Positions 1 to 64,000 of a stretch of 64,000 nucleotides of DNA are shown here, piece after piece (within the stretch, counting starts at the first letter, position 1; each line of letters starts with the position of its first letter). The position numbers and the translations under genes were made by a program. The DNA comes from Fenollaria massiliensis (GTDB lineage Bacteria > Bacillota > Clostridia > Tissierellales > Peptoniphilaceae): positions 62,001 to 126,000 of the forward strand of contig NZ_HG326224.1 in NCBI RefSeq assembly GCF_000312505.2. The letters are read 5' to 3'. The notes beneath the pieces were generated by a model that saw only the letters and a program-made list of their open reading frames with translations, ran no database searches and was not told the origin of the DNA.

Positions 1-75
1 GCTTTACAACGGAAGTTTGAAAACTTATTATTACCAATTTTATGGCAAGAAGCCAGACAAATAGGAGTTGATACT

Positions 76-1185
76 GTGAAACTAGAAAGAAAAGATGAAA
101 TTTTAGATAAAATACTTTCAGTTGAAGTCCTTGATGCCATGGCTGATTGGGTTAAGGTAGTTAATATTAATGGCAAGATTCTTTATGCAAATCAAGCTCT
201 CAAAGATGCTGTAGGCTATGATCCAACTGGTAGCAATACAGACGATTTAGATGATTTTTTAAAGCTTGATACCAGTGAAACTGCTAGCGCTATTGAAAAG
301 AATGAAATAATACAAAAGGAGCTAAATATTGGTGAAAATTATTATCAGGTGAAATGCTCGCCAATATATGACGACAAGATGAACCCCATTGCCATAGTTG
401 AAGTATTTAGAGATGTAACTAGAGAAAGGGTTCTTGAGCTTCAACTTATTCAAAGCAATGAAAATGTTTTTCACGACATGGAAATTACTAAAAGAATTCA
501 AAAGAGTATACTTCCTGTTAAAGCAAAGTATAAAAATATCGCTATAGATTACTTATATGAAGCTACTGAAACACTCTCTGGCGATATGTTTGATATATTT
601 GAGGTAGAGAAGGACACTTATGTAATTTATATTGCGGATGTTGCTGGTCATGGTATTGCTGCTTCAATGCTTACTATGTTTATAAGACAAACTGTAAGAA
701 ATTTAAATAAAGATAATTATGAGCCAGAACTAGCTTTAAAATATATTAGTGATAAATTTTTGGAATTAAATTTGCAAAGCGATAGATACATCACACTATT
801 TTATGGAGTTTATTACGCAAAGACTGAAGAATTTGTTTATGCAAACGCTGGCCATAATTCAATGCCTATAATATTTAATGATAATAAGATATCTGTCTTA
901 GAAGCAAAGGGTAGGCCTATTTTAAGCGTTGATTTAGGAAACAACTATGAAGTTAAAAAAACTGCTCTAAGAGCAGGTGATAAATTATTCTTATATACAG
1001 ACGGTATAGTCGAGAGCAAAAACGTTCACGGAGAAGAATTTGGCTTAGATAGACTTATAAAAACAATACTAAGTAAACCAAATAAACTTCTTAAGGCGAT
1101 AGACATAGCCGTGCTTCAATACTCATTTGGTGATCAAAGAGATGACTTCGCTATGCTTCTAGTAGATATAGATAAAATGAAATAA
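76..1185 (+). CDS. PAS domain-SpoIIE (PP2C-like) serine phosphatase; 5' end uncertain
   Basis: This is a predicted cytoplasmic phosphoserine phosphatase of the RsbU/SpoIIE kind, which dephosphorylates STAS anti-anti-sigma proteins in partner-switching circuits. Residues about 16-118 form a PAS sensor domain and about 155-366 the SpoIIE/PP2C domain. Metal-binding positions are visible in LSGDMFD (D170), IADVAGHG (D188), LYTDGIVES and the C-terminal RDDFAM. The GTG start at 76 has AGGAG 8 nt upstream. However, the same frame is open without a stop to base 1 and reads like protein (ALQRKFENLLLPILW...), so the gene may begin outside the window with another N-terminal segment. No STAS antagonist is nearby. 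An RsbW-like kinase lies at 51.9 kb. The family call is firm; the signal sensed is unknown. Confidence 0.85.
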   Translation: MKLERKDEILDKILSVEVLDAMADWVKVVNINGKILYANQALKDAVGYDPTGSNTDDLDDFLKLDTSETASAIEKNEIIQKELNIGENYYQVKCSPIYDDKMNPIAIVEVFRDVTRERVLELQLIQSNENVFHDMEITKRIQKSILPVKAKYKNIAIDYLYEATETLSGDMFDIFEVEKDTYVIYIADVAGHGIAASMLTMFIRQTVRNLNKDNYEPELALKYISDKFLELNLQSDRYITLFYGVYYAKTEEFVYANAGHNSMPIIFNDNKISVLEAKGRPILSVDLGNNYEVKKTALRAGDKLFLYTDGIVESKNVHGEEFGLDRLIKTILSKPNKLLKAIDIAVLQYSFGDQRDDFAMLLVDIDKMK

Positions 1186-1191
1186 AAAAAC

Positions 1192-1221
1192 AAAAGCTCT
1201 TCTTAAGCAAGAAGAGCTTTT
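1192..1221. terminator. Bidirectional intrinsic terminator between convergent genes
   Basis: A perfect 13-bp inverted repeat (AAAAGCTCTTCTT / AAGAAGAGCTTTT) with loop AAGC. It has T or A tracts on both sides and lies between the convergent phosphatase and hydrolase genes. It overlaps the hydrolase stop codon. Confidence 0.85.
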
Positions 1222-2102
1222 AATATGTCTTGATATACTTTTTCTTTATTTATTTCGTGAAGCAGGTCGTGTTTTAAATCATCGTATTCGATCAGTTCCA
1301 AATTTTCTATACCAATACTTCTAAATAGGCCATATATTTGTTTAATACCTTGTTCGAAATTTGATAGTTGATCTTTTTTTCCAGAGAATAAATATATAGG
1401 TAAGTTCTTTGGAATATAGTCAAGATTATCTCTACTACAAGCTTTATCAACACCGTGAATAAGCATTTGGAAAAAACCGTTACTATACTTAAGCATACAA
1501 TATTCATCATTTAAGAACTTTTCTGCTTCTACAGGATCAGATGTTAAAATATTTTCTCCAACATTTTTACTTAAAAAGTCAAATGATTTTTGATTAAGTG
1601 AATCATTTTTGGCATCATAGCCTTCCTTAGCTATAACAACTTTTAAAAATACCTTAAACAATTGATTTAAAAATACCGGTGTTTTAACGCTAGATAGAAG
1701 TATCATCTTGTCAATTTGATCGCCATATTTATAAGCATAAGTCCTTGCAAGTATTGAGCCCATAGAGTGACCAAGAAGAGCAATCTTCTTATCTGGATTT
1801 TCTTTTTTAATGATTGAACTAAGTACGTCAATATCGTCGACCATCTTCATCCAAGCATTATTTTCAGGCGCTAGACCTAAGTGTTCTTTGTCAGCGGCTG
1901 TCATTCCATGACCTCTTAGATCAAGAGCGTATGACGAAATGCCATTAGCTTGTAAAAATCTAGCAAACTCATCATATCTCATAGCATGGTCGTGCATACC
2001 ATGAACAATCTCTACACAAAATTCAGGGTTTTCAGCTTTCCATTCTAAATACTTAATTTTCTTCTTGTCCTTTGCTGTAAATTCTAAATAATTCTTTTCC
2101 AT
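1203..2102 (-). CDS. Alpha/beta hydrolase, monoacylglycerol lipase/lysophospholipase-like
   Basis: A cytoplasmic alpha/beta-hydrolase of the Hydrolase_4 (serine aminopeptidase S33/lysophospholipase) type, about 299 residues. The nucleophile elbow is GHSMGS, the oxyanion region is VHGMHDHAMRYDEF, the acid is probably the Asp of GKKDQLS, and the catalytic His is in LKHDLLHE near the C terminus. No signal peptide is visible. A GTG lies 9 nt further upstream, but the ATG at 2102 is preferred because AAAGGTGAGG lies just before it. The gene stands alone, divergent from cutC. The likely substrate is a monoglyceride or lysophospholipid; this is inferred from family similarity only. Confidence 0.82.
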   Translation of the reverse strand: MEKNYLEFTAKDKKKIKYLEWKAENPEFCVEIVHGMHDHAMRYDEFARFLQANGISSYALDLRGHGMTAADKEHLGLAPENNAWMKMVDDIDVLSSIIKKENPDKKIALLGHSMGSILARTYAYKYGDQIDKMILLSSVKTPVFLNQLFKVFLKVVIAKEGYDAKNDSLNQKSFDFLSKNVGENILTSDPVEAEKFLNDEYCMLKYSNGFFQMLIHGVDKACSRDNLDYIPKNLPIYLFSGKKDQLSNFEQGIKQIYGLFRSIGIENLELIEYDDLKHDLLHEINKEKVYQDILKALLA

Positions 2103-2172
2103 ATACCTCACCTTTAAATTTATTACTTCCCCTTTCAGATATTATACTATATTTATTTCTAATAATCAATAA

Positions 2173-2204
2173 TTATCATATTATACGACAATTTATGATA
2201 TAAT
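2173..2204 (+). promoter_or_regulatory. Probable sigma-A promoter of cutC (extended -10)
   Basis: The extended -10 TGATATAAT has TATAAT at 2199-2204. The -35 is weak (TTATCA, 2173-2178, 20-nt spacer), as is common for extended -10 promoters. The cutC start is 33 nt downstream, with GGAGGG at 2224-2229 as ribosome binding site. Confidence 0.55.
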
Positions 2205-2236
2205 ACAAGTAATATAATCAAATTGGAGGGATAATT

Positions 2237-2974
2237 ATGAAATATACTCTAGAAATTTGTTCTGATTCATTTGAATCAACACTCATAGCGCAAATAGCGG
2301 GAGCCGATAGAGTTGAATTAATCGCATCAACTGTTTTAGGCGGAATAACACCATCGTATGGTTTGTGTAAAAAAGTTTTAAATGAGCTAGAAGTACCTTT
2401 CGTTGCCATGATAAGACCAAGACAAGCTGGCTTTTCATACTCGAAATATGACCTTGATGTAATGAAAGAAGATATCATAGCTCTAAAAGAATTAGGTGTA
2501 CAAGGCTTTGTTTTTGGATGCTTAAATGACGATGGAAGTATCAATATGAAAGCAAATGAATATCTACTAAAGTACTGCGAAGGCATGGACAATGTTTTTC
2601 ATAGAGCCTTTGATATAGACCCAGACCTAGATGGCAATTGTAAAAAACTTATAGATATGGGATTTAAACGCGTACTAACAAAGGGCGGAGATAACAAAAT
2701 CACTGACACATATAAAATAATAAATGAATTGTATGAAAAGTATCATGATAAGCTTGAATTTATTACTGGTGGAGTAAGGGAGAATAATATTGATTTTATA
2801 AAAGAAAATTTATTAGTAAATCAGCTTCACATATCATCAAATAAGGCTTGTATCGACAAATCAACACTTGCAAACAAAAAACTTTTCTTTGGAACTAATC
2901 CAAACGAAGAAGAAGGAACATATTATTTAGCAGATGAAGAATATTTAAAGAGGGTAATAAAAGCATTTAGATAA
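2237..2974 (+). CDS. cutC: CutC family protein
   Basis: A CutC-family TIM-barrel protein of 245 residues, the usual family length. The opening LEICSDSFESTLIAQIAGADRVEL and the following GGITPSYGL match the family signature. Further conserved segments are VAMIRPRQAGF, FHRAFD and LTKGGD. CutC was named for copper homeostasis in E. coli, but its biochemical role is unsettled, so only the family is asserted. It is a single gene with its own promoter and GGAGGG ribosome binding site. About 220 nt of AT-rich sequence separates it from the glutamate operon. That gap holds an 8-bp inverted repeat (TTTTGCAA at 2999-3006, TTGCAAAA at 3022-3029) that might form a weak terminator. Confidence 0.9.
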   Translation: MKYTLEICSDSFESTLIAQIAGADRVELIASTVLGGITPSYGLCKKVLNELEVPFVAMIRPRQAGFSYSKYDLDVMKEDIIALKELGVQGFVFGCLNDDGSINMKANEYLLKYCEGMDNVFHRAFDIDPDLDGNCKKLIDMGFKRVLTKGGDNKITDTYKIINELYEKYHDKLEFITGGVRENNIDFIKENLLVNQLHISSNKACIDKSTLANKKLFFGTNPNEEEGTYYLADEEYLKRVIKAFR

Positions 2975-3103
2975 ATATGACAAAAATTTAATATTTTATT
3001 TTGCAAGTAATATTTTCAAAATTGCAAAAATATTAAAAATATTCATATTTTTATTACCTTAATGACATATTTTGAAAAGTAACATTATTTTTATTCATTG
3101 ACG

Positions 3104-3163
3104 ATTTTAAGGCCTTCAAAATTAGTTTTTACTCTTTAAAAATCTCTGTACTTATGATAAAAT
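3104..3163 (+). promoter_or_regulatory. Promoter and possible operator of the glutamate fermentation operon
   Basis: An extended -10 TGATAAAAT (TAAAAT at 3158-3163) sits 17 nt after TTTAAA (3135-3140), about 30 nt before the glmS start. Directly upstream is a near-palindrome ATTTTAAGG-CCTTCAAAAT (3104-3122) centred on AAGGCCTT, placed where an activator or repressor could bind. The promoter call is by pattern only. Confidence 0.5.
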
Positions 3164-3192
3164 GAGTATACTATTTGAATAGGAGGAGTACT

Positions 3193-3615
3193 ATGAAAGA
3201 AAAAAATGGTAAGACAATCGTCCTAGGGGTAATCGGATCAGATTGTCACGCAGTTGGTTTAACTATATTGGACCATGCTTTTACAAACGCTGGATTTAAT
3301 GTAGTTAACATTGGTGTTTTATCACCTCAAGAAGACTTCATCAACGCAGCAGTTGAAACTAATGCTGACCTTATCTGTGTATCATCTCTATATGGTCAAG
3401 GAGAAATTGACTGCAAGGGCATGAGAGAAGCGTGCGATGAAGCAGGTCTTAAAGACATTCCGCTATATGTTGGCGGCAACATCGTTGTTGGTAAGCAAAA
3501 GTGGGAAGAAGTTGAGCCAAGATTTAAAGATATGGGCTTTAACAGGGTTTATCCACCAGGAACAAGTCCTGAAATTACAATAGCAGACATGAAAAAAGAC
3601 TTAGGAATTAATTAA
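3193..3615 (+). CDS. glmS: Glutamate mutase, B12-binding small subunit (sigma, S)
   Basis: The small subunit of adenosylcobalamin-dependent glutamate mutase, which converts (S)-glutamate to (2S,3S)-3-methylaspartate together with GlmE. The protein has 140 residues, typical for the family. It carries the cobalamin-ligand motif D-x-H-x-x-G as SDCHAVG near residue 17, followed by B12-binding elements VSSLYGQGE and YVGGN. An upstream in-frame TTG at 3175 is rejected because AGGAGG (3181-3186) is spaced 6 nt from the ATG at 3193. First gene of the operon; glmL starts on the next base after its stop. Cytoplasmic. Confidence 0.95.
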
Positions 3616-4995
3616 ATGAAAGCATATCTTTTTATTGATTTTGGAAGCACATTTACAAAATTAACTCTAATAGATATCGAAAAAGAAGAAATAATTGCAA
3701 CAGCAAAAAGCTACACAACAGTTGAAACTGATGTAGCTGAAGGATATCACAACGCTTATAAGGAATTGATGTCACAAGTAACAGGGGAAATTGACATAAT
3801 CAAGAAACTTGCATGTTCATCTGCAGCTGGAGGCTTAAAGATAGCAGCCATAGGCTTAGTGCCTGATTTAACTGCAGAAGCAGCAAAGAGAGCAGCCTTA
3901 GGAGCAGGAGCTAGAGTTATTAAGACATATTCATATAAGATGAACAATCATGAGGCTGAAGAGCTTAGAGATTCTAACGCTGATATGATTCTATTAGCAG
4001 GCGGAACAGATGGAGGCAACACTGAAGTAATTCTTCACAACGCACAAATGATAGCTGATTTTGGCATCACAAAGCCAGTTGTAGTTGCAGGTAACAAGAG
4101 TAGCTACGACGATATCGAAAAAGTGTTTAAAGATAAAGTTGAGTATAGACTTACTGAAAATGTTATGCCAAAACTAAATGAAATCAACGTTAATCCTGCC
4201 AGAGAAACAATCAGAGATATATTTATGGAAAGAATCACTAAAGCCAAAGGCATGACTCACATTGAAGATGATATTTCAGGCATACTAATGCCAACACCAC
4301 AAGCCGTTTTAAAGGCTGCAGAAGCGCTTAGCTTAGGCACACCTGATGAAGATGGCGTTGGTGACTTAGTCGTAGTTGACATAGGTGGAGCAACAACAGA
4401 TATTCACTCAATAGCCGATGGAGCACCTTCTAAACCAGGAGTAATCTACAGAGGTTTGGAAGAACCACTTTCAAAGAGAACTGTTGAGGGCGACTTAGGA
4501 ATGAGATATTCATCTGAAAGCGTATATGAAGCATCTGGATTAAGAATGATCAAGAAGTACTTAGATGTTAGTGAGTATGATGTAGAAGATGAATTTAAAA
4601 AGAGATACAATCATACTGATTTAGTTTTCACGGATGAAAAAGAAATAAAATTCGATGAAATGATGGCAAAGATTTGTGTCGATATATCAATGAAAAGGCA
4701 CTGCGGCTATGTAGAAGCAGTATATTCACCTCTAGGAACAATGTATCAACAAATAGGTAAAGATTTAACAGAGCTTCACCTAATGATAGGCACTGGAGGA
4801 ATACTTGTAAATTCAGAACATCCACAAGAAATATTAAAAGCTGGTTTATATGACAACGAAGATTTAAACTCATTAAAACCAAGATATCCTGAATTTTCAG
4901 TAGATAAAAGATATATTCTATCTGCAATGGGTCTATTAACTATGGTTGACAAAAACATGGCAGTTAGAATGATGAAGAAATATATAGTTATATAG
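3616..4995 (+). CDS. glmL: Glutamate mutase-associated protein GlmL/MutL (ASKHA ATPase fold)
   Basis: The MutL/GlmL protein that lies between the two glutamate mutase subunits in clostridial operons. It is 459 residues long with an actin-like ATPase fold: the phosphate-1 motif IDFGSTFTKLTL at the N terminus, AGGTDGGNTEV near 130, and phosphate-2-like VVVDIGGATTDIHS near 255. The family is generally thought to act as a reactivase or chaperone for the B12 enzyme; that role is inferred here. It abuts glmS with no gap and is followed 9 nt later by glmE. It is unrelated to the DNA repair MutL at 41.5 kb despite the shared name. Confidence 0.92.
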   Translation: MKAYLFIDFGSTFTKLTLIDIEKEEIIATAKSYTTVETDVAEGYHNAYKELMSQVTGEIDIIKKLACSSAAGGLKIAAIGLVPDLTAEAAKRAALGAGARVIKTYSYKMNNHEAEELRDSNADMILLAGGTDGGNTEVILHNAQMIADFGITKPVVVAGNKSSYDDIEKVFKDKVEYRLTENVMPKLNEINVNPARETIRDIFMERITKAKGMTHIEDDISGILMPTPQAVLKAAEALSLGTPDEDGVGDLVVVDIGGATTDIHSIADGAPSKPGVIYRGLEEPLSKRTVEGDLGMRYSSESVYEASGLRMIKKYLDVSEYDVEDEFKKRYNHTDLVFTDEKEIKFDEMMAKICVDISMKRHCGYVEAVYSPLGTMYQQIGKDLTELHLMIGTGGILVNSEHPQEILKAGLYDNEDLNSLKPRYPEFSVDKRYILSAMGLLTMVDKNMAVRMMKKYIVI

Positions 4996-5004
4996 GGGGA
5001 AGCT

Positions 5005-6459
5005 ATGAAAGTACAAAATAAAAGATGGACTGATGAAGAATTTTTCACGGAGCGCGAAAAAGTTCTTAAACAATGGCCCACAGGAGCTGAAGTTGATTCA
5101 CAAGAAGCAATTGACTTTTTGAAAAAAATTCCTGAAGAAAAGAATTTTGCTGATGTAATGGCAAAAGCAAAAAGAGAAGGAAAAACTCTTGCTCAACCAA
5201 GAGCAGGTGTTGCACTAATCGATGCTCACATTGAATTGTTAACATTTTTAACAGATCAAGGAGGAGCAGATTTACTTCCATCAACAATAGACTCATATAC
5301 AAGACAAAATAGATACGATGAATGTGAAGTTGGTATTAAAGAATCATTAAAAGCAGGAAGATCATTATTAAATGGATTCCCAGCTGTTAACCACGGCGTT
5401 AAAGGCTGTAGAATGGTTTATAATGCAGTTTCTAAACCGCTTCAAGCAAGACACGGTACACCAGACTCAAGATTATTATCTGAAATAATTCATGCTGGCG
5501 GATATACTTCAAATGAAGGCGGCGCTATAAGCTATAACGTTCCTTATGCAAAATCAGTACCAATAGATAGATGTTTACATGATTGGCAATATTGCGACAG
5601 ATTAGTTGGCTTTTATGAAGAAAATGGTGTTCATATCAACAGAGAGCCATTCGGACCATTAACTGGTACACTTTGCCCACCATCAACATCAAACGCTGTT
5701 GCTATAGTTGAAGCATTGCTTGCAGCTGAACAAGGCGTTAAGAATATAACAGTTGGTTACGGTCAATGCGGTAACTTAATTCAAGACGTTGCTGCTATTA
5801 GATCACTTGAAGAACAAGTAAATGAATACTTAAAGAAATTTGGATATGATGATGTATTGATAACAACAGTTTTCCACCAATGGATGGGAGGCTTCCCTCA
5901 AGACGAAGCCAAGGCATTTGGAGTTATTTCTTGGGGTGCAGCGACTGGTTCATTAGCAGGAGCTACAAAAGTTATTGTTAAGACACCACACGAAGCTATT
6001 GGTATTCCTACTAAGGAAGCAAACGCAGAAGGTATCAGAGCTACTAAGATGGTCCTAAACATGACTGAAGGACAATTGCTTCCAGAAGGAAAAGAATTAA
6101 GAGCTGAAATCGAATTAATTAAAGCTGAAACAAGATGTATCATAGAAAAATTATTCGAATTAGGTAAGGGTGACTTAGCAGTTGGTACTGTAGAAGGCTT
6201 TGCACAAGGAGTTATGGACGTACCGTTTGCTCCATCAAAATACAATGCAGGTAAGATGATGCCAGCAAGAGATAATAACGGTGCTGTTAGATATTTATTT
6301 ACAGGCAATTTACCATTCACAAAAGATATACTTGATATCAATAGAGAAAAACTTGAAGAAAGAGCAAAATTCGAAGGACGTCCAGTAAGCTTTGACATGA
6401 CAACTGACGATATATTTGCTGTTGGCTTCGGTAGATTAATTGGTAGACCAAAAAAATAA
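5005..6459 (+). CDS. glmE: Glutamate mutase, catalytic large subunit (epsilon, E)
   Basis: The catalytic TIM-barrel subunit of glutamate mutase. It has 484 residues, almost exactly the length of the clostridial enzyme. Family segments include [44 protein letters not shown] and [16 protein letters not shown]. The Arg residues in the RAGV and RHGTPDSR regions are of the type that bind the substrate carboxylates. With GlmS it carries out the radical carbon-skeleton rearrangement of the first step of the methylaspartate pathway. GGGGGA lies 7 nt before the ATG. Cytoplasmic. Confidence 0.95.
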
Positions 6460-6484
6460 TTAATATATTAAAGGAGATGCGATT

Positions 6485-7723
6485 ATGAAAATCAAAAAAG
6501 TTATCTGTTCAGCAGGTAAGACAGGTTTTTACTTTGATGACCAAAAGGCTATCAAATTAGGTGCAAAACATGATGGAATGTTCTATTTAGGAGATCCTGT
6601 AACTCCAGGTTTTAGATCAATCAGACAAGCTGGAGAATCAATCTCAGTTATGTTAGTTCTTGATGACGGACAAGTTGCACTAGGTGACTGCGCAGCAGTT
6701 CAATACTCAGGAGCAGGTGGAAGAGATCCACTTTTCTTAGCAGAAGATTTTATTGAATTTATCAATAAAAACATTGCACCTAAACTAGAAGGTAGGGAAA
6801 TAACTACTTTCAAGGAAATGGCTGAAGAATTTGACCACATGCACGTTGATGGCAAGAGACTTCATACAGCTATAAGATATGGTATTACACAAGCTTTACT
6901 TGATGCAGTTGCTAAAACTAACAAGGTAACTATGGCAGAAGTTGTTAAAAAAGAATACAACACTGGCGTTGAAATTAAGAGAGTACCTATCTTTGCTCAA
7001 TCAGGTGACGATAGATATCTAAACGCAGATAAAATGATTATAAAAGAGGCTGACGTTTTACCACACGGTCTATTCAATAACGTTGAAGAAAAAACTGGTA
7101 AAAACGGTGAACTTTTAAGAGAATATGTTGTTTGGTTAAGAAATAGAATTCTTGAACATAGAAATAATGAATCATATAACCCAATTTTCCACATCGACGT
7201 TTATGGAACTATAGGTGATGCTTTCAATAACGATGTTGATAAGATGGCTGAATATCTAAAGACTCTAGAAGAAGCAGCTAAACCATTCAAGCTAAGAATT
7301 GAAGGACCTATGGATATGGGTGAAAGAACTAGACAAATGGAAGTTCTTAGAGACTTAACTAAGAAGCTTGATGATGAAAAGATCAATGTAGAATTAGTTG
7401 CTGACGAATGGTGCAACACTTATGAAGATGTTGTTTACTTCGTTGATAATGGAGCTGGACACATGATTCAAATCAAGACTCCAGACTTAGGCGGTATCAA
7501 TAACACTATTGAAGCTGTTAAATACTGTAAAGATCACCACGTAGGCGCATACTGCGGTGGTACTTGCAACGAAACTAACAGATCTGCTGAAGTTTTAGTA
7601 AATATTTCTATGGCTACAGGAGCTGACCAACAATTAGCTAAACCAGGTATGGGTGTTGACGAAGGTATCATGATCGTTAATAACGAAATGAACAGAGTAG
7701 TAGCACTAGTTAATAACAGATAA
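6485..7723 (+). CDS. mal: Methylaspartate ammonia-lyase
   Basis: 3-Methylaspartate ammonia-lyase (EC 4.3.1.2) eliminates ammonia from 3-methylaspartate to give mesaconate. It is an enolase-superfamily protein of 412 residues, close to the 413 of the C. tetanomorphum enzyme. Visible features are the N-terminal capping domain (about 1-160) and a C-terminal barrel with Mg ligands in FHIDVYG, RIEGPMD and VADEWC, and the catalytic Lys in MIQIKTPDLGG. AAGGAG precedes the ATG. The last bases of the gene are followed by a long hairpin (7735-7766) before the hydratase genes. Confidence 0.95.
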   Translation: MKIKKVICSAGKTGFYFDDQKAIKLGAKHDGMFYLGDPVTPGFRSIRQAGESISVMLVLDDGQVALGDCAAVQYSGAGGRDPLFLAEDFIEFINKNIAPKLEGREITTFKEMAEEFDHMHVDGKRLHTAIRYGITQALLDAVAKTNKVTMAEVVKKEYNTGVEIKRVPIFAQSGDDRYLNADKMIIKEADVLPHGLFNNVEEKTGKNGELLREYVVWLRNRILEHRNNESYNPIFHIDVYGTIGDAFNNDVDKMAEYLKTLEEAAKPFKLRIEGPMDMGERTRQMEVLRDLTKKLDDEKINVELVADEWCNTYEDVVYFVDNGAGHMIQIKTPDLGGINNTIEAVKYCKDHHVGAYCGGTCNETNRSAEVLVNISMATGADQQLAKPGMGVDEGIMIVNNEMNRVVALVNNR

Positions 7724-7734
7724 TAATTTTTCAT

Positions 7735-7766
7735 TGAAAGTAGCAATAATTTTATTGCTACTTTCA
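7735..7766 (+). terminator. Intercistronic hairpin between mal and the mesaconate hydratase genes
   Basis: A perfect 15-bp inverted repeat (TGAAAGTAGCAATAA / TTATTGCTACTTTCA) with a 2-nt centre lies in the only long gap inside the operon. It is followed by TATTATAC rather than a clean T-tract. It may therefore be a partial terminator or an mRNA stability or processing stem that sets the ratio of upstream to downstream genes. Confidence 0.6.
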
Positions 7767-7789
7767 TATTATACATAGGGGGTAAAATT

Positions 7790-8629
7790 TTGAGAGAAAT
7801 AAAAAGTAGTGATATCACTAAAAAATTGAAAGAAGGACTTTTGGAGATAGCTTCAGTATTGCCAAGAGATGTAATGGATAGACTAGTTGAACTAAGAGAT
7901 AAAGAAAAGTGGCCTCTTGCTAAAGAAACAATTTCAACTATTATAGATAATGATAATTTAGCACAAAGAGATAGCGTTCCTATGTGTCAAGATACAGGTA
8001 TGGTTATTTGCTTTGTTAAGATTGGTCAAGATGTTCATGTTGATGGATCTATAAATGATGCTATAAACCAAGCAGTAAGAGAAGCGTATACTGATGGTTA
8101 CCTAAGAAAATCTGTAGTTAAAGATCCAATTGACAGAGTCAATACAAAGGATAACACTCCAGCTATAATTCATTATGAAATAGTTGAAGGAGATGTATTT
8201 GAAATATCATTTGCGGCTAAAGGCTTTGGCTCAGAAAATATGTCTAAACAAAAGATGCTTAAACCTGCTGATGGACTTGAAGGTGTTAAGAAATTTATAC
8301 TAGAAACAGTTGAAACTGCTGGACCAAACCCATGTCCACCGATAGTTGTAGGTGTTGGTATTGGTGGAGACTTTGAAAAATCATGTATTATGGCAAAAAA
8401 ATCTCTTATGAGAGATATTGATGATTATAATAAAGACCCATTCTATGCTGATCTTGAGAAAGAATTACTTGAAAAAATTAATGAATTAGGTATAGGTCCT
8501 CAAGGTTTTGGCGGCAAAACAACAGCTCTAAGAGTATTTATAAATACTCATCCAACTCACATAGCCGGCTTGCCAGTAGCTGTTAATATTCAATGTCACG
8601 CTGCAAGACATAAAGTTATTTCATTATAA
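7790..8629 (+). CDS. Mesaconate hydratase/fumarase-type Fe-S hydro-lyase, alpha subunit
   Basis: The alpha subunit of a two-subunit class I (iron-sulfur) hydro-lyase of the fumarate/tartrate dehydratase family, 279 residues. Cys positions suited to bind the [4Fe-4S] cluster are in PMCQDTGM, NPCPPIVVGVG and KSCIMAKK, as in fumarase/TtdA alpha chains. From its place between mal and the citramalate lyase genes it is inferred to hydrate mesaconate to (S)-citramalate; a role as ordinary fumarase cannot be excluded. The start is TTG at 7790 with GGGGG 8 nt upstream. The beta subunit follows 13 nt later. Confidence 0.9.
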   Translation: MREIKSSDITKKLKEGLLEIASVLPRDVMDRLVELRDKEKWPLAKETISTIIDNDNLAQRDSVPMCQDTGMVICFVKIGQDVHVDGSINDAINQAVREAYTDGYLRKSVVKDPIDRVNTKDNTPAIIHYEIVEGDVFEISFAAKGFGSENMSKQKMLKPADGLEGVKKFILETVETAGPNPCPPIVVGVGIGGDFEKSCIMAKKSLMRDIDDYNKDPFYADLEKELLEKINELGIGPQGFGGKTTALRVFINTHPTHIAGLPVAVNIQCHAARHKVISL

Positions 8630-8642
8630 GGGGGATATAATT

Positions 8643-9209
8643 ATGGCTATAGAAATTAAAACACCATTTACAAGAGAAACACTTAAAAATTTAAAAGCAG
8701 GAGACAATGTATTAATAACAGGAACTATATATACAGCTAGAGATGCTGCTCATAAAAGATTAGTAGAACTACTTAACGAAGGAAAAGAATTACCTTTTGA
8801 TCCAAAAGGAGCTTGTATATACTATGTTGGACCATCACCAGCAAAGCCAGGCAGAGTCATAGGCTCAGCAGGACCTACAACAAGCTATAGAATGGATCCA
8901 TACGCTCCACAAATGATGGACGCTGGCGTTATGGGTATGATAGGTAAAGGCAAGAGAGACGACAATGTTAAGGCTAAAATCGTTGAGCACGGCGCTTGTT
9001 ATTTCGCTGCTATAGGCGGAGCTGCTGCAATAATCGCTGATAGGATAAAAACTGCTAAGATTATTGCTTATGAAGATTTAGGCGCTGAAGCTTTAAGAGA
9101 AATAACTGTAGAAAAATTTCCAGCAACAGTTATAGTTGACCCTACTGGTAAAGATTTATATATAGAAGGTAAGAAGGAGTATTTAGAATGGAAAGAAAAG
9201 AACGAGTAA
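8643..9209 (+). CDS. Mesaconate hydratase/fumarase-type Fe-S hydro-lyase, beta subunit
   Basis: The beta subunit (188 residues) of the same hydro-lyase. Family hallmarks are the N-terminal LKAGDNVLITGTIYTARDAAHKRL and the motif YYVGPSPAKPGRVIGSAGPTTSYRMD, then GMIGKGK and an Ala/Gly-rich FAAIGGAAA segment. Together with the alpha subunit it is expected to make citramalate from mesaconate. Its 3' end overlaps citD by 22 nt, which implies translational coupling. Cytoplasmic. Confidence 0.9.
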   Translation: MAIEIKTPFTRETLKNLKAGDNVLITGTIYTARDAAHKRLVELLNEGKELPFDPKGACIYYVGPSPAKPGRVIGSAGPTTSYRMDPYAPQMMDAGVMGMIGKGKRDDNVKAKIVEHGACYFAAIGGAAAIIADRIKTAKIIAYEDLGAEALREITVEKFPATVIVDPTGKDLYIEGKKEYLEWKEKNE

Positions 9210-9469
9210 TTAGCAAAGCTGCTAAGGCTGGCTCGCTTGAATCAAACGATTTGATGATAATGATAGAGCCTTCAGATAAACTCGATATCACATTGAACTC
9301 TGTAGTTAAAGAACAATACGGTGATATGATTTTGAAGGCTGTTAACGAAGTTCTTGAAGACGAAGGAGTTACTAAGGCAAACATCGTTATTGACGATAAA
9401 GGTGCATTAGACTTCACTATCAGAGCAAGAATGAGAACTGCAATCGAAAGGAGTCAAAATGAACTATAG
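9188..9469 (+). CDS. citD: Citrate/citramalate lyase acyl carrier protein (gamma subunit)
   Basis: CitD-type acyl carrier protein, 93 residues, carrying the 2'-(5''-phosphoribosyl)-3'-dephospho-CoA prosthetic group on a serine. The attachment-site region AKAGSLESNDLMI (Ser near residue 16) and the C-terminal IRARMRTAIERS are typical. In this operon it should serve citramalate lyase, which cleaves citramalate to acetate and pyruvate. It overlaps the gene before it by 22 nt and citE after it by 11 nt. The genes that make and attach the prosthetic group (citC, citX, citG types) are not in this window. Confidence 0.93.
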   Translation: MERKERVISKAAKAGSLESNDLMIMIEPSDKLDITLNSVVKEQYGDMILKAVNEVLEDEGVTKANIVIDDKGALDFTIRARMRTAIERSQNEL

Positions 9470-10328
9470 AACAATGTTATTTATGCCAGGTAATAATCCA
9501 GGCATGCTTCAATCGTCTGACATATTAGGTGCAGATGCTATAATTATAGACTTAGAAGATGCAGTATCATTACCTGAGAAAGACGCTGCAAGAGAGCTTG
9601 TTAAAGAATATTTAAAAACATTTAAATCTGAAGATAAAGGCGGCTCAGATATATATGTAAGAGTTAATCCTCTTGATACTGATTATTTTTATAAGGACCT
9701 AGATGCACTTAAAGGCTTAAATTTTGATGGAATCATGCTTGCTAAAGCATCTCAAGAATCAGTTGAAGCACTTTCAAAATATTTAGATGAAAATAATCAA
9801 AAATATGATATATTTTGCTTAATTGAAACATCTCAAGGCGTTGAAGATGCAAGAAATATCCTTGCAAAATCAAAAAGAGTTAAAGGTGTATTATTAGGAG
9901 CAGAAGATTTAACTTTAGACTTAGGAGCAAAAAGAACAAAAGAATCAGATGAAATTAAATACTCAAGAATGAGGATAGTTTCATGCGCAAAATCACTTGG
10001 CCTTCAAGCAGTTGACACTCCTTGGACAGATACAGATGATATCGAAGGTTTAATTATGGATACTAAGAAAGCTAAAGCCATGGGTATGACAGGTAAAGCG
10101 CTAATATCGCCAAGACACGTTGACCCAGTTAACGAAATATTCTCTCCAAGCAAAGAGGATGTTAATCATGCAGTCAGAGTTATGGAAGCTCTTAAAGATG
10201 CTAAAGAAAAAGGCCTTGGAGCGTTCTCGCTTGATGGTAAGATGGTTGACAGACCTATAATTTTAAGAGCAATAAATACATTAAAGATGTCTGGCAATTA
10301 TAAGGAGGAATATGATGAGCTTTTATAA
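9459..10328 (+). CDS. citE: Citramalate lyase beta subunit (CitE family)
   Basis: CitE-type lyase subunit of 289 residues, a TIM barrel of the HpcH/HpaI family. It cleaves citramalyl (or citryl)-ACP to acetyl-ACP plus pyruvate (or oxaloacetate). The motifs RTMLFMPGNNPGML at the N terminus, IIDLEDAVSLPEK, IYVRVNPLDT, CLIETSQGVEDARNI and LGAEDLTLDLG hold the Mg- and substrate-binding residues. Pathway context favours citramalate over citrate. It starts within the citD 3' end and its own end overlaps citF by 14 nt. Confidence 0.92.
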   Translation: MNYRTMLFMPGNNPGMLQSSDILGADAIIIDLEDAVSLPEKDAARELVKEYLKTFKSEDKGGSDIYVRVNPLDTDYFYKDLDALKGLNFDGIMLAKASQESVEALSKYLDENNQKYDIFCLIETSQGVEDARNILAKSKRVKGVLLGAEDLTLDLGAKRTKESDEIKYSRMRIVSCAKSLGLQAVDTPWTDTDDIEGLIMDTKKAKAMGMTGKALISPRHVDPVNEIFSPSKEDVNHAVRVMEALKDAKEKGLGAFSLDGKMVDRPIILRAINTLKMSGNYKEEYDELL

Positions 10329-11778
10329 TGATGATATTAAAATATTAGATAAAAAAGATTATCCTAAAAAAGAAGCAAAGCCAAGTAAAGTTTATGAAAG
10401 CATTAAAGATTTATTCGATAAGCTTGATTTAAAAGACGGTATAACAGTTTCTTCACACCATCACTTAAGAAATGGTGATGCAGTATTAAATATGATGATG
10501 CTTGAGCTTCAAAGAAGAGGTATCAAAGATATAACACTAGTTGCTTCATCTTTATTCCCAGTTCATAAAGAACTTATTCCTTTGCTTGAAGATGGCACTA
10601 TAACAAATATAATTACTTCATATATATCAGGTGATTTAGCAAAAGCTATTTCAAAAGGAAAATTAAAAGGCAAAATATTAATGCAATCACATGGCGGAAG
10701 AGCTAGAAGCATAATTGACAAAAACGTTGTGATTGACTACGCTTTTATCGCAGCACCATCATCTGACCCTATGGGAAATATCTCTGGAGTTAATGGCGAA
10801 GCGTCTTGCGGATCTATGGGATACGCTATAGCAGACGCAATTTATGCTAAAAAGAAAATTGCCATTACAGATACAATAGTATCTTATCCTAATTATCCAA
10901 GCGATATTACTGAAGATTATGTTGATTATATCTTAAAAGTAGATAGCATCGGCGATAAGAATGGTATTGTATCTGGTACAACAAAAGTTACTAAAGACCC
11001 AGTAGGATTAAAGATTGCTAAGGATACACTTAAGGTTATGAAAGCATCTGGCTTACTTAAAGATGGTTTTAGCTACCAAAGTGGCGCGGGCGGAATTTCA
11101 CTTGCCGTTACTGACTTTTTAAGAGATTACATGATTAAAGAAAATATCAAAGGATCATTTGCAAGTGGCGGTATAACAGGATATTTAACAGATATGCTTG
11201 AAGAAGGATTATTCACATCACTTTATGATGTACAATGCTTTGACCTTAAAGCAATTGAATCCATTAAAAAGAATGCTAATCACTTAAGAATGAGCGGTTC
11301 TGAATATGGTAATCCAGAGGTTTCAGCAGTTGTTGATAACCTTGATGTAGTTATATTAGGTGCTACTGAAATTGACCTTGATTTTAACGTTAACGTTATA
11401 ACAGGAGCTGATGGCGTCTTAATGGGCGGTTCAGGCGGTCACCAAGACACAGCAGCTGGAGCAAAGATGTCAATTATCGTTTCAAAACTATTCTCATCAA
11501 GACTACCAGTTATTAAAAACAGAGTAGATGTAATCGCTACACCAGGTACAACTATAGACGTACTTGTAACTGAAAGAGGTATAGCAGTTAATCCATTAAG
11601 ACAAGACTTAATAGAAAAGTTTAAAGAAAACGGTTTAAATGTTATGACTATACAAGAACTAAAAGCAATTGCAGATAATTTTATGGGTGAGCCTAAGGAA
11701 ATAAAGAAGAAAGATAGAATTATTGGCTACAGTGAATATAGAGACGGATCTATATTAGACGAAATTCATGAGGTGTAA
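10315..11778 (+). CDS. citF: Citramalate lyase alpha subunit (CitF family, acyl-ACP transferase)
   Basis: CitF-type subunit of 487 residues that exchanges acetyl-ACP with citramalate (or citrate) to form the substrate-loaded ACP. Family segments include VSSHHHLRNGDAVLNMMM, ISGVNGEASCGSMGYAIAD, GSGGHQDTAAGAKMSI and VITGADGVLMGG. Two adjacent ATGs exist; the second (10315) has AAGGAGG at the better spacing of 6 nt. It overlaps citE, and the stop TAA is followed at once by the PTS IIA gene, so all are in one transcript. Completes the gamma-beta-alpha set. Confidence 0.93.
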   Translation: MSFYNDDIKILDKKDYPKKEAKPSKVYESIKDLFDKLDLKDGITVSSHHHLRNGDAVLNMMMLELQRRGIKDITLVASSLFPVHKELIPLLEDGTITNIITSYISGDLAKAISKGKLKGKILMQSHGGRARSIIDKNVVIDYAFIAAPSSDPMGNISGVNGEASCGSMGYAIADAIYAKKKIAITDTIVSYPNYPSDITEDYVDYILKVDSIGDKNGIVSGTTKVTKDPVGLKIAKDTLKVMKASGLLKDGFSYQSGAGGISLAVTDFLRDYMIKENIKGSFASGGITGYLTDMLEEGLFTSLYDVQCFDLKAIESIKKNANHLRMSGSEYGNPEVSAVVDNLDVVILGATEIDLDFNVNVITGADGVLMGGSGGHQDTAAGAKMSIIVSKLFSSRLPVIKNRVDVIATPGTTIDVLVTERGIAVNPLRQDLIEKFKENGLNVMTIQELKAIADNFMGEPKEIKKKDRIIGYSEYRDGSILDEIHEV

Positions 11779-11779
11779 T

Positions 11780-12256
11780 ATGGGATTATTTTCAAAGAAA
11801 AAAGAACTTAATCTATACGCTCCAATCACGGGAGAGCTTATAGATATAACAGAAGTTAAAGACCAAGTGTTTTCACAAAAAATTCTTGGTGATGGCATAG
11901 CAATCGAACCAAAGGAAGGCGTTTTATATGCACCATTTGATTGCGAAGTCGTTCAATTGTTTCATACACTACACGCTATAGGATTAAAAGCAAAAGATGT
12001 TGAAATACTTGTTCACATAGGCATGGATACAGTTGAGCTTAACGGTGAAGGCTTCAAAGGCTTTGTCAATGAAGGCGACCATGTTAAAAAAGGTCAAAAA
12101 CTTATAGAGTTTGATATTGATTATATCAAATCTAAAGGTAAAGAAACTACTACACCTATAGTAATTACAAATATGGATCAAGTTAAATCTCTTGATAAAA
12201 GTGATAAAAAAGACGTCGTTGCTAATCAAGATTTAGCAGTTAAAATAAATTTATAA
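11780..12256 (+). CDS. Glucose-type PTS EIIA protein
   Basis: A stand-alone EIIA-Glc (Crr/PtsG-A type) phosphocarrier domain of about 158 residues. The core reads LYAPITGELIDI, IAIEPKEG, LYAPFDCEVV, and the phosphorylation-site segment EILVHIGMDTVEL, where the His of VHIG accepts phosphate; the supporting His is in FHTLHAIG. An upstream in-frame ATG (11768) inside citF is possible, but the ATG at 11780 follows GAGGTG with short spacing. No EIIB or EIIC gene is adjacent. Its position as last gene of a glutamate-catabolic operon suggests a regulatory link with sugar supply or supply of IIA to a distant permease; this is inference. Confidence 0.9.
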   Translation: MGLFSKKKELNLYAPITGELIDITEVKDQVFSQKILGDGIAIEPKEGVLYAPFDCEVVQLFHTLHAIGLKAKDVEILVHIGMDTVELNGEGFKGFVNEGDHVKKGQKLIEFDIDYIKSKGKETTTPIVITNMDQVKSLDKSDKKDVVANQDLAVKINL

Positions 12257-12270
12257 ATATAAAATAATTT

Positions 12271-12300
12271 GAGCGAGGCATATTATATACCTCGCTTTTT
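12271..12300 (+). terminator. Intrinsic terminator of the glutamate fermentation operon
   Basis: GCGAGG (12273-12278) pairs with CCTCGC (12290-12295), extended by outer A-T pairs, and is followed by TTTTT. It lies 15 nt after the PTS IIA stop codon. Confidence 0.92.
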
Positions 12301-12382
12301 ATTGTAGATGCGAAGCTATATATGACTAAGATCTATTTTAATTTTTAATAAAAAGAAAATATCTTTTATAAATAGAAAATGC

Positions 12383-12411
12383 TTGTAATTTATAAACTTA
12401 TATGTTATAAT
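12383..12411 (+). promoter_or_regulatory. Sigma-A promoter of the rpsB-tsf-pyrH-frr operon
   Basis: TTGTAA (12383-12388), a 17-nt spacer and TATAAT (12406-12411), with an extended TG at 12403-12404. This predicts a transcript start near 12418, about 100 nt before the rpsB start codon. Confidence 0.8.
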
Positions 12412-12429
12412 TGATTAGTAAAAATATGC

Positions 12430-12491
12430 ACACTTCACGATGTACGCCTCAGGTGCTAAACTTTAGTTAAGGCGGCAGGTGAATGAAGTGT
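12430..12491 (+). promoter_or_regulatory. Structured rpsB mRNA leader (candidate S2 autoregulatory element)
   Basis: The leader forms a closed two-helix structure: ACACTTCA (12430-12437) pairs with TGAAGTGT (12484-12491), and inside it CGCCT (12445-12449) pairs with AGGCG (12470-12474), with conserved-looking loops. It is GC-rich compared with its surroundings and ends about 28 nt before the rpsB start. Ribosomal protein operons often carry such protein-binding leaders; that S2 is the ligand is inference. Confidence 0.6.
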
Positions 12492-12519
12492 AAAGAAAAA
12501 AACTTGGAGGTAGAAAGAC

Positions 12520-13263
12520 ATGGCAGTAATTGCAATGAAAGACTTATTAGAAGCAGGTGTTCATTTCGGACACCAAACTAGAAGATGGAACCCTAAGATG
12601 GCTAGATTCATTTTCACAGAAAGAAACGGAATCTATATCATCGACCTACAAAAAACAGTTGATCAAGTTGAACAAGCTTACAAATTGATCAAGGATGTTG
12701 TTGAAGAAGGCGGAAAGGTTCTATTCGTAGGAACAAAGAAACAAGCTCAAGAAGCTATCGAATCAGAAGCTAAAAGATGCGATATGTATTACGTTAACCA
12801 AAGATGGTTAGGCGGTATGCTTACTAACTACAACACTATCAAGGGTAGAATTAAAAAACTTGAAGAGTACAACAAGATGGAAGAAGACGGTTCTTTAAGC
12901 GTTTTACCTAAGAAAGAAGTAGCTACTATCAGAGCTGAAAGAGAAAAATTAGCTAGATATCTAAACGGTATCAAAGATATGGACGGAATGCCACAATTAA
13001 TATTTGTAGTAGACCCTAAGAAAGAAAAGATTGCTATAAACGAAGCTAAAATTCTTGGTATACCAGTTGTTGGTTTAGTTGATACTAACTGCGATCCAGA
13101 TGAAGTTGATATAGCTATCCCTGGTAACGATGACGCTATCAGAGCGGTTAAGTTAATAACTGAAACTCTAGCAAATGCTGTTATCGAAGGAAAACAAGGC
13201 AAACAAGAGCATTCTGAAGAAAAAGTAGAAGAAAAAGAAGAAATAAATAACGAAGAAAACTAG
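12520..13263 (+). CDS. rpsB: 30S ribosomal protein S2
   Basis: Ribosomal protein S2 of the small subunit, 247 residues. The opening [22 protein letters not shown] is the family signature, followed by [26 protein letters not shown] and the C-terminal [25 protein letters not shown]. The acidic tail (about 226-247) is common in S2. GGAGGT precedes the start. First gene of rpsB-tsf-pyrH-frr, transcribed from the promoter at 12.4 kb through a structured leader. Codon use is strongly biased, as in highly expressed genes. Confidence 0.98.
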
Positions 13264-13272
13264 GAGGTAAAT

Positions 13273-13920
13273 ATGGCTATAAGTGCACAATTAATTAAGG
13301 AATTAAGAGAAAAAACTGGAGCAGGCATGATGGACTGCAAGAAGGTTTTAGTTGAAACAGATGGCGACATCGATAAAGCTATAGATCTTTTAAGAGAAAA
13401 AGGATTAGCTTCAGCTGAAAAGAAAGCATCAAGAATTGCGTCTGAAGGCTTAGTTGCTTCTTATATTCACTCAGGAAGAATTGGTGTTTTAGTTGAAGTT
13501 AACTCAGAAACTGACTTCGTGGCTAAGACAGATGAATTCAAAGAATTTGTAAAAGATATAGCTATGCAAGTAGCTGCATCAAACCCTGAATATCTATGCG
13601 AAGAAGATGTTCCTCAAGAAGCTATTGATAAAGAAAAAGAAGTTCTTATTCAACAAGCTATAAACGAAGGAAAACCTCAAAATATCGCTGAAAAGATGGT
13701 TGAAGGTAGAATGCATAAATTCTATGAAAGAGTATGCTTATTAGATCAACCATTCATCAAAGATCCAAGCATAACTGTAAATGATTTATTAAAAAATAAA
13801 ATCGCTAAGATTGGTGAAAACATCAAGATTAGACGTTTCGTTAGATACGAAGTTGGCGAAGGCTTAGAAAAGAGAGAAGAAGATTTTGCTGCTGAAGTAG
13901 CAAAACAAATGGGTCAATAA
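13273..13920 (+). CDS. tsf: Elongation factor Ts
   Basis: EF-Ts, the guanine nucleotide exchange factor that recycles EF-Tu, 215 residues. This is the shorter form usual in Gram-positive bacteria. The N-terminal UBA-like region contains [16 protein letters not shown], followed by [17 protein letters not shown] and [16 protein letters not shown], all diagnostic. A perfect AGGAGGT lies before the ATG, 9 nt after the rpsB stop. Cytoplasmic. Confidence 0.98.
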
Positions 13921-13923
13921 TAT

Positions 13924-14631
13924 ATGGCTTTTAAAAGGATCGTTTTAAAACTAAGTGGTGAAGCTTTAGCTGGTAGTGCAAAGACTGGTATTGATAATGA
14001 AGTTATTAAGTCAATCGCTAAAAGAGTAAAGACTATCACTGAAATGGGTGTTGAAGTCGGTATAGTTGTAGGCGGAGGAAACTTCTGGAGAGGAAGAGAC
14101 TCATTAAATATACAAAGAGCAACATCTGACTATATGGGCATGCTAGGCACTGTCATGAATGCACTTGCGCTTCAAGACGCACTTGAGAAGATGGATGTAC
14201 TAACAAGAGTACAAACATCTATCGAGATGAGAGCTGTTGCCGAGCCATATATAAGAAGAAGAGCAATTAGACAACTAGAAAAGAAGATGGTTGTCATATT
14301 TGCTGCAGGAACTGGAAACCCTTATTTTTCAACTGATACGACAGCTGCGCTTAGAGCTGCTGAAATCAATGCAGAGGCTATACTATTAGCTAAGAAAGGT
14401 GTAGATGGTATCTATGACAGCGATCCAAAACAAAATAAAGATGCTAAAAAGTTTGAAAAACTATCTTATCTTGATATACTAAGTAAGAATTTAAAAATTA
14501 TGGATGCAACTGCAACATCTTTATGTATGGATAATAATATACCTCTTGTAGTATTTGGTATAGATGATCCGGATAATATTGTAAGGGTTGTTGAAGGTGA
14601 AAAGATAGGAACTATTGTAAAGGAGGATTAA
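13924..14631 (+). CDS. pyrH: Uridylate kinase (UMP kinase)
   Basis: UMP kinase phosphorylates UMP to UDP in pyrimidine nucleotide synthesis. 235 residues with the amino-acid-kinase fold: KLSGEALAG at the N terminus, [10 protein letters not shown] for phosphate binding, and [19 protein letters not shown], a classic PyrH segment. The start is 3 nt after the tsf stop and has no strong ribosome binding site, so translation is probably coupled. AAAGGAGG near its own 3' end serves frr. Confidence 0.97.
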
Positions 14632-14632
14632 T

Positions 14633-15190
14633 ATGCCTGATAGATTTAGTCAAGAATATGAACCGAAGATGAATAAAACAATAGAAGTATTTAAAGAAGA
14701 TCTTAATTCTGTAAGAGCTGGTAGAGCTAACCCAGCATTACTTGATAAACTTATGGTTAGCTATTATGGTGTTATGACTCCATTGCAACAGCTTGCAAAC
14801 GTTTCAGCACCTGAAGCAAGATTACTTGTTATTCAACCGTATGATGCATCTACAATACCTGAAATTGAAAAAGAAATTCAAAAGTCAGACTTAGGCATCA
14901 CTCCATCAAATGATGGCAAACTAATTCGTTTACCGTTCCCTCAATTAACAGAGGATAGACGTAAAGAATTAACTAAGATAGTTTCTAAAAAAGGTGAAGA
15001 TACTAAGATTATTATAAGAAATCTAAGAAGAGACCTAATGGATTCTATTAAAAAGGCTGAAAAAGATGGAGATATCAGTGAAGATGACAGAAAGACATTT
15101 GAAGATGATGCACAAAAATTAACTGATAAATACACTGAAAAGATTGATGCAATTACAAAAGATAAACAAGCAGAATTAATGGAAGTGTAA
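14633..15190 (+). CDS. frr: Ribosome recycling factor
   Basis: RRF, which with EF-G splits post-termination ribosomes. 185 residues, standard length. The segments LNSVRAGRANPALLDKL, YYGVMTPLQQLANVSAPEARLL and LTEDRRKELTKIVSKKGEDTKI are diagnostic. The start overlaps the end of pyrH closely (ATG one base after its stop) and is served by AAAGGAGG. An intrinsic terminator follows. Confidence 0.98.
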   Translation: MPDRFSQEYEPKMNKTIEVFKEDLNSVRAGRANPALLDKLMVSYYGVMTPLQQLANVSAPEARLLVIQPYDASTIPEIEKEIQKSDLGITPSNDGKLIRLPFPQLTEDRRKELTKIVSKKGEDTKIIIRNLRRDLMDSIKKAEKDGDISEDDRKTFEDDAQKLTDKYTEKIDAITKDKQAELMEV

Positions 15191-15195
15191 AATAT

Positions 15196-15224
15196 TAACC
15201 CCCCTCTTTACAGGGGGGTTATTT
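15196..15224 (+). terminator. Intrinsic terminator or attenuator between frr and uppS
   Basis: TAACCCCCC (15196-15204) pairs with GGGGGGTTA (15213-15221), followed by TTT. The stem is strong but the T-tract is short, and uppS begins 18 nt later without a visible promoter, so some readthrough is likely. Confidence 0.8.
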
Positions 15225-15238
15225 ACAAGGAGATAGTT

Positions 15239-15916
15239 ATGATCCCAAATCACGTAGCAATAATTATGGATGGCAATGGCAGATGGGCAAAAAAGAGAAA
15301 TATGCCAAGAACTTATGGTCACAAAGAAGGTATGAACAGAGTTATAGAAAATGTAAGGTATGCCTCAGATGCAGGTATTAAATATCTTACTTTATATGCC
15401 TTTTCTAAAGAAAACTGGAAAAGACCAAAAGAAGAAGTATCTTTTTTGATGAAGCTAATAATTATTTATATCAATAGCCAAATAGACGAACTTGATAAAA
15501 ACAATGTTAAAATAGTTGTATCTGGTGATTTAGATGAAATATATCCTGAATCAAAAAAAGTTATTGATGGAGCCATAGAGAGAACTTCAAAAAACACAGG
15601 ACTTATTCTAAATATCTGCTTAAATTATGGTTCGAGAGATGAGATTATTAGAGCTATAAATCTTGCTCAAAAAGATGGAAGAGAAATTAATTCTTACGTA
15701 GATCTTAAAGAATATTTTTATAACTCATATATACCAGATCCTGATTTAATAATAAGAACGAGTGGAGAAGAGAGACTATCAAACTTTTTACTTATGCAAT
15801 CAGCTTACAGTGAACTTTATTTTACAGATAAACTTTGGCCAGACTTTCATAGAGATGATTTTGCTGAAGCATTAGAAAATTTTGCCAGAAGACATAGAAG
15901 ATACGGAGGAATATAA
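15239..15916 (+). CDS. uppS: Undecaprenyl diphosphate synthase (cis-prenyltransferase)
   Basis: The cis-prenyltransferase that makes the C55 lipid carrier diphosphate for cell wall synthesis. 225 residues, slightly short for the family (about 245). HVAIIMDGNGRWAKKR holds the catalytic Asp and diphosphate-binding loop; TLYAFSKENWKRP, RTSGEERLSNFLL and the C-terminal FARRHRRYGG are conserved. AAGGAGA precedes the ATG. Its TAA overlaps the cdsA ATG by one base. Cytoplasmic, membrane-associated. Confidence 0.97.
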   Translation: MIPNHVAIIMDGNGRWAKKRNMPRTYGHKEGMNRVIENVRYASDAGIKYLTLYAFSKENWKRPKEEVSFLMKLIIIYINSQIDELDKNNVKIVVSGDLDEIYPESKKVIDGAIERTSKNTGLILNICLNYGSRDEIIRAINLAQKDGREINSYVDLKEYFYNSYIPDPDLIIRTSGEERLSNFLLMQSAYSELYFTDKLWPDFHRDDFAEALENFARRHRRYGGI

Positions 15917-16680
15917 TGAAGAGCTTTTATAAAAGACTAATAACAACAGTAGTGGCGCTTTTACTACTAGGCCTTGTAATCTATGATATGAATCATATCT
16001 ATAGATTTGCCATCTTTTTATTTGCTTCGTTAGCTTCATATGAAGTTTTGCACATGATGACAGACTCAAGAAAAAAACTTACATGTATTCTAGCTATTAT
16101 GCTAAATCTCATCCTATACATTAATATATACACATCATTTATGCCAAATATGCATATTTTTGTTTTGATGCTTATATTATTTTCAATAATAAGTGTTTTG
16201 GATAAAGAATTTTCGTCTAGAAGCTTTATTAGCTTAATTTTTACTACATGTTTTATAATTATGCCATTTACAATGTTCTATAATATTGCAGATAGAAGTA
16301 AACTTATACTTGTATTTTTAATATCTACATCAAGCGATATCTTTGCTTATGTATTTGGCTCACTCTTTGGTAAACATAAACTAATAGAAAGAATCAGCCC
16401 TAATAAAACAATTGAGGGTTCTGTTGGCTCGTACATAACAAGTCTAGCTATAACATATCTTTATATTAGCTATTTTAATTTAAAAAGCAATCCTTATTAT
16501 ATAATTGGTTTAATTTTAGCACCTATAGTTGCTCAATTTGGTGATTTAATTTTCTCTAAGCTTAAGAGATATTATAATATTAAGGACTACGGATACATAT
16601 TCCCAGGACATGGAGGCATAATGGATAGATTTGATAGCATTTTATTGGTATGCCCCTTTGTAATAATCTGTTTTTTTTAA
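15916..16680 (+). CDS. cdsA: Phosphatidate cytidylyltransferase
   Basis: CDP-diglyceride synthase, an integral membrane enzyme making CDP-diacylglycerol from phosphatidate and CTP. 254 residues with about seven hydrophobic segments. The CDS signature at the C terminus is present as SKLKRYYNIKDYGYIFPGHG followed by GIMDRFDS, and ERISPNKTIEGSVGS lies before it. In many Firmicutes dxr follows cdsA; here rseP follows directly after 14 nt. Confidence 0.95.
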   Translation: MKSFYKRLITTVVALLLLGLVIYDMNHIYRFAIFLFASLASYEVLHMMTDSRKKLTCILAIMLNLILYINIYTSFMPNMHIFVLMLILFSIISVLDKEFSSRSFISLIFTTCFIIMPFTMFYNIADRSKLILVFLISTSSDIFAYVFGSLFGKHKLIERISPNKTIEGSVGSYITSLAITYLYISYFNLKSNPYYIIGLILAPIVAQFGDLIFSKLKRYYNIKDYGYIFPGHGGIMDRFDSILLVCPFVIICFF

Positions 16681-16694
16681 GGAGCAATTGATTT

Positions 16695-17714
16695 ATGAGT
16701 ATAATAGTAGCATTTTTAGTATTTTTAACTTTAGTAACAATTCACGAGTTTGGTCATTTTATTTTGGCTAAGTGGGCTGGCATCAAGGTCAACGAGTTTG
16801 CTGTTGGCATGGGTCCAGCTATATTAAAGAAACAAAAAGGTGAGACTCTTTATTCACTTAGAATTTTTCCTCTTGGCGGTTACTGTGCCATGGAAGGTGA
16901 GGATGAAGACAGCGCTGACGAAAGAAGTTTTGATAACGCTAAAGCATATAAGAGGCTTGTAGTTATACTAGCAGGAGCCTTTATGAATATGCTGTTAGCG
17001 GTAGTGGCTTTTCTTATTGTGAATATGCAAAGTGGCTTCACTGACTTAAGTATTGATAAAATTGAAGCTAATTCTCCAGCATATATTGCCGGTATACAAG
17101 AAAATGATGAGATAATTTCATATAATGGTAAAAAGCCATTATTATTTTTAGAATTAAGAAATATGATAATTAATTCTAAAAATGAGAGTGATACACTTAC
17201 TTTGAAAAGAGATGGAAAACTTATAAACGTAGAAATAAAACCAGAGCTAGCAACTATAGAGGATAACGGGAAAACTATCGAATATAAAAAGATTGGCATA
17301 ATGCCTAAGGTGCGTTATGACTTTTTTGGTGCTTTTAAAGAGAGCATCAATACATGTAGATACGCCTTTAGATCAATGTTTGATTTTTTAGGCAGAGCTT
17401 TTAAAGGGAACGTCAAGAAAAATGAAGTTTCAGGACCTGTTGTCATAATTAAAACTATAGCAAGTGCAGCTAAAGTTGGTTTTAGCTCAGTTATGTTTTT
17501 ATTGGGACTAATAAGCATAAACCTTGCTTTCTTTAATCTATTACCATTCCCAGCATTAGATGGCGGCAAGGCGGTTTTTATCTTATTTGAGATGATAACA
17601 GGAATTAAACCGAATAAAAAAGTAGAGTATATCGTAAATATAGTTGGATTTTCATTACTAATACTTTTATTCTTATTTGTGACTTATAATGACATTAAAG
17701 GATTGATTAGATGA
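16695..17714 (+). CDS. rseP: Site-2 zinc metalloprotease RseP/RasP (M50B)
   Basis: An intramembrane zinc protease for regulated proteolysis of anti-sigma factors and remnant signal peptides. 339 residues. The zinc-binding HEFGH is in the first membrane helix (residues about 18-22), a single PDZ domain lies at about 115-190 (SPAYIAGIQENDEIIS), and the third metal ligand is in NLLPFPALDGGK near the C terminus. AAGGAG lies upstream. The last 4 nt overlap the ispG start (ATGA). Confidence 0.96.
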   Translation: MSIIVAFLVFLTLVTIHEFGHFILAKWAGIKVNEFAVGMGPAILKKQKGETLYSLRIFPLGGYCAMEGEDEDSADERSFDNAKAYKRLVVILAGAFMNMLLAVVAFLIVNMQSGFTDLSIDKIEANSPAYIAGIQENDEIISYNGKKPLLFLELRNMIINSKNESDTLTLKRDGKLINVEIKPELATIEDNGKTIEYKKIGIMPKVRYDFFGAFKESINTCRYAFRSMFDFLGRAFKGNVKKNEVSGPVVIIKTIASAAKVGFSSVMFLLGLISINLAFFNLLPFPALDGGKAVFILFEMITGIKPNKKVEYIVNIVGFSLLILLFLFVTYNDIKGLIR

Positions 17715-18763
17715 TAGAAAGAAAAAAAACTAGGAAGATTTTTGTTCGTGATGTAGCTATAGGTGGCGATGCTCCTATAACTATACAATCAATGACAAAT
17801 ACTGATACGAAAGACGTTGACAGAACGGTTAAACAAACTATAGAAATGGAAGAAAATGGCCTAGATATAATAAGGATGGCTGTTAATGACGAAGAAGATG
17901 CTAAGGCTATAAAAGAAATTAAGAAAAAAATTCATGTGCCAGTGATAGCTGATATACAATTTGATTATAAACTTGCTCTAATGGCAGCAAGGGAAGGCTA
18001 CGACTGCATAAGAATAAATCCAGGCAATCTTAATTCAAGCTCAGAGCTTAGAGAAATAGTAGACATTTGCAAAGATAAAAATTTACCTATAAGAGTAGGA
18101 GCAAATTCAGGATCTATTTCTAAAAAAATATTAGATAAATATAATGGCGTTAATAAAGAGTCACTTGTTTATGGAGCACTTGAGCAAGTTGAGATGCTTA
18201 ATAAGCTTGATTTTTATAATATAAAAGTATCTATAAAGTCATCCGATGTAAATACTTGTATAGATGCAAATAGAATGTTTTCATCAATGTGCGATTATCC
18301 TCTACATTTGGGACTAACAGAAGCTGGATCGCCATCTGTTGGTATAGTTAAATCATCTATAGCCATAGGAACGCTTTTAAAAGATGGTATAGGGGACACA
18401 ATACGTGTTTCTCTAACATCAGACCCACTAGAAGAAGTTATCGCCGCTAAGAAGATTTTAAACGCATTAGGCATACGCAAAGACTCTGTGAATCTTGTTT
18501 CTTGCCCAACATGTGCTAGAACTAAGATAAATATCATACCTATAGTTGAAGAGCTTGAACCTTTACTAGCAAATATTAAAAAAGATATCACAGTAGCAGT
18601 TATGGGATGTCCTGTTAATGGACCAGGTGAATCAAAAAATGCTGATATTGGGATCAGCATGAGCAAAGAATACGCTTATCTATTTAAAAAGGGTAAGGTT
18701 ATTAAAAAACTTGATAGAAATGAAGTAGTTGAAGAATTGTTAAAAGAAATCGAAAGAATGTGA
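17711..18763 (+). CDS. ispG: 4-hydroxy-3-methylbut-2-enyl diphosphate synthase (flavodoxin)
   Basis: IspG (GcpE), the penultimate enzyme of the MEP isoprenoid pathway, a [4Fe-4S] reductive enzyme. 350 residues. ITIQSMTNTDTKDV at the N terminus, IRINPGNL and the C-terminal cluster ligands in SCPTCARTK and VMGCPVNGPGES are diagnostic. It overlaps rseP by 4 nt and precedes polC by 4 nt. The pathway's last enzyme, IspH, is encoded at 35.4 kb as a fusion; dxr and dxs are not in this window. Confidence 0.97.
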   Translation: MIERKKTRKIFVRDVAIGGDAPITIQSMTNTDTKDVDRTVKQTIEMEENGLDIIRMAVNDEEDAKAIKEIKKKIHVPVIADIQFDYKLALMAAREGYDCIRINPGNLNSSSELREIVDICKDKNLPIRVGANSGSISKKILDKYNGVNKESLVYGALEQVEMLNKLDFYNIKVSIKSSDVNTCIDANRMFSSMCDYPLHLGLTEAGSPSVGIVKSSIAIGTLLKDGIGDTIRVSLTSDPLEEVIAAKKILNALGIRKDSVNLVSCPTCARTKINIIPIVEELEPLLANIKKDITVAVMGCPVNGPGESKNADIGISMSKEYAYLFKKGKVIKKLDRNEVVEELLKEIERM

Positions 18764-18767
18764 AGCG

Positions 18768-21700
18768 ATGATAAAATTATTTAAACCTGAAGAACTGAAT
18801 ATAAATATAGATTTTCTTTCAGATGATGATAAGATATTTTTCGAAAGTCCTGTTCTTAATGAAAAGACACTTAAAATAACTTATTATTATAATTTGAAAG
18901 AGCAAAGTCTAGCTCCAAAAGTAGATGAATTAATTAAGTCTACTTTTTTAAAATTCTCTTTATCAGATGTAAATATTAATGCAATACAATATACAAAGTG
19001 CAGTGAATATTTCAATTCAATAAGAAATGAATTTACTGATATCGATGAAAAAGCATTAAGCTATGAAGAAGATGATGCATCATATACATTTACACTTGAT
19101 AATCAGCTAATACTAGATAGCTTCAATGCAAATCCTTTCCTTGAACTGATGAGATCTTTGTGTACAAGCTTTGAAAATAAGGCTATAAAAACTAAATGCA
19201 AAGAAATTGTTATCAATAAAGAAGAATTTATCGATCAATTAAAAAATAACGCTGAACAAATAAGTGAAAGCTTTAAAATTGTTAAAGAAGAAAAGAAAAA
19301 AAGCGAAGCAAGTGCTGAAAACGGCGGTAAAAAATCATTTTTCAGAAAGAAAAAAGAAATTGATAAAAATAAATGCATCAAGATAAAAGATATCACTTCT
19401 GACATGGACTTTATTACAATACAAGGAGAAGTCTTTGCTTATGAGTTTGTTGACAGAGATGATTATGCCTTAGTTAAATTTGCTGTAGATGACGGTGAAG
19501 AGGCTATCAGAGTTAGTAAATTCATAAGAAAAAATAAAGAAGGAAAATATGATTATGAATATGATATAGATAACGGAGTTAAATTATACCTTTGCGGCAA
19601 TGTTAATCTTTTCCAAAATATCATGAGCATAAAGATTTACAGCTATGAAATAATTAATGAAGAAAAAACAGATGAAGAAACAGAAGATATAAAGAGGGTA
19701 GAAATAGGACTACACACTAAGATGTCAAGTCAAGAAGGCTTTATATCAGCTAAAGAATATTTTAAAGAAGCAAAAAAGAGAGGCTATGATTCGCTCGGCT
19801 TCATGGACAAAAATGTTGTTCAAAGCTATCCAGAAATTATGGATGCAGCTATAGAAACAGGTATTAAACCTTTATATGGTGTAGAAGCGAATTTATTTGA
19901 CGATACAAAAACTTTAGTAAACAATTACAAAGGCGATAACAAAAACACCTTTGTTGTTTTTGACGTAGAAACTACAGGCTTTTCAGCAACTGACGATAGA
20001 GTTATAGAAATGGGCGCTGTGAAGATAAAAGATGGCAAAGTTATAGATAATTTCTCAGAATTTACTGATCCAGGTTTTCATATACCGTATAGAATTACAG
20101 AATTAACTACAATTGATGATGCTACTGTAGCTGGCTGTCCATCATTTGATGAAATATTAGAAAATTTTATGGACTTTTGTAAAGATTCAGTTTTAGTCGC
20201 TCATAACGCTGAATTCGATATTTCTTTTATTAAAAGCTCTATGCACAGAAAAGGAATCAAATTTGATTATGAATATATAGATACACTTGAACTTTCTAGA
20301 TATTTATTGCCAGATTTGAAAAAGCATAGACTAGATACATTAACAGCTCTATTTAATATCAATCTAGAAAATCATCATAGAGCAATAGATGACGCGACAG
20401 CTACAGGTTTTGTGTTCTTAAAGCTTTTAGATTTATTAAAAGAACAAAATTGCAATAATCTTGACGATATGTCAAAAATCAAATCACAAAATTATTATAA
20501 TGTTCACAATATTTCAATATTTGCTACAAATTTAACAGGTTTAAAAAATTTATATAGACTGATTTCTCTATCTCATATTGATAATTACAATAGACAGCCA
20601 ATTGTTTATAAAAGTCAAATAGATGAAAACAGAGAAGGCCTTTTAGTAGGAGGAGGCTCTTACAACGGCCCTATATACAACGCCTTAATTAGATGTGAAG
20701 AGATCGATAAACTTAAAGAAATGATCAAATACTATGACTTTGTCGAGCTTCAACCAATGGGCCAATATCTTTATTTAATCGAAGATGAGAGCCTTCACGA
20801 AATGGATTCAATTAGAAATATCAATAGAAGGCTATATGATGCAGCAAAAGAAGTAAATGTTCCAGTACTTGCTAATGGCGATGTTTATTATATTGATCAA
20901 AGTGATAGTGTCTATAGATCAATTTTAGTCTTTAACAGAAAAAATTTTGTAGGAAGTAGAAAAGAATGTAATAACACAGATCATTATTTTAAAACTACAA
21001 AGGAATTATTAAATAGTTTTCCATACTTAAGCGAAGAGGAAACAAAAGAAATTGTTATTGATAATACTTTAGCATTTGCAGAGAAATTTGAAAATATAAG
21101 GCCAATTCCTAAAGATACCTTCCCACCATTTATTGAAAATTCAGATAAAGACCTTAGAGACTGCTGCTATAATAAAGCTACAAGCATATATGGAGATCCA
21201 CTTCCTGAGATAGTTAAAAAGAGGCTTGATAAAGAGCTTGATTCAATAATTGGTAATGGTTATGCAGTTTTATACATCATAGCAAGAAAACTTATTTTGC
21301 AGTCAAATGCAGATGGTTACGTAGTTGGATCAAGAGGATCTGTTGGTTCATCTTTTGCGGCTACAATGAGTGATATAACTGAGGTTAATCCACTTATACC
21401 TCACTATGTGTGCCCAAATTGTAAGCACAGCGAATTTGTCGATGATCCAAAATATGATTCAGGCTTTGACCTTCCTCGTAAAAACTGTCCAATATGTTCA
21501 CATGAGATGAATAGAGACGGACAAAAGATACCATTCGAAGTATTTTTAGGCTTTAATGGAGATAAGGAACCAGATATAGACCTAAACTTTGCGGGCGATT
21601 ATCAATTGACAGCACATAAAAATACAGAAAAGATATTCGGTGAAAATTTTGTATTCAGAGCTGGAACCATTGGCACTCTAGCTGATAAGACTGCTGCTGC

Positions 21701-23021
21701 TTGTATCTTGGATTATCTTGAGAAGAAAAATAAAAATATTTCATATTTGCACGCTATGTTTTTAAGTAAAAGAATAAAAGGCTCAAAGAGAACAACTGGC
21801 CAACACGCTGGCGGGGTAATGGTAGTTCCTAAAAATAAGAGCATACTAGATTTTACTCCAGTTCAAAAACCAGCTGATGACATGGGAACAGATATAATTA
21901 CAACGCATTTCGATTATCACTCCATAAGCGGTAAAATACTTAAGCTTGACCTTCTTGGTCATGATGTTCCTAACATTATAAAAAATCTTGAAGACCTAAC
22001 TAATACTAAAATTGAAGAAATACCATTTGATGATGAAAAAACATTGTCAATATTTTCATCAACTGAGGCTTTAGATATTGATAAAGATGATTTAAAATTT
22101 GGCGTAGGAACCATAGCTATACCAGAATTTGGTACAAACTTTGTTAGAGGCATGCTTAAAGATACAAAACCAAAAACATTCTCAGATCTTGTTAGAATAA
22201 GTGGTCTTTCACATGGAACAAACGTTTGGAATAGTAACGCAGAAAAACTTGTAAATGAGATGAATGTACCTATGTCAGAAGTTATTTCTACTAGAGATGA
22301 CATCATGAACCAGTTAATTGATGCAGGCATGGATAAATCTACAGCATTTAAAATAATGGAGTTTGTTAGAAAAGGTAAACCATTAATACAAAAGAAAATT
22401 GTTGATAATGAAACTATAATTATAAATTATGAAGATGAAATAAAGAAGTATCCACTACCAGAGTGGTACCTAGATAGCTGTCATAAAATTTCATATCTAT
22501 TTCCAAAAGCGCACGCTGCTGCCTATGTTATGATGAGCTACAGACTTGCTTGGTATAAAATTTATTATCCAGCCGCATTCTATGCAACATATTTTACTCA
22601 AAAGATAAATGATTTTGATTATGACGCTCTTGTTCAAAAAATTGATAATTTAGATGCGTTGATGAGAGAAATTTCTCAAAACCCACAAGCAAAGAAAAAA
22701 GATGAAGATCTGTTATCTTTAGCAGAAGTAGTTAAAGAAATGCAGCTTAGAAATATAAGTATTGCGCCAATAGATTTAGATAAATCTCTAGCAACAAAAT
22801 TTACTGTTATTGATGGTGAAATCATTCCGCCATTTACAGTAATTGCTGGACTTGGTAAAGATCCAGCTAATAACATAATTAGAGAGAGAGAACTTAAAGA
22901 GTTTAACTCAATTGAGGACTTTCAAAAAAGGACTCAGGTCAACAGCACAGTAATTGCATATTTAAAATCTATAAACTTTTTTAAAGATATGCATGAAACC
23001 AACCAGATAAGCTTATTTTAA
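18768..23021 (+). CDS. polC: DNA polymerase III alpha subunit, PolC type
   Basis: The Gram-positive replicative polymerase PolC, 1417 residues. In order: N-terminal and OB regions (about 1-300), a PHP domain (about 305-390 and 570-720) split by a DEDDh proofreading exonuclease (about 392-560, FDVETTGFSATDDRVIEMG), a zinc-binding segment (CPNCKH about 882, CPICSH about 907) and the polymerase core with catalytic EPDIDLNFAGDYQ near 935. The exonuclease and polymerase sites look intact. In the PHP part, however, the His residues expected of the family are replaced: HLHT reads GLHT, TDH reads MDK and GDVH reads GDVY. It ends a block uppS-cdsA-rseP-ispG-polC, and the OLE RNA promoter begins at its stop codon. 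Confidence 0.97.
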   Translation: MIKLFKPEELNINIDFLSDDDKIFFESPVLNEKTLKITYYYNLKEQSLAPKVDELIKSTFLKFSLSDVNINAIQYTKCSEYFNSIRNEFTDIDEKALSYEEDDASYTFTLDNQLILDSFNANPFLELMRSLCTSFENKAIKTKCKEIVINKEEFIDQLKNNAEQISESFKIVKEEKKKSEASAENGGKKSFFRKKKEIDKNKCIKIKDITSDMDFITIQGEVFAYEFVDRDDYALVKFAVDDGEEAIRVSKFIRKNKEGKYDYEYDIDNGVKLYLCGNVNLFQNIMSIKIYSYEIINEEKTDEETEDIKRVEIGLHTKMSSQEGFISAKEYFKEAKKRGYDSLGFMDKNVVQSYPEIMDAAIETGIKPLYGVEANLFDDTKTLVNNYKGDNKNTFVVFDVETTGFSATDDRVIEMGAVKIKDGKVIDNFSEFTDPGFHIPYRITELTTIDDATVAGCPSFDEILENFMDFCKDSVLVAHNAEFDISFIKSSMHRKGIKFDYEYIDTLELSRYLLPDLKKHRLDTLTALFNINLENHHRAIDDATATGFVFLKLLDLLKEQNCNNLDDMSKIKSQNYYNVHNISIFATNLTGLKNLYRLISLSHIDNYNRQPIVYKSQIDENREGLLVGGGSYNGPIYNALIRCEEIDKLKEMIKYYDFVELQPMGQYLYLIEDESLHEMDSIRNINRRLYDAAKEVNVPVLANGDVYYIDQSDSVYRSILVFNRKNFVGSRKECNNTDHYFKTTKELLNSFPYLSEEETKEIVIDNTLAFAEKFENIRPIPKDTFPPFIENSDKDLRDCCYNKATSIYGDPLPEIVKKRLDKELDSIIGNGYAVLYIIARKLILQSNADGYVVGSRGSVGSSFAATMSDITEVNPLIPHYVCPNCKHSEFVDDPKYDSGFDLPRKNCPICSHEMNRDGQKIPFEVFLGFNGDKEPDIDLNFAGDYQLTAHKNTEKIFGENFVFRAGTIGTLADKTAAACILDYLEKKNKNISYLHAMFLSKRIKGSKRTTGQHAGGVMVVPKNKSILDFTPVQKPADDMGTDIITTHFDYHSISGKILKLDLLGHDVPNIIKNLEDLTNTKIEEIPFDDEKTLSIFSSTEALDIDKDDLKFGVGTIAIPEFGTNFVRGMLKDTKPKTFSDLVRISGLSHGTNVWNSNAEKLVNEMNVPMSEVISTRDDIMNQLIDAGMDKSTAFKIMEFVRKGKPLIQKKIVDNETIIINYEDEIKKYPLPEWYLDSCHKISYLFPKAHAAAYVMMSYRLAWYKIYYPAAFYATYFTQKINDFDYDALVQKIDNLDALMREISQNPQAKKKDEDLLSLAEVVKEMQLRNISIAPIDLDKSLATKFTVIDGEIIPPFTVIAGLGKDPANNIIRERELKEFNSIEDFQKRTQVNSTVIAYLKSINFFKDMHETNQISLF

Positions 23022-23050
23022 TTGACAAAATACCACTATTATAGTATAAT
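23022..23050 (+). promoter_or_regulatory. Consensus sigma-A promoter of the OLE RNA, flanked by an inverted repeat
   Basis: TTGACA (23022-23027), exactly 17 nt, then TATAAT (23045-23050): a perfect consensus promoter directly after the polC stop codon. TACCACTA (23031-23038) and TAGTGGTG (23056-23063) form a 7/8 inverted repeat around the -10 element, so an operator is possible. The predicted start is near 23057. Confidence 0.9.
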
Positions 23051-23056
23051 CAAATT

Positions 23057-23630
23057 AGTGGTGTAGTATTCTAGTCAGTATTCTATATCATGAAGGCGGG
23101 GCTAAAAATCCGCCAAAGAGCGTATCGATGAAGTTCTTGATTTGTGCTTGTGACGCCCAGTCATGGGCATTCTTTGAGAGTAAGACAGATGGGGCGATCT
23201 ACAACGGCATGTAGGCGTTGACCCTGCTGTCGCGGAGGCGTAAGATTTATCTTATGTAGACCTATTTTTTATAAATAGTGTAGCTTGCCTTGAGTGGTCT
23301 AGTGCGGATGATAAGGTCTTTTTATTGAACTTGTGGCCAGAGAACAATAAAAAAAGTTATCGAAACCTAAATTGCAAAAGAGGCTAAGGATATAAAATAC
23401 TGTTTGGGAAAACTTCTAGACTAAATCGTAAGATGACTAAAAAGGGATTACAGTGCGGACTAAGTGGCAATCCAGTATTATATTTGGCAACAGTATAATT
23501 ACTAAATTAATGGGAAACCGCTATGATTGGTGACATATAGCCTTAGTAAGGGAAAACCAACTGGACCTAAGCCGTAAGATTTACTTTTTTAGTTGCCACT
23601 ATAGCTGATAGGTAACTATCAGCTTTTATT
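23057..23630 (+). ncRNA. ole: OLE RNA (ornate large extremophilic RNA)
   Basis: A roughly 570-nt stretch without coding potential, GC-richer than its flanks and full of helices: GGCGG...CCGCC near 23095-23116, GCCCA-GTCA-TGGGC near 23154, and a block around 23190-23240 (GGGGCGATCTACAACGGCAT and what follows) that looks highly conserved. It ends in a stem with a GTAA loop and a T-rich tail. Identification rests on size, on the next gene encoding a protein that fits OapA, and on tlyA and recN following, which is the known OLE neighbourhood in Bacillus halodurans and anaerobic Firmicutes. OLE RNA forms a membrane-bound complex with OapA linked to stress and metal or energy responses. It is not RNase P RNA: none of the conserved P RNA regions is seen. 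A covariance-model search would settle it. Confidence 0.85.
23602..23628 (+). terminator. 3'-terminal hairpin of OLE RNA, terminator-like
   Basis: AGCTGATAG (23603-23611) and CTATCAGCT (23616-23624) form a perfect 9-bp stem with a GTAA tetraloop, followed by TTTATT. It probably defines the RNA 3' end, with partial readthrough to oapA, since no separate oapA promoter is evident. Confidence 0.75.
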
Positions 23631-23700
23631 GTAAATTAATGTTTTAATATTATCAAATTAGGTAATATATAATAAGCCTAAACTTATATAGGAGTATATT

Positions 23701-24309
23701 TTGAAACTAAAAAATAAATATAAAGAAAAAAGTATAAATAAAATAGAAAAAAATAAAAAAAGCAAAACGTCTAAAACAGATTATAGGTGGACAATGCTCA
23801 TAACCATGTTTACATTTATTATGTCTGTCGCCTTATCGTTTTTACTAGACCATTTACTTAAAGACGTAAATATTTTCGTCGGTGTTATTATGCTTCTTTC
23901 CGTTATACTTATTGGTATAATATTTGATATTATAGGCGTGAGCGTAACTAGTGCAGATCAAAAACTATTTCATTCAATGGCTGCAAACCGCATACAAGAA
24001 GGAAAAGTAGCTATTGATTTAATTAAAAATGCTGATAAGGTATCAAGCTTTTGTAATGACGTAATCGGTGACATGGCTGGAATTATCTCAGGTGCCTTAG
24101 GTGCGAGTCTTCTTAGCAAAATTTATGATAAATTTAACGATATAAACATAGCTCTTATAGGTACTTTAATTACAGCATCAGTCGCTGGTTTTACAGTTGG
24201 AGGCAAATCTTTAGGTAAATCCGTTGCAATAAATAAATATAGAGAAATAATATTTTTTATTTCAAAGATAATTTTAAAATTTAGAAATATTTTTAAAAAT
24301 AATAAATAA
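23701..24309 (+). CDS. oapA: OLE-associated protein OapA (integral membrane)
   Basis: A 202-residue membrane protein with a basic N-terminal tail (about 1-28), four hydrophobic segments (about 30-48, 56-78, 125-140 and 148-168) and a lysine-rich C-terminal end. The central soluble stretch containing FHSMAANRIQEGKVAIDLI and NADKVSSFCNDVIGDMAGI agrees with my memory of the OapA family, which binds OLE RNA at the membrane. The start is TTG with AGGAG 6 nt upstream. It lies directly after the OLE RNA and one base before tlyA, as in other OLE loci. The identification leans on both the sequence motif and the locus. Confidence 0.85.
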   Translation: MKLKNKYKEKSINKIEKNKKSKTSKTDYRWTMLITMFTFIMSVALSFLLDHLLKDVNIFVGVIMLLSVILIGIIFDIIGVSVTSADQKLFHSMAANRIQEGKVAIDLIKNADKVSSFCNDVIGDMAGIISGALGASLLSKIYDKFNDINIALIGTLITASVAGFTVGGKSLGKSVAINKYREIIFFISKIILKFRNIFKNNK

Positions 24310-24310
24310 T

Positions 24311-25094
24311 ATGAGATTAGATAAGTATTTAAACGAATTTAAAGATATTGATAGTAGGACAAAAGCTAAAAAGTTAATTCTTGGTTCATTTGTCTATGTC
24401 AATGGCAAAATTATACTTAGCCCAAGTTATGATGTTAATGAAAATTATATTGTAGAAATAAATGCAGATAATGATATAACAAGATATGTATCAAGGGGCG
24501 CGCTTAAGTTAATAAAAGCAATAGAATGCATTTAATTTAGAGATTAATGACAAAGTATGCATTGATATAGGAGCGTCTACTGGAGGCTTCACAGATGTTT
24601 TAGTAAAGAATGGGGCACGTTTAGTTTATGCTGTAGATGTTGGTAAAGATCAACTTCATCCATCTTTAAAAGAGAATGAAAAAGTTATATCTATTGAATC
24701 TTTTGATGCAAGAAATATTAAAGAGGATACTTTTAGTGAAGATTTTGATATAATTACATCAGATTTAAGTTTTATATCATTAACATTATTAGCTGATGCT
24801 TTTAATTTGCTTGTAAATGAAAAAAGTAAACTTGTAGTTTTAATTAAGCCACAATTTGAATCAGGCAAAATAAAGAGAAAAAATGGCATATTTAATGATG
24901 CTAAATTACATATAGATGCAATAAATAAAGTGATATTATCTTTTCATGCAAAAGGCCTTTATTTAAATGATATATGCAAATCGCCTATAGAAGGCGGGGA
25001 AGGTAATATTGAGTACCTTGCATTATTTACAAGAAAAGACATTGCAAGAAATATTGATATTAAAAAATTAGTAAAAGATTCTTTAAGTAGGTGA
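24311..25094 (+). pseudogene. tlyA: tlyA, 16S/23S rRNA cytidine 2'-O-methyltransferase, interrupted by one frameshift
   Basis: A TlyA/FtsJ-like protein in two frames. The first part (24311-24535) has the S4 RNA-binding domain (MRLDKYLNEF..., YVSRGALKLIKAIE) and stops at TAA 24533. The second part continues from about 24531 in the next frame as FNLEINDKVCIDIGASTGGF, the SAM-binding domain, through YAVDVGKDQLHP, DLSFIS and LIKPQFESGK to 25094. Removing one base near 24530 restores about 260 residues, normal for the family, and all motifs are intact. This may be a mutation, a sequencing error, or +1 recoding (ATT TAA resembles the prfB arrangement, but no SD-like enhancer is seen). Its location between oapA and recN is the usual one. 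Confidence 0.85.
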
Positions 25095-25098
25095 ATAT

Positions 25099-26766
25099 AT
25101 GCTTAAAAAATTATATATTAAAGATTTTGCTATAATTGATTCATTAGATCTTGATTTTGACAATGGTTTTTCCGCTATATCAGGCGAAACTGGTAGTGGT
25201 AAATCCATCATTGTCGACGCCTTAGCTGTTGTGCTTGGTGCAAAAGCGAGCAAAAATCAAATTAGAGATGGTAAAGAATTTTCAAGTATTGAAGCTCATA
25301 TTGATTTAGATAATAAAAAATTAAGCAAAATTAATCAAATTTTGAATACAAAACTGAAAAGTCCTATTATTTTAAAAAGAACTATATATAGGGATAAATC
25401 AAGTGAGAATTATATTAATGATATGAGTATAACGCTTAAAGATTTGAGTGAAATAAGTAATATTAGCATTAACATATTAGGACAAAAAGAGCAATTTACT
25501 CTACTAGACAAAAATGAACACATATATATACTTGATTATTTTGGAGATAATGAATATAAATCTTTACTTAGCGAAATTGAGGATTTATATAATAAAATAG
25601 ATAAAACAAATAAGCGTTTAAAAGAGCTTCCAAGTAATCAAAAAGAGATTGATAATCAGATAGACTTTATTGAATTTCAAAAAAATGAGATCGATAAAGC
25701 TGAAATTTTGGAAGGTGAAGACGAAGAGCTAGAGGCCGAAATAAAAAGGCTTAACTCTAGTGAGGAGATAAAGAAAACATCTTATAAGATAAATCAAATT
25801 TTAAGAGAAAGTGAAAACTATAGCGTTGATGCCTTACTCTCAGATGCAAGTAACCTTGTAGATGATTTAAAAGAGTACTCAAAAGATGCTGCATCTTGGT
25901 ACGAAAAACTCATGGATTATCAAGAGCTTATAAAAGATATAAATGAAGAGATAAATTATTTTTCTGATTCAATTGATTATGATCGAGAAAGGCTATATGA
26001 GTTAAATAAAAGAATTGATGAGATAAACAGGATTAAATATAAATATGGCAACACAATTTCAGATATTAATCTATATAGGGAAGACTTGGACAAAAAGCTT
26101 AAAGAAATAAAAAATATTGAGATAGAAAGGGAAAATTTAGAGAAATCTTTAATTGATTATAAAAAATCATTTGACATAAAAGCAGATGAATTAAGCAAGA
26201 AAAGAAAAGCACTAGCGAAAAAGATTTCAAAGATGCTAGAAGATGAATTAAAAACACTAAATATGAATAATATTCAGGTCGAGATATCAGTCGAGACGAA
26301 GAAGGCCATGAAAGAATACGGCTATGACGAAGTAGAAATACTTATGAGCGCAAATAAAGGTCAATCTGTTAAGCCTATTAGTGAAATTATATCTGGCGGT
26401 GAAATGTCAAGACTAATGCTTGCCATAAAAAATTTAGGAGCTGATTTTGACAATATTGACACTATCATCTTTGATGAGATAGATGCAGGACTTAGCGGCT
26501 ACACAGCAAGCTGCCTTGCAAATAAATTAAAAGAATTATCAAATAAATACCAGATAATATCTATATCACATTTGCCACAAATTTTAGCTAAGGCAAAAGA
26601 ACATTATCTAGTAGAAAAAGCTAATGAGAACGAAGCTACCATAAGCCATGTTCGTAGGCTTGACTATGATGGAAGAGTTTTAGAACTAGCAAGGCTATTA
26701 AGCTCAGGTAAAATTAGTGATATAGCTATAAAAAATGCTAAAGAATTATTAAAAAGTGAGGAATAG
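25099..26766 (+). CDS. recN: DNA repair protein RecN (SMC-like ATPase)
   Basis: RecN, an SMC-family ATPase acting early in double-strand break repair. 555 residues. Walker A GETGSGKS lies near residue 30, followed by GQKEQFTLLD, a central coiled coil (about 150-370), the ABC signature ISGGEMSRLMLAIK and Walker B TIIFDEIDAGLSG, then ISHLPQILA. It begins 4 nt after the tlyA stop and its stop overlaps the ribosome binding site of the Nudix gene. tlyA-recN linkage is widespread in Firmicutes; nadK and argR, often between them, are missing here. Confidence 0.97.
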   Translation: MLKKLYIKDFAIIDSLDLDFDNGFSAISGETGSGKSIIVDALAVVLGAKASKNQIRDGKEFSSIEAHIDLDNKKLSKINQILNTKLKSPIILKRTIYRDKSSENYINDMSITLKDLSEISNISINILGQKEQFTLLDKNEHIYILDYFGDNEYKSLLSEIEDLYNKIDKTNKRLKELPSNQKEIDNQIDFIEFQKNEIDKAEILEGEDEELEAEIKRLNSSEEIKKTSYKINQILRESENYSVDALLSDASNLVDDLKEYSKDAASWYEKLMDYQELIKDINEEINYFSDSIDYDRERLYELNKRIDEINRIKYKYGNTISDINLYREDLDKKLKEIKNIEIERENLEKSLIDYKKSFDIKADELSKKRKALAKKISKMLEDELKTLNMNNIQVEISVETKKAMKEYGYDEVEILMSANKGQSVKPISEIISGGEMSRLMLAIKNLGADFDNIDTIIFDEIDAGLSGYTASCLANKLKELSNKYQIISISHLPQILAKAKEHYLVEKANENEATISHVRRLDYDGRVLELARLLSSGKISDIAIKNAKELLKSEE

Positions 26767-26767
26767 A

Positions 26768-27322
26768 ATGGAAAATATTGAAGTAGAAACAACGTTAAAA
26801 AGCGAAAAGATTTATCAAGGCAAAATACTAAGTTTGCGTATTGATACTATTGAAATGCCTAATAAAAAATATTCTAAAAGAGAAATAATTGAGCATAAGC
26901 CTGCTGTTGTAATTATTGCAATAAAAGGAACTAAGCTTTTAATGGTTAGACAATACAGAAAGGCAGTTGAAAAAACTTTATTAGAAGTACCTGCTGGTCT
27001 TGTTGAAGTTCAAGAAACGCCTGTACAAGCTGCCACTAGAGAGCTTGAGGAAGAAACAGGTTATTTATGCGAAAACCCAAAATATATCATGGAGTTTTAC
27101 ACATCACCTGGATATTCTGACGAAAAAATCGATTTATTTTTGGCAGAAGATTTAGTAAAAACAGAGCAACACCTTGATGATGGAGAATTTTTAGAAGTAG
27201 AAGAGATTGAGATAGAAGAACTAAGAAAAAAGGTTTTATATGGAGAAGTTCAAAACGCAAGCTCAATCATTGCTATTAACTATGCTTATGATTATTTAAA
27301 AAATAAAAATGAAAATAATTAA
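26768..27322 (+). CDS. nudF: Nudix hydrolase, ADP-ribose pyrophosphatase type
   Basis: A cytoplasmic Nudix hydrolase of 184 residues related to ADP-ribose pyrophosphatase (NudF/YqkG). The Nudix box GX5EX7REUXEEXGU is complete: GLVEVQE, seven residues, RELEEETGY (residues about 77-99). Upstream RQYRKAVEKTLLEVPAGL is typical of ADP-ribose enzymes. A GTG at 26756 inside recN is possible but GAGGA is placed for the ATG at 26768. The last bases overlap the next gene. Confidence 0.9.
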   Translation: MENIEVETTLKSEKIYQGKILSLRIDTIEMPNKKYSKREIIEHKPAVVIIAIKGTKLLMVRQYRKAVEKTLLEVPAGLVEVQETPVQAATRELEEETGYLCENPKYIMEFYTSPGYSDEKIDLFLAEDLVKTEQHLDDGEFLEVEEIEIEELRKKVLYGEVQNASSIIAINYAYDYLKNKNENN

Positions 27323-28610
27323 CATAATTGAAAAGAAAAGAGATAAAAAGTTATTAAATAAAAACGAAATTGACTTTTTTATCAGGGGTATATTAGATGA
27401 ATCCATTGCTGACTATCAAACATCTAGTCTACTTATGGCAATTTTTTTGAATGGACTTAACGATGAAGAGACATATTATTTAACTAAGGCAATAATAGAC
27501 AATGGTGAATATGTAGATTTTAAAGGTATTGACTCAGCTATACTCGATAAGCACTCAACTGGAGGTGTAGGAGATAAAGTAAGCCTAATACTTGGTCCAA
27601 TACTTGCTTCTATGGGATATAAATTTTTAAAAATGAGTGGCAGAAGCCTTGGATTTACAGGAGGTACTTTAGATAAACTTGAATCGATACCAGGTTTTAA
27701 AGTTAATCAAAGTGATGAATGGATTAAAAAAACTGCTAATGATTTAGGCTTTTTCATAATAAGTCAATCAGAAAATATTGCCAAGGCTGATAAAATTCTT
27801 TACGCCCTTAGAGATGTATGCGCAAGTGTTGACTCAATACCCTTGATAGCTTCATCGATTCTTAGCAAAAAGTTTAGCTTTAGAAATGACTCCTTAGTAA
27901 TCGATGTTAAATGCGGTAGCGGCGCTTTTATGGAAAATATTGACAAAGCTAGAGAGCTTTGCAAAGCAATGCTAGCTATATCAAAGGCTTTTCAAAGAAA
28001 AACTACTTGTATAATAAGTTCAATGAATAAGCCTCTTGGTAAAAGAGTTGGCAATAACCTAGAGATTATTGAAGTAATCGATTTTTTAAAAGGCAATTAC
28101 AAAGATTATGATGACTTGTGCGACGAGATAAATCATATTGTTTATGAATTAATTCTTAATATAGAAAACGTAGAATATTCTTTTGTCAAAGAAAAAATTA
28201 AAAATGTTTTAGATAAGGGCTATGCTTTTGAAATGTTCTTAAAGTTTGTTCACAATCAAGGTGGAGACATATCGTACATTGAAGATATAAATAAATTTGA
28301 TAAAGCTAAATATGAAACTGAAATTTTAGCTGATGCTAGTGGATATTTAAGTTCATATAAGCTAAAAGATATTGCCAAAACGCTTAATGAGCTTGGCGCA
28401 GGAAGACTAAAAAAAGAGGATAATATTGATTACACAGTTGGATTGATAAACGAAAAGAATATTGGAGACAAAATTGATAAAGGTGATTTGCTATTTACTA
28501 TAAGATCAAATAAAGAGCTATGTCCAATGCAAATAAAGAAATTAAAAGAAAGTGTAGTATATGCAGATAGCTCAATAAATGATACTCACATTTTAGAGGT
28601 GATTAAATAA
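27309..28610 (+). CDS. pdp: Pyrimidine-nucleoside (thymidine) phosphorylase
   Basis: A pyrimidine-nucleoside phosphorylase (EC 2.4.2.2 family, with DeoA) for salvage of uridine and thymidine to base plus (deoxy)ribose 1-phosphate. 433 residues. DKHSTGGVGDKVSLILGPI, SGRSLGFTGGTLDKLESIPG and the phosphate-binding KCGSGAFM are diagnostic, and the C-terminal domain contains GAGRLKKED. The gene overlaps the Nudix gene by 14 nt and shares one base with the next gene. Some residues around the loop after KCGSGAFM differ from the Bacillus enzyme, so substrate range is left open. Confidence 0.93.
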   Translation: MKIINIIEKKRDKKLLNKNEIDFFIRGILDESIADYQTSSLLMAIFLNGLNDEETYYLTKAIIDNGEYVDFKGIDSAILDKHSTGGVGDKVSLILGPILASMGYKFLKMSGRSLGFTGGTLDKLESIPGFKVNQSDEWIKKTANDLGFFIISQSENIAKADKILYALRDVCASVDSIPLIASSILSKKFSFRNDSLVIDVKCGSGAFMENIDKARELCKAMLAISKAFQRKTTCIISSMNKPLGKRVGNNLEIIEVIDFLKGNYKDYDDLCDEINHIVYELILNIENVEYSFVKEKIKNVLDKGYAFEMFLKFVHNQGGDISYIEDINKFDKAKYETEILADASGYLSSYKLKDIAKTLNELGAGRLKKEDNIDYTVGLINEKNIGDKIDKGDLLFTIRSNKELCPMQIKKLKESVVYADSSINDTHILEVIK

Positions 28611-29212
28611 TGCTAGATAATATAAATTTTCATGAATTTATTATAAGGTCAATAGCTGTTCTTGTAGCTATAATTCCTCATGAAATGGCACACGGCTTTG
28701 CTGCTTATCTATGCGGTGATGAAACTGCTAAAAATGATGGTAGACTTTCACTGAACCCACTACATCATCTAGACCCTATAGGAACTATTTGTTTAATATT
28801 TTTCAAATTTGGGTGGGCAAAACCAGTTATGATAAACCCAAATAATTTTAGAGATAGAAAAAAGGGTACATTTTTTGTTGCTATAGCTGGTGTATTAACA
28901 AATTTTATCTTGGCAATCATCTCTGTAATTATATTGAAGCATATGCATTTAAATGAGTTTATGCAAGAATTATTACTAAGTATTTTCTGGTTCAATATAA
29001 TTTTAGGTGTATTTAATCTTATTCCAATACCTCCATTAGATGGTTCAAAGATACTATTTTCATTTTTACCATTAAAATATGAATATTACTTAATTAAATA
29101 CGAAAGATATGGATATATAATATTGCTCTTATTAATAATGAGTAGTACACTTGATAAAATTCTGGTACCAATGGTTAATTTTATGATTAATTTAATAGGG
29201 AAGATAGTATAA
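28610..29212 (+). CDS. Site-2 protease family membrane protein (M50, YwhC-like)
   Basis: A small integral membrane zinc peptidase of 200 residues with about five hydrophobic segments. The catalytic HEMAH is near residue 25, followed by GRLSLNPLHHLDPIGTI and the third-ligand region LIPIPPLDGSKIL near 145. It has no PDZ domain, unlike rseP at 16.7 kb. Genes of this type commonly precede scpA in Clostridia, as here, where it shares a single base with scpA. The substrate is unknown. Confidence 0.9.
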   Translation: MLDNINFHEFIIRSIAVLVAIIPHEMAHGFAAYLCGDETAKNDGRLSLNPLHHLDPIGTICLIFFKFGWAKPVMINPNNFRDRKKGTFFVAIAGVLTNFILAIISVIILKHMHLNEFMQELLLSIFWFNIILGVFNLIPIPPLDGSKILFSFLPLKYEYYLIKYERYGYIILLLLIMSSTLDKILVPMVNFMINLIGKIV

Positions 29213-29925
29213 TGTATAATGTCGAAATAAGTAACTACAAAGGTCCTTTTGATGTTTTATTGGAATTAATAGATAAAGAGAAGATGGACATCTTTGATAT
29301 ACCTATCAATGAGATAACAGAAAAGTTTCTTGACTATATCAATACATCTGATGAGATTGATGTAGAGATGAGTAGCGATTTTCTTGTAATGGCTTCAAGA
29401 CTTCTTGAGATAAAATCTAAGATGCTTATACCAGTTGAAAAAGATAACGTAGAAGAAGATCCTAGACTTGAACTAAGCAAAAATATTTTAGAGTATAAAA
29501 TATATAAGGATGTGTCTTTATATTTAAACTCTATGTACGAAGAATCAAATAATTTTGTGTTCAAACCTATGGATGAGATCGATGAGAAAGAAGAAGTTTT
29601 AGATTTAAACTTTGATTTAGAAAACTTATCAAAGGTGCTTGTGGAGCTGCTTACCAACAAAAGAACAATTATAAAACAAGAGCCAAGCAGTATACGTAGA
29701 GAAAAATACAGTGTTAAAAAAATGACGCACGATATAGTTAAAAGGTTTAAAAAGAATAAAAAATTAAAATTAAGTGAATTTATTCCAGAAATTGTTGACG
29801 TAGCTTATGTAATCACATTATTTATAAGTGTACTAGAACTTATTCAAAACAAAGTGATTAACTATGAGCAAGAAGAAACATTCTCAGATATAAACTTCAC
29901 ATACATGGGTGATACTAATGAATAA
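29212..29925 (+). CDS. scpA: Segregation and condensation protein A (kleisin)
   Basis: ScpA, the kleisin subunit that links SMC heads with ScpB in the bacterial condensin. 237 residues. The N terminus YKGPFDVLLELIDKEKMDIFDI is the classic ScpA opening, followed by SDFLVMASRLLEIKSKMLIP. A C-terminal winged-helix region (about 170-235) is present. It overlaps scpB by 8 nt. Cytoplasmic, nucleoid-associated. Confidence 0.96.
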   Translation: MYNVEISNYKGPFDVLLELIDKEKMDIFDIPINEITEKFLDYINTSDEIDVEMSSDFLVMASRLLEIKSKMLIPVEKDNVEEDPRLELSKNILEYKIYKDVSLYLNSMYEESNNFVFKPMDEIDEKEEVLDLNFDLENLSKVLVELLTNKRTIIKQEPSSIRREKYSVKKMTHDIVKRFKKNKKLKLSEFIPEIVDVAYVITLFISVLELIQNKVINYEQEETFSDINFTYMGDTNE

Positions 29926-30466
29926 TATAAAACAAATTATTAAAGCGCTTTTATTTGCTTGGGGAGACCCACTTGATATAAAAGTAATTAGTGAGATATG
30001 TGAAATAGAGCTTGATGAAGCTGAAACTATGATAGAAGAATTAAGAAATGATATGGACTCAAGTAATGATGGATTAAAAATAATTAGAATGAATAGCACA
30101 TATCAGCTTATTAGTAGAGACCTATATTTTCATTATGTAAAAAAATTACTTAGTGATAAAACAAAAAATAATCTAAGTAACGCATCTATTGAAACACTAT
30201 CTATCATCGCATATAAACAGCCTGTAACTAAGATGGAGATAGAAAAGATTAGATCAGTTAAGTCCGACGGTCCTGTAAATACTTTACTTGATAGAGGACT
30301 TATAGAAGAAGTAGGTAGACTTGATACACCAGGTAAGCCTATACTTTATGGGACTACAGATATTTTCTTAAGAAGCTTTGGCATAGAAGATTTGTCTGAG
30401 CTTCCAAATATAAACATGGATATTGATATAGAAAGGCAAGATAATGGAGAAAGTGAGATTAAATAA
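29918..30466 (+). CDS. scpB: Segregation and condensation protein B
   Basis: ScpB, a tandem winged-helix protein that forms condensin with SMC and ScpA. About 182 residues. IKALLFAWGDPLDIKVISEI at the N terminus and LSIIAYKQPVTKMEIEKIRS, GLIEEVGRLDTPGKPILYGTT at the C terminus are family hallmarks. The ATG at 29918 is chosen over a GTG 9 nt upstream. The start lies inside scpA and its end overlaps rluB by 23 nt, so translation is probably coupled. Confidence 0.95.
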   Translation: MNNIKQIIKALLFAWGDPLDIKVISEICEIELDEAETMIEELRNDMDSSNDGLKIIRMNSTYQLISRDLYFHYVKKLLSDKTKNNLSNASIETLSIIAYKQPVTKMEIEKIRSVKSDGPVNTLLDRGLIEEVGRLDTPGKPILYGTTDIFLRSFGIEDLSELPNINMDIDIERQDNGESEIK

Positions 30467-31160
30467 GTTTATAGCTGAAAACGCAGAAGTATCTCGTAGA
30501 AGAGCAGACGAACTTATAGAAAAAAAGAAAGTAACAGTAAATAATAAAGTGGTTGAGAAAATGCCGTGTTTTGTCGATCCTGAAAATGATATAGTTAAGT
30601 TAAATGGTGATGTGATTAGCATTGATAAAGACAGAAAGATATACATAGCTCTAAATAAGCCGCTAGGTTATGTGACTACATTAAAAGATAAATACGCAAA
30701 AAAAATAATTTCAGATCTATATGACTATAAGATAAAAAAGAGAATATATCCTGTTGGAAGACTTGATGCAAATACAACTGGTTTATTGCTTTTAACAAAC
30801 GATGGCGAGTGGTCTAATGGAATTATGCATCCAAAGCATGAAATATATAAAGAATATATCGCCAAACTTGATAAAGCGCCTAATAAAAATGATCTTAATA
30901 AGCTAAGAACCGGTGTATATCTTGATGGGGTCAAAACTGCGCCAAGCATTGTAAAGGTACTTAATGTTTATGATGAGAGCTCCTTAGTATCTATATCAAT
31001 ATGCGAGGGTAGAAATCATCAAGTTAGAAATATGTTTAAAGTATTAGGATATAAAGTACTTATGTTAAAAAGAGTTAAAATTGGTGATTTAGAACTAGGA
31101 TCACTAAAGGTTGGAGAATTTAGAAAATTATCAAGGGAAGAAGTTGAATCATTTAGATGA
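30444..31160 (+). CDS. rluB: Ribosomal large subunit pseudouridine synthase (RsuA/RluB family)
   Basis: A pseudouridine synthase of the RsuA/RluB family, 238 residues. The N-terminal S4 domain is MEKVRLNKFIAENAEVSRRRA; the catalytic Asp is in GRLDANTTGLLLLTNDG; a second motif is CEGRNHQVRNMFKVLGY. In Firmicutes the gene next to scpB usually encodes RluB, which modifies 23S rRNA, and the assignment follows that. It overlaps scpB, and its stop overlaps the next start (ATGA). Confidence 0.93.
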   Translation: MEKVRLNKFIAENAEVSRRRADELIEKKKVTVNNKVVEKMPCFVDPENDIVKLNGDVISIDKDRKIYIALNKPLGYVTTLKDKYAKKIISDLYDYKIKKRIYPVGRLDANTTGLLLLTNDGEWSNGIMHPKHEIYKEYIAKLDKAPNKNDLNKLRTGVYLDGVKTAPSIVKVLNVYDESSLVSISICEGRNHQVRNMFKVLGYKVLMLKRVKIGDLELGSLKVGEFRKLSREEVESFR

Positions 31161-31750
31161 AATATAAATTCTTAGATAACACTAATCATTTTATTGATTA
31201 TATATTAAAAACTTTTTTGAAAGATAAAAAGATACTAGTAGATATGACTTGTGGCAATGGTCATGACAGCCTAAGAGTATTGCAAAATGCTCCAAATTAT
31301 GAAAAATTATATCTTTACGATGTTCAAATCAAGGCTATAGAAAACACAAAATCTTTATTAGATTCATACGCATATAAGAACTGTATCTATCTTAACAAAA
31401 GTCATGATGATTTATCAGATATACATGAAGATATTGATTTTGCAATATATAATTTAGGTTATCTACCTGGTGCTGATAAAAAGCTTGTCACCAATTCAAA
31501 AAGCACAATAAAATCAATAGAATTACTATTAGAAAAGCTAAGTTTTGGAGCAATTGTTGTGATAACTACATATCCAGGTCATGAAGAAGGAAATGTAGAA
31601 GATATTAAGATTTATGATTTTTTAAATAGTTTAGATCAAAAAATTTTTAATGTTATTAAGCTAGAGTTTATCAATCAAAAGAATAAACCATGTAAAACAT
31701 ATATTTTAGAGAAGAGGAGTGAGGATGATGGAGAAAAATTTAATCTATAG
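31157..31750 (+). CDS. Class I SAM-dependent methyltransferase, YtqB/MnmM family
   Basis: A 197-residue methyltransferase with SAM-binding motif LVDMTCGNGHDSLR near residue 30 and the catalytic-site segment FAIYNLGYLPGADKKL, followed by VVITTYPGHEEG. These match the YtqB (rRNA_methylase) family; the B. subtilis member is reported as MnmM, which methylates nm5s2U34 in tRNA. That function is inferred from family. It overlaps rluB by 4 nt, and its end overlaps the regulator gene. Confidence 0.85.
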   Translation: MKYKFLDNTNHFIDYILKTFLKDKKILVDMTCGNGHDSLRVLQNAPNYEKLYLYDVQIKAIENTKSLLDSYAYKNCIYLNKSHDDLSDIHEDIDFAIYNLGYLPGADKKLVTNSKSTIKSIELLLEKLSFGAIVVITTYPGHEEGNVEDIKIYDFLNSLDQKIFNVIKLEFINQKNKPCKTYILEKRSEDDGEKFNL

Positions 31751-32594
31751 AATTGAACAAAATAAAAAGCAATTTAGTAAAGGGCAGAGGTTAATTGCCG
31801 ACTACATTCTTAACAATTTTCATAAATCAACCTTTCAAACTGCTCAAAAACTTGCTGTAGAGCTTGGTTTAAGTGAATCAACCGTAGTAAGATTTGCTAC
31901 ATTACTTGGTTATGACGGATACAAAGAGCTTAAAGACGATATTCATGAACTGGCTAAAATAAGTCTATCTAATATAGACAGAATAAAGCTAAGACAAATA
32001 AAAACCATGGATGAACTCGTTGAATCATGCTTAACAACTGATGCACACGACGTAAAAAGATTAAAAACTGATCTTGATAAAGAAAAACTTTATGAAGGCA
32101 TAAATATTTTAAATAAAAGCAGAAAAATTTTCGTTCTTGGCTTAAGAACATCATCTTTCTTGGCAAATTATTTCTGCTTCTACTTAAAATTAATGGGTAA
32201 AGACGCTATCATAATTAATTCAGATGACGATATAGTTTATGAGAATATGTTACACATGAACGAAGAAGATACATTCTTCTGCATAAGCTATCCAAGATAC
32301 TCAAAAAAATCAGTAAGCATACTTAAATACGCTAAATCAAAGGGAAGTAAGGTTATTTCTCTTACAGATAATACAAATACAACTATTGCTAAAAATAGCG
32401 ATTTAGTTTTGGTTGCAAAAAACGATATAATTCTATTCATAGATTCATTCGTTGCTCCACTATCGCTTATAAACATAATCATAGCTGGATTAAGCTTTAA
32501 AAACTTAGAGTCAACTCAAGATTATTTAACAGAAATGGAAAGGATTTATAAGTCTTATGACATATATGATTTTGATCCTTATGAAGATAAATAA
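31725..32594 (+). CDS. MurR/RpiR family transcriptional regulator
   Basis: About 289 residues: an N-terminal RpiR helix-turn-helix domain (about 5-80; KGQRLIADYILNNF, ELGLSESTVVRFATLLGYDG) and a C-terminal SIS sugar-phosphate-binding domain (about 120-260; VLGLRTSSFLANYF, FCISYPRYSKKSV, VISLTDN). Such proteins usually control sugar-phosphate or amino-sugar catabolism, but no such genes are adjacent, so the target is unknown. The start could be ATG 31725 or 31728; GAGGAG (31714-31719) fits either. It overlaps the methyltransferase gene. Confidence 0.9.
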   Translation: MMEKNLIYRIEQNKKQFSKGQRLIADYILNNFHKSTFQTAQKLAVELGLSESTVVRFATLLGYDGYKELKDDIHELAKISLSNIDRIKLRQIKTMDELVESCLTTDAHDVKRLKTDLDKEKLYEGINILNKSRKIFVLGLRTSSFLANYFCFYLKLMGKDAIIINSDDDIVYENMLHMNEEDTFFCISYPRYSKKSVSILKYAKSKGSKVISLTDNTNTTIAKNSDLVLVAKNDIILFIDSFVAPLSLINIIIAGLSFKNLESTQDYLTEMERIYKSYDIYDFDPYEDK

Positions 32595-33826
32595 ATGAAC
32601 AATGTATATGATGTAGCTGTTATCGGTGCAGGAGCTGCAGGTCTTTTTACTGCTGTTCATTGCGCTAAGAGAGGTAAAAAAGTTATTTTATACGACAAGA
32701 ATAAATATCCCGGTAGAAAGCTAAGAATAACAGGAAAAGGTAGATGCAATATCTGCAATTACTCTGATAATGAGAATATACTTAAAAATATTGTTCACAA
32801 TTCAAAATTTATGTATAGTTCTTTAAATAATTATTCAGCAATTGATCTAATTAAATTTTTTAATGACAATGGCATAAAGACTAAAGTTGAAAGAGGCAAT
32901 CGTGTTTTTCCTCAGTCTGATGATGCTATGGAAATCATAGAAATGTTTAAAAAGCTCATAAAAGATTTAAATATAAAATTTAAAAATGAAATAGTAGTTA
33001 AAGATATAGATAAAAACGAAGATATTTTTAAAATTATTACTAGCTCTGGAGCGGATTACGCAAGAAATCTTGTAATAGCTTGTGGTGGTATGAGCTACAA
33101 AATAACTGGCTCTAGTGGAGATGGATATAATTTAGCTCAAAAATTTGGACATAGCATAAAGCCTATTAGGGCATCTTTAGTTGCGATGAATACAAGTCTA
33201 GATAAAGATGACAGACTTGAACTTATGGGACTATCTCTTCGGAATGTAGAAGTAAGTGTTATAAATCAAAAAAGAAAAAAATTTTTAAAGAGTTTGGAGA
33301 AATGCTTTTCACACACTTTGGCATATCTGGTCCAATAATTCTTAGTGCTTCATCTTATATGAGTGCAAATGAAGCGTATAAACTCATCTTAGATTTAAAA
33401 CCTGCATTGAGTGATGATCAATTAGATAATAAATTAATTTTACTTTTTGAAGAAGAACATTTAAAATCCATTGGAAAGGTTTTAGAAAATCTATTGCCAA
33501 AAAAATTAATTAATATGTTTTTAAAATCAATAAATATAGATTACTATAAAAAAGCATGTGATATAACTAAGTTTGAGAGAACAGCTATTATCAATAATTT
33601 AAAGCACTTTGATTTAAAATATGATTCTTTAAGAGATATAGATGAAGCAATAATTACAGCTGGCGGGGTAAATGTAAAAGAGATTGACCCAAAGACTATG
33701 GAATCAAAATTAGTAAAAAATCTCTACATAGTAGGAGAAGTCTTAGACATAGACGCTTTAACAGGTGGATATAATTTACAGATAGCGTTTTCAACAGCAT
33801 ATCAAGCAGCCATGAACATTGAGTAG
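32595..33826 (+). pseudogene. HI0933-family NAD(P)/FAD-dependent oxidoreductase, interrupted by one frameshift
   Basis: A flavoprotein of the HI0933/YhiN/BaiN family in two frames. The first part has the dinucleotide fold VIGAGAAGLFTAVHCAKRG, PGRKLRITGKGRCNICN and VIACGGMSYKITGSSGDGY. The second part resumes as EFGEMLFTHFGISGPIIL and ends with LYIVGEVLDIDALTGGYNLQ. The break is at A7T5 around 33275-33286; a -1 shift restores about 410 residues, the normal length. In the zero frame the site reads A AAA AAA followed by TTT, a classic -1 slippery heptamer, so recoding is possible, but an indel or homopolymer sequencing error is the simpler explanation. No stretch of the family appears to be lost. 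Confidence 0.85.
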
Positions 33827-33834
33827 GTGAGAGT

Positions 33835-34833
33835 ATGATAGCGATTAGGGGAGCAGTAGATGCTCAAAATACAGCGAGTTCAATAATTAATCAAAGCAAA
33901 ATTTTATTAGAGGAAATAATAAGAGTAAATAGATTAGATAAAAAAGAAATAAAATGTATTTTATTTACAGCGACCCAAGATATAGATAAGGCATATCCAG
34001 CACTCGCAGCGAGATACATTGGTCTTAATGATACAGCACTTATATGTTTAAATGAAATGCTTGTAGAAGGCCAAATGCAAGGCGTTATAAGAACTACTAT
34101 ATTTTATAACGATGATATAAATAAAATCGATATTTATTTAGGCAAAACAAAATCTTTAAGAAAGGATAAATACATGGACAATAATATTAAAATCTCAATA
34201 GACGGACCAACTAGTGCTGGCAAGAGCACTATAGCAAAGTTATTAGCACAAAAACTTAAAATAAACTATGTAGACACAGGTTCAATGTATAGAGCTTTAA
34301 CATTGAAGGTTCTAAATAATAATATTGATCCTAAATCAGAAGAAGATGTTACGTCTATAGCTGATAAGACAAAGATAGATTATTTTGAAAATCACATCTT
34401 TCTCGATGGACTTTGTGTTGACGATAAAATTAGAAATGAGCTAATTGATAAAAATGTTTCTTATGTTTGTCAATATAGAGACGTAAGAAAAAGATTAGTT
34501 AGCCTTCAAAAAGAAATTGCTTCAAAATCATCTGTAATCATGGATGGACGTGACATTGGTACAGTTGTTTTGAAAGATGCTAATTATAAATTCTTTTTAA
34601 CTGCCTCAGCTGATGTTAGAGCAAAAAGAAGATATAAAGAATATCTAGAAAAAGGCTTAGAAGTTAATTTTGAAGATATAAAGAACGATTTAATTCGTAG
34701 GGATGACTATGACTCACATAGAGAAGTAGATCCATTAGTAAAAGCGAGTGACGCTATTGAGGTTAACACAGATGATAAGAATATTGAAGAAACAGTAGAA
34801 TTGATGCTATCGTATATTAATGGAGATAAATAA
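33835..34833 (+). CDS. cmk: AroH-type chorismate mutase fused to cytidylate kinase
   Basis: A 332-residue two-domain protein. Residues 1-112 match monofunctional AroH chorismate mutase, with the expected active-site residues: R5 (IRGA), Y54/R60 (YPALAAR), C71 and E74 (CLNEMLV), R86 and Y101. Residues 114-332 are cytidylate kinase: P-loop DGPTSAGKST, VDTGSMYRALT, MDGRDIGTVV, RAKRRYKEY and RDDYDS. The kinase makes CDP/dCDP; the mutase would make prephenate. An in-frame ATG at 34174 (residue 114) has AAAGGA 7 nt upstream, so free Cmk may also be made. It lies in the usual cmk-plsC-ispH-rpsA order. Confidence 0.93.
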   Translation: MIAIRGAVDAQNTASSIINQSKILLEEIIRVNRLDKKEIKCILFTATQDIDKAYPALAARYIGLNDTALICLNEMLVEGQMQGVIRTTIFYNDDINKIDIYLGKTKSLRKDKYMDNNIKISIDGPTSAGKSTIAKLLAQKLKINYVDTGSMYRALTLKVLNNNIDPKSEEDVTSIADKTKIDYFENHIFLDGLCVDDKIRNELIDKNVSYVCQYRDVRKRLVSLQKEIASKSSVIMDGRDIGTVVLKDANYKFFLTASADVRAKRRYKEYLEKGLEVNFEDIKNDLIRRDDYDSHREVDPLVKASDAIEVNTDDKNIEETVELMLSYINGDK

Positions 34834-35381
34834 TGTATAAAATAATTAGATTTATCGGTATAATAATCGGACACTTATGTTTTAGATTTGATATTAAAGG
34901 TAAAGAAAATTTAAATCAAGAAAATAATTTTATATTGGCTGGTAATCATAGATCAAATTGGGACCCAATATTTTTAGCTATGAATCTTGGAACCAATGTG
35001 GCTTTCTTTGCAAAAAAAGAGCTTTATGAAAATCCATTTATGAGATTTGTGCTTAATAAATCAAACGCAATAAAAGTTGACAGAGAAAAAGCGGATATCA
35101 AAGCAATAAAAGATGTTATGAGAACACTTAAGAATGGTAATAATTTAATTTTCTTTCCAGAAGGCACAAGAAATGTCGATGGCACTGCAAAAGCAAAAGA
35201 GGGAATACACTTAATTGCTAAAAGAACTGGCACAAATATAATTCCATGCCATATTGAAACAAACTATAAACTTTTTTCTAAAGTAAAAATTACTTTTGGA
35301 GAAATAATTAATGTAGATGAATTTGAACAATTGGAAGGAGATTTCTCTGAAAACTTAATGAAAAGGATATTGTCATTATAA
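34833..35381 (+). CDS. plsC: 1-acylglycerol-3-phosphate O-acyltransferase
   Basis: Lysophosphatidate acyltransferase making phosphatidate, the substrate of CdsA. 182 residues. The HX4D catalytic motif is NHRSNWD near residue 38, followed by FFAKKELYENP and the acyl-acceptor motif FFPEGTRN. One N-terminal hydrophobic segment suggests membrane association. Start and stop each overlap a neighbour by one base, indicating tight coupling with aroH-cmk and ispH-rpsA. Confidence 0.94.
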   Translation: MYKIIRFIGIIIGHLCFRFDIKGKENLNQENNFILAGNHRSNWDPIFLAMNLGTNVAFFAKKELYENPFMRFVLNKSNAIKVDREKADIKAIKDVMRTLKNGNNLIFFPEGTRNVDGTAKAKEGIHLIAKRTGTNIIPCHIETNYKLFSKVKITFGEIINVDEFEQLEGDFSENLMKRILSL

Positions 35382-37495
35382 TGAAGATATATTTAGCAAA
35401 ATATTATGGTTTTTGTTCTGGAGTTCGTTTGGCTGTAAAAAAAGCGAATGATTTCTTGGAAAAGCATAAAGAAGCAGAAATTGTTGGCGATTTAGTACAC
35501 AATAAAACTGTGATTGATGAGTTTAATCGTCTAGGACTTAAACAAATTGATGATTATAAAAAAATTTTTTCAAATAATATTATCATACGCGCACATGGTG
35601 AAACAGTTGAAAATACTAAGTTTTTAGAAAAAAACCATAAAAATATTTGTGATACAACTTGTATAAAAGTAAAAAAAATTCACGAATTAGTGGAAAAATA
35701 TTCAAATATAGGTTATAATATTATTATAGCTGGTGATAAAGAACATCCAGAAGTAAAAGCTATAGTATCTCATTCAAAATCAAAGGCAATAGTACTTAAA
35801 GATTTTGATGAAGCAAAAGATATTATTGGCTTAAAGCATCTTGCAGTTTTTGCTCAATCAACATTTATTTATGATAAATTTGATCAGATGTCAAAATACA
35901 TAAAGGAGCATAATGAGGATGTACTTGTATTTAACACTATATGCAATGCTACTGAAAACAGGCAAAATGCAGTTAGAGAGCTTGCAAAGAAAGTAGATGT
36001 AGTTTTGGTCTTTGGATCAAATTTTAGCTCAAATACAAAAAAGCTATATGAAATCTCAAAGAATATAAATCCAAAAACATATTTACTTGAAAATATTCAT
36101 GAGCTGGACATGAGTTTAATTAAACCAGATTATAAAATTGGTATTACAGCAGGTGCTTCGGCGCCTGATGATATAATTAAGGAGGCAATTAAAGTAATGG
36201 AAAATTTAAACCACGAAGAAACAATGAAAAAGGAGGATGCTAAAGAAACAAAAAAAGATGAAATGATAAAGGCAATTGATGATTCTTTCAAAAGAATATC
36301 AAGAGGCGAAATCATTGAAGGCGAAGTTCTTTATGTAACTGACAACGATGTTAGTGTAAACATCAACTTCAGAAGCGACGGTATTATTAAAAAAGAAGAC
36401 CTAGCTGAAGAAGACGTTAATCCAAAGGATCTATATAAACAAGGTGATAAGATCAAAGTTTATGTAGTTAAGATTGACGACGGTGAAGGCAATGTTGTTC
36501 TATCAACTAAGAAATTGAAAGAAATGGAAGTTTGGGACAAGATCGAAGAAGTTAAAGACAGAAACGAAATAGTTTCCGTAAAAGTTAAATCACTTACTAA
36601 GGGTGGTTTGATTGTTAGCTATGAAGGAATTCAAGGATTTATACCAGCTTCACTAGTATCAGTTAGATATAAAGAAAATCTTGAAGAATTTGTTGGACAA
36701 ACTTTAGACGTTGTAATTATTGACGTTGATATAAATAAGAGAAGATTAGTATTCTCAAGAAAAGCTGTTGAAAAACAAGAGCTTGACAAGAAAAGAGAAG
36801 AAGCTTGGGAAAATATTAAAGAAGGCGAAATAATTAAAGGAACTGTAGCAAGAATCGTTGATTATGGTGCTTTCATAGACCTAGGCGGAGTTGATGGCTT
36901 AGTTCACATCACAGACCTTACTTGGGGCAGAATTAGAAATCCTAAGGATGTTTTAAAACAAGGCCAAGAAATTGAAGTTAAAGTTTTATCAGTAGATAAG
37001 GAAAAGAACAGAATTTCACTTGGATTAAAACAAACAGTACCTGAACCATGGTCAGTATTTACTGAAAAATACCATGTAGGTGATGTTGTTGAAGTTGAAG
37101 TTGTTAATATTGAATCATATGGTGCTTTCGTTAGAATCATGGAAGGCGTAGACGCTTTACTACACGTTTCACAAATTTCTCACAAGAGAGTTAATGATCC
37201 AAAGGATGTATTAAAAGTTGGCGATCGCTTCGATGTTATGATTACAGAAATTCATGACGACAAAAAGGTAAGTGTATCTAAGAGAAGACTTGAAGAACCA
37301 GTTCAAGAAGAACATGAAGAAGAAGCTCCAGTAGCTGAAGAAGTTCATGAAGAAGAAAAACACGAAGTTGAAGAAAAACACGAAGTAAAGGAAGCTGAAG
37401 CAAAAGAATTACCTGTACAAGAAGATGATTTATCTGAAGATATGGGTGCGTTATTTAAAAATGCAATAGAAAATTCTGAATCTGAAGAACAATAA
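35381..37495 (+). CDS. ispH: IspH (HMBPP reductase)-ribosomal protein S1 fusion
   Basis: A 704-residue fusion known from Clostridia. Residues 1-285 are IspH, the last MEP-pathway enzyme, with cluster cysteines in YGFCSGVRLAV, CDTTCIKV and NTICNATENRQ and the HPEV motif. Residues about 305-630 hold four S1 RNA-binding repeats (for example GTVARIVDYGAFIDLGGVDG, and LLHVSQISHKRV). The tail (about 640-704) is highly acidic with short EEKHEV repeats. It makes both IPP/DMAPP and an S1-like translation protein, possibly in one chain. S1-part codons look more like those of highly expressed genes than the IspH part. A terminator follows. Confidence 0.95.
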   Translation: MKIYLAKYYGFCSGVRLAVKKANDFLEKHKEAEIVGDLVHNKTVIDEFNRLGLKQIDDYKKIFSNNIIIRAHGETVENTKFLEKNHKNICDTTCIKVKKIHELVEKYSNIGYNIIIAGDKEHPEVKAIVSHSKSKAIVLKDFDEAKDIIGLKHLAVFAQSTFIYDKFDQMSKYIKEHNEDVLVFNTICNATENRQNAVRELAKKVDVVLVFGSNFSSNTKKLYEISKNINPKTYLLENIHELDMSLIKPDYKIGITAGASAPDDIIKEAIKVMENLNHEETMKKEDAKETKKDEMIKAIDDSFKRISRGEIIEGEVLYVTDNDVSVNINFRSDGIIKKEDLAEEDVNPKDLYKQGDKIKVYVVKIDDGEGNVVLSTKKLKEMEVWDKIEEVKDRNEIVSVKVKSLTKGGLIVSYEGIQGFIPASLVSVRYKENLEEFVGQTLDVVIIDVDINKRRLVFSRKAVEKQELDKKREEAWENIKEGEIIKGTVARIVDYGAFIDLGGVDGLVHITDLTWGRIRNPKDVLKQGQEIEVKVLSVDKEKNRISLGLKQTVPEPWSVFTEKYHVGDVVEVEVVNIESYGAFVRIMEGVDALLHVSQISHKRVNDPKDVLKVGDRFDVMITEIHDDKKVSVSKRRLEEPVQEEHEEEAPVAEEVHEEEKHEVEEKHEVKEAEAKELPVQEDDLSEDMGALFKNAIENSESEEQ
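37352..37386 (+). repeat. Short tandem direct repeat in the S1 acidic tail
   Basis: Two identical 17-nt units (GAAGAAAAACACGAAGT) at 37352-37368 and 37370-37386, period 18, encode EEKHEV twice. The repeat is in frame, so copy-number change would lengthen or shorten the tail without disrupting it. Confidence 0.85.
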
Positions 37496-37507
37496 TAATT
37501 GATTTTT

Positions 37508-37534
37508 AAAGGCACGCCTAGGCGTGCCTTTAAT
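37508..37534 (+). terminator. Intrinsic terminator after ispH-rpsA
   Basis: A perfect 11-bp stem AAAGGCACGCC / GGCGTGCCTTT with a TA centre, followed by TAATT. It separates the long upstream operon from miaB. Confidence 0.85.
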
Positions 37535-37555
37535 TAGTTAGGAGTTAGACAAATA

Positions 37556-38935
37556 TTGAAAAGTATATCAAAATATATAAATGATTATCAAAATAAATAC
37601 AATAAATCACCAAGTTTTATGATTAGAACTTATGGCTGCCAAATGAATGAACGCGACAGCGAATCTATAAGCTGGATTTTATCTAAAGAAGGTTTTGTAG
37701 AGACTAACAATATGGAGGATGCTGATATAGTCATATTCAATACCTGTGCTGTCAGACAAAACGCTGAAAATAAACTTATAGGTAATCTTGGCGATTTAAA
37801 GCATACAATGGAAGCTAAAAATTTAGAAAAGATTATCATGGTTTGCGGCTGTGTTATGGAAATCGACTCATCGAGACAATTCTTAGAAGATAAGTTCAAG
37901 CATGTAGATATCATATTTGGAACTAATTCCATTGCCATATTAGAAGATTTGCTTGAAGAGCATCTATCTACTAAAAAACAAGTTGTTAACATTGATTCCA
38001 TTAATCTAAAGACAAGAGAAACAATTGGCCAAAATAGAAAATATAATTTCAAATCTTATGTCAATATTATGTATGGTTGCGATAATTTTTGTACATATTG
38101 CATTGTACCATACACAAGAGGCAGGGAAGTATCAAGAGACGCAAAAGATATAATCGCTGAAGTCAAGCATCTTGTTAATAGTGGCGTTAAAGAAGTGACT
38201 CTACTTGGACAAAATGTTAACTCTTATGGAAAAACTTTAGACCCTCAAATTTCTTTTGCTGAACTTATATATAAAATTGCTGATATAGATGGACTTGAAA
38301 GAATCAGATTCATGACATCACATCCTAAGGATATATCTAAAGAACTTATATATGCTTTTGATGAGATAGATAAGTTAATGCCATTTTTGCATATACCTGT
38401 GCAATCAGGCTCTGATAGAATACTTAAGCTTATGAACAGGAAGTATACTAGAGAAGATTATTTAGAAAAAATTGATATGATAAAGTCTCTAAAAAGAGAT
38501 ATAGCTTTATCGACAGACATCATCGTTGGATTTCCTGATGAAAGTGATACTGATTTTGATGATACCATTGATTTAATTAAAAGGGTAGGCTATGATCAAG
38601 CATTTACTTTTATATACTCAACTAGACCTGGTACTCTTGCTGCTAAGATGAAAAATCAAGTTCCTGATGATATTAAAAATGCAAGACTACAAAGACTTAT
38701 TGAAGTGCAAAACGATATTAGCTTAGAAAAAAATAAAAAATATTTAGGTAAAACACTTAATGTATTAGTAGAAGGAACTTCTTCAAAAGATGACAATTTC
38801 TACTCAGGTAGATCTGAAGAGTTTAAATTAGTTAACTTTAAAGCTAATGAGAAAGACATTGGCAATATTGTTAAAGTAAAAATAAATGATGTTAAATCAT
38901 TTTCTTTAAATGGTGAGAAAGTTGAAGATAGATAA
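37556..38935 (+). CDS. miaB: tRNA-2-methylthio-N6-dimethylallyladenosine synthase MiaB
   Basis: A radical-SAM methylthiotransferase that converts i6A37 to ms2i6A37 in tRNA. 459 residues. The N-terminal UPF0004 domain has cluster ligands in YGCQMNERDS, FNTCAVR and VCGCVME. The radical-SAM motif is YGCDNFCTYCIVPYTRG, and a C-terminal TRAM domain is at about 385-450. The start is TTG with AGGAG 11 nt upstream; a later ATG (37619) would cut off part of the N terminus. It works with MiaA, encoded at 43.4 kb in the same gene run. Overlaps mutS by 26 nt. Confidence 0.95.
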   Translation: MKSISKYINDYQNKYNKSPSFMIRTYGCQMNERDSESISWILSKEGFVETNNMEDADIVIFNTCAVRQNAENKLIGNLGDLKHTMEAKNLEKIIMVCGCVMEIDSSRQFLEDKFKHVDIIFGTNSIAILEDLLEEHLSTKKQVVNIDSINLKTRETIGQNRKYNFKSYVNIMYGCDNFCTYCIVPYTRGREVSRDAKDIIAEVKHLVNSGVKEVTLLGQNVNSYGKTLDPQISFAELIYKIADIDGLERIRFMTSHPKDISKELIYAFDEIDKLMPFLHIPVQSGSDRILKLMNRKYTREDYLEKIDMIKSLKRDIALSTDIIVGFPDESDTDFDDTIDLIKRVGYDQAFTFIYSTRPGTLAAKMKNQVPDDIKNARLQRLIEVQNDISLEKNKKYLGKTLNVLVEGTSSKDDNFYSGRSEEFKLVNFKANEKDIGNIVKVKINDVKSFSLNGEKVEDR

Positions 38936-41462
38936 AGACAAATTATCTCCTATGATGAAGGAGTATGTAGAACTTAAGGAAAAGAACCAAGATGCTATAG
39001 TTATGTATAGGATTGGTGATTTTTTTGAAATGTTTTTTGACGACGCAATTGAAGCGAGTGAAATGCTTGATTTAGTCTTAACAGGACGCGACTGCGGACT
39101 AGATGAGAGAGCTCCTATGTGCGGTGTGCCAGCTAAAGCAGTTGATTTTTATATCAATAAACTTGGTCAAATGAGTAAAAAAGTTGTTATAGTTGATCAA
39201 GTTGAGGACCCAAGACTAGCTCAAGGTCTTGTCAAAAGAGATATTGTTAAGATAGTTACGCCAGGCACTTCATCAAGCGGAGAAGAGCTTAATAAGTATA
39301 TAATTTACCTTTATATTGACGACATGGGAGCATCCATCGTTAAATGTGATTATTTAACAGGTGATATCGATGCTCATGATTATAAGCTCAAGAGCAGCGT
39401 TTATGACATAGTTGACAGCATATTCAAGTATAATGTTGCCGAAGTTTTTATTAATGATGATTATCCAGAACTTGAAAACCTTATTAAGTATTTCGGTAAA
39501 AAGTCACTAGAATATGTAAAGACTTATAAGATTGATAATAATCTTGATGATATCATATCTATCTTAAAAGAAAATCACAATATAAATCTTAAGAAAAATG
39601 ATTATAGAAAGATAATTGCTATATATTATCTTATATCTTATCTTGAATATACTCAAAAAAATGATTTGAAGCACTTTAAATTTGAAAATATCAATGATGA
39701 TGTTAAAACCATGATTCTAGATGATCAAACTAGACTAAATCTTGAGATAGATTCATCGTACAATACTAAGTCAAAAACTTTATTTGATATACTTAATGAT
39801 ACCAAAACGGCTATGGGTCTTAGATATCTCAAAAATGCTATGCTTAAGCCACTTATTAACGCTAGTGATATAAACGAAAGACTTGATTTAGTAGAGTATT
39901 TTTATAAAAATGAAATAGAAATGACTGGTATTAGAAATTATCTTAAAAATATTCGTGACGTAGACAGAATTTCTAACAGAATCAATGAGATGACTGTTAC
40001 AAAACAGGATATGCTAAGGCTTAAAGACTACATTATATATTCTGAAAATGCTGTAGCGCTTATAAAAGATGAAAATATTCGAAATAATTTTAAATTTTTT
40101 GCCTTAGATGACATAGTTAAGCTTATAGATATCGCTATAGATTCTATGGATAGTGACTATATAATTAAGCTTAATTACAATCAAGAGCTTGATAAATACA
40201 GAAGCCTTCAAAATGATTCTTTAAAGGAAATACTTTTACTTGAGGATAAAGATAGAAAAAATACTAAAATTAAAAATCTTAAGATAAAATACAATAAAAT
40301 TCTTGGATATTTTTACGAAGTAACTAAATCAAATTTAAATATGGTTCCAGACTACTTTATTAAGAGAGCTACTCTTGTTAATAGTGAAAGATTTATTACC
40401 GAAGAGCTTAAGGCGCTTGAAACAGAGATACTTACAGCGAAAGATAAATTTGAATCGCTTGAAAAAGAGTTATTTAATGATATAAAGAATAAATTATTAG
40501 ATAGCTTATCTAGAATAAAAAATTTAAGTGAAAAAATTGCTTATCTTGATTTTATAGTTAATCTTGCATATATTGCAAGAAAAAATAAATATGTAAGAGC
40601 AAGTATATCTGATGACAATCTTGTACTAAAAAATTCAAGACATCCTGTAATTGAAAAGAATCTCAAAGATACAGCCTTTATAGAGAACGATGCATACTTT
40701 GATACCAATAAGTATATAAAAGTCATCACAGGGCCAAATATGAGCGGTAAATCGACTTATATGAGGCAGATTGCAATATCTTTATATCTAAATCAAATAG
40801 GAAGCTTCGTTCCAGCGAGTGAAGCGAAACTACCTATTGTAGATAGGATATTTACTAGGATAGGTGCTTCAGATGATATATCAAGAGGTAACTCAACTTT
40901 TATGGTTGAGATGAAAGAAGTAAATGAAATATTAAAATTTGCTACAAAAGATAGTTTCATTGTTCTAGACGAAGTTGGTAGAGGTACTAGCACTAACGAT
41001 GGTTTATCCATAGCCTTTGCAATACTTGAGTATATATCTAAGAAAATCAAGGCTAAAACAATTTTCAGTACTCATTACCACGAAATACCTCATTTAACTG
41101 AAGGCTTTAAAAATGTAGAGCAAATATCTATGGATATATTAGAAGATGGTGAAGATTTAATATTCTTAAGAAAGATAAAGAATGAAGCGCAAGATAAAAG
41201 CTACGGTATATATGTAGCAAAGCTTAGCGGTATCAATAATGACGTTATTTCAAGCGCTCAAGAGATGATGGATAGACTTGAATACCAAGACCTAAGTGTT
41301 AGAAAAAAAGAGAAAGAAAGTACAAATATTAGCTTAGATGAATACAAATACAGATCTTATGTAGATTCAATCAAAGCTATAAACATAAATTCAATGACTC
41401 CAATGGATGCTCTAAACGAGTTAAATAAGATAATTGAAAAAGCAAAAAAAATAGGTGATTAG
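38910..41462 (+). CDS. mutS: DNA mismatch repair protein MutS
   Basis: Mismatch recognition ATPase of 850 residues. The N-terminal mismatch-binding F-x-E motif is in GDFFEMFFDDA, followed by the connector, lever and clamp domains. The ATPase domain has Walker A TGPNMSGKSTYMRQIA, STFMVEM and Walker B DEVGRGTSTNDG, then FSTHYHEI. A C-terminal helix-turn-helix dimer region follows. It begins inside miaB and is directly followed by mutL, the standard miaB-mutS-mutL-miaA run. A TTG four codons downstream is an alternative start. Confidence 0.97.
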   Translation: MVRKLKIDKDKLSPMMKEYVELKEKNQDAIVMYRIGDFFEMFFDDAIEASEMLDLVLTGRDCGLDERAPMCGVPAKAVDFYINKLGQMSKKVVIVDQVEDPRLAQGLVKRDIVKIVTPGTSSSGEELNKYIIYLYIDDMGASIVKCDYLTGDIDAHDYKLKSSVYDIVDSIFKYNVAEVFINDDYPELENLIKYFGKKSLEYVKTYKIDNNLDDIISILKENHNINLKKNDYRKIIAIYYLISYLEYTQKNDLKHFKFENINDDVKTMILDDQTRLNLEIDSSYNTKSKTLFDILNDTKTAMGLRYLKNAMLKPLINASDINERLDLVEYFYKNEIEMTGIRNYLKNIRDVDRISNRINEMTVTKQDMLRLKDYIIYSENAVALIKDENIRNNFKFFALDDIVKLIDIAIDSMDSDYIIKLNYNQELDKYRSLQNDSLKEILLLEDKDRKNTKIKNLKIKYNKILGYFYEVTKSNLNMVPDYFIKRATLVNSERFITEELKALETEILTAKDKFESLEKELFNDIKNKLLDSLSRIKNLSEKIAYLDFIVNLAYIARKNKYVRASISDDNLVLKNSRHPVIEKNLKDTAFIENDAYFDTNKYIKVITGPNMSGKSTYMRQIAISLYLNQIGSFVPASEAKLPIVDRIFTRIGASDDISRGNSTFMVEMKEVNEILKFATKDSFIVLDEVGRGTSTNDGLSIAFAILEYISKKIKAKTIFSTHYHEIPHLTEGFKNVEQISMDILEDGEDLIFLRKIKNEAQDKSYGIYVAKLSGINNDVISSAQEMMDRLEYQDLSVRKKEKESTNISLDEYKYRSYVDSIKAININSMTPMDALNELNKIIEKAKKIGD

Positions 41463-43415
41463 ATGATAAAAGTATTATCAAAAGAAACTGTTGATAAGAT
41501 AGCTGCTGGCGAGGTTATAGAAAGACCAGTCTCAGTTGTCAAAGAACTTGTTGAAAATTCAATAGATGCTGGCGCTACAAATATAATTATCAAGATATAT
41601 GATGGTGGAAAAAGAAAAATATCAATATCTGACAATGGCAGCGGTATAAACAGAGAAGATGTTAATCTAGCCTTTATTAAGCACTCTACAAGCAAAATCG
41701 AAAATGTTGATGATTTGTATAGGATACACACTATGGGCTTTAGAGGCGAAGCTTTAGCGAGCATCAAGGCCATAAGCAATGTTAGCTTGATAAGTAAGAC
41801 TGAAGAAGAAGAGATTGGCTCTAAAATAAGCTTTTTTAATGGGAATAAAAGAATAGAAAATATATCCACCAATAAAGGCACATCAATCATTGTCGAAGAT
41901 ATCTTCTATAATATTCCTGCAAGAAAGAAGTTTTTGAAGAAAGATACTTATGAATCAAATCTTATAAATGATCTTCTTTATAAACTTGCTATAGCAAATC
42001 CAGCTATTGGCTTTAAATATATGAATAATGATAAGGTCATATTTGATTTATTTAGTAATCAAAGCTTATACGAAAGGATTAACAGTCTTTATGGCTATGA
42101 TACAGCTATTAATATGAAAGAAGTTAATATTAATAGCGATAAATTTAAAATTAGAGGATATATTTCAAATAATCTTCTATATAGAAGCAATAAAAGGAAT
42201 CAGCTTTTATATATAAATAATAGAACTGTTAGGAATGAAACTATCAATAAAGTAATAAACGAAGCGTATAAATCTACTATACCACTAAATAGATTTCCAG
42301 TCTTTTTCTTATTTATAGATATAGACCCAAGTATGCTTGATGTTAACATACATCCAGCTAAGACCGAAGTTAAGATACAAGATATGGATGAGCTACTAGT
42401 CTTATTAAACTCAAATCTAAAACGCATAATAAATAATGATGTTGAGCTTAAAATTGCCTTTTCAGATAAAAAAGATGAAAGGGAAGAGGAGACTAAGCTA
42501 AATATAGTAGAAAAAGATGAAGAAAAAAGTGATGATGCAGTAAGAATTACTTATGAAGAGGATATTAATGATATAGATAATACAAATTATGCTAAATCTA
42601 ATGATAAAATATATGACGATGAATTTACTGAGGATGAAATTAATGATTTAGATGAAAATAATGCAGATATACCAGTTTTTGATGATGAAGAGTTCATAAA
42701 TGACATAAATTTATTGCAAGATAGAAATAATAATATTAAAGAATCTAAACAAAATTATGAAGAGTTTTTAATATTTGATGACGAAACTAAAGAAGATAAT
42801 AATAAAATACTTATGGACGATATCAATATACTTGACGCGTATAAGATAGAAGGCGTTTTGTTCAATACTTTTATACTGCTTTATGACTACAACAACGACT
42901 TCGTTGTTATGATTGATCAACATGCTGCTCACGAGAGAATACTATATGAAGAATTCACTGAAAAATTTAAGAATTCCAAAGTAAATTCACAGTTCATAGA
43001 AGGCGTATCTCCTGTAAAGCTAACTGTTAATGAAGAAGAAACAATAAAAGAAAATATGGCTCTACTTAATAAGTTTGGCTTTACTATAGATATATATCCT
43101 GATCATAATGTAGTTGTCAGAAGTATGCCTATAATATTTGGTGGTAATTATAGCTTAGACTTAATTAAAGATATCATCGGTATACTTGATAACGAAAAAA
43201 CTAATATTTATGATTACAAAGTTGAAAAAATTATGAAGTATGCTTGTAAAAACGCTATCAAAGCTGGAGATAAGATATCAAATATTGAGATAGACAAGCT
43301 TATTGAAGACCTTAAAAAATGTAAGTATCCAACAACTTGTCCACACGGAAGACCAAGTATGGTTATACTAAAGAAGAATATGATTGAAAAGATGTTTTTT
43401 AGGATACAAGGATGA
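41463..43415 (+). CDS. mutL: DNA mismatch repair protein MutL (endonuclease-type)
   Basis: The GHKL ATPase partner of MutS, 650 residues. N-terminal ATP-binding motifs are IAAGEVIERPVSVVKELVEN, DNGSGI and HTMGFRGEALASI. A long acidic low-complexity linker (about 335-445) joins to the C-terminal dimer domain. That domain holds the DQHAxxExxxxE endonuclease motif (DQHAAHERILYE) and CPHGRP, so this MutL is predicted to nick DNA itself, as in bacteria lacking MutH. The stop overlaps the miaA start by 4 nt. Confidence 0.97.
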   Translation: MIKVLSKETVDKIAAGEVIERPVSVVKELVENSIDAGATNIIIKIYDGGKRKISISDNGSGINREDVNLAFIKHSTSKIENVDDLYRIHTMGFRGEALASIKAISNVSLISKTEEEEIGSKISFFNGNKRIENISTNKGTSIIVEDIFYNIPARKKFLKKDTYESNLINDLLYKLAIANPAIGFKYMNNDKVIFDLFSNQSLYERINSLYGYDTAINMKEVNINSDKFKIRGYISNNLLYRSNKRNQLLYINNRTVRNETINKVINEAYKSTIPLNRFPVFFLFIDIDPSMLDVNIHPAKTEVKIQDMDELLVLLNSNLKRIINNDVELKIAFSDKKDEREEETKLNIVEKDEEKSDDAVRITYEEDINDIDNTNYAKSNDKIYDDEFTEDEINDLDENNADIPVFDDEEFINDINLLQDRNNNIKESKQNYEEFLIFDDETKEDNNKILMDDINILDAYKIEGVLFNTFILLYDYNNDFVVMIDQHAAHERILYEEFTEKFKNSKVNSQFIEGVSPVKLTVNEEETIKENMALLNKFGFTIDIYPDHNVVVRSMPIIFGGNYSLDLIKDIIGILDNEKTNIYDYKVEKIMKYACKNAIKAGDKISNIEIDKLIEDLKKCKYPTTCPHGRPSMVILKKNMIEKMFFRIQG

Positions 43416-44365
43416 AAGAAAAAATTATAGTTATTTCAGGACCAACTGGTATTGGTAAATCAAAGGTAGCTGTTGAGCTTGCTAAAAAACTTGAAAATGC
43501 TGAGATAATTTCATCTGACTCTATGCAGATATATAAAGAAATGAGCATAGGTACTGCAAAAGTAACTGATGATGAGATGTCCGGTGTAAAACATCACATG
43601 ATAGATGAAGTCAGCATTCATGATGATTTCTCAGTCTACGACTATCAAAAAAAGGCAAAAAAGCTTATTAGTGATATGAATAAACGAAGCACTATCCCTA
43701 TAATTATAGGTGGAACTGGTCTATATATTAATTCTTTATTATATAAGCTTGATTTTAGCAGTGAAGCTGAAGATAAAGAACTTAGAGAAAAATTAAATAA
43801 TGATGCAAATAAATATGGCAAGGAATATTTATATAATAAATTAAAAGAGCTAGATCCAGAATGCGCTGAAAAGCTTAGTATAAACGATACTTTTAGAATA
43901 ATTAGAGCTTTGGAAGTTATATATAAGAGCGGCAATAAATACAGCGAAGAAAATAAAAATTTCAGAGAGCACAATGATGAATACGATAAGCTTATCTATA
44001 TACTTCAAACAGATAGAGAGCTTTTATACGACAGAATAAATAAAAGAGTCGACAAAATGCTTGAAGCCGGACTTTTAAATGAAATTAAAAATATTATAAA
44101 GGACATGAGCCCGGATGAAATCGCTTCAAATAGAGCTCTTTTAGCTATTGGATATAAAGAACTTATAAGCTATTTGCAAGGTGAAATCACTTATGAAAGA
44201 GCTGTTGAACTGATTAAACAAAAATCAAGAAATTACGCAAAAAGACAATTAACATGGTTTAGACGTGAAAGCGAAGCTAATTTCATTGATATGAACTTTG
44301 ATGATATAGAGCAAACAGTCAAAACAATATATAAAGATATTAAAAAAAGGTGGAAGAATGAATAA
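43412..44365 (+). CDS. miaA: tRNA dimethylallyltransferase MiaA
   Basis: Transfers a dimethylallyl group to A37 of tRNAs reading UNN codons, the step before MiaB. 317 residues. P-loop SGPTGIGKSKVA, SSDSMQIYKEMSIGTAK, IGGTGLYINSLL and the C-terminal RNYAKRQLTWFRRE are diagnostic. The substrate DMAPP comes from the MEP pathway, for which ispG and ispH are in this window. It overlaps both mutL (4 nt) and the next gene (8 nt). No hfq gene follows, unlike in many Firmicutes. Confidence 0.97.
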   Translation: MKEKIIVISGPTGIGKSKVAVELAKKLENAEIISSDSMQIYKEMSIGTAKVTDDEMSGVKHHMIDEVSIHDDFSVYDYQKKAKKLISDMNKRSTIPIIIGGTGLYINSLLYKLDFSSEAEDKELREKLNNDANKYGKEYLYNKLKELDPECAEKLSINDTFRIIRALEVIYKSGNKYSEENKNFREHNDEYDKLIYILQTDRELLYDRINKRVDKMLEAGLLNEIKNIIKDMSPDEIASNRALLAIGYKELISYLQGEITYERAVELIKQKSRNYAKRQLTWFRRESEANFIDMNFDDIEQTVKTIYKDIKKRWKNE

Positions 44366-45632
44366 TATTTACAAAAATTACGACTTATCTGATGCTGTCA
44401 TAAATTTAGTTAATGATGCTTCTGATAATTTAAATGAAACATATAAAGAATATGAAAAAAATAAAGAGATCAATCAAATAAAAGTTATACATGCTATGCA
44501 AAAAAATAATCTGGCTGCATCAGACTTTTATTTTGCTACTGGTTACGGTTATGGTGACATCGGTAGAGATAAAATTGAAGAAATTTTTAAAGATATCTTT
44601 AATGCTGAAGATGCTTTAGTAAGAACTTCTATAGTTTCTGGTACTCACGCTATATATATAATGCTTTCTTCGGTTCTTAACCATGGAGATGAATTTATAT
44701 ACGTTACTGGAGCTCCTTATGACACTATACAAAAAAGTATAGGCTTAGTTGGAGATTTAAGGGACTCTTTAATGAAAAAAGGTATAATGTATAGCCAAGT
44801 GGAACTAAAAGGCGCTACGATCGATTTTGAGGCCTTAGAATTGAAAATCACAAAAAATACCAAAGCAATTGTTGTGCAAAGGTCAATTGGATATGAATTT
44901 AGAAAGGCAATCAATCTTCACGCAATAAAGAATGATATGCTTAAGTTTAAAGAGAAGCATCCAGACATTGTCATCATGTATGATAATTGTTATGGTGAAT
45001 TTACAGATAGTATTGAACCAACAGATATGGGTGCGGACATCATAGCGGGATCACTTCTTAAAAATCTTGGCGCTGGCATAAGTTTAGGCGGCGGATATCT
45101 GGTTGGAAGAAAGGACCTTATTGAGCTAGCTGCAGACCGCTTATATGCACCAGGACTTGGTAAAGAGCTTGGCTTATCTTACGGCACGCTTAGAACAACA
45201 CTACAAGGCTTATATATGTCGCCAAGAGTAGTTTGTGAGGCTCTTAAGACACAAAGTTTATTCTCTTATGTGTTTACAAAGCTTGGCTTTGAGTGCACTC
45301 CTGAGTTTAACGAGCACAAATCAGATATAGTTTGCGCAATAAAATTCAAAGACCCAGATATACTTATAAAGTTCTGTAAATCAATACAAAAAGCAGCTTG
45401 CGTTGACTCATTCTTAACACCAGAGCCTTGGGATATGCCAGGCTATGAGAACAAAATAATTATGGCATCAGGTAGCTTTATAGATGGCTCATCCATAGAG
45501 ATATCTGCTGATGGCCCGATAAGAGAACCATATATCGCTTATTTTCAAGGATCAATGTCATTAGAGCAAGGTAAGCTTGGATTAATGATAGCCTTACAAG
45601 ACCTAGTAGATGCAGGGAAGATATCATTATAA
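44358..45632 (+). CDS. PLP-dependent protein of the methionine gamma-lyase/aluminium resistance family (YnbB-like)
   Basis: A 424-residue fold-type I PLP protein of the family annotated as aluminium resistance or methionine gamma-lyase family protein. FYFATGYGYGDIGRDK and ALVRTSIVSGTHAIYIMLS are typical, and the PLP lysine is in IIAGSLLKNLGAG, with MYDNCYGEF before it holding the ring-binding Asp. Genes of this family commonly lie after miaA (often with hfq between) in Bacilli and Clostridia. The true substrate is not known from the sequence. AAAGGTGG precedes the start. Confidence 0.9.
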   Translation: MNNIYKNYDLSDAVINLVNDASDNLNETYKEYEKNKEINQIKVIHAMQKNNLAASDFYFATGYGYGDIGRDKIEEIFKDIFNAEDALVRTSIVSGTHAIYIMLSSVLNHGDEFIYVTGAPYDTIQKSIGLVGDLRDSLMKKGIMYSQVELKGATIDFEALELKITKNTKAIVVQRSIGYEFRKAINLHAIKNDMLKFKEKHPDIVIMYDNCYGEFTDSIEPTDMGADIIAGSLLKNLGAGISLGGGYLVGRKDLIELAADRLYAPGLGKELGLSYGTLRTTLQGLYMSPRVVCEALKTQSLFSYVFTKLGFECTPEFNEHKSDIVCAIKFKDPDILIKFCKSIQKAACVDSFLTPEPWDMPGYENKIIMASGSFIDGSSIEISADGPIREPYIAYFQGSMSLEQGKLGLMIALQDLVDAGKISL

Positions 45633-45652
45633 TAAAAAAATACGAAAAAAAT

Positions 45653-45683
45653 AAAAGTATTAGAGCAAATCTAATACTTTTTT
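45653..45683. terminator. Bidirectional intrinsic terminator at the convergent junction
   Basis: A perfect 12-bp stem AAAAGTATTAGA (45653-45664) / TCTAATACTTTT (45670-45681) with loop GCAAA, T-rich on one side and A-rich on the other. It separates the last plus-strand gene from the recombinase gene, whose stop codon it overlaps. Confidence 0.9.
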
Positions 45684-46645
45684 CTATTGGCTAGTGGATT
45701 GTTTTCAATTGATTTCTTAAGAGTGCTATTGTCAAGATGTGTATATATCTGTGTTGTAGCAACTGATGTGTGGCCAAGAATCTCTTGAAGGGACCTTATA
45801 TCAACCGAGCCATACTTATACATAAGGGTAGCGGCAGTATGTCTTAATTTGTGTACAGTGAACTTATTTTTATCAAGACCAGCCTCTAGTAAATACTTAT
45901 CAAACATGTACTGAACAGCGCGATTTGACATACGAACCTTCTTTTGAGAGATGAAAAGGGCATGTTTATCGCTTTCTTTCACATCTTTTGGTCTCAATTC
46001 AATGTAATCCTTTATTGCACTAAAGGTAGCATCATTTAAATATAATTGTCTTTCTTTATTGCCTTTACCAACGACATTGATGTATCTATTCTCATTAATA
46101 GAGTCTAAATTAAGGCTAGTAAGCTCAGATATACGCAAGCCGCAGTTTAAAAACAGCATGATTATGGCATAGTCACGATTACGCATTTCATTATTTTCAT
46201 TCTTCATTATAGTATTTAATAGCGTTTCGCATTGATTTAGAGTTAAATATATAGGTAGACGCTGATCAATCTTAGGCATTTCTAATTCATTTGCAACATT
46301 ATTATCAATTAGATTAACCTTCATTAGATAAGCGTATAGAGCATGAACTACAGCAGCTTTTCTATATTTACCATAATTAGTATTATCAAGATCTTCATCA
46401 GCATAGGATATAAAAGCATATAGGTCATTAATTTGAAGCCTTTTAATATCATCAATAGTGACAGATGTATAATAATATTCATCGTTTTGATCTAAAATTT
46501 CTAGACGAATAGCGACAAAGTTAAGAAAAGATTTTAAGTCGTAGTAATAACTTTGGATAGTGTTAACGGACAAACCTTTAACTGATTTTAAATATCCTAA
46601 AAAGTCTTTAATATAGTTAGGATCATTTTTTTGTGTAATTGCCAT
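45671..46645 (-). CDS. Tyrosine recombinase, XerC/XerD type
   Basis: A tyrosine site-specific recombinase of 324 residues, Xer-like in size and layout. A core-binding SAM-like domain lies at about 10-125 (FLGYLKSVKGLSVNTIQSYY) and the catalytic domain at about 135-310. The catalytic set is complete: Arg in LNCGLRISEL, Lys in VVGKGNKERQ, HKLRHT, LGHTSVATTQ and the Tyr nucleophile in IYTHLD. Nothing else of a mobile element is nearby, which favours a chromosomal dimer-resolution enzyme over a phage integrase. Its leader contains a 28-bp palindrome with 11-6-11 geometry, and a consensus promoter drives it. Whether it is XerC, XerD or a single-recombinase system cannot be told from this window. 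Confidence 0.9.
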   Translation of the reverse strand: MAITQKNDPNYIKDFLGYLKSVKGLSVNTIQSYYYDLKSFLNFVAIRLEILDQNDEYYYTSVTIDDIKRLQINDLYAFISYADEDLDNTNYGKYRKAAVVHALYAYLMKVNLIDNNVANELEMPKIDQRLPIYLTLNQCETLLNTIMKNENNEMRNRDYAIIMLFLNCGLRISELTSLNLDSINENRYINVVGKGNKERQLYLNDATFSAIKDYIELRPKDVKESDKHALFISQKKVRMSNRAVQYMFDKYLLEAGLDKNKFTVHKLRHTAATLMYKYGSVDIRSLQEILGHTSVATTQIYTHLDNSTLKKSIENNPLANRKKY

Positions 46646-46677
46646 ATATTAGAGGCCCCTTTCGTTATTATGTGTTT

Positions 46678-46705
46678 ATGTCACTAAATTTATATTTAGC
46701 GACAT
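46678..46705. repeat. 28-bp near-palindrome in the recombinase leader (candidate dif-like or operator site)
   Basis: Arms ATGTCACTAAA and TTTAGCGACAT are inverted with 10/11 matches around the 6-bp centre TTTATA. This is the 11-6-11 layout of Xer recombination sites, although the arms do not match the well-known B. subtilis or E. coli dif arms. It lies just downstream of the predicted start of the recombinase transcript, so an RNA hairpin or an autoregulatory operator is an alternative. Confidence 0.45.
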
Positions 46706-46718
46706 TTTATCCATTTCT

Positions 46719-46747
46719 ATTATACCACCCTTTCTTATAAATGTCAA
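46719..46747 (-). promoter_or_regulatory. Consensus sigma-A promoter of the tyrosine recombinase gene
   Basis: On the minus strand TTGACA (46747-46742), a 17-nt spacer, then TATAAT (46724-46719). Transcription would begin near 46712 and run through the 28-bp palindrome into the gene. Confidence 0.85.
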
Positions 46748-46823
46748 CGCTTTTTTATCAAATTTTATAATTATAGATATTTACTTTTAGTATAAATTTA
46801 TAATTTATTATTTAGACAAACAA

Positions 46824-46854
46824 AAAATGTGTAGACATTTCATCTACACATTTT
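46824..46854 (-). terminator. Intrinsic terminator of rny
   Basis: A 12-bp perfect stem AAAATGTGTAGA / TCTACACATTTT with a 7-nt loop. On the minus strand it is followed by a run of T. It begins about 10 nt beyond the rny stop codon. Confidence 0.9.
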
Positions 46855-46863
46855 ATTTAAATA

Positions 46864-48414
46864 CTATTTAGCGTAATCAGTACTTCTTGTTTCTCTAATG
46901 ACAGTAACTTTTATTTGACCTGGATATTCCAAATTTTCTTCAATTTGTTTAGCAATATCGCGGCTCATTAAAAGCATTTTATCTTCATCTATAACTTCAG
47001 GTTTAACCATTATCCTAATTTCTCTACCAGCTTGTATAGCATAAGATTTTTCGATACCTTCGAATGAGTTTGCTATACCTTCTAGTGTTTCTAGTCTCTT
47101 GATGTATGATTCTAAGGTTTCTCTTCTAGCACCTGGTCTTGCAGCGGATATTGCATCTGCGGCTTGAACTATAACAGCTTCGACTGTTGTAGGTTCTTCA
47201 TCACCATGGTGTGAACCGATAATGTTTAGAACTTCTTTGTTTTCCTTATATCTCTTGCAAGCATTTACACCTATTTCAACATGACTTCCTTCCATTTGTT
47301 GGTCAATGGATTTACCTATGTCATGAAGTAAACCTCCTCTTCTAGCAAGTCTTATGTCTGCTCCTAGCTCTTCTGCAATAGTTGCTGATATTTTAGCAAC
47401 TTCTATAGAATGTTCTAGAACATTCTGACCATAACTTGTTCTAAATTTAAGTCTACCTAATAGTTTTACTAGCTCAGGATGTAAGTTACGTACACCAGCT
47501 TCGATAACGGCTCTTTCTCCTTCTTCTTTTATAACTGTCTCTACCTCGACCTTAGCTTTGTTGACCATCTCTTCAATCCTAGCTGGATGAATTCTTCCGT
47601 CAGCTATAAGTTTTTCCAAAGCAATTTTGCAAATCTCTCTTCTAATTGGGTCAAAACTTGATAATACTACTGCTTCCGGTGTATCGTCTATAATTAGATC
47701 TACTCCGGTTAAAGTTTCTAGTGTTCTTATATTTCTACCTTCTCTACCGATGATTCTTCCCTTCATCTCGTCATTTGGTAGGTTAACAACATTAACACTA
47801 ACTTCAGTTACATAGTCAGATGCATTCTTTTGAATAGCATCTGCTATGATTTCTCTAGCATTCTTTTGTGCTTCTTCTTTTGCATCGTAAGTTGCTTGCC
47901 TAATATAAGCAGCACACTCGTGAGTCATTTCTTTCTTAACTTCATCCAAGATTATGTCTTTAGCCTCTTGAGTAGTCATTTTAGAAACGCGCTCAACTTC
48001 TTTTCTTCTTTCTTCAATTAATTGTTCAACTTCTTCTTCCTTCTTGCTTAATGAGTTCATCTTGTTTTTAAGTTGTTCTTCTTTCTTTTCATAAGATTGT
48101 GTTCTCTTATCAAGATTTTCTTCTTTGTTGATCAATCTTTTTTCCGATTTTTTCAGTTCGATTTCTTTTTCTTTTGCTTCTTTGTCGAGGTCATTTCTTA
48201 GTTTGTGAATTTCTTCTTTAGCGGATAGTATCTTTTCTTTTGCTTCTTGACTTGCCTTAGTCTTTGCTTCTTCGATAATTCTACTTGATTCAATTTCAGC
48301 GCTTTTAATCTTCTTTTCGCCTATAATCTTTCTAAGTATATATCCTATGATAGCTCCGATTACTATTGCAAGAAGAGCTGCAATCAATACTTCGCCTGAT
48401 AAAAACTTATCCAA
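46864..48414 (-). CDS. rny: Ribonuclease Y
   Basis: The membrane-anchored endoribonuclease that starts mRNA decay in Firmicutes. 516 residues. There is one N-terminal membrane helix (about 7-28), a long coiled coil (about 35-190), a KH domain ([20 protein letters not shown], about 205-265) and an HD domain with [10 protein letters not shown] and [10 protein letters not shown]. The start is TTG with AGGAGGTG upstream. Monocistronic, with its own promoter and terminator. Confidence 0.97.
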
Positions 48415-48468
48415 ACTTAAAACACCTCCTATTAAATTTTATTGGTTTTAAGCATCACGCTTAAAGTT

Positions 48469-48497
48469 ATTATACCACATATTCTTTATTTAAGCAA
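48469..48497 (-). promoter_or_regulatory. Sigma-A promoter of rny
   Basis: Minus strand: TTGCTT (48497-48492), 17-nt spacer, TATAAT (48474-48469) with an extended TGG before it. It lies about 55 nt before the rny start codon. Confidence 0.75.
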
Positions 48498-48557
48498 GGT
48501 TTTATATGATAAACATAGATATTTTTTATAGTTTAGTTAGTATTTATACAATAAAAA

Positions 48558-48578
48558 AGGACTATAAATTATAGTCCT
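48558..48578 (-). terminator. Intrinsic terminator of the typA-cls unit
   Basis: AGGACTATAA / TTATAGTCCT, a perfect 10-bp stem, followed on the minus strand by six T. It overlaps the cls stop codon. Confidence 0.88.
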
Positions 48579-49996
48579 GGTGATAATAATCTTGATATTG
48601 ATTCCTTTATTCTAACGATTCTACTTCTCTTATTATACTTTTCAAGTGTTAATACAGATGATTTTTCAATATCTTTCAAAAACTGTTCGCTAAGTAGTTT
48701 ATTTGTATTTTGATCATAGAATACTAGATTAGCTTCAAAATTTAGTGAAAAACTTCTAATATCAAAATTAGCTGTTCCAACTGTACATATATCATCATCT
48801 TTTATAACTTGCTTAGAATGTAAAAAACCGTTTTCATATTGATATACCTTGATGTTATCTTCTAATAGCTGTCCTACATGACTTAGTGTTGACCAATAAA
48901 CAAAGATGTGATCAGGTTTATTTGGTATCATTATTCTAACATCAACGCCTGATAAAGCAGCTATCCTTATCGCCTCAAATATTGAATCATCTGGAATAAA
49001 ATATGGACTTTGTATCCAAAGTCTAGTTTTTGCTGTACTTATCATTTTTAGATAAACGTTCTTTATGTTTTCAAACATTGAGTCTGGTCCTGACGTTACA
49101 AGCTGCATACTGTTTAAAGTCTTCTCATCATGGTCTTTATAATATTCTCCGTCAGCTTTAATTCCAGTTGCAAATCTATAATCAAAGTTAAACCTTCTTA
49201 AATACTCTTCAACTATATCCCCTGTTAGCCTAAAATGAGTATCTCTCCAGAAACCAAATTTTTTACTTTTGCTTATATATTCATTGCCAACGTTAAAACC
49301 GCCACTATATGCGATTTTACCATCTATTATAACTATCTTTCTATGATTTCTATAGTTAAATCTTGTTGTAAATTTAGAGAAGAACAATGGAAAGAATGAG
49401 TCAATCTGTCCTCCAAGCTTCTTAAATTCTCTAAAATACTTCTTTCTAATGCTTCTTGATCCAACAGCATCAACTAAGATTCTAACTTCTACCCCTTCTT
49501 TAAGCTTTTGATTTAGAAGATTGATAAACTTTCTTCCTAATTTATCTGTCTTAAAAATGTAATATTCTATATAAATATACTCTTGAGCCTTTATTACATC
49601 TTCGAATAAATCTTTAAATTTATCTTTTCCGTCAAAATAAAATTTTACATCATTATAATCAGTAAAAGTAGCATCGCATGTTGATAGGCACAAATTTATA
49701 AGCTCTTTTTGATCTGAATTTAAATCCTCAGACTTTGTAAGCGCAAAAAATTTCTTTTGATTTTCAACAATTCTTTTCTCTTTCTGATCAAGCATCATCT
49801 TTTCATCAAAAGTTTTCATTTTTCTGTAATCAAGGCCAAAGAACATATAAAGTATAAAGCCAACGAATGGCAAATACAGTAGTATCATTAACCATAGCCA
49901 TGTCGACTTTATATTCTTTCTTTCCTTAAAAACAATAAACAATCCTAAAAGCAAGTTTAATATATAACCTATCAAAACTTGTAATGAGATATCCAT
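48569..49996 (-). CDS. cls: Cardiolipin synthase (phospholipase D family)
   Basis: Cardiolipin synthase of 475 residues, joining phosphatidylglycerol molecules at the membrane. Two N-terminal membrane helices (PLDc_N type, about 5-25 and 33-53) are followed by two PLD catalytic domains: NHRKIVIIDGKIAYSGGFNV (first HKD motif) and FLHSKQVIKDDDICTVGTAN (second). AGGAG lies 9 nt before the ATG. It starts 11 nt after typA and has no promoter of its own, so it is probably cotranscribed with typA. Confidence 0.93.
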   Translation of the reverse strand: MDISLQVLIGYILNLLLGLFIVFKERKNIKSTWLWLMILLYLPFVGFILYMFFGLDYRKMKTFDEKMMLDQKEKRIVENQKKFFALTKSEDLNSDQKELINLCLSTCDATFTDYNDVKFYFDGKDKFKDLFEDVIKAQEYIYIEYYIFKTDKLGRKFINLLNQKLKEGVEVRILVDAVGSRSIRKKYFREFKKLGGQIDSFFPLFFSKFTTRFNYRNHRKIVIIDGKIAYSGGFNVGNEYISKSKKFGFWRDTHFRLTGDIVEEYLRRFNFDYRFATGIKADGEYYKDHDEKTLNSMQLVTSGPDSMFENIKNVYLKMISTAKTRLWIQSPYFIPDDSIFEAIRIAALSGVDVRIMIPNKPDHIFVYWSTLSHVGQLLEDNIKVYQYENGFLHSKQVIKDDDICTVGTANFDIRSFSLNFEANLVFYDQNTNKLLSEQFLKDIEKSSVLTLEKYNKRSRIVRIKESISRLLSPGL

Positions 49997-50007
49997 CGCA
50001 TTATCTC

Positions 50008-51834
50008 CTATTTCTTAGTATTCTTTGATTTGTACCTCTTATTAGTATCTAGTATTTTCTTTCTTATTCTTATAGACTTTGGAGTTACTTCGATTAGTTC
50101 GTCATCTTCGATAAATTCAAGCGCTTCTTCAAGTGATAGTACTCTTGGAGGGCTAAGTCTGATTGCATCATCAGAACCTGCAGCTCTTGTATTTGTCATT
50201 TGTTTTTTCTTAGTAACGTTAACTTCTATATCAAGGCCCTTTGGATTTTCTCCAACTACCATGCCTTCATAAACTTCAGTTTGTGGTCCAATAAATAGTA
50301 TGCCTCTTCCTTGAGCTATATTTAGTCCATAGCTTGATGCTACACCAGTTTCAAAAGCAATAAGTGAGCCAGTTGTTCTTGTAGGTATCTCTCCCTTGTA
50401 TGGCTCATATCCTAAAAAGATTGAGTTAATAATACCTTCTCCGTGTGTATCAGTCATAAACTCGCTTCTGTATCCAATTAAGCCTCTTGCAGGCATTTTG
50501 AATATAAGTCTTGAATATCCAGCTGAATTTTCTTTCATCTCTTGTAATTCAGCTTTTCTTCTTGATAATTTATCAATAACTGCTCCAACAAATTCTTCAG
50601 ATACGTCTACAGTAACTTTTTCCATTGGCTCAAGTTTTTTGCCGTTCTCATCAGTTTTAAATAATACTTGTGGCTTTGATAATTGAAGCTCGTAATCTTC
50701 TCTTCTCATTGTTTCAACTAAAACTGATAAGTGAAGCTCCCCTCTTCCTGACACTTTAAATGCATCAGTTGAATCAGTTTCCTCAACTCTTAAGGATACA
50801 TTTGATTGTAATTCTTTTTCAAGTCTTGCCTTTATTTGTCTTGATGTTACGTATTTGCCTTCTCTTCCTGCAAATGGTGAATCATTTACTATGAAGTTCA
50901 TAGAGATAGTTGGTTCAGAGATTTTAACAAAGTCAAGGGCTTCTGGGCATTCAGGATCAGCTATAGTGTCGCCTATAGATATGTCTTCAATACCAGTAAC
51001 TGCAACTATTGCCCCGCCTTTTTGCTCATTTGTTTCAACCTTATCAAGACCAATGAACTCATATAATTTACCTATCTTAACTTTTCTTTTCATTTCTGGA
51101 TGAAGCTTATTGACTAAGACAGCCTCAGCACCATTTTTAATAGTACCTCTTTCAATTTTACCTATACCGATTCTACCTACATAGTCATTGTAATCGATAG
51201 TAGATATAAGTAATTGTAGTGGCTCTTCTTCATTTGATTCAGGAGCTGGTATATGCTCAATAATTGCATCGAATAAATCATCCATATTATCTTTTTCTAT
51301 AGTAACTTGATTTGTAGCATACCCTTTTTTAGCTGATGCAAAGATAAATGGTGCTTCAAGTGCTTCGTCTTCAGCGCCTAATTCTATAAATAAATCTAAA
51401 ACCTCATCAACAACTTCAACTGGTCTAGCTTCTGGTCTATCTATTTTGTTTATACAAACTATAACAGGTAGATTAAGTTCGAATGCCTTCTTTAATACAA
51501 ATTTTGTTTGTGGCATAGGTCCTTCAAAAGCATCAACAACTAAAACAACACCATTAACCATCTTTAAAACTCTCTCTACTTCTCCTCCGAAGTCAGCATG
51601 GCCTGGTGTATCTATGATATTTATCTTTTTACCGTTATGTATAACGGCTGTATTTTTTGAAAGTATAGTAATTCCACGCTCTTTTTCAAGGTCGCCAGAG
51701 TCCATAACTCTGTCTTGTACGACTTGATTTTCTCTAAATGTACCTGATTGTCTAAGCATTTGGTCAACTAGGGTTGTTTTGCCATGGTCAACGTGAGCTA
51801 TGATTGCTATATTTCTTAAATCTTCTCTTAACAT
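50008..51834 (-). CDS. typA: Translational GTPase TypA/BipA
   Basis: A ribosome-binding GTPase of the EF-G family involved in ribosome assembly and stress adaptation. 608 residues. G motifs: AHVDHGKTTLVD (P-loop), GITILSKNTAV (switch I), DTPGHADFGGEVERV, NKIDRPEARP; TypA-specific C-terminal elements include MPARGLIGYRSEFMTDTHGEG and the end RIRKKILD. An upstream in-frame start (51852) is rejected because AGGAGG sits 6 nt before the ATG at 51834. cls follows in the same unit. Confidence 0.97.
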   Translation of the reverse strand: MLREDLRNIAIIAHVDHGKTTLVDQMLRQSGTFRENQVVQDRVMDSGDLEKERGITILSKNTAVIHNGKKINIIDTPGHADFGGEVERVLKMVNGVVLVVDAFEGPMPQTKFVLKKAFELNLPVIVCINKIDRPEARPVEVVDEVLDLFIELGAEDEALEAPFIFASAKKGYATNQVTIEKDNMDDLFDAIIEHIPAPESNEEEPLQLLISTIDYNDYVGRIGIGKIERGTIKNGAEAVLVNKLHPEMKRKVKIGKLYEFIGLDKVETNEQKGGAIVAVTGIEDISIGDTIADPECPEALDFVKISEPTISMNFIVNDSPFAGREGKYVTSRQIKARLEKELQSNVSLRVEETDSTDAFKVSGRGELHLSVLVETMRREDYELQLSKPQVLFKTDENGKKLEPMEKVTVDVSEEFVGAVIDKLSRRKAELQEMKENSAGYSRLIFKMPARGLIGYRSEFMTDTHGEGIINSIFLGYEPYKGEIPTRTTGSLIAFETGVASSYGLNIAQGRGILFIGPQTEVYEGMVVGENPKGLDIEVNVTKKKQMTNTRAAGSDDAIRLSPPRVLSLEEALEFIEDDELIEVTPKSIRIRKKILDTNKRYKSKNTKK

Positions 51835-51860
51835 ATTATTCCTCCTAAACACTACCTTTT

Positions 51861-51889
51861 ATTATAATACTTTTTTATAATAATTACAA
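51861..51889 (-). promoter_or_regulatory. Sigma-A promoter of typA-cls
   Basis: Minus strand: TTGTAA (51889-51884), 17-nt spacer, TATAAT (51866-51861). It lies just before the typA ribosome binding site and next to the stop codon of the upstream kinase gene. Confidence 0.75.
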
Positions 51890-51894
51890 GTATT

Positions 51895-52290
51895 TTAGCT
51901 CCTATGATCAATAAAGCTTGAAAAAATAGTGCACTTTATTCCATGGTCGAGTCTAGCCACTTTATCCGTCAAAGCCTCAACTATCTTAAGACCTCTTCCT
52001 CCTAGATTACAAACTTCTTTGTTTGAACAAATACTTAAAGTGCCAGCGCCTTCATCCTCTACTCTTAATTTGATAGTCTCATTATCTATTGATATGTATA
52101 GTTTAACCTTCTTATCCTTGCTGTATTGATTGCCATGTGATGCTGAATTTAACAAAAGCTCATTAAGAACAAGCCTAATGTTAAAAATCATTTCATTAGG
52201 CAGATACTCATATAGATTTTCTACTATCCTATCAACAAATACTTCAACACTCTCAATGTTTGAAGATACCGTTCCATAAAATTTATACAT
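51895..52290 (-). CDS. RsbW/SpoIIAB-like anti-sigma factor or histidine-kinase-type ATPase
   Basis: A 131-residue stand-alone GHKL ATPase domain (HATPase_c_2). The N-box is LVLNELLLNSASHGN, the G1 box VEDEGAG, and the G2 region LGGRGLKIVEAL. Proteins of this type phosphorylate STAS antagonists and hold sigma factors or other partners in partner-switching circuits. No STAS or sigma gene is adjacent; a SpoIIE-type phosphatase at 0.1-1.2 kb is a possible, but unproven, circuit member. AGAGGA precedes the ATG. Divergent from rubredoxin. Confidence 0.85.
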   Translation of the reverse strand: MYKFYGTVSSNIESVEVFVDRIVENLYEYLPNEMIFNIRLVLNELLLNSASHGNQYSKDKKVKLYISIDNETIKLRVEDEGAGTLSICSNKEVCNLGGRGLKIVEALTDKVARLDHGIKCTIFSSFIDHRS

Positions 52291-52344
52291 TATATCATTC
52301 CTCTACTAGTCTATTTATACCCGCTAAAATAAATTAATAACATA

Positions 52345-52374
52345 TTGTTAGAAATAATATCTTTTGGGTATAAA
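52345..52374 (+). promoter_or_regulatory. Probable promoter of the rubredoxin gene
   Basis: TTGTTA (52345-52350), 18-nt spacer, TATAAA (52369-52374), giving a leader of about 20 nt with a full AAGGAGGT ribosome binding site (52387-52394). Confidence 0.6.
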
Positions 52375-52400
52375 TATCTCGAAAGGAAGGAGGTAGCATT

Positions 52401-52559
52401 ATGGACAAATACGAATGCGATGCATGCGGTTACGTTTATGATCCTGAAATAGGTGATCCAGACGGAGGTATAGCTCCAGGAACAGCTTTCGAAGACATCC
52501 CTGATGATTGGGTATGCCCAGTTTGCGGTGTTGGTAAAGACATGTTTACTAAAATGTAA
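52401..52559 (+). CDS. Rubredoxin
   Basis: A 52-residue rubredoxin, the small one-iron electron carrier of anaerobes. Both CxxC iron-binding pairs are present: [12 protein letters not shown] near the N terminus and [13 protein letters not shown] near the C terminus, with [20 protein letters not shown] between. It is the only plus-strand gene in the last 18 kb. A perfect AAGGAGGT 6 nt upstream suggests strong translation. Partners such as rubrerythrin or an oxidoreductase are not next to it. Cytoplasmic. Confidence 0.97.
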
Positions 52560-52613
52560 CTAAAATTTAAAAGCTGAAACGATTCGGTTTTTATCAATAT
52601 GTACCTAGTACAT

Positions 52614-52645
52614 AAAAAGGTCAGGCATTATTGCTTGACCTTTTT
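52614..52645. terminator. Bidirectional intrinsic terminator between rubredoxin and engB
   Basis: AAAAAGGTCA (52614-52623) pairs with TGACCTTTTT (52636-52645), with additional imperfect pairs in the loop. It works for rubredoxin on the plus strand and could back up termination of engB. Confidence 0.85.
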
Positions 52646-52653
52646 GCGTTATA

Positions 52654-52678
52654 AAAAAGACGATCAATACGATCGCCT
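52654..52678 (-). terminator. Intrinsic terminator of the lon-engB unit
   Basis: On the minus strand GGCGATC, loop GTATT, GATCGTC, then TTTTTT, just after the engB stop codon. Confidence 0.75.
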
Positions 52679-52684
52679 TAATTA

Positions 52685-53269
52685 TTAGATTATTTCCTCA
52701 AATTTATTTAAAACTTCTTTTACTCCCCTTTTATCTTGCGAGGAGAATGGTATTAAGCTATCCTTTTCAAGATTAATTAAAGATTTCTTAATAATGCTAA
52801 TTTGTTTTAATATCTGTGATGATTTTAGTTTATCAAGCTTATTAGCAATGATGAGATAATCAGTACCTGTTGATTGAATATAATCATACATCATCAAATC
52901 TAATTTTGTTGGCTCATGCCTAACATCAATTATTTGACAGATTAAAGCAATATTTTGTGATTTAACAAGGTACTCTTCGATAATTTTCTTCCACTTTTCT
53001 CTTTCGCTCATCGATATCTTAGCATAACCATAGCCTGGAAGGTCAACAATTCTAAACATATTATCAATATTATAAAAGTTTATTGTTCTAGTCTTTCCTG
53101 GTGAAGATGATGTATATGCAAGTTTTTTTCTGTTAGTAAGAGCATTTATAAATGAGCTCTTTCCAACATTACTTCTGCCAACTAAAACGATTTCTTTAAG
53201 TCCATCTTTTGGATAACTTTTCTCATCAACAGCCATCCTCTCTAGGAATGGTTCATTAATCTTAAGCAT
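52685..53269 (-). CDS. engB: Ribosome biogenesis GTPase EngB/YsxC
   Basis: An essential GTPase for 50S subunit assembly, 194 residues. GRSNVGKSSFINALTNR (G1), TRTINFYNI (G2 region), VDLPGYGYAK (G3) and NKLDKLK (G4) are all present. An ATG 12 nt upstream (53281) lacks a ribosome binding site, while GGTGA precedes the ATG at 53269. The start lies inside the lon 3' end, so translation is likely coupled. lon-engB is a common gene pair. Confidence 0.95.
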   Translation of the reverse strand: MLKINEPFLERMAVDEKSYPKDGLKEIVLVGRSNVGKSSFINALTNRKKLAYTSSSPGKTRTINFYNIDNMFRIVDLPGYGYAKISMSEREKWKKIIEEYLVKSQNIALICQIIDVRHEPTKLDLMMYDYIQSTGTDYLIIANKLDKLKSSQILKQISIIKKSLINLEKDSLIPFSSQDKRGVKEVLNKFEEII

Positions 53270-55646
53270 CTTTATCACCATCTATAAATATAATTTTACT
53301 AAGTTCTTTAAAGTTATTAACGTAGTGTACATTTAAGCTTTCTTTAATATTTTTTGGAAGTTTTTCAAAGTCCTTTTTATTTTCCATTGGAAGTATAAGG
53401 TCTTTGATCTTCATTCTCTTAGCTGCAAGAGCCTTTTCTTTTAGCCCGCCAATTGCAAGTACGTTTCCTAAAAGTGTAATTTCGCCTGTCATTGCAAAAT
53501 ATCTGTTAATCTTTTGATCTGTAAGTGCAGATAATATCGCTGTAGTTATTGTAATACCAGCGCTTGGGCCATCCTTTGGTATGGCTCCTTCCGGAACGTG
53601 AACATGTATATCAAAGTCTTTAAACTTTTTCTTATCAATATTATAATATTCATAATTTGCCTTTAAGTAGCTAATGGCTAATTGACAAGATTCTTGCATA
53701 ACTTTTCCAAGATTACCTGTAATATTTAATTTACCATCGCCCGGCATTAATTGCGCCTCTACGTTTATGGTATCGCCACCTACCCTAGTCCAAGCAAGAC
53801 CCACAGCTTTACCAACACTATCTTGTTTGTCAACTAAGTTATATTCAAATATTGGTCCTTCTAATAATTTATCAACAGTTTTTACATCAACTTTTTTGAT
53901 TAAATCATCTTCCATATATTTTTTATAAACTAATTTTCTAATTATAGATTGAACTTTTCTTTCAAGCTCTCTCACACCAGACTCTCTTGTGTAATTATCA
54001 ATAAGTCTATAAAGTGCTTCATCTTCAAATTTTATCGCATCTTTATTTAGTCCAGCATTTTCTAAAGATTTTGGTACTAGATATTTTTTAGCTATATTAA
54101 GTTTTTCTTCGTCAGTATAGCCTTCTATCCTTATAATTTCAAGTCTATCTAATAAGGCTTCTGGTATAGTATCTAATGAATTTGCTGTTGTAATGAATAA
54201 AACTTCTGATAAGTCATAAGGAAGCTCTAAGTATCTATCAGTAAAATCACTATTTTGCGAGCTGTCAAGCACTTCTAGTAAGGCGCTTGATGGATCTCCT
54301 CTAAAATCTTGACCAATCTTATCAATTTCATCAAATAAAAATACTGGGTTCTTTGACTTAGCCTTCTTCATTAAAGAAATTATTCTTCCTGGCATAGATC
54401 CAACATAAGTTCTCATATGACCTCTTATATCTGCTTCATCTTTAATACCGCCAAGCGACATTCTAACAAAATTTCTATTCGTAGCATTTGCTATTGAATT
54501 AGCAATAGAAGTCTTTCCTACTCCTGGAGGACCAACAAAACATATAATTGATCCCTTTATAGCCTTCTTATTATTAAGTATTGCAAGGTACTCAAGTATC
54601 CTGTCCTTAACATCTTTTAAGCCATAGTGATCTCTGTCAAGGATTTCCTTAGCTAGTTTTAAATCTTTTGTATCCTTAGTTCTATTGTTCCAAGGAAGAT
54701 CCTTAATTAGCTCAATATATTGAAGCGTTGAAGGATAATCGGGCGATGTAAGTGGTGTTTGCTCGAGCTTTTCTATCTCCTTGAAAGCCTTTTCCTCAAC
54801 TTCTTTTGGAGCTTTTAGCTTTTTGATATCGTTTCTATAAACATCGAAAATATTTTTAGCTCCTGATTTATCAGCATTTAGTTCATTTTTAATAATTTTT
54901 AATTGTTCATGAAGGATGTAATCTTTTTGATTTTTGTCCATAGCATCTTTAGTTTTATCTTGCAGTGTTTTTAATACTTCTATAGTAACTATGGATTTAT
55001 TTATAGTATCAATAACTATCTTAGTTCTTTCTTTTTTATCGTTTGCATTGATATATTCTTGAGTAATTTTTTTGTCAATATCAAGTCTTGAAAATATACT
55101 ATCCAAAAATACATTATAATCTACAGTATTTGGCTCTATCCTGTCTTTACTTGATTGATTCTCCATAATCAAGGCATTTAACTTGTCAAGAGCACTTTTA
55201 ACAACTCCAGAATATGTAATATTTTCAGGATTGTCAAATGAATAGTCATTCTCATCATTTAATTTTATAAGATGGCCATAAACAATGCCATCGCTCTTAA
55301 AAACATCACTTAAATAAACCTTAGAAAGAGTTCTAAAGTTCATCTTCATATATTTATTATTTGGAACTATGGATTCAATCTCAGCAAGTACACCAATTTC
55401 ATATACAGACTTAGTACTAGATATAGTCTTTCTGTTTGCTTTTAGCTGATATACAGCAAAGATGCCATTAGTCTTTGATGCTTTAGCAATAGAATTTACC
55501 AAGTCTTCATTATCTAAATTTACACTGTAAAAGTTATTACTAACTAGATTTAAGTTCTCTATAGAAACGATTGGAGCCTTGATTCCATCTTCTCCATAGT
55601 CATCATCAAATGAAAAATTATCGATTATTTCTTCATAATTATCCAT
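53262..55646 (-). CDS. lon: ATP-dependent protease La (Lon)
   Basis: The Lon protease, 794 residues. The N-terminal substrate domain (about 20-215) is divergent, the AAA+ module follows (Walker A GPPGVGKTS, Walker B PVFLFDEIDKI), and the C-terminal serine protease domain has the Ser-Lys dyad in PKDGPSAGIT and GGLKEKALAA. AAAGGAGAAAG precedes the ATG. A hairpin with a T-tract abuts this ribosome binding site, so expression probably depends on readthrough from clpX. Cytoplasmic. Confidence 0.97.
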   Translation of the reverse strand: MDNYEEIIDNFSFDDDYGEDGIKAPIVSIENLNLVSNNFYSVNLDNEDLVNSIAKASKTNGIFAVYQLKANRKTISSTKSVYEIGVLAEIESIVPNNKYMKMNFRTLSKVYLSDVFKSDGIVYGHLIKLNDENDYSFDNPENITYSGVVKSALDKLNALIMENQSSKDRIEPNTVDYNVFLDSIFSRLDIDKKITQEYINANDKKERTKIVIDTINKSIVTIEVLKTLQDKTKDAMDKNQKDYILHEQLKIIKNELNADKSGAKNIFDVYRNDIKKLKAPKEVEEKAFKEIEKLEQTPLTSPDYPSTLQYIELIKDLPWNNRTKDTKDLKLAKEILDRDHYGLKDVKDRILEYLAILNNKKAIKGSIICFVGPPGVGKTSIANSIANATNRNFVRMSLGGIKDEADIRGHMRTYVGSMPGRIISLMKKAKSKNPVFLFDEIDKIGQDFRGDPSSALLEVLDSSQNSDFTDRYLELPYDLSEVLFITTANSLDTIPEALLDRLEIIRIEGYTDEEKLNIAKKYLVPKSLENAGLNKDAIKFEDEALYRLIDNYTRESGVRELERKVQSIIRKLVYKKYMEDDLIKKVDVKTVDKLLEGPIFEYNLVDKQDSVGKAVGLAWTRVGGDTINVEAQLMPGDGKLNITGNLGKVMQESCQLAISYLKANYEYYNIDKKKFKDFDIHVHVPEGAIPKDGPSAGITITTAILSALTDQKINRYFAMTGEITLLGNVLAIGGLKEKALAAKRMKIKDLILPMENKKDFEKLPKNIKESLNVHYVNNFKELSKIIFIDGDKDA

Positions 55647-55659
55647 ATCTTTCTCCTTT

Positions 55660-55691
55660 AATAAAAGGCCGAAACAATTATGTCCGGCCTT
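55660..55691 (-). terminator. Terminator-like hairpin between clpX and lon
   Basis: Minus strand: AAGGCCG, a loop of 13 nt, CGGCCTT then TTATT. The T-tract runs into the lon ribosome binding site, leaving no room for a lon promoter downstream; it may act as an attenuator or an mRNA end. Confidence 0.75.
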
Positions 55692-55722
55692 ATTAAGCTT
55701 CTAAATAAGCAGTCTGCTTTAT

Positions 55723-56976
55723 CTATGAAACAATTTTTTCTTCTTTTCCTTTACCCTCGCTTGGATAAGTTAATTTTTTCTTTCCATCTATAATAGAAGC
55801 ATCAATTTTTAAAGTTCCATTGTACTTTTTAGATGGAAGTTCATACATTATATCAAGCATTACTTTTTCGATAATGCTCCTTAGTCCTCTTGCACCAGTC
55901 TTCATTTCAATAGCTTTTTGAGCTATCCTTCTAACTGCATCGTCAGTGAATTCAAGCTCAGCGCCGTCCATCCTTATAAGCTCTTGATATTGCTTGATAA
56001 GAGCGTTCTTTGGCTCCCTAAGTATCTTAACCAAATCATCTTCTTTAAGCTCATTAAGTGAGACAGTTACAGGAAGTCTACCAATAAGCTCTGGAATTAG
56101 ACCAAATTTCATTAAATCTTCGCTTTCAACATGTTTTAAAGCTTCAGATTTTTGTTTTGATTTGTCAAAAATTTCTGATCCAAAACCGTAAGATTTTTTA
56201 TTGGTTCTCTTGGCTATGATATCGTCAAGACCTTGGAAGGCTCCTCCAACTATAAATAGTATATTGCTTGTATCAACTTGAATAAACTCTTCTTGAGGAT
56301 GCTTTCTTCCGCCTTGTGGTGGAACATTGGCAATAGTTCCCTCTAAAATTTTTAGAAGTGCTTGTTGAACGCCTTCACCACTAACATCTCTTGTAATGGA
56401 AACGTTTTCGCTTTTCTTAGCAATCTTATCAATCTCATCAACATAGATAATACCTCTTTCAGCTCTATCTATATCATAATTTGCGTTTTGAATAAGCTTA
56501 AGTATGATGTTTTCAACATCTTCTCCAACGTATCCTGCTTCAGTAAGAGTAGTTGCATCACATATAGCGAATGGAACGTTAAGTATTCTTGCTAATGTCT
56601 CAGCAAGAAGTGTTTTACCGCTTCCTGTTGGACCAAGTAGTAGTATATTACTTTTCTTTATCTCTACATCTTTATCTACAGTATCCTTTGTGATTCTCTT
56701 GTAATGATTATAAACAGCAACGGATAAAGTCTTTTTAGCGTCATCTTGTCCAATAACATAATCATCCAAAGACTTTTTTATCTCCATTGGTGTTGGTAAA
56801 ACCATATCTTCAAAATCAAAAGTATCTTCATTTAATAAGTGATCTTCTTCCAAAATATCCATGCAAACGTTTATACATTCATCACAGATATATACATTTG
56901 GTCCAGAAATTAATCTTTTGACTTCATTTTGAGTCTTACCACAAAAGGAACATCTTATTTCATCATATTTAGACAT
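55723..56976 (-). CDS. clpX: ATP-dependent Clp protease ATP-binding subunit ClpX
   Basis: The AAA+ unfoldase of ClpXP, 417 residues. The N-terminal C4 zinc-binding domain has CSFCGKT and [10 protein letters not shown]. Then come Walker [14 protein letters not shown], Walker [13 protein letters not shown], and [10 protein letters not shown]. The ClpP-contact loop region and sensor motif [10 protein letters not shown] are present. It begins 3 nt after clpP, in the order tig-clpP-clpX-lon-engB. Confidence 0.98.
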
Positions 56977-56979
56977 CTA

Positions 56980-57561
56980 TTAATGTTTCTCCATAACTTT
57001 ATCTATTAGACCGTACTTAACAGCTTCCTCAGCATTTAAGTAATAGTCTCTGTCAGTATCTCTGTTGATAATATCAATATCTTGACCAGTTTTTTCTGAC
57101 AATATCTTATTAATTCTCTTTCTTATTTCAAGAATCTTTTCAGCTTGAATACGAATATCTTCAGCTTGTCCTTGTGTTCCACCAAGTGGCTGATGAATCA
57201 TAATATCAGCGTTTGGTAAGGCATATCTCTTGCCTTTAGCGCCTGCTGCTAATAAGAAGGCACCCATTGACGCAGCTAAGCCAACGCATATAGTTGATAC
57301 ATCGGGTTTTATATATTGCATTGTATCATATATGGCAAAGCCAGCTGATACTGAGCCTCCTGGTGAATTTATATAGATTTGTATATCTTTATCAGGGTCT
57401 TCTGCTTCAAGGAATAATAGCTGAGCAACTATAAGGTCAGCCATCTCATTGTGTATTTCGCCTGACAAGAAAATAATTCTTTCTTTTAAAAGCCTTGAGT
57501 AGATATCATATGACCTTTCTCCTCTGGAACTTTGTTCTACAACCATAGGAATTAATGCCAT
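56980..57561 (-). CDS. clpP: ATP-dependent Clp protease proteolytic subunit
   Basis: The serine protease barrel of ClpXP, 193 residues, standard length. The catalytic Ser is in [14 protein letters not shown] and the His in [16 protein letters not shown], with the Asp in [28 protein letters not shown] is also diagnostic. It follows tig by 12 nt. Confidence 0.98.
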
Positions 57562-57573
57562 TTTATCACCTCA

Positions 57574-58863
57574 TTAAATATATTTTACTTTTTTCTTTAT
57601 ATCGTCTATTGATTTTGAGTTTAATATGCCTCTATCTAAAAATTCTAAAGAGCCTTCGCTCATTGATTTTTTAAATTCTTCTTTGTCTTCAGCTTTGTAC
57701 ATTTCTGCTAATTTATCCAATTCTTTGTCATAATCTCTCTTAGTGGCTTTTATCTTATTGTCTTTTGCATATTTTTCAAGTATTAAACCAAGTTTAACTC
57801 TCTTTTCAGCTGGCTCTTTGAATGTTTCTTTAATCTCGTCATCTGTCTTGCCAGTATATTTCTTGTAATCATCGTAGTTAAGTCCTTGAGCTTGTAATCT
57901 GTATTGGAAATTTCTAAGCTCATTTTCAACTTCATCTTCAATCATTCTGTTTGGAACGTCAAATTTTGTTTCTTCGATAACTTTATCTAGAACCTTGTTT
58001 TCTCTTTGAGTATCAACCATTTCATTGAATTGAGCTTTTAATTTCTTTCTAAGGTCAGCTTTGAATTCTTTTAATGTATCAAATTCAGAAACGTCTGAAG
58101 CAAAGTTATCATCAAGTTCAGGTAATTCTTTAACCTTGATTTCATTTATCTTGCAAATAAACTTAGCGTCTTTGCCTTTTAAATCTTCAGCATGGTATTC
58201 TTCAGGGAATTTAACATTTACATCAAATTCTTCGCCTATAGCTCTATCAATTAATTGATCTTCAAATCCTGGAATAAATGAGTTAGAACCAATTTCTAGT
58301 TCGTAATCCTTAGCTTCTCCGCCTTGGAATGCTTCATTATTAACATATCCTTTGAAATCAAGTTTAACAATATCGCCTTTTTTAGTTTTTCTATCTTCAA
58401 CGATAGTGTATCTAGCATTTTCATTTCTTAATCTTTCGATTTCATTTGTTACTACTTCTTTATCGAATTCTTCTTTAACGTCTTCAACTTCCATTTCTTC
58501 AAAGTTCGGTAATTCAAACTCAGGAACTACTTCTACTTCAAAAGTAAAGTTGATTTTTTCATTTTCTTTAAAGTCTTTTACATCAACATCTGGTTGATCA
58601 ACAACTTTTAAATCAAGTTCTTCTAATGCCTTTGGATAGATTTCTTGCAAGCAAATGTTTATAGCTTCATCATAAAATACTTGAACACCATAGTTTTGTT
58701 CAATAATCATCTTAGGCACTTTGCCTTTTCTAAATCCAGGAATATTGAATTTAGATCTCATCTTCTTATAAGCCTCGTCTATCTTAGGCTCAAATTCTTT
58801 CCAATCTACGTCTACATTGAAGTAAACTTTATTTTTTTCTTTTTTGTCAAAATTAACTTTCAC
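57574..58863 (-). CDS. tig: Trigger factor
   Basis: The ribosome-bound chaperone and peptidyl-prolyl isomerase, 429 residues. The N-terminal ribosome-docking signature is FRKGKVPKMIIEQNYG near residue 45. The FKBP-type PPIase domain is at about 155-245 (GDIVKLDFKGYVNNEAFQGG), followed by a helical C-terminal chaperone domain. First gene of tig-clpP-clpX, with its own extended -10 promoter. Confidence 0.96.
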   Translation of the reverse strand: MKVNFDKKEKNKVYFNVDVDWKEFEPKIDEAYKKMRSKFNIPGFRKGKVPKMIIEQNYGVQVFYDEAINICLQEIYPKALEELDLKVVDQPDVDVKDFKENEKINFTFEVEVVPEFELPNFEEMEVEDVKEEFDKEVVTNEIERLRNENARYTIVEDRKTKKGDIVKLDFKGYVNNEAFQGGEAKDYELEIGSNSFIPGFEDQLIDRAIGEEFDVNVKFPEEYHAEDLKGKDAKFICKINEIKVKELPELDDNFASDVSEFDTLKEFKADLRKKLKAQFNEMVDTQRENKVLDKVIEETKFDVPNRMIEDEVENELRNFQYRLQAQGLNYDDYKKYTGKTDDEIKETFKEPAEKRVKLGLILEKYAKDNKIKATKRDYDKELDKLAEMYKAEDKEEFKKSMSEGSLEFLDRGILNSKSIDDIKKKVKYI

Positions 58864-58895
58864 TTAATTCACTCCTTAAAATTACTTATGTTGTT

Positions 58896-58924
58896 ATTAT
58901 ATCACTAAAATCACTATAAGTAAA
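58896..58924 (-). promoter_or_regulatory. Probable promoter of tig-clpP-clpX
   Basis: Minus strand: extended -10 TGATATAAT (TATAAT at 58901-58896) with a weak -35 TTTACT at 17 nt spacing, about 30 nt before the tig start. Confidence 0.6.
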
Positions 58925-58948
58925 TAAATATTTTACATAATACACAAG

Positions 58949-58980
58949 AAAAAGCCAAACGCGATTAAAGTTTGACTTTT
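58949..58980 (-). terminator. Intrinsic terminator of lemA
   Basis: On the minus strand AAAGTCAAAC pairs with GTTTGGCTTT (one G-U pair) and is followed by T residues, just after the lemA stop codon. Confidence 0.75.
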
Positions 58981-58987
58981 AATTAAA

Positions 58988-59566
58988 TTATTTACCAAAA
59001 TCAACGCTTGGTGCGTTCTCTGCTCCTGCTTGAGCTTCAAATGTTTTAAATTTATCAAAGCCTAGCATCGATGCAAAGATATTGTTAGGGAAAGTCCTAA
59101 CTGATTTATTAAACTCAGTTGCTTCGTTATTAAAGTCACGTCTTGCAACTGCTATCCTGTTTTCAGTTCCTGCTAATTCATCTTGTAAGCTTAAGAAATT
59201 TTCATTAGCTTTTAAATCTGGATAATTTTCTACAACTATGTTAATGTTTTTAGCAAGTTCTGTATCTAGCTTTTCATAATCTTCAGGTGTTTTTGCATCT
59301 GTGTATCCGCTTCTAAGCTTAGCAATGTTTTCAAGTGTTTCTTCTTCATGCTTTGCATAACCCTTTACTGTTTCAACTAAGTTTGGTATAAGGTCTGCTC
59401 TTCTTTGATATTGAGTTTGAACTTCTGCCCAAGTTTTGTTAACATCTTCTTGTTTTCTAACTAAGCCATTGTACTTAGATGCTACCAAACCACCTAATGC
59501 AATTACTATTCCTAGTATAATTAAAAGTGGTGAAAATCTACCTCTTCTTTGTCTTTTTTCTTCCAT
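58988..59566 (-). CDS. lemA: LemA family membrane protein
   Basis: A LemA protein of 192 residues: one N-terminal membrane helix (about 11-29) followed by an antiparallel helical domain outside the membrane. KYNGLVRKQEDVNKTWAEVQ, QYQRRADLIPNLVETVKGY and NNIFASMLGFDKF are family signatures. Its molecular role is unknown. It commonly pairs with a TPM-domain gene, as here, lying 23 nt downstream of it. GGAGAA precedes the ATG. Confidence 0.95.
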   Translation of the reverse strand: MEEKRQRRGRFSPLLIILGIVIALGGLVASKYNGLVRKQEDVNKTWAEVQTQYQRRADLIPNLVETVKGYAKHEEETLENIAKLRSGYTDAKTPEDYEKLDTELAKNINIVVENYPDLKANENFLSLQDELAGTENRIAVARRDFNNEATEFNKSVRTFPNNIFASMLGFDKFKTFEAQAGAENAPSVDFGK

Positions 59567-59589
59567 AATTATTCTCCTTTATCTAAATT

Positions 59590-60402
59590 TTACCAAGATC
59601 CAGATGCTCCGCCACCGCCAGATGATCCGCCGCCAAAGCTGCCACCACCTGATCCGCCGAAGCCACCAAATCCGCCTGAACCACCAGAGCCTCCGAAGAA
59701 GCCGCCGAATGGATCATCATCATCGAAAAATATATTTCTGCGTCCTCGTCTATACATTCTTCCTCTTCTGCCATGTAAGTATCTATATCTATTAAGTCTA
59801 GATGAGAGTATTAAAAAAATAAAAATTATTAGTATTATCATAGGTAGGCTTATTGAAAAATCATCTTCAAGACCTAATTCATTAGGATCTATATCCTGAA
59901 TCTTTACGTTATATTCTTCGCCAATGTAATAAATAATACTATCAAAAGCATCTCTGATGCCCTTGTCATATTCTTTTGCTTGAAAATTTGGTCTAATTAC
60001 ATTTCTTATAATTCTTCCTGCTTTAGCATCATTAATCGCGCCTTCTAGTCCATAACCAACTTCTATCCTTATTTTTCTATCATTTAAACTAATTACAAGA
60101 AGTACTCCGTTGTTCTTTTTCTTATCACCTACACCCCATTCTCTAAAAACTTTATTAGAAAATGATTCTATGTCTTTGCCACCTAAGTCCTTAACAGTTA
60201 GTACAGCGACCTGGCTGCCATAATCTTTCATCTTTCTATTAGTTTCATTTATATAGCTAATAGTTTCCTGTGAAATAACATTCGCTTCGTCTAAGACAAA
60301 GCCATTGTCAGGTTTAGACATAGCTTTCGCATTGAAAACTCCTAAGAAAAGTATTTGAACTATAAATATTATTATAAATTTTTTAAGAAAGCTCTTTTTC
60401 AT
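59590..60402 (-). CDS. TPM domain-containing protein, YgcG/Psb32-like
   Basis: An exported membrane protein of 270 residues. It has an N-terminal signal or anchor helix (about 9-26), a TPM domain (about 30-165; VLDEANVISQETISYINE, NGVLLVISLNDRKIRIEVGYGLEG), a second membrane helix (about 188-203), then an Arg-rich stretch and a long Gly/Ser-rich tail ending in ASGSW. This is the YgcG layout often found beside lemA. The function is unknown. The Gly-rich tail makes a proline-rich reading frame on the other strand that is not a gene. Confidence 0.92.
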   Translation of the reverse strand: MKKSFLKKFIIIFIVQILFLGVFNAKAMSKPDNGFVLDEANVISQETISYINETNRKMKDYGSQVAVLTVKDLGGKDIESFSNKVFREWGVGDKKKNNGVLLVISLNDRKIRIEVGYGLEGAINDAKAGRIIRNVIRPNFQAKEYDKGIRDAFDSIIYYIGEEYNVKIQDIDPNELGLEDDFSISLPMIILIIFIFLILSSRLNRYRYLHGRRGRMYRRGRRNIFFDDDDPFGGFFGGSGGSGGFGGFGGSGGGSFGGGSSGGGGASGSW

Positions 60403-60452
60403 ACTTACCTCCGTATATAAAATATACCCGAAACGTCTTGCTTTTAATCTAA

Positions 60453-63290
60453 TTAAAGCTTTCCTTCTTTTTCAAATATTTCTTTCAAAAATTTTCCTGT
60501 GTAAGAATTTTTATTTTTAGCTACTTCAATTGGTGTTCCAGTGGCAACGATGGTTCCACCCATGTCGCCGCCTTCTGGTCCAAGGTCTATGATGTAGTCT
60601 GATTGCTTTATAACATCAAGATTATGTTCAATTACTAAAACCGAATTATTTTGATCAACAAGTGTATTTAATACCTTTATAAGTTTAGAAACGTCATGTG
60701 AGTGAAGTCCTGTAGTTGGTTCGTCAAGTATATATATAGTTCTGCCAGTTGATTTTTTAGAAAGTTCAGTTGCAAGTTTAACTCTTTGTGCTTCACCGCC
60801 TGATAATTCTGTTGAGCTTTGACCTATCTTTATATATCCAAGGCCCACATCATAAAGCGTTTGCAATTTTTTTGCTATACGCGGTTGATTCTCAAAAAAC
60901 TTTAATCCTTCCTCAACTGTCATATCAAGTACATCGGCTATAGTTTTATCTTTAAACTTAACTTCAAGCGTCTCTCTATTATATCTTTTACCTTTACATA
61001 CCTCGCATGGCACATAAACATCAGGTAAGAAGTGCATTTCAACCTTTAATATACCATCGCCTTTGCATGCCTCGCAGCGACCACCCTTAACGTTAAAAGA
61101 AAATCTTCCCTTTTGGTAGCCTCTCATCTTTGCTTCTTGCGTCATGGCAAAGACATCTCTGATAAGATCAAAAGTGCCAGTATATGTCGCCGGATTTGAT
61201 CTTGGCGTTCTGCCTATTGGGCTTTGGTCAATAACTACGACCTTATCAATATTTTCAATGCCTTCAACAGCTTTTCTCTTGCCAGGTTTGTATTTTGATT
61301 TATTAATCTTTTGTGCTAGTGATTTATAAATAATTTCATTAACAAGTGTTGATTTGCCCGATCCTGAAACGCCTGTTACTGTTACAAACTCGCTCAAAGG
61401 CACTTCTACATCTATGTTTTTAAGATTATTCTCACTTGCACCTATTACTTTCAAAACATTATCTTTATCAGTCTTTCTATACTCATCCTTTAGAGGAATT
61501 TTCTTTCTTCCAGACAAATAATCACCTGTGATAGACTTTTTACATTTCATTACCTTATTGATATTACCTTGAACAACGAGATGACCACCATGTATACCTG
61601 CTCCTGGACCAATATCTATGATTTCGTCACAATGGTGCATGATTTCTTCGTCATGCTCTACTACAAGTAAAGTATTACCTGCATCAGTTAGCTCTCTAAG
61701 AGCTTGTATCAGCTTTAAATTGTCTCTTTGATGTAAACCTATGGATGGCTCATCTAAAACGTATATAACGCCAACTAGCGCTGAGCCTATCTGTGTAGCC
61801 AGTCTAATTCTCTGTGCCTCACCACCTGATAACGTTTTTGCCATTCTTGATAAATTTAAATAATCAAGTCCTACAGTTATTAAGAAAGATAATCTCTTTT
61901 TTATCTCTATTAAAATTTGTTCAGCAATTTTTTCTTCTGTTTTATTTAGTTTTAAATTATTTATATATTCAAGCTCATCTTTTATACTTAATTGAGTAAA
62001 TTCATAAATATTTAAATCGCCCACTCTAACAGCAAGTGCTTCTTTTTTAAGTCTTGCACCGTGACATTCAGGGCATTCAATCTCTTCTACATACTCCTCA
62101 GTATTATCTCTAATTGCTTGAGACATAGAATTTGTAAGTCTATCCATCATCACAGATAAAACTCCTGGCCATTTTTTGTTAAATTCCTTAGAAGTCTTAG
62201 TAAATAGTGAATTATATTTAAATCTTACATTGTAATCAGTACCATTTAGTATATCGTCTATCATCTTCTTAGGTGCCTTATTAAATGGCTCGTCCTCTTT
62301 AAAATCATATTTATCTAAAATAAATTTAAATATTTTATAATAATAAGTGCCCTTCTTTGAATTTTTAAATGGTTCTATAACCCCTTCTTCAAGTGAAAGT
62401 GAATAGTCTGGTATAACTAAGTCCTTGTCAATACTTCTAAAATATCCTAGACCGTTACATCTCTCGCACATACCAAAGGGACTGTTGAATGAAAATAATC
62501 TTGTAGATAGCTCATCGAATGATAAGCCGCAGTCAATACAAGCATACTTTGTTGAATAAGATTTTTCATATAAATCTAAATAATTTATCTTAACAAGTCC
62601 ATTAGAATAATGTACTGCAGTCTCAAGCGAGCCTGTAAGTCTCGATAAAATACCATCTTTAATTACAAGTCTGTCTATAACTATGTCTATATCATGTTTC
62701 TTATTCTTGTCAATCTCAACTTTATCGCCAATCTCATGCATTTCACCATCTAAGATATATCTAACAAAACCATCTTTTTGAATTTGCTCAAGAACTTTTT
62801 TGTGCTGACCCTTTTGTCCTCTAACGATTGGCGCTAAAACATAAATCTTTTGTCCTTCTTTATGGCTCATAATAATGTCAGCAATTTGATCAATTGTTTG
62901 TGATGTAATCTTTTTGCCACAGCTTGGGCAATATATTTGGCCAATTCTAGCATATAAAAGTCTTAGGTAATCATAAACTTCTGTAACTGTTCCTACAGTT
63001 GATCTTGGATTGTTACTAGTAGTTTTTTGGTCTATTGATATAGATGGACTAAGTCCGCTTATAAACTCAACATTTGGCTTTGTAGTATTGCCTAAAAACA
63101 TTCTAGCATAACTAGAAAGGCTCTCTACATATCTTCTTTGACCTTCAGCGTATATTGTATCAAAGGCAAGTGATGACTTACCTGAGCCAGAAAGTCCAGT
63201 TATAACCACAAATTTATTTCTTGGTATATCAATATCTAAGTTTTTTAAATTGTTTTCATTGGCACCTCTAATAACTATTTTATTCTCCAA
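60453..63290 (-). CDS. uvrA: Excinuclease ABC subunit A
   Basis: The damage-sensing ATPase of nucleotide excision repair, 945 residues. Two ABC modules: Walker [15 protein letters not shown] and [13 protein letters not shown], signatures [16 protein letters not shown] and [15 protein letters not shown]. Zinc-binding CxxC pairs are seen in CIDCGL...CERCNG and CEACKGDG...CEVCKG. The start is TTG with AGGAGG upstream, overlapping the uvrB end by 11 nt. Cytoplasmic. Confidence 0.98.
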
Positions 63291-63999
63291 TGAATAACTC
63301 CTCCTTCTTCAATTCTTCAATCATATCTCTATATTTAGCAGCTTCTTCGAAATTTAAATCCTTAGCTGCCTTATTCATCTTCGTCTTAAGTTTCTTTATC
63401 TTATCTTGAACGCCTTTGGCGCTATAAGTATATTTTTCGCCCTCATCCATCGCTTTAGTTACTTCAATAACATCTCTAATGGATTTTTTAATAGTCATAG
63501 GCGTTATATTATTATCTTCATTGTATTTCATCTGTATCTTTCTTCTTCTAGATGTTTCATTAATAGCATTCTCCATAGACTTAGTTATAGTATCAGCATA
63601 CATAATAACTAATCCGTTTGAGTTTCTCGCAGTTCTTCCTGCAGTTTGAACTAAAGACGTTTCACTACGTAGGAAGCCTTCTTTGTCAGCGTCAAGTATA
63701 GCTACTAAAGATACTTCTGGCAAATCCAGTCCTTCTCTAAGAAGGTTTATTCCGACTAAGCAGTCAAATTTTTTCTCCCTTAAATCCTTTATAATCTGCA
63801 TTCTATCTATCGCTGTGACATCTGAGTGCATATAAGTAACATTGATTCCTAATTGATCAAGATACTTAGTTAAGTCCTCAGCCATCTTCTTAGTAAGTGT
63901 TGTGATTAAAACTCTTTCATCTTTTTTAGCTCTAATTCTAATTTCTTTTATTAAATCATCAATTTGACCCTTAGTTGGCCTTACTTCTATAAGTGGATC
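63280..63999 (-). CDS. uvrB: Excinuclease ABC subunit B, 3' part (gene runs off the window)
   Basis: The C-terminal 239 residues of UvrB, the helicase-like subunit that verifies damage and recruits UvrC. The frame is open to the right edge and reads [17 protein letters not shown], then [45 protein letters not shown] and [12 protein letters not shown] (helicase motifs IV-VI). It ends with a UVR domain ([20 protein letters not shown]) that contacts UvrC. The N-terminal two thirds lie outside the window. Followed by uvrA with an 11-nt overlap. Confidence 0.97.
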
Positions 64000-64000
64000 A

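Follow-up and report, generated by a model that had tools for sequence, protein, structure and literature searches.

An OLE RNA–oapA locus beside polC in Fenollaria massiliensis, a member of a family whose genomes mostly lack OLE

Few conserved bacterial RNAs of unassigned biochemical function are as large as OLE RNA. The ole cluster of Halalkalibacterium halodurans is described as a single polycistronic RNA (PMC12265935), and H. halodurans lacking OLE is reported to grow poorly when glutamate or another non-preferred carbon source is supplied (PMC10898510). Cryo-EM reveals an RNA-RNA kissing contact, forming a dimer, at the OLE P9 loop (PMC12286853; PMC12265935). A published survey with 2,822 matches in Bacillota already takes OLE beyond extremophiles, including into uncultured gut clades and small gut-type genomes, reports that MpfA is anticorrelated with OLE, and describes an OLE variant 1 (TANB77-type) marked by short P7, P8 and P9 and by the loss, for the most part, of the OapB site, OapB and OapC (Fernando and Breaker 2024, PMC11332333). 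Among open-licence papers, we found none on OLE in the family of Fenollaria massiliensis. The locus described here lies in a 64-kb stretch of DNA from this species (the window), for which a sequence-only reading had proposed OLE RNA and oapA, calling the RNA rare and the host, from the look of its other genes, a mesophilic amino-acid-fermenting coccus that could widen its known range. The survey total speaks against rarity, as does the presence of OLE in 71 of 249 Tissierellales genomes, a count obtained with the stricter filters used in all searches over more than 40 genomes, which may have passed over highly divergent variants of OLE. Since OLE is this common in both the Bacillota survey and the order, the host range is indeed extended, but modestly. 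Mesophily gained no support from an IVYWREL estimate of 49 C, calculated from 25 window proteins. The additions made here are a contrast between keeping and losing OLE within one family, a separate promoter and terminator, and an invariant hairpin.

OLE is the sole Rfam match at gathering level within the window. It matches RF01071 at 23042–23615 (+), 574 nt, untruncated over model positions 1–616 of 616, with 419.2 bits (E 1e-119) and a gathering score of 50 bits. The helix-rich, GC-richer block of about 570 nt with a GTAA-capped hairpin at its end, which the sequence-only reading had picked out, is real: GC is 0.43 across 23050–23349 compared with mostly 0.25–0.34 in the surrounding DNA, the fold of 23057–23640 beats 100 of 100 shuffles (z -3.54), and the hairpin occupies 23603–23624. 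GC over the whole OLE in this genome (0.387) is the second lowest of 67 sequences from the order. The oapA gene follows at 23701–24309 (+) and encodes, from a TTG start, the 202 aa membrane protein whose four helices and quoted motif had also been read correctly. A profile of OapA proteins neighbouring OLE matches it at 263.9 bits (E 6.5e-79), the same protein being among the profile's 28 rows, and alignment with 27 order proteins adjoining OLE leaves 27 invariant columns. That the locus consists of OLE RNA and oapA is practically certain.

OapA is predicted to have a CNNM-like transmembrane fold. Its AlphaFold model, built with a 41-row alignment, has a mean pLDDT of 88.6 and shows four long helices along with some shorter ones. 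CNNM/CorC Mg2+ transporters fill the first four places among its structural matches (Z 11.2–12.9), the top one with rmsd 2.5 over 129 aligned residues and a Z of 12.9, near the values that helical bundles, according to the tool, commonly reach; the fifth-ranked match is a designed protein (Z 10.2). Foldseek lends CNNM weaker support (best E 5.8e-3). The likeness to MpfA and the CNNM-CorC proteins thus lies in the modelled membrane fold and in the order-wide anticorrelation of MpfA with OLE; OapA, however, lacks the CBS and C-terminal domains known from MpfA, would work with an RNA, and reaches only 16.7 bits against Pfam CNNM, under the 28.4 cut-off. Within the family, strong OapA matches (244–264 bits) occur in exactly the 4 of 130 genomes that carry OLE. 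Weak matches (19–31 bits) in nine OLE-less family genomes, to frames of 425–492 aa, were all rejected as cross-hits because those compared (G098, G117 and G122) sit at MpfA coordinates.

The published OLE partners OapA, OapB, OapC and bS21 are encoded in the host genome, and would bind the RNA at the membrane as in H. halodurans. The sequence-only reading had suggested searching the rest of the genome for OapB and OapC, and both are there. The OapB gene lies between adk and infA, and its product has OLE-associated protein B as best PDB match (E 3.6e-10); an absence of OapB, suggested by a Pfam KOW search that returned only rplX and NusG, was discarded when the adk–infA gap proved to hold the gene. 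A map gene is usual between adk and infA; here oapB and then infA come after adk, and map is missing from the interval (contig L038, 3394–4562). The OapC gene lies between rpoC and rpsL, with Bacillus subtilis YbxF as best match (E 1.9e-10), and bS21 is found in all four OLE-bearing family genomes, the host included. The whole-model match, the adjoining oapA and the encoded OapB, OapC and bS21 thus resemble the OLE systems of H. halodurans and clostridia. Unlike those systems, the host locus has polC upstream in place of ispA, a P8 that is short throughout the host genus compared with the order, a consensus promoter of its own directly after polC, and an order-specific terminator outside the Rfam model. 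Variant 1, as the survey describes it, shares with the host a small genome and a short P8 (PMC11332333). The host falls outside that variant: at 65 nt its P9 interval has the length normal for most of the order, and both OapB and OapC, largely absent there, are present.

OLE occurs in 4 of 130 genomes of the family (three of the host genus and one, G062, of another lineage) and in 67 of 119 genomes elsewhere in the order. Across 67 order sequences, aligned by MAFFT and read against Rfam's structure as it falls on the window, both-sided changes are seen in 94 of 142 OLE pairs, compared with 45–57 when partners are slid by 1–3 columns; helices 5, 6, 8 and 12, at the P7–P9 tips, are poorly paired on this alignment (40–53% of cells). 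Five of 72 rows were dropped from it, G210, G209, G195 and G197 among them. In the first three of these genomes OLE appears fragmented or doubled (loci L073, L074, L075 and L076), probably through assembly or masking, as N runs and contig ends lie at those loci; split or doubled OLE genes were rejected there. The regions expected to hold the OapB site (P12.2/P13) and the OapC kink-turn show no large alignment gaps. The P9 loop carries a self-complementary hexamer, TGGCCA, at 23334–23339 (+). Such a palindrome is present in 59 of the 67 order sequences, as GGGCCC (49), GAGCTC (5), TGGCCA (4) or AGGCCT (1), and the TGGCCA version belongs to exactly the four loci of the host family; eight sequences are without it, one of them lacking the stem itself.

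Directly upstream lies polC (18768–23021, +), a PolC-type DNA polymerase III gene with Pfam DNA_pol3_alpha, an exonuclease inside the PHP domain and a finger domain. It does take the usual place of ispA, as the sequence-only reading had it, since relatives carry a polyprenyl synthetase frame there. At the 67 order loci listed, the frame upstream of OLE is 260–305 aa in 57, longer in seven and polC in three; the 260–305 aa frames are called IspA-like from two that were Pfam-tested, and the one longer frame tested is XseA. At all 27 OLE-less family loci examined, a frame of 254–305 aa (polyprenyl synthetase in the one Pfam-tested) directly abuts tlyA. OLE–oapA was thus lost cleanly in these relatives, whereas the host genus swapped its 5' neighbour for polC.

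Downstream, tlyA (24311–25094, +) is followed by a gene at 25099–26766 (+) with Pfam SMC_N and AAA_23, presumably recN from its position and from the usual make-up of such loci. The tlyA–recN order had been predicted; both genes are there, with Pfam support for RecN, but the tlyA frame is interrupted near 24.5 kb into two pieces that match TlyA models. It is intact in the two congeners (260 and 259 aa), and at the break a real mutation and a sequencing error are indistinguishable. An HI0933-like flavoprotein gene (32595–33826) is likewise split, into overlapping frames 32595–33338 and 33302–33826; two broken genes within 64 kb hint at sequence errors. The dxr gene is often situated between cdsA and an M50 protease gene; in the window none lies between these two (15916–17714), and ispG follows. 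In G062 the order is ispA–OLE–oapA–argR (L002, 439–2981), with no tlyA directly after oapA; its OLE is the most GC-rich of the 67 (0.493) and is without the conserved terminator.

OLE appears to have promoter and terminator sequences of its own, judged by consensus match. The predicted promoter, TTGACA-N17-TATAAT at 23022–23050 (+), matches the consensus at 12 of 12 positions, starts on the base directly after the polC stop, and is identical ahead of OLE in both congeners. Matches of at least 10/12 precede OLE at 58 of 67 order loci, and at 54 of the 62 loci where the 5' motif is present and the upstream sequence long enough, compared with 3.9 expected from dinucleotide shuffles. The OLE transcript likely runs from about 23057 to just past 23624, where the GTAA-capped hairpin at 23603–23624 (+), AGCTGATAG-GTAA-CTATCAGCT, is directly followed by TTTATT in a T-rich tail, as expected of a terminator-like element.

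The arms of this hairpin are conserved across the order. The pattern GCTG[AG]TA[GA] ... [CT]T[AG]TCAGC is found at the OLE 3' end in 58 of 69 loci (three of 72 being left out) and in 15 of 18 OLE-bearing families, with a T-rich tail in all 58; near matches exist in G222 and G197. Of the 58 loci, 51 have precisely GCTGATAG as one arm and 53 precisely CTATCAGC as the other, and the deviating arms (GCTGGTAG, CTGTCAGC) change one base and retain pairing. The stretch between the arms occurs in 39 variants among the 58 loci. With arms constant and the inner part varied, something seems to read the sequence of the hairpin. Searches of the whole window, of other loci totalling 50 kb and of 200 kb of flanking DNA turned up no further copy. 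Among 76 OLE loci listed from named genomes, Tissierellales included, the strict pattern occurs in 15, namely two from Anaerosolibacter and 13 of Tissierella type by name or by matching order contigs. Our search of open-licence papers found none on a conserved OLE terminator. We tentatively entertain, as a possibility with the balance somewhat against it, that the Tissierellales arms are kept as sequence, beyond a mere stem, outside the Rfam model, and would constitute a further functional part of OLE, either a protein-binding hairpin or an oapA attenuator.

In the attenuator case taken alone, OLE would also be a cis-acting leader in this order, its conserved terminator making oapA expression depend on what state the RNA is in. 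The position of the terminator upstream of oapA and the combination of invariant arms and varied inner part would suit such a role, and CUGAUAG in the hairpin could pair, leaving one bulge, with the conserved 5' element CUAGUCAG. However, that antiterminator pairing is unconvincing and was set aside: shuffled arms do equally well in 167 of 5000 trials, before any correction for the arms and lengths tried, and the last G of the 5' element is A in 13 of the 64 loci having the element while the hairpin is unchanged to match. The hairpin is also absent from G062 and from 6 of 6 f6 loci, as it is from f3 and f14. An attenuator in this sense is therefore unlikely, and OLE as part of an RNA-protein particle is the preferred reading.

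Two further alternatives concern the origin and the state of the locus. If the locus had entered the host genus beside polC by horizontal transfer, its restriction to two of the family's 39 genera and the different upstream neighbour would be explained. The trees argue otherwise: family labels change 17 times on the OLE tree, the minimum possible, compared with 48–50 in shuffles, and likewise 17 times on the OapA tree, so the ole–oapA pair looks vertically inherited. The family's four OapA proteins form one clade (89), and all four loci share the TGGCCA loop; in the OLE tree the four family members are not one clade, the branches being long and their deep placement unsure. Transfer is thus improbable. 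Still less credible is that OLE in the host is a non-working, decaying relic, being lost as elsewhere in the family, an idea that would draw on its absence from 126 of 130 family genomes, the short P8 and the broken tlyA downstream. The RNA is instead a full-length model match with its partner genes present and oapA intact in all three congeners, and it is 97.2, 98.3 and 96.5% identical among them, compared with 85.4, 83.4 and 83.0% for the last 1200 nt before OLE (polC), and with 70.0, 78.8 and 68.1% for a 600-nt stretch over oapA and 77.3, 74.7 and 73.1% for a 780-nt stretch over tlyA, these two being set at fixed offsets whose ends differ from the exact gene ends. OLE is more constant than all three stretches, which argues for strong selection on it in the host genus. 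From this conservation and gene content, the locus probably encodes a working OLE ribonucleoprotein.

Co-occurrence with other genes was compared as raw genome counts, with relatedness ignored. By such counts, MpfA (CNNM) is present in 1 of 4 OLE-bearing and 125 of 126 OLE-less genomes of the family, and outside it in 38 of 67 and 47 of 52; 17 OLE-bearing order genomes, in which the sole CNNM match falls short of E 1e-10, were scored as MpfA-less, because weak CNNM matches were judged cross-hits, as with OapA. These counts agree with the anticorrelation reported in the survey (PMC11332333). Inside the family the contrast rests on one genus: none of the three congeners of the host genus has an MpfA match, G062, the other OLE-bearing lineage, has retained MpfA, and no match was found in OLE-less G107. 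OapC, taken as any L7Ae protein and counted in the same raw way, is present in 4 of 4 OLE-bearing versus 6 of 126 OLE-less family genomes (by genus, 2 of 2 versus 3 of 37, or two events) and in 61 of 67 versus 49 of 52 outside, so that its link with OLE is seen only in the family. The corresponding raw counts for OapB are 4 of 4 versus 91 of 126 and 64 of 67 versus 46 of 52. For Spo0A, the host family has no strong match (two weak), and raw counts outside it are 47 of 67 OLE-bearing versus 44 of 52 OLE-less genomes; the positive association seen when the order is taken together stems from the host family alone. As 24 of 71 OLE-bearing order genomes are without a strong Spo0A match, OLE appears independent of sporulation in this order, and the order outside the host family weakens the reported tie between the two.

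A plausible course of events can be outlined from these genes and from H. halodurans. OLE RNA would be made as a separate transcript of ~570 nt, and oapA would be expressed by read-through or from a different start. Through its loops the RNA would dimerise, and OapA, with its predicted CNNM/CorC Mg2+ transporter fold, would hold it at the membrane; OapC, OapB and bS21 would join the particle as in H. halodurans. By analogy with work on that organism, the particle may assist the cell in managing divalent-metal and related stress, a role to which we give about even chances in the host; in most relatives this metal-stress job may be left to MpfA. A role in growth on glutamate would suit an amino-acid fermenter.

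What is useful in the finding is the contrast between kept and lost OLE, together with the hairpin. A family nearly devoid of OLE gives natural comparisons, with and without it, among close relatives, and the empty site in OLE-less relatives reveals what was lost. With OLE-bearing and OLE-less near relatives at hand, and a genus that keeps OLE and shows no MpfA match, the proposed exchange between OLE–OapA and MpfA becomes testable.
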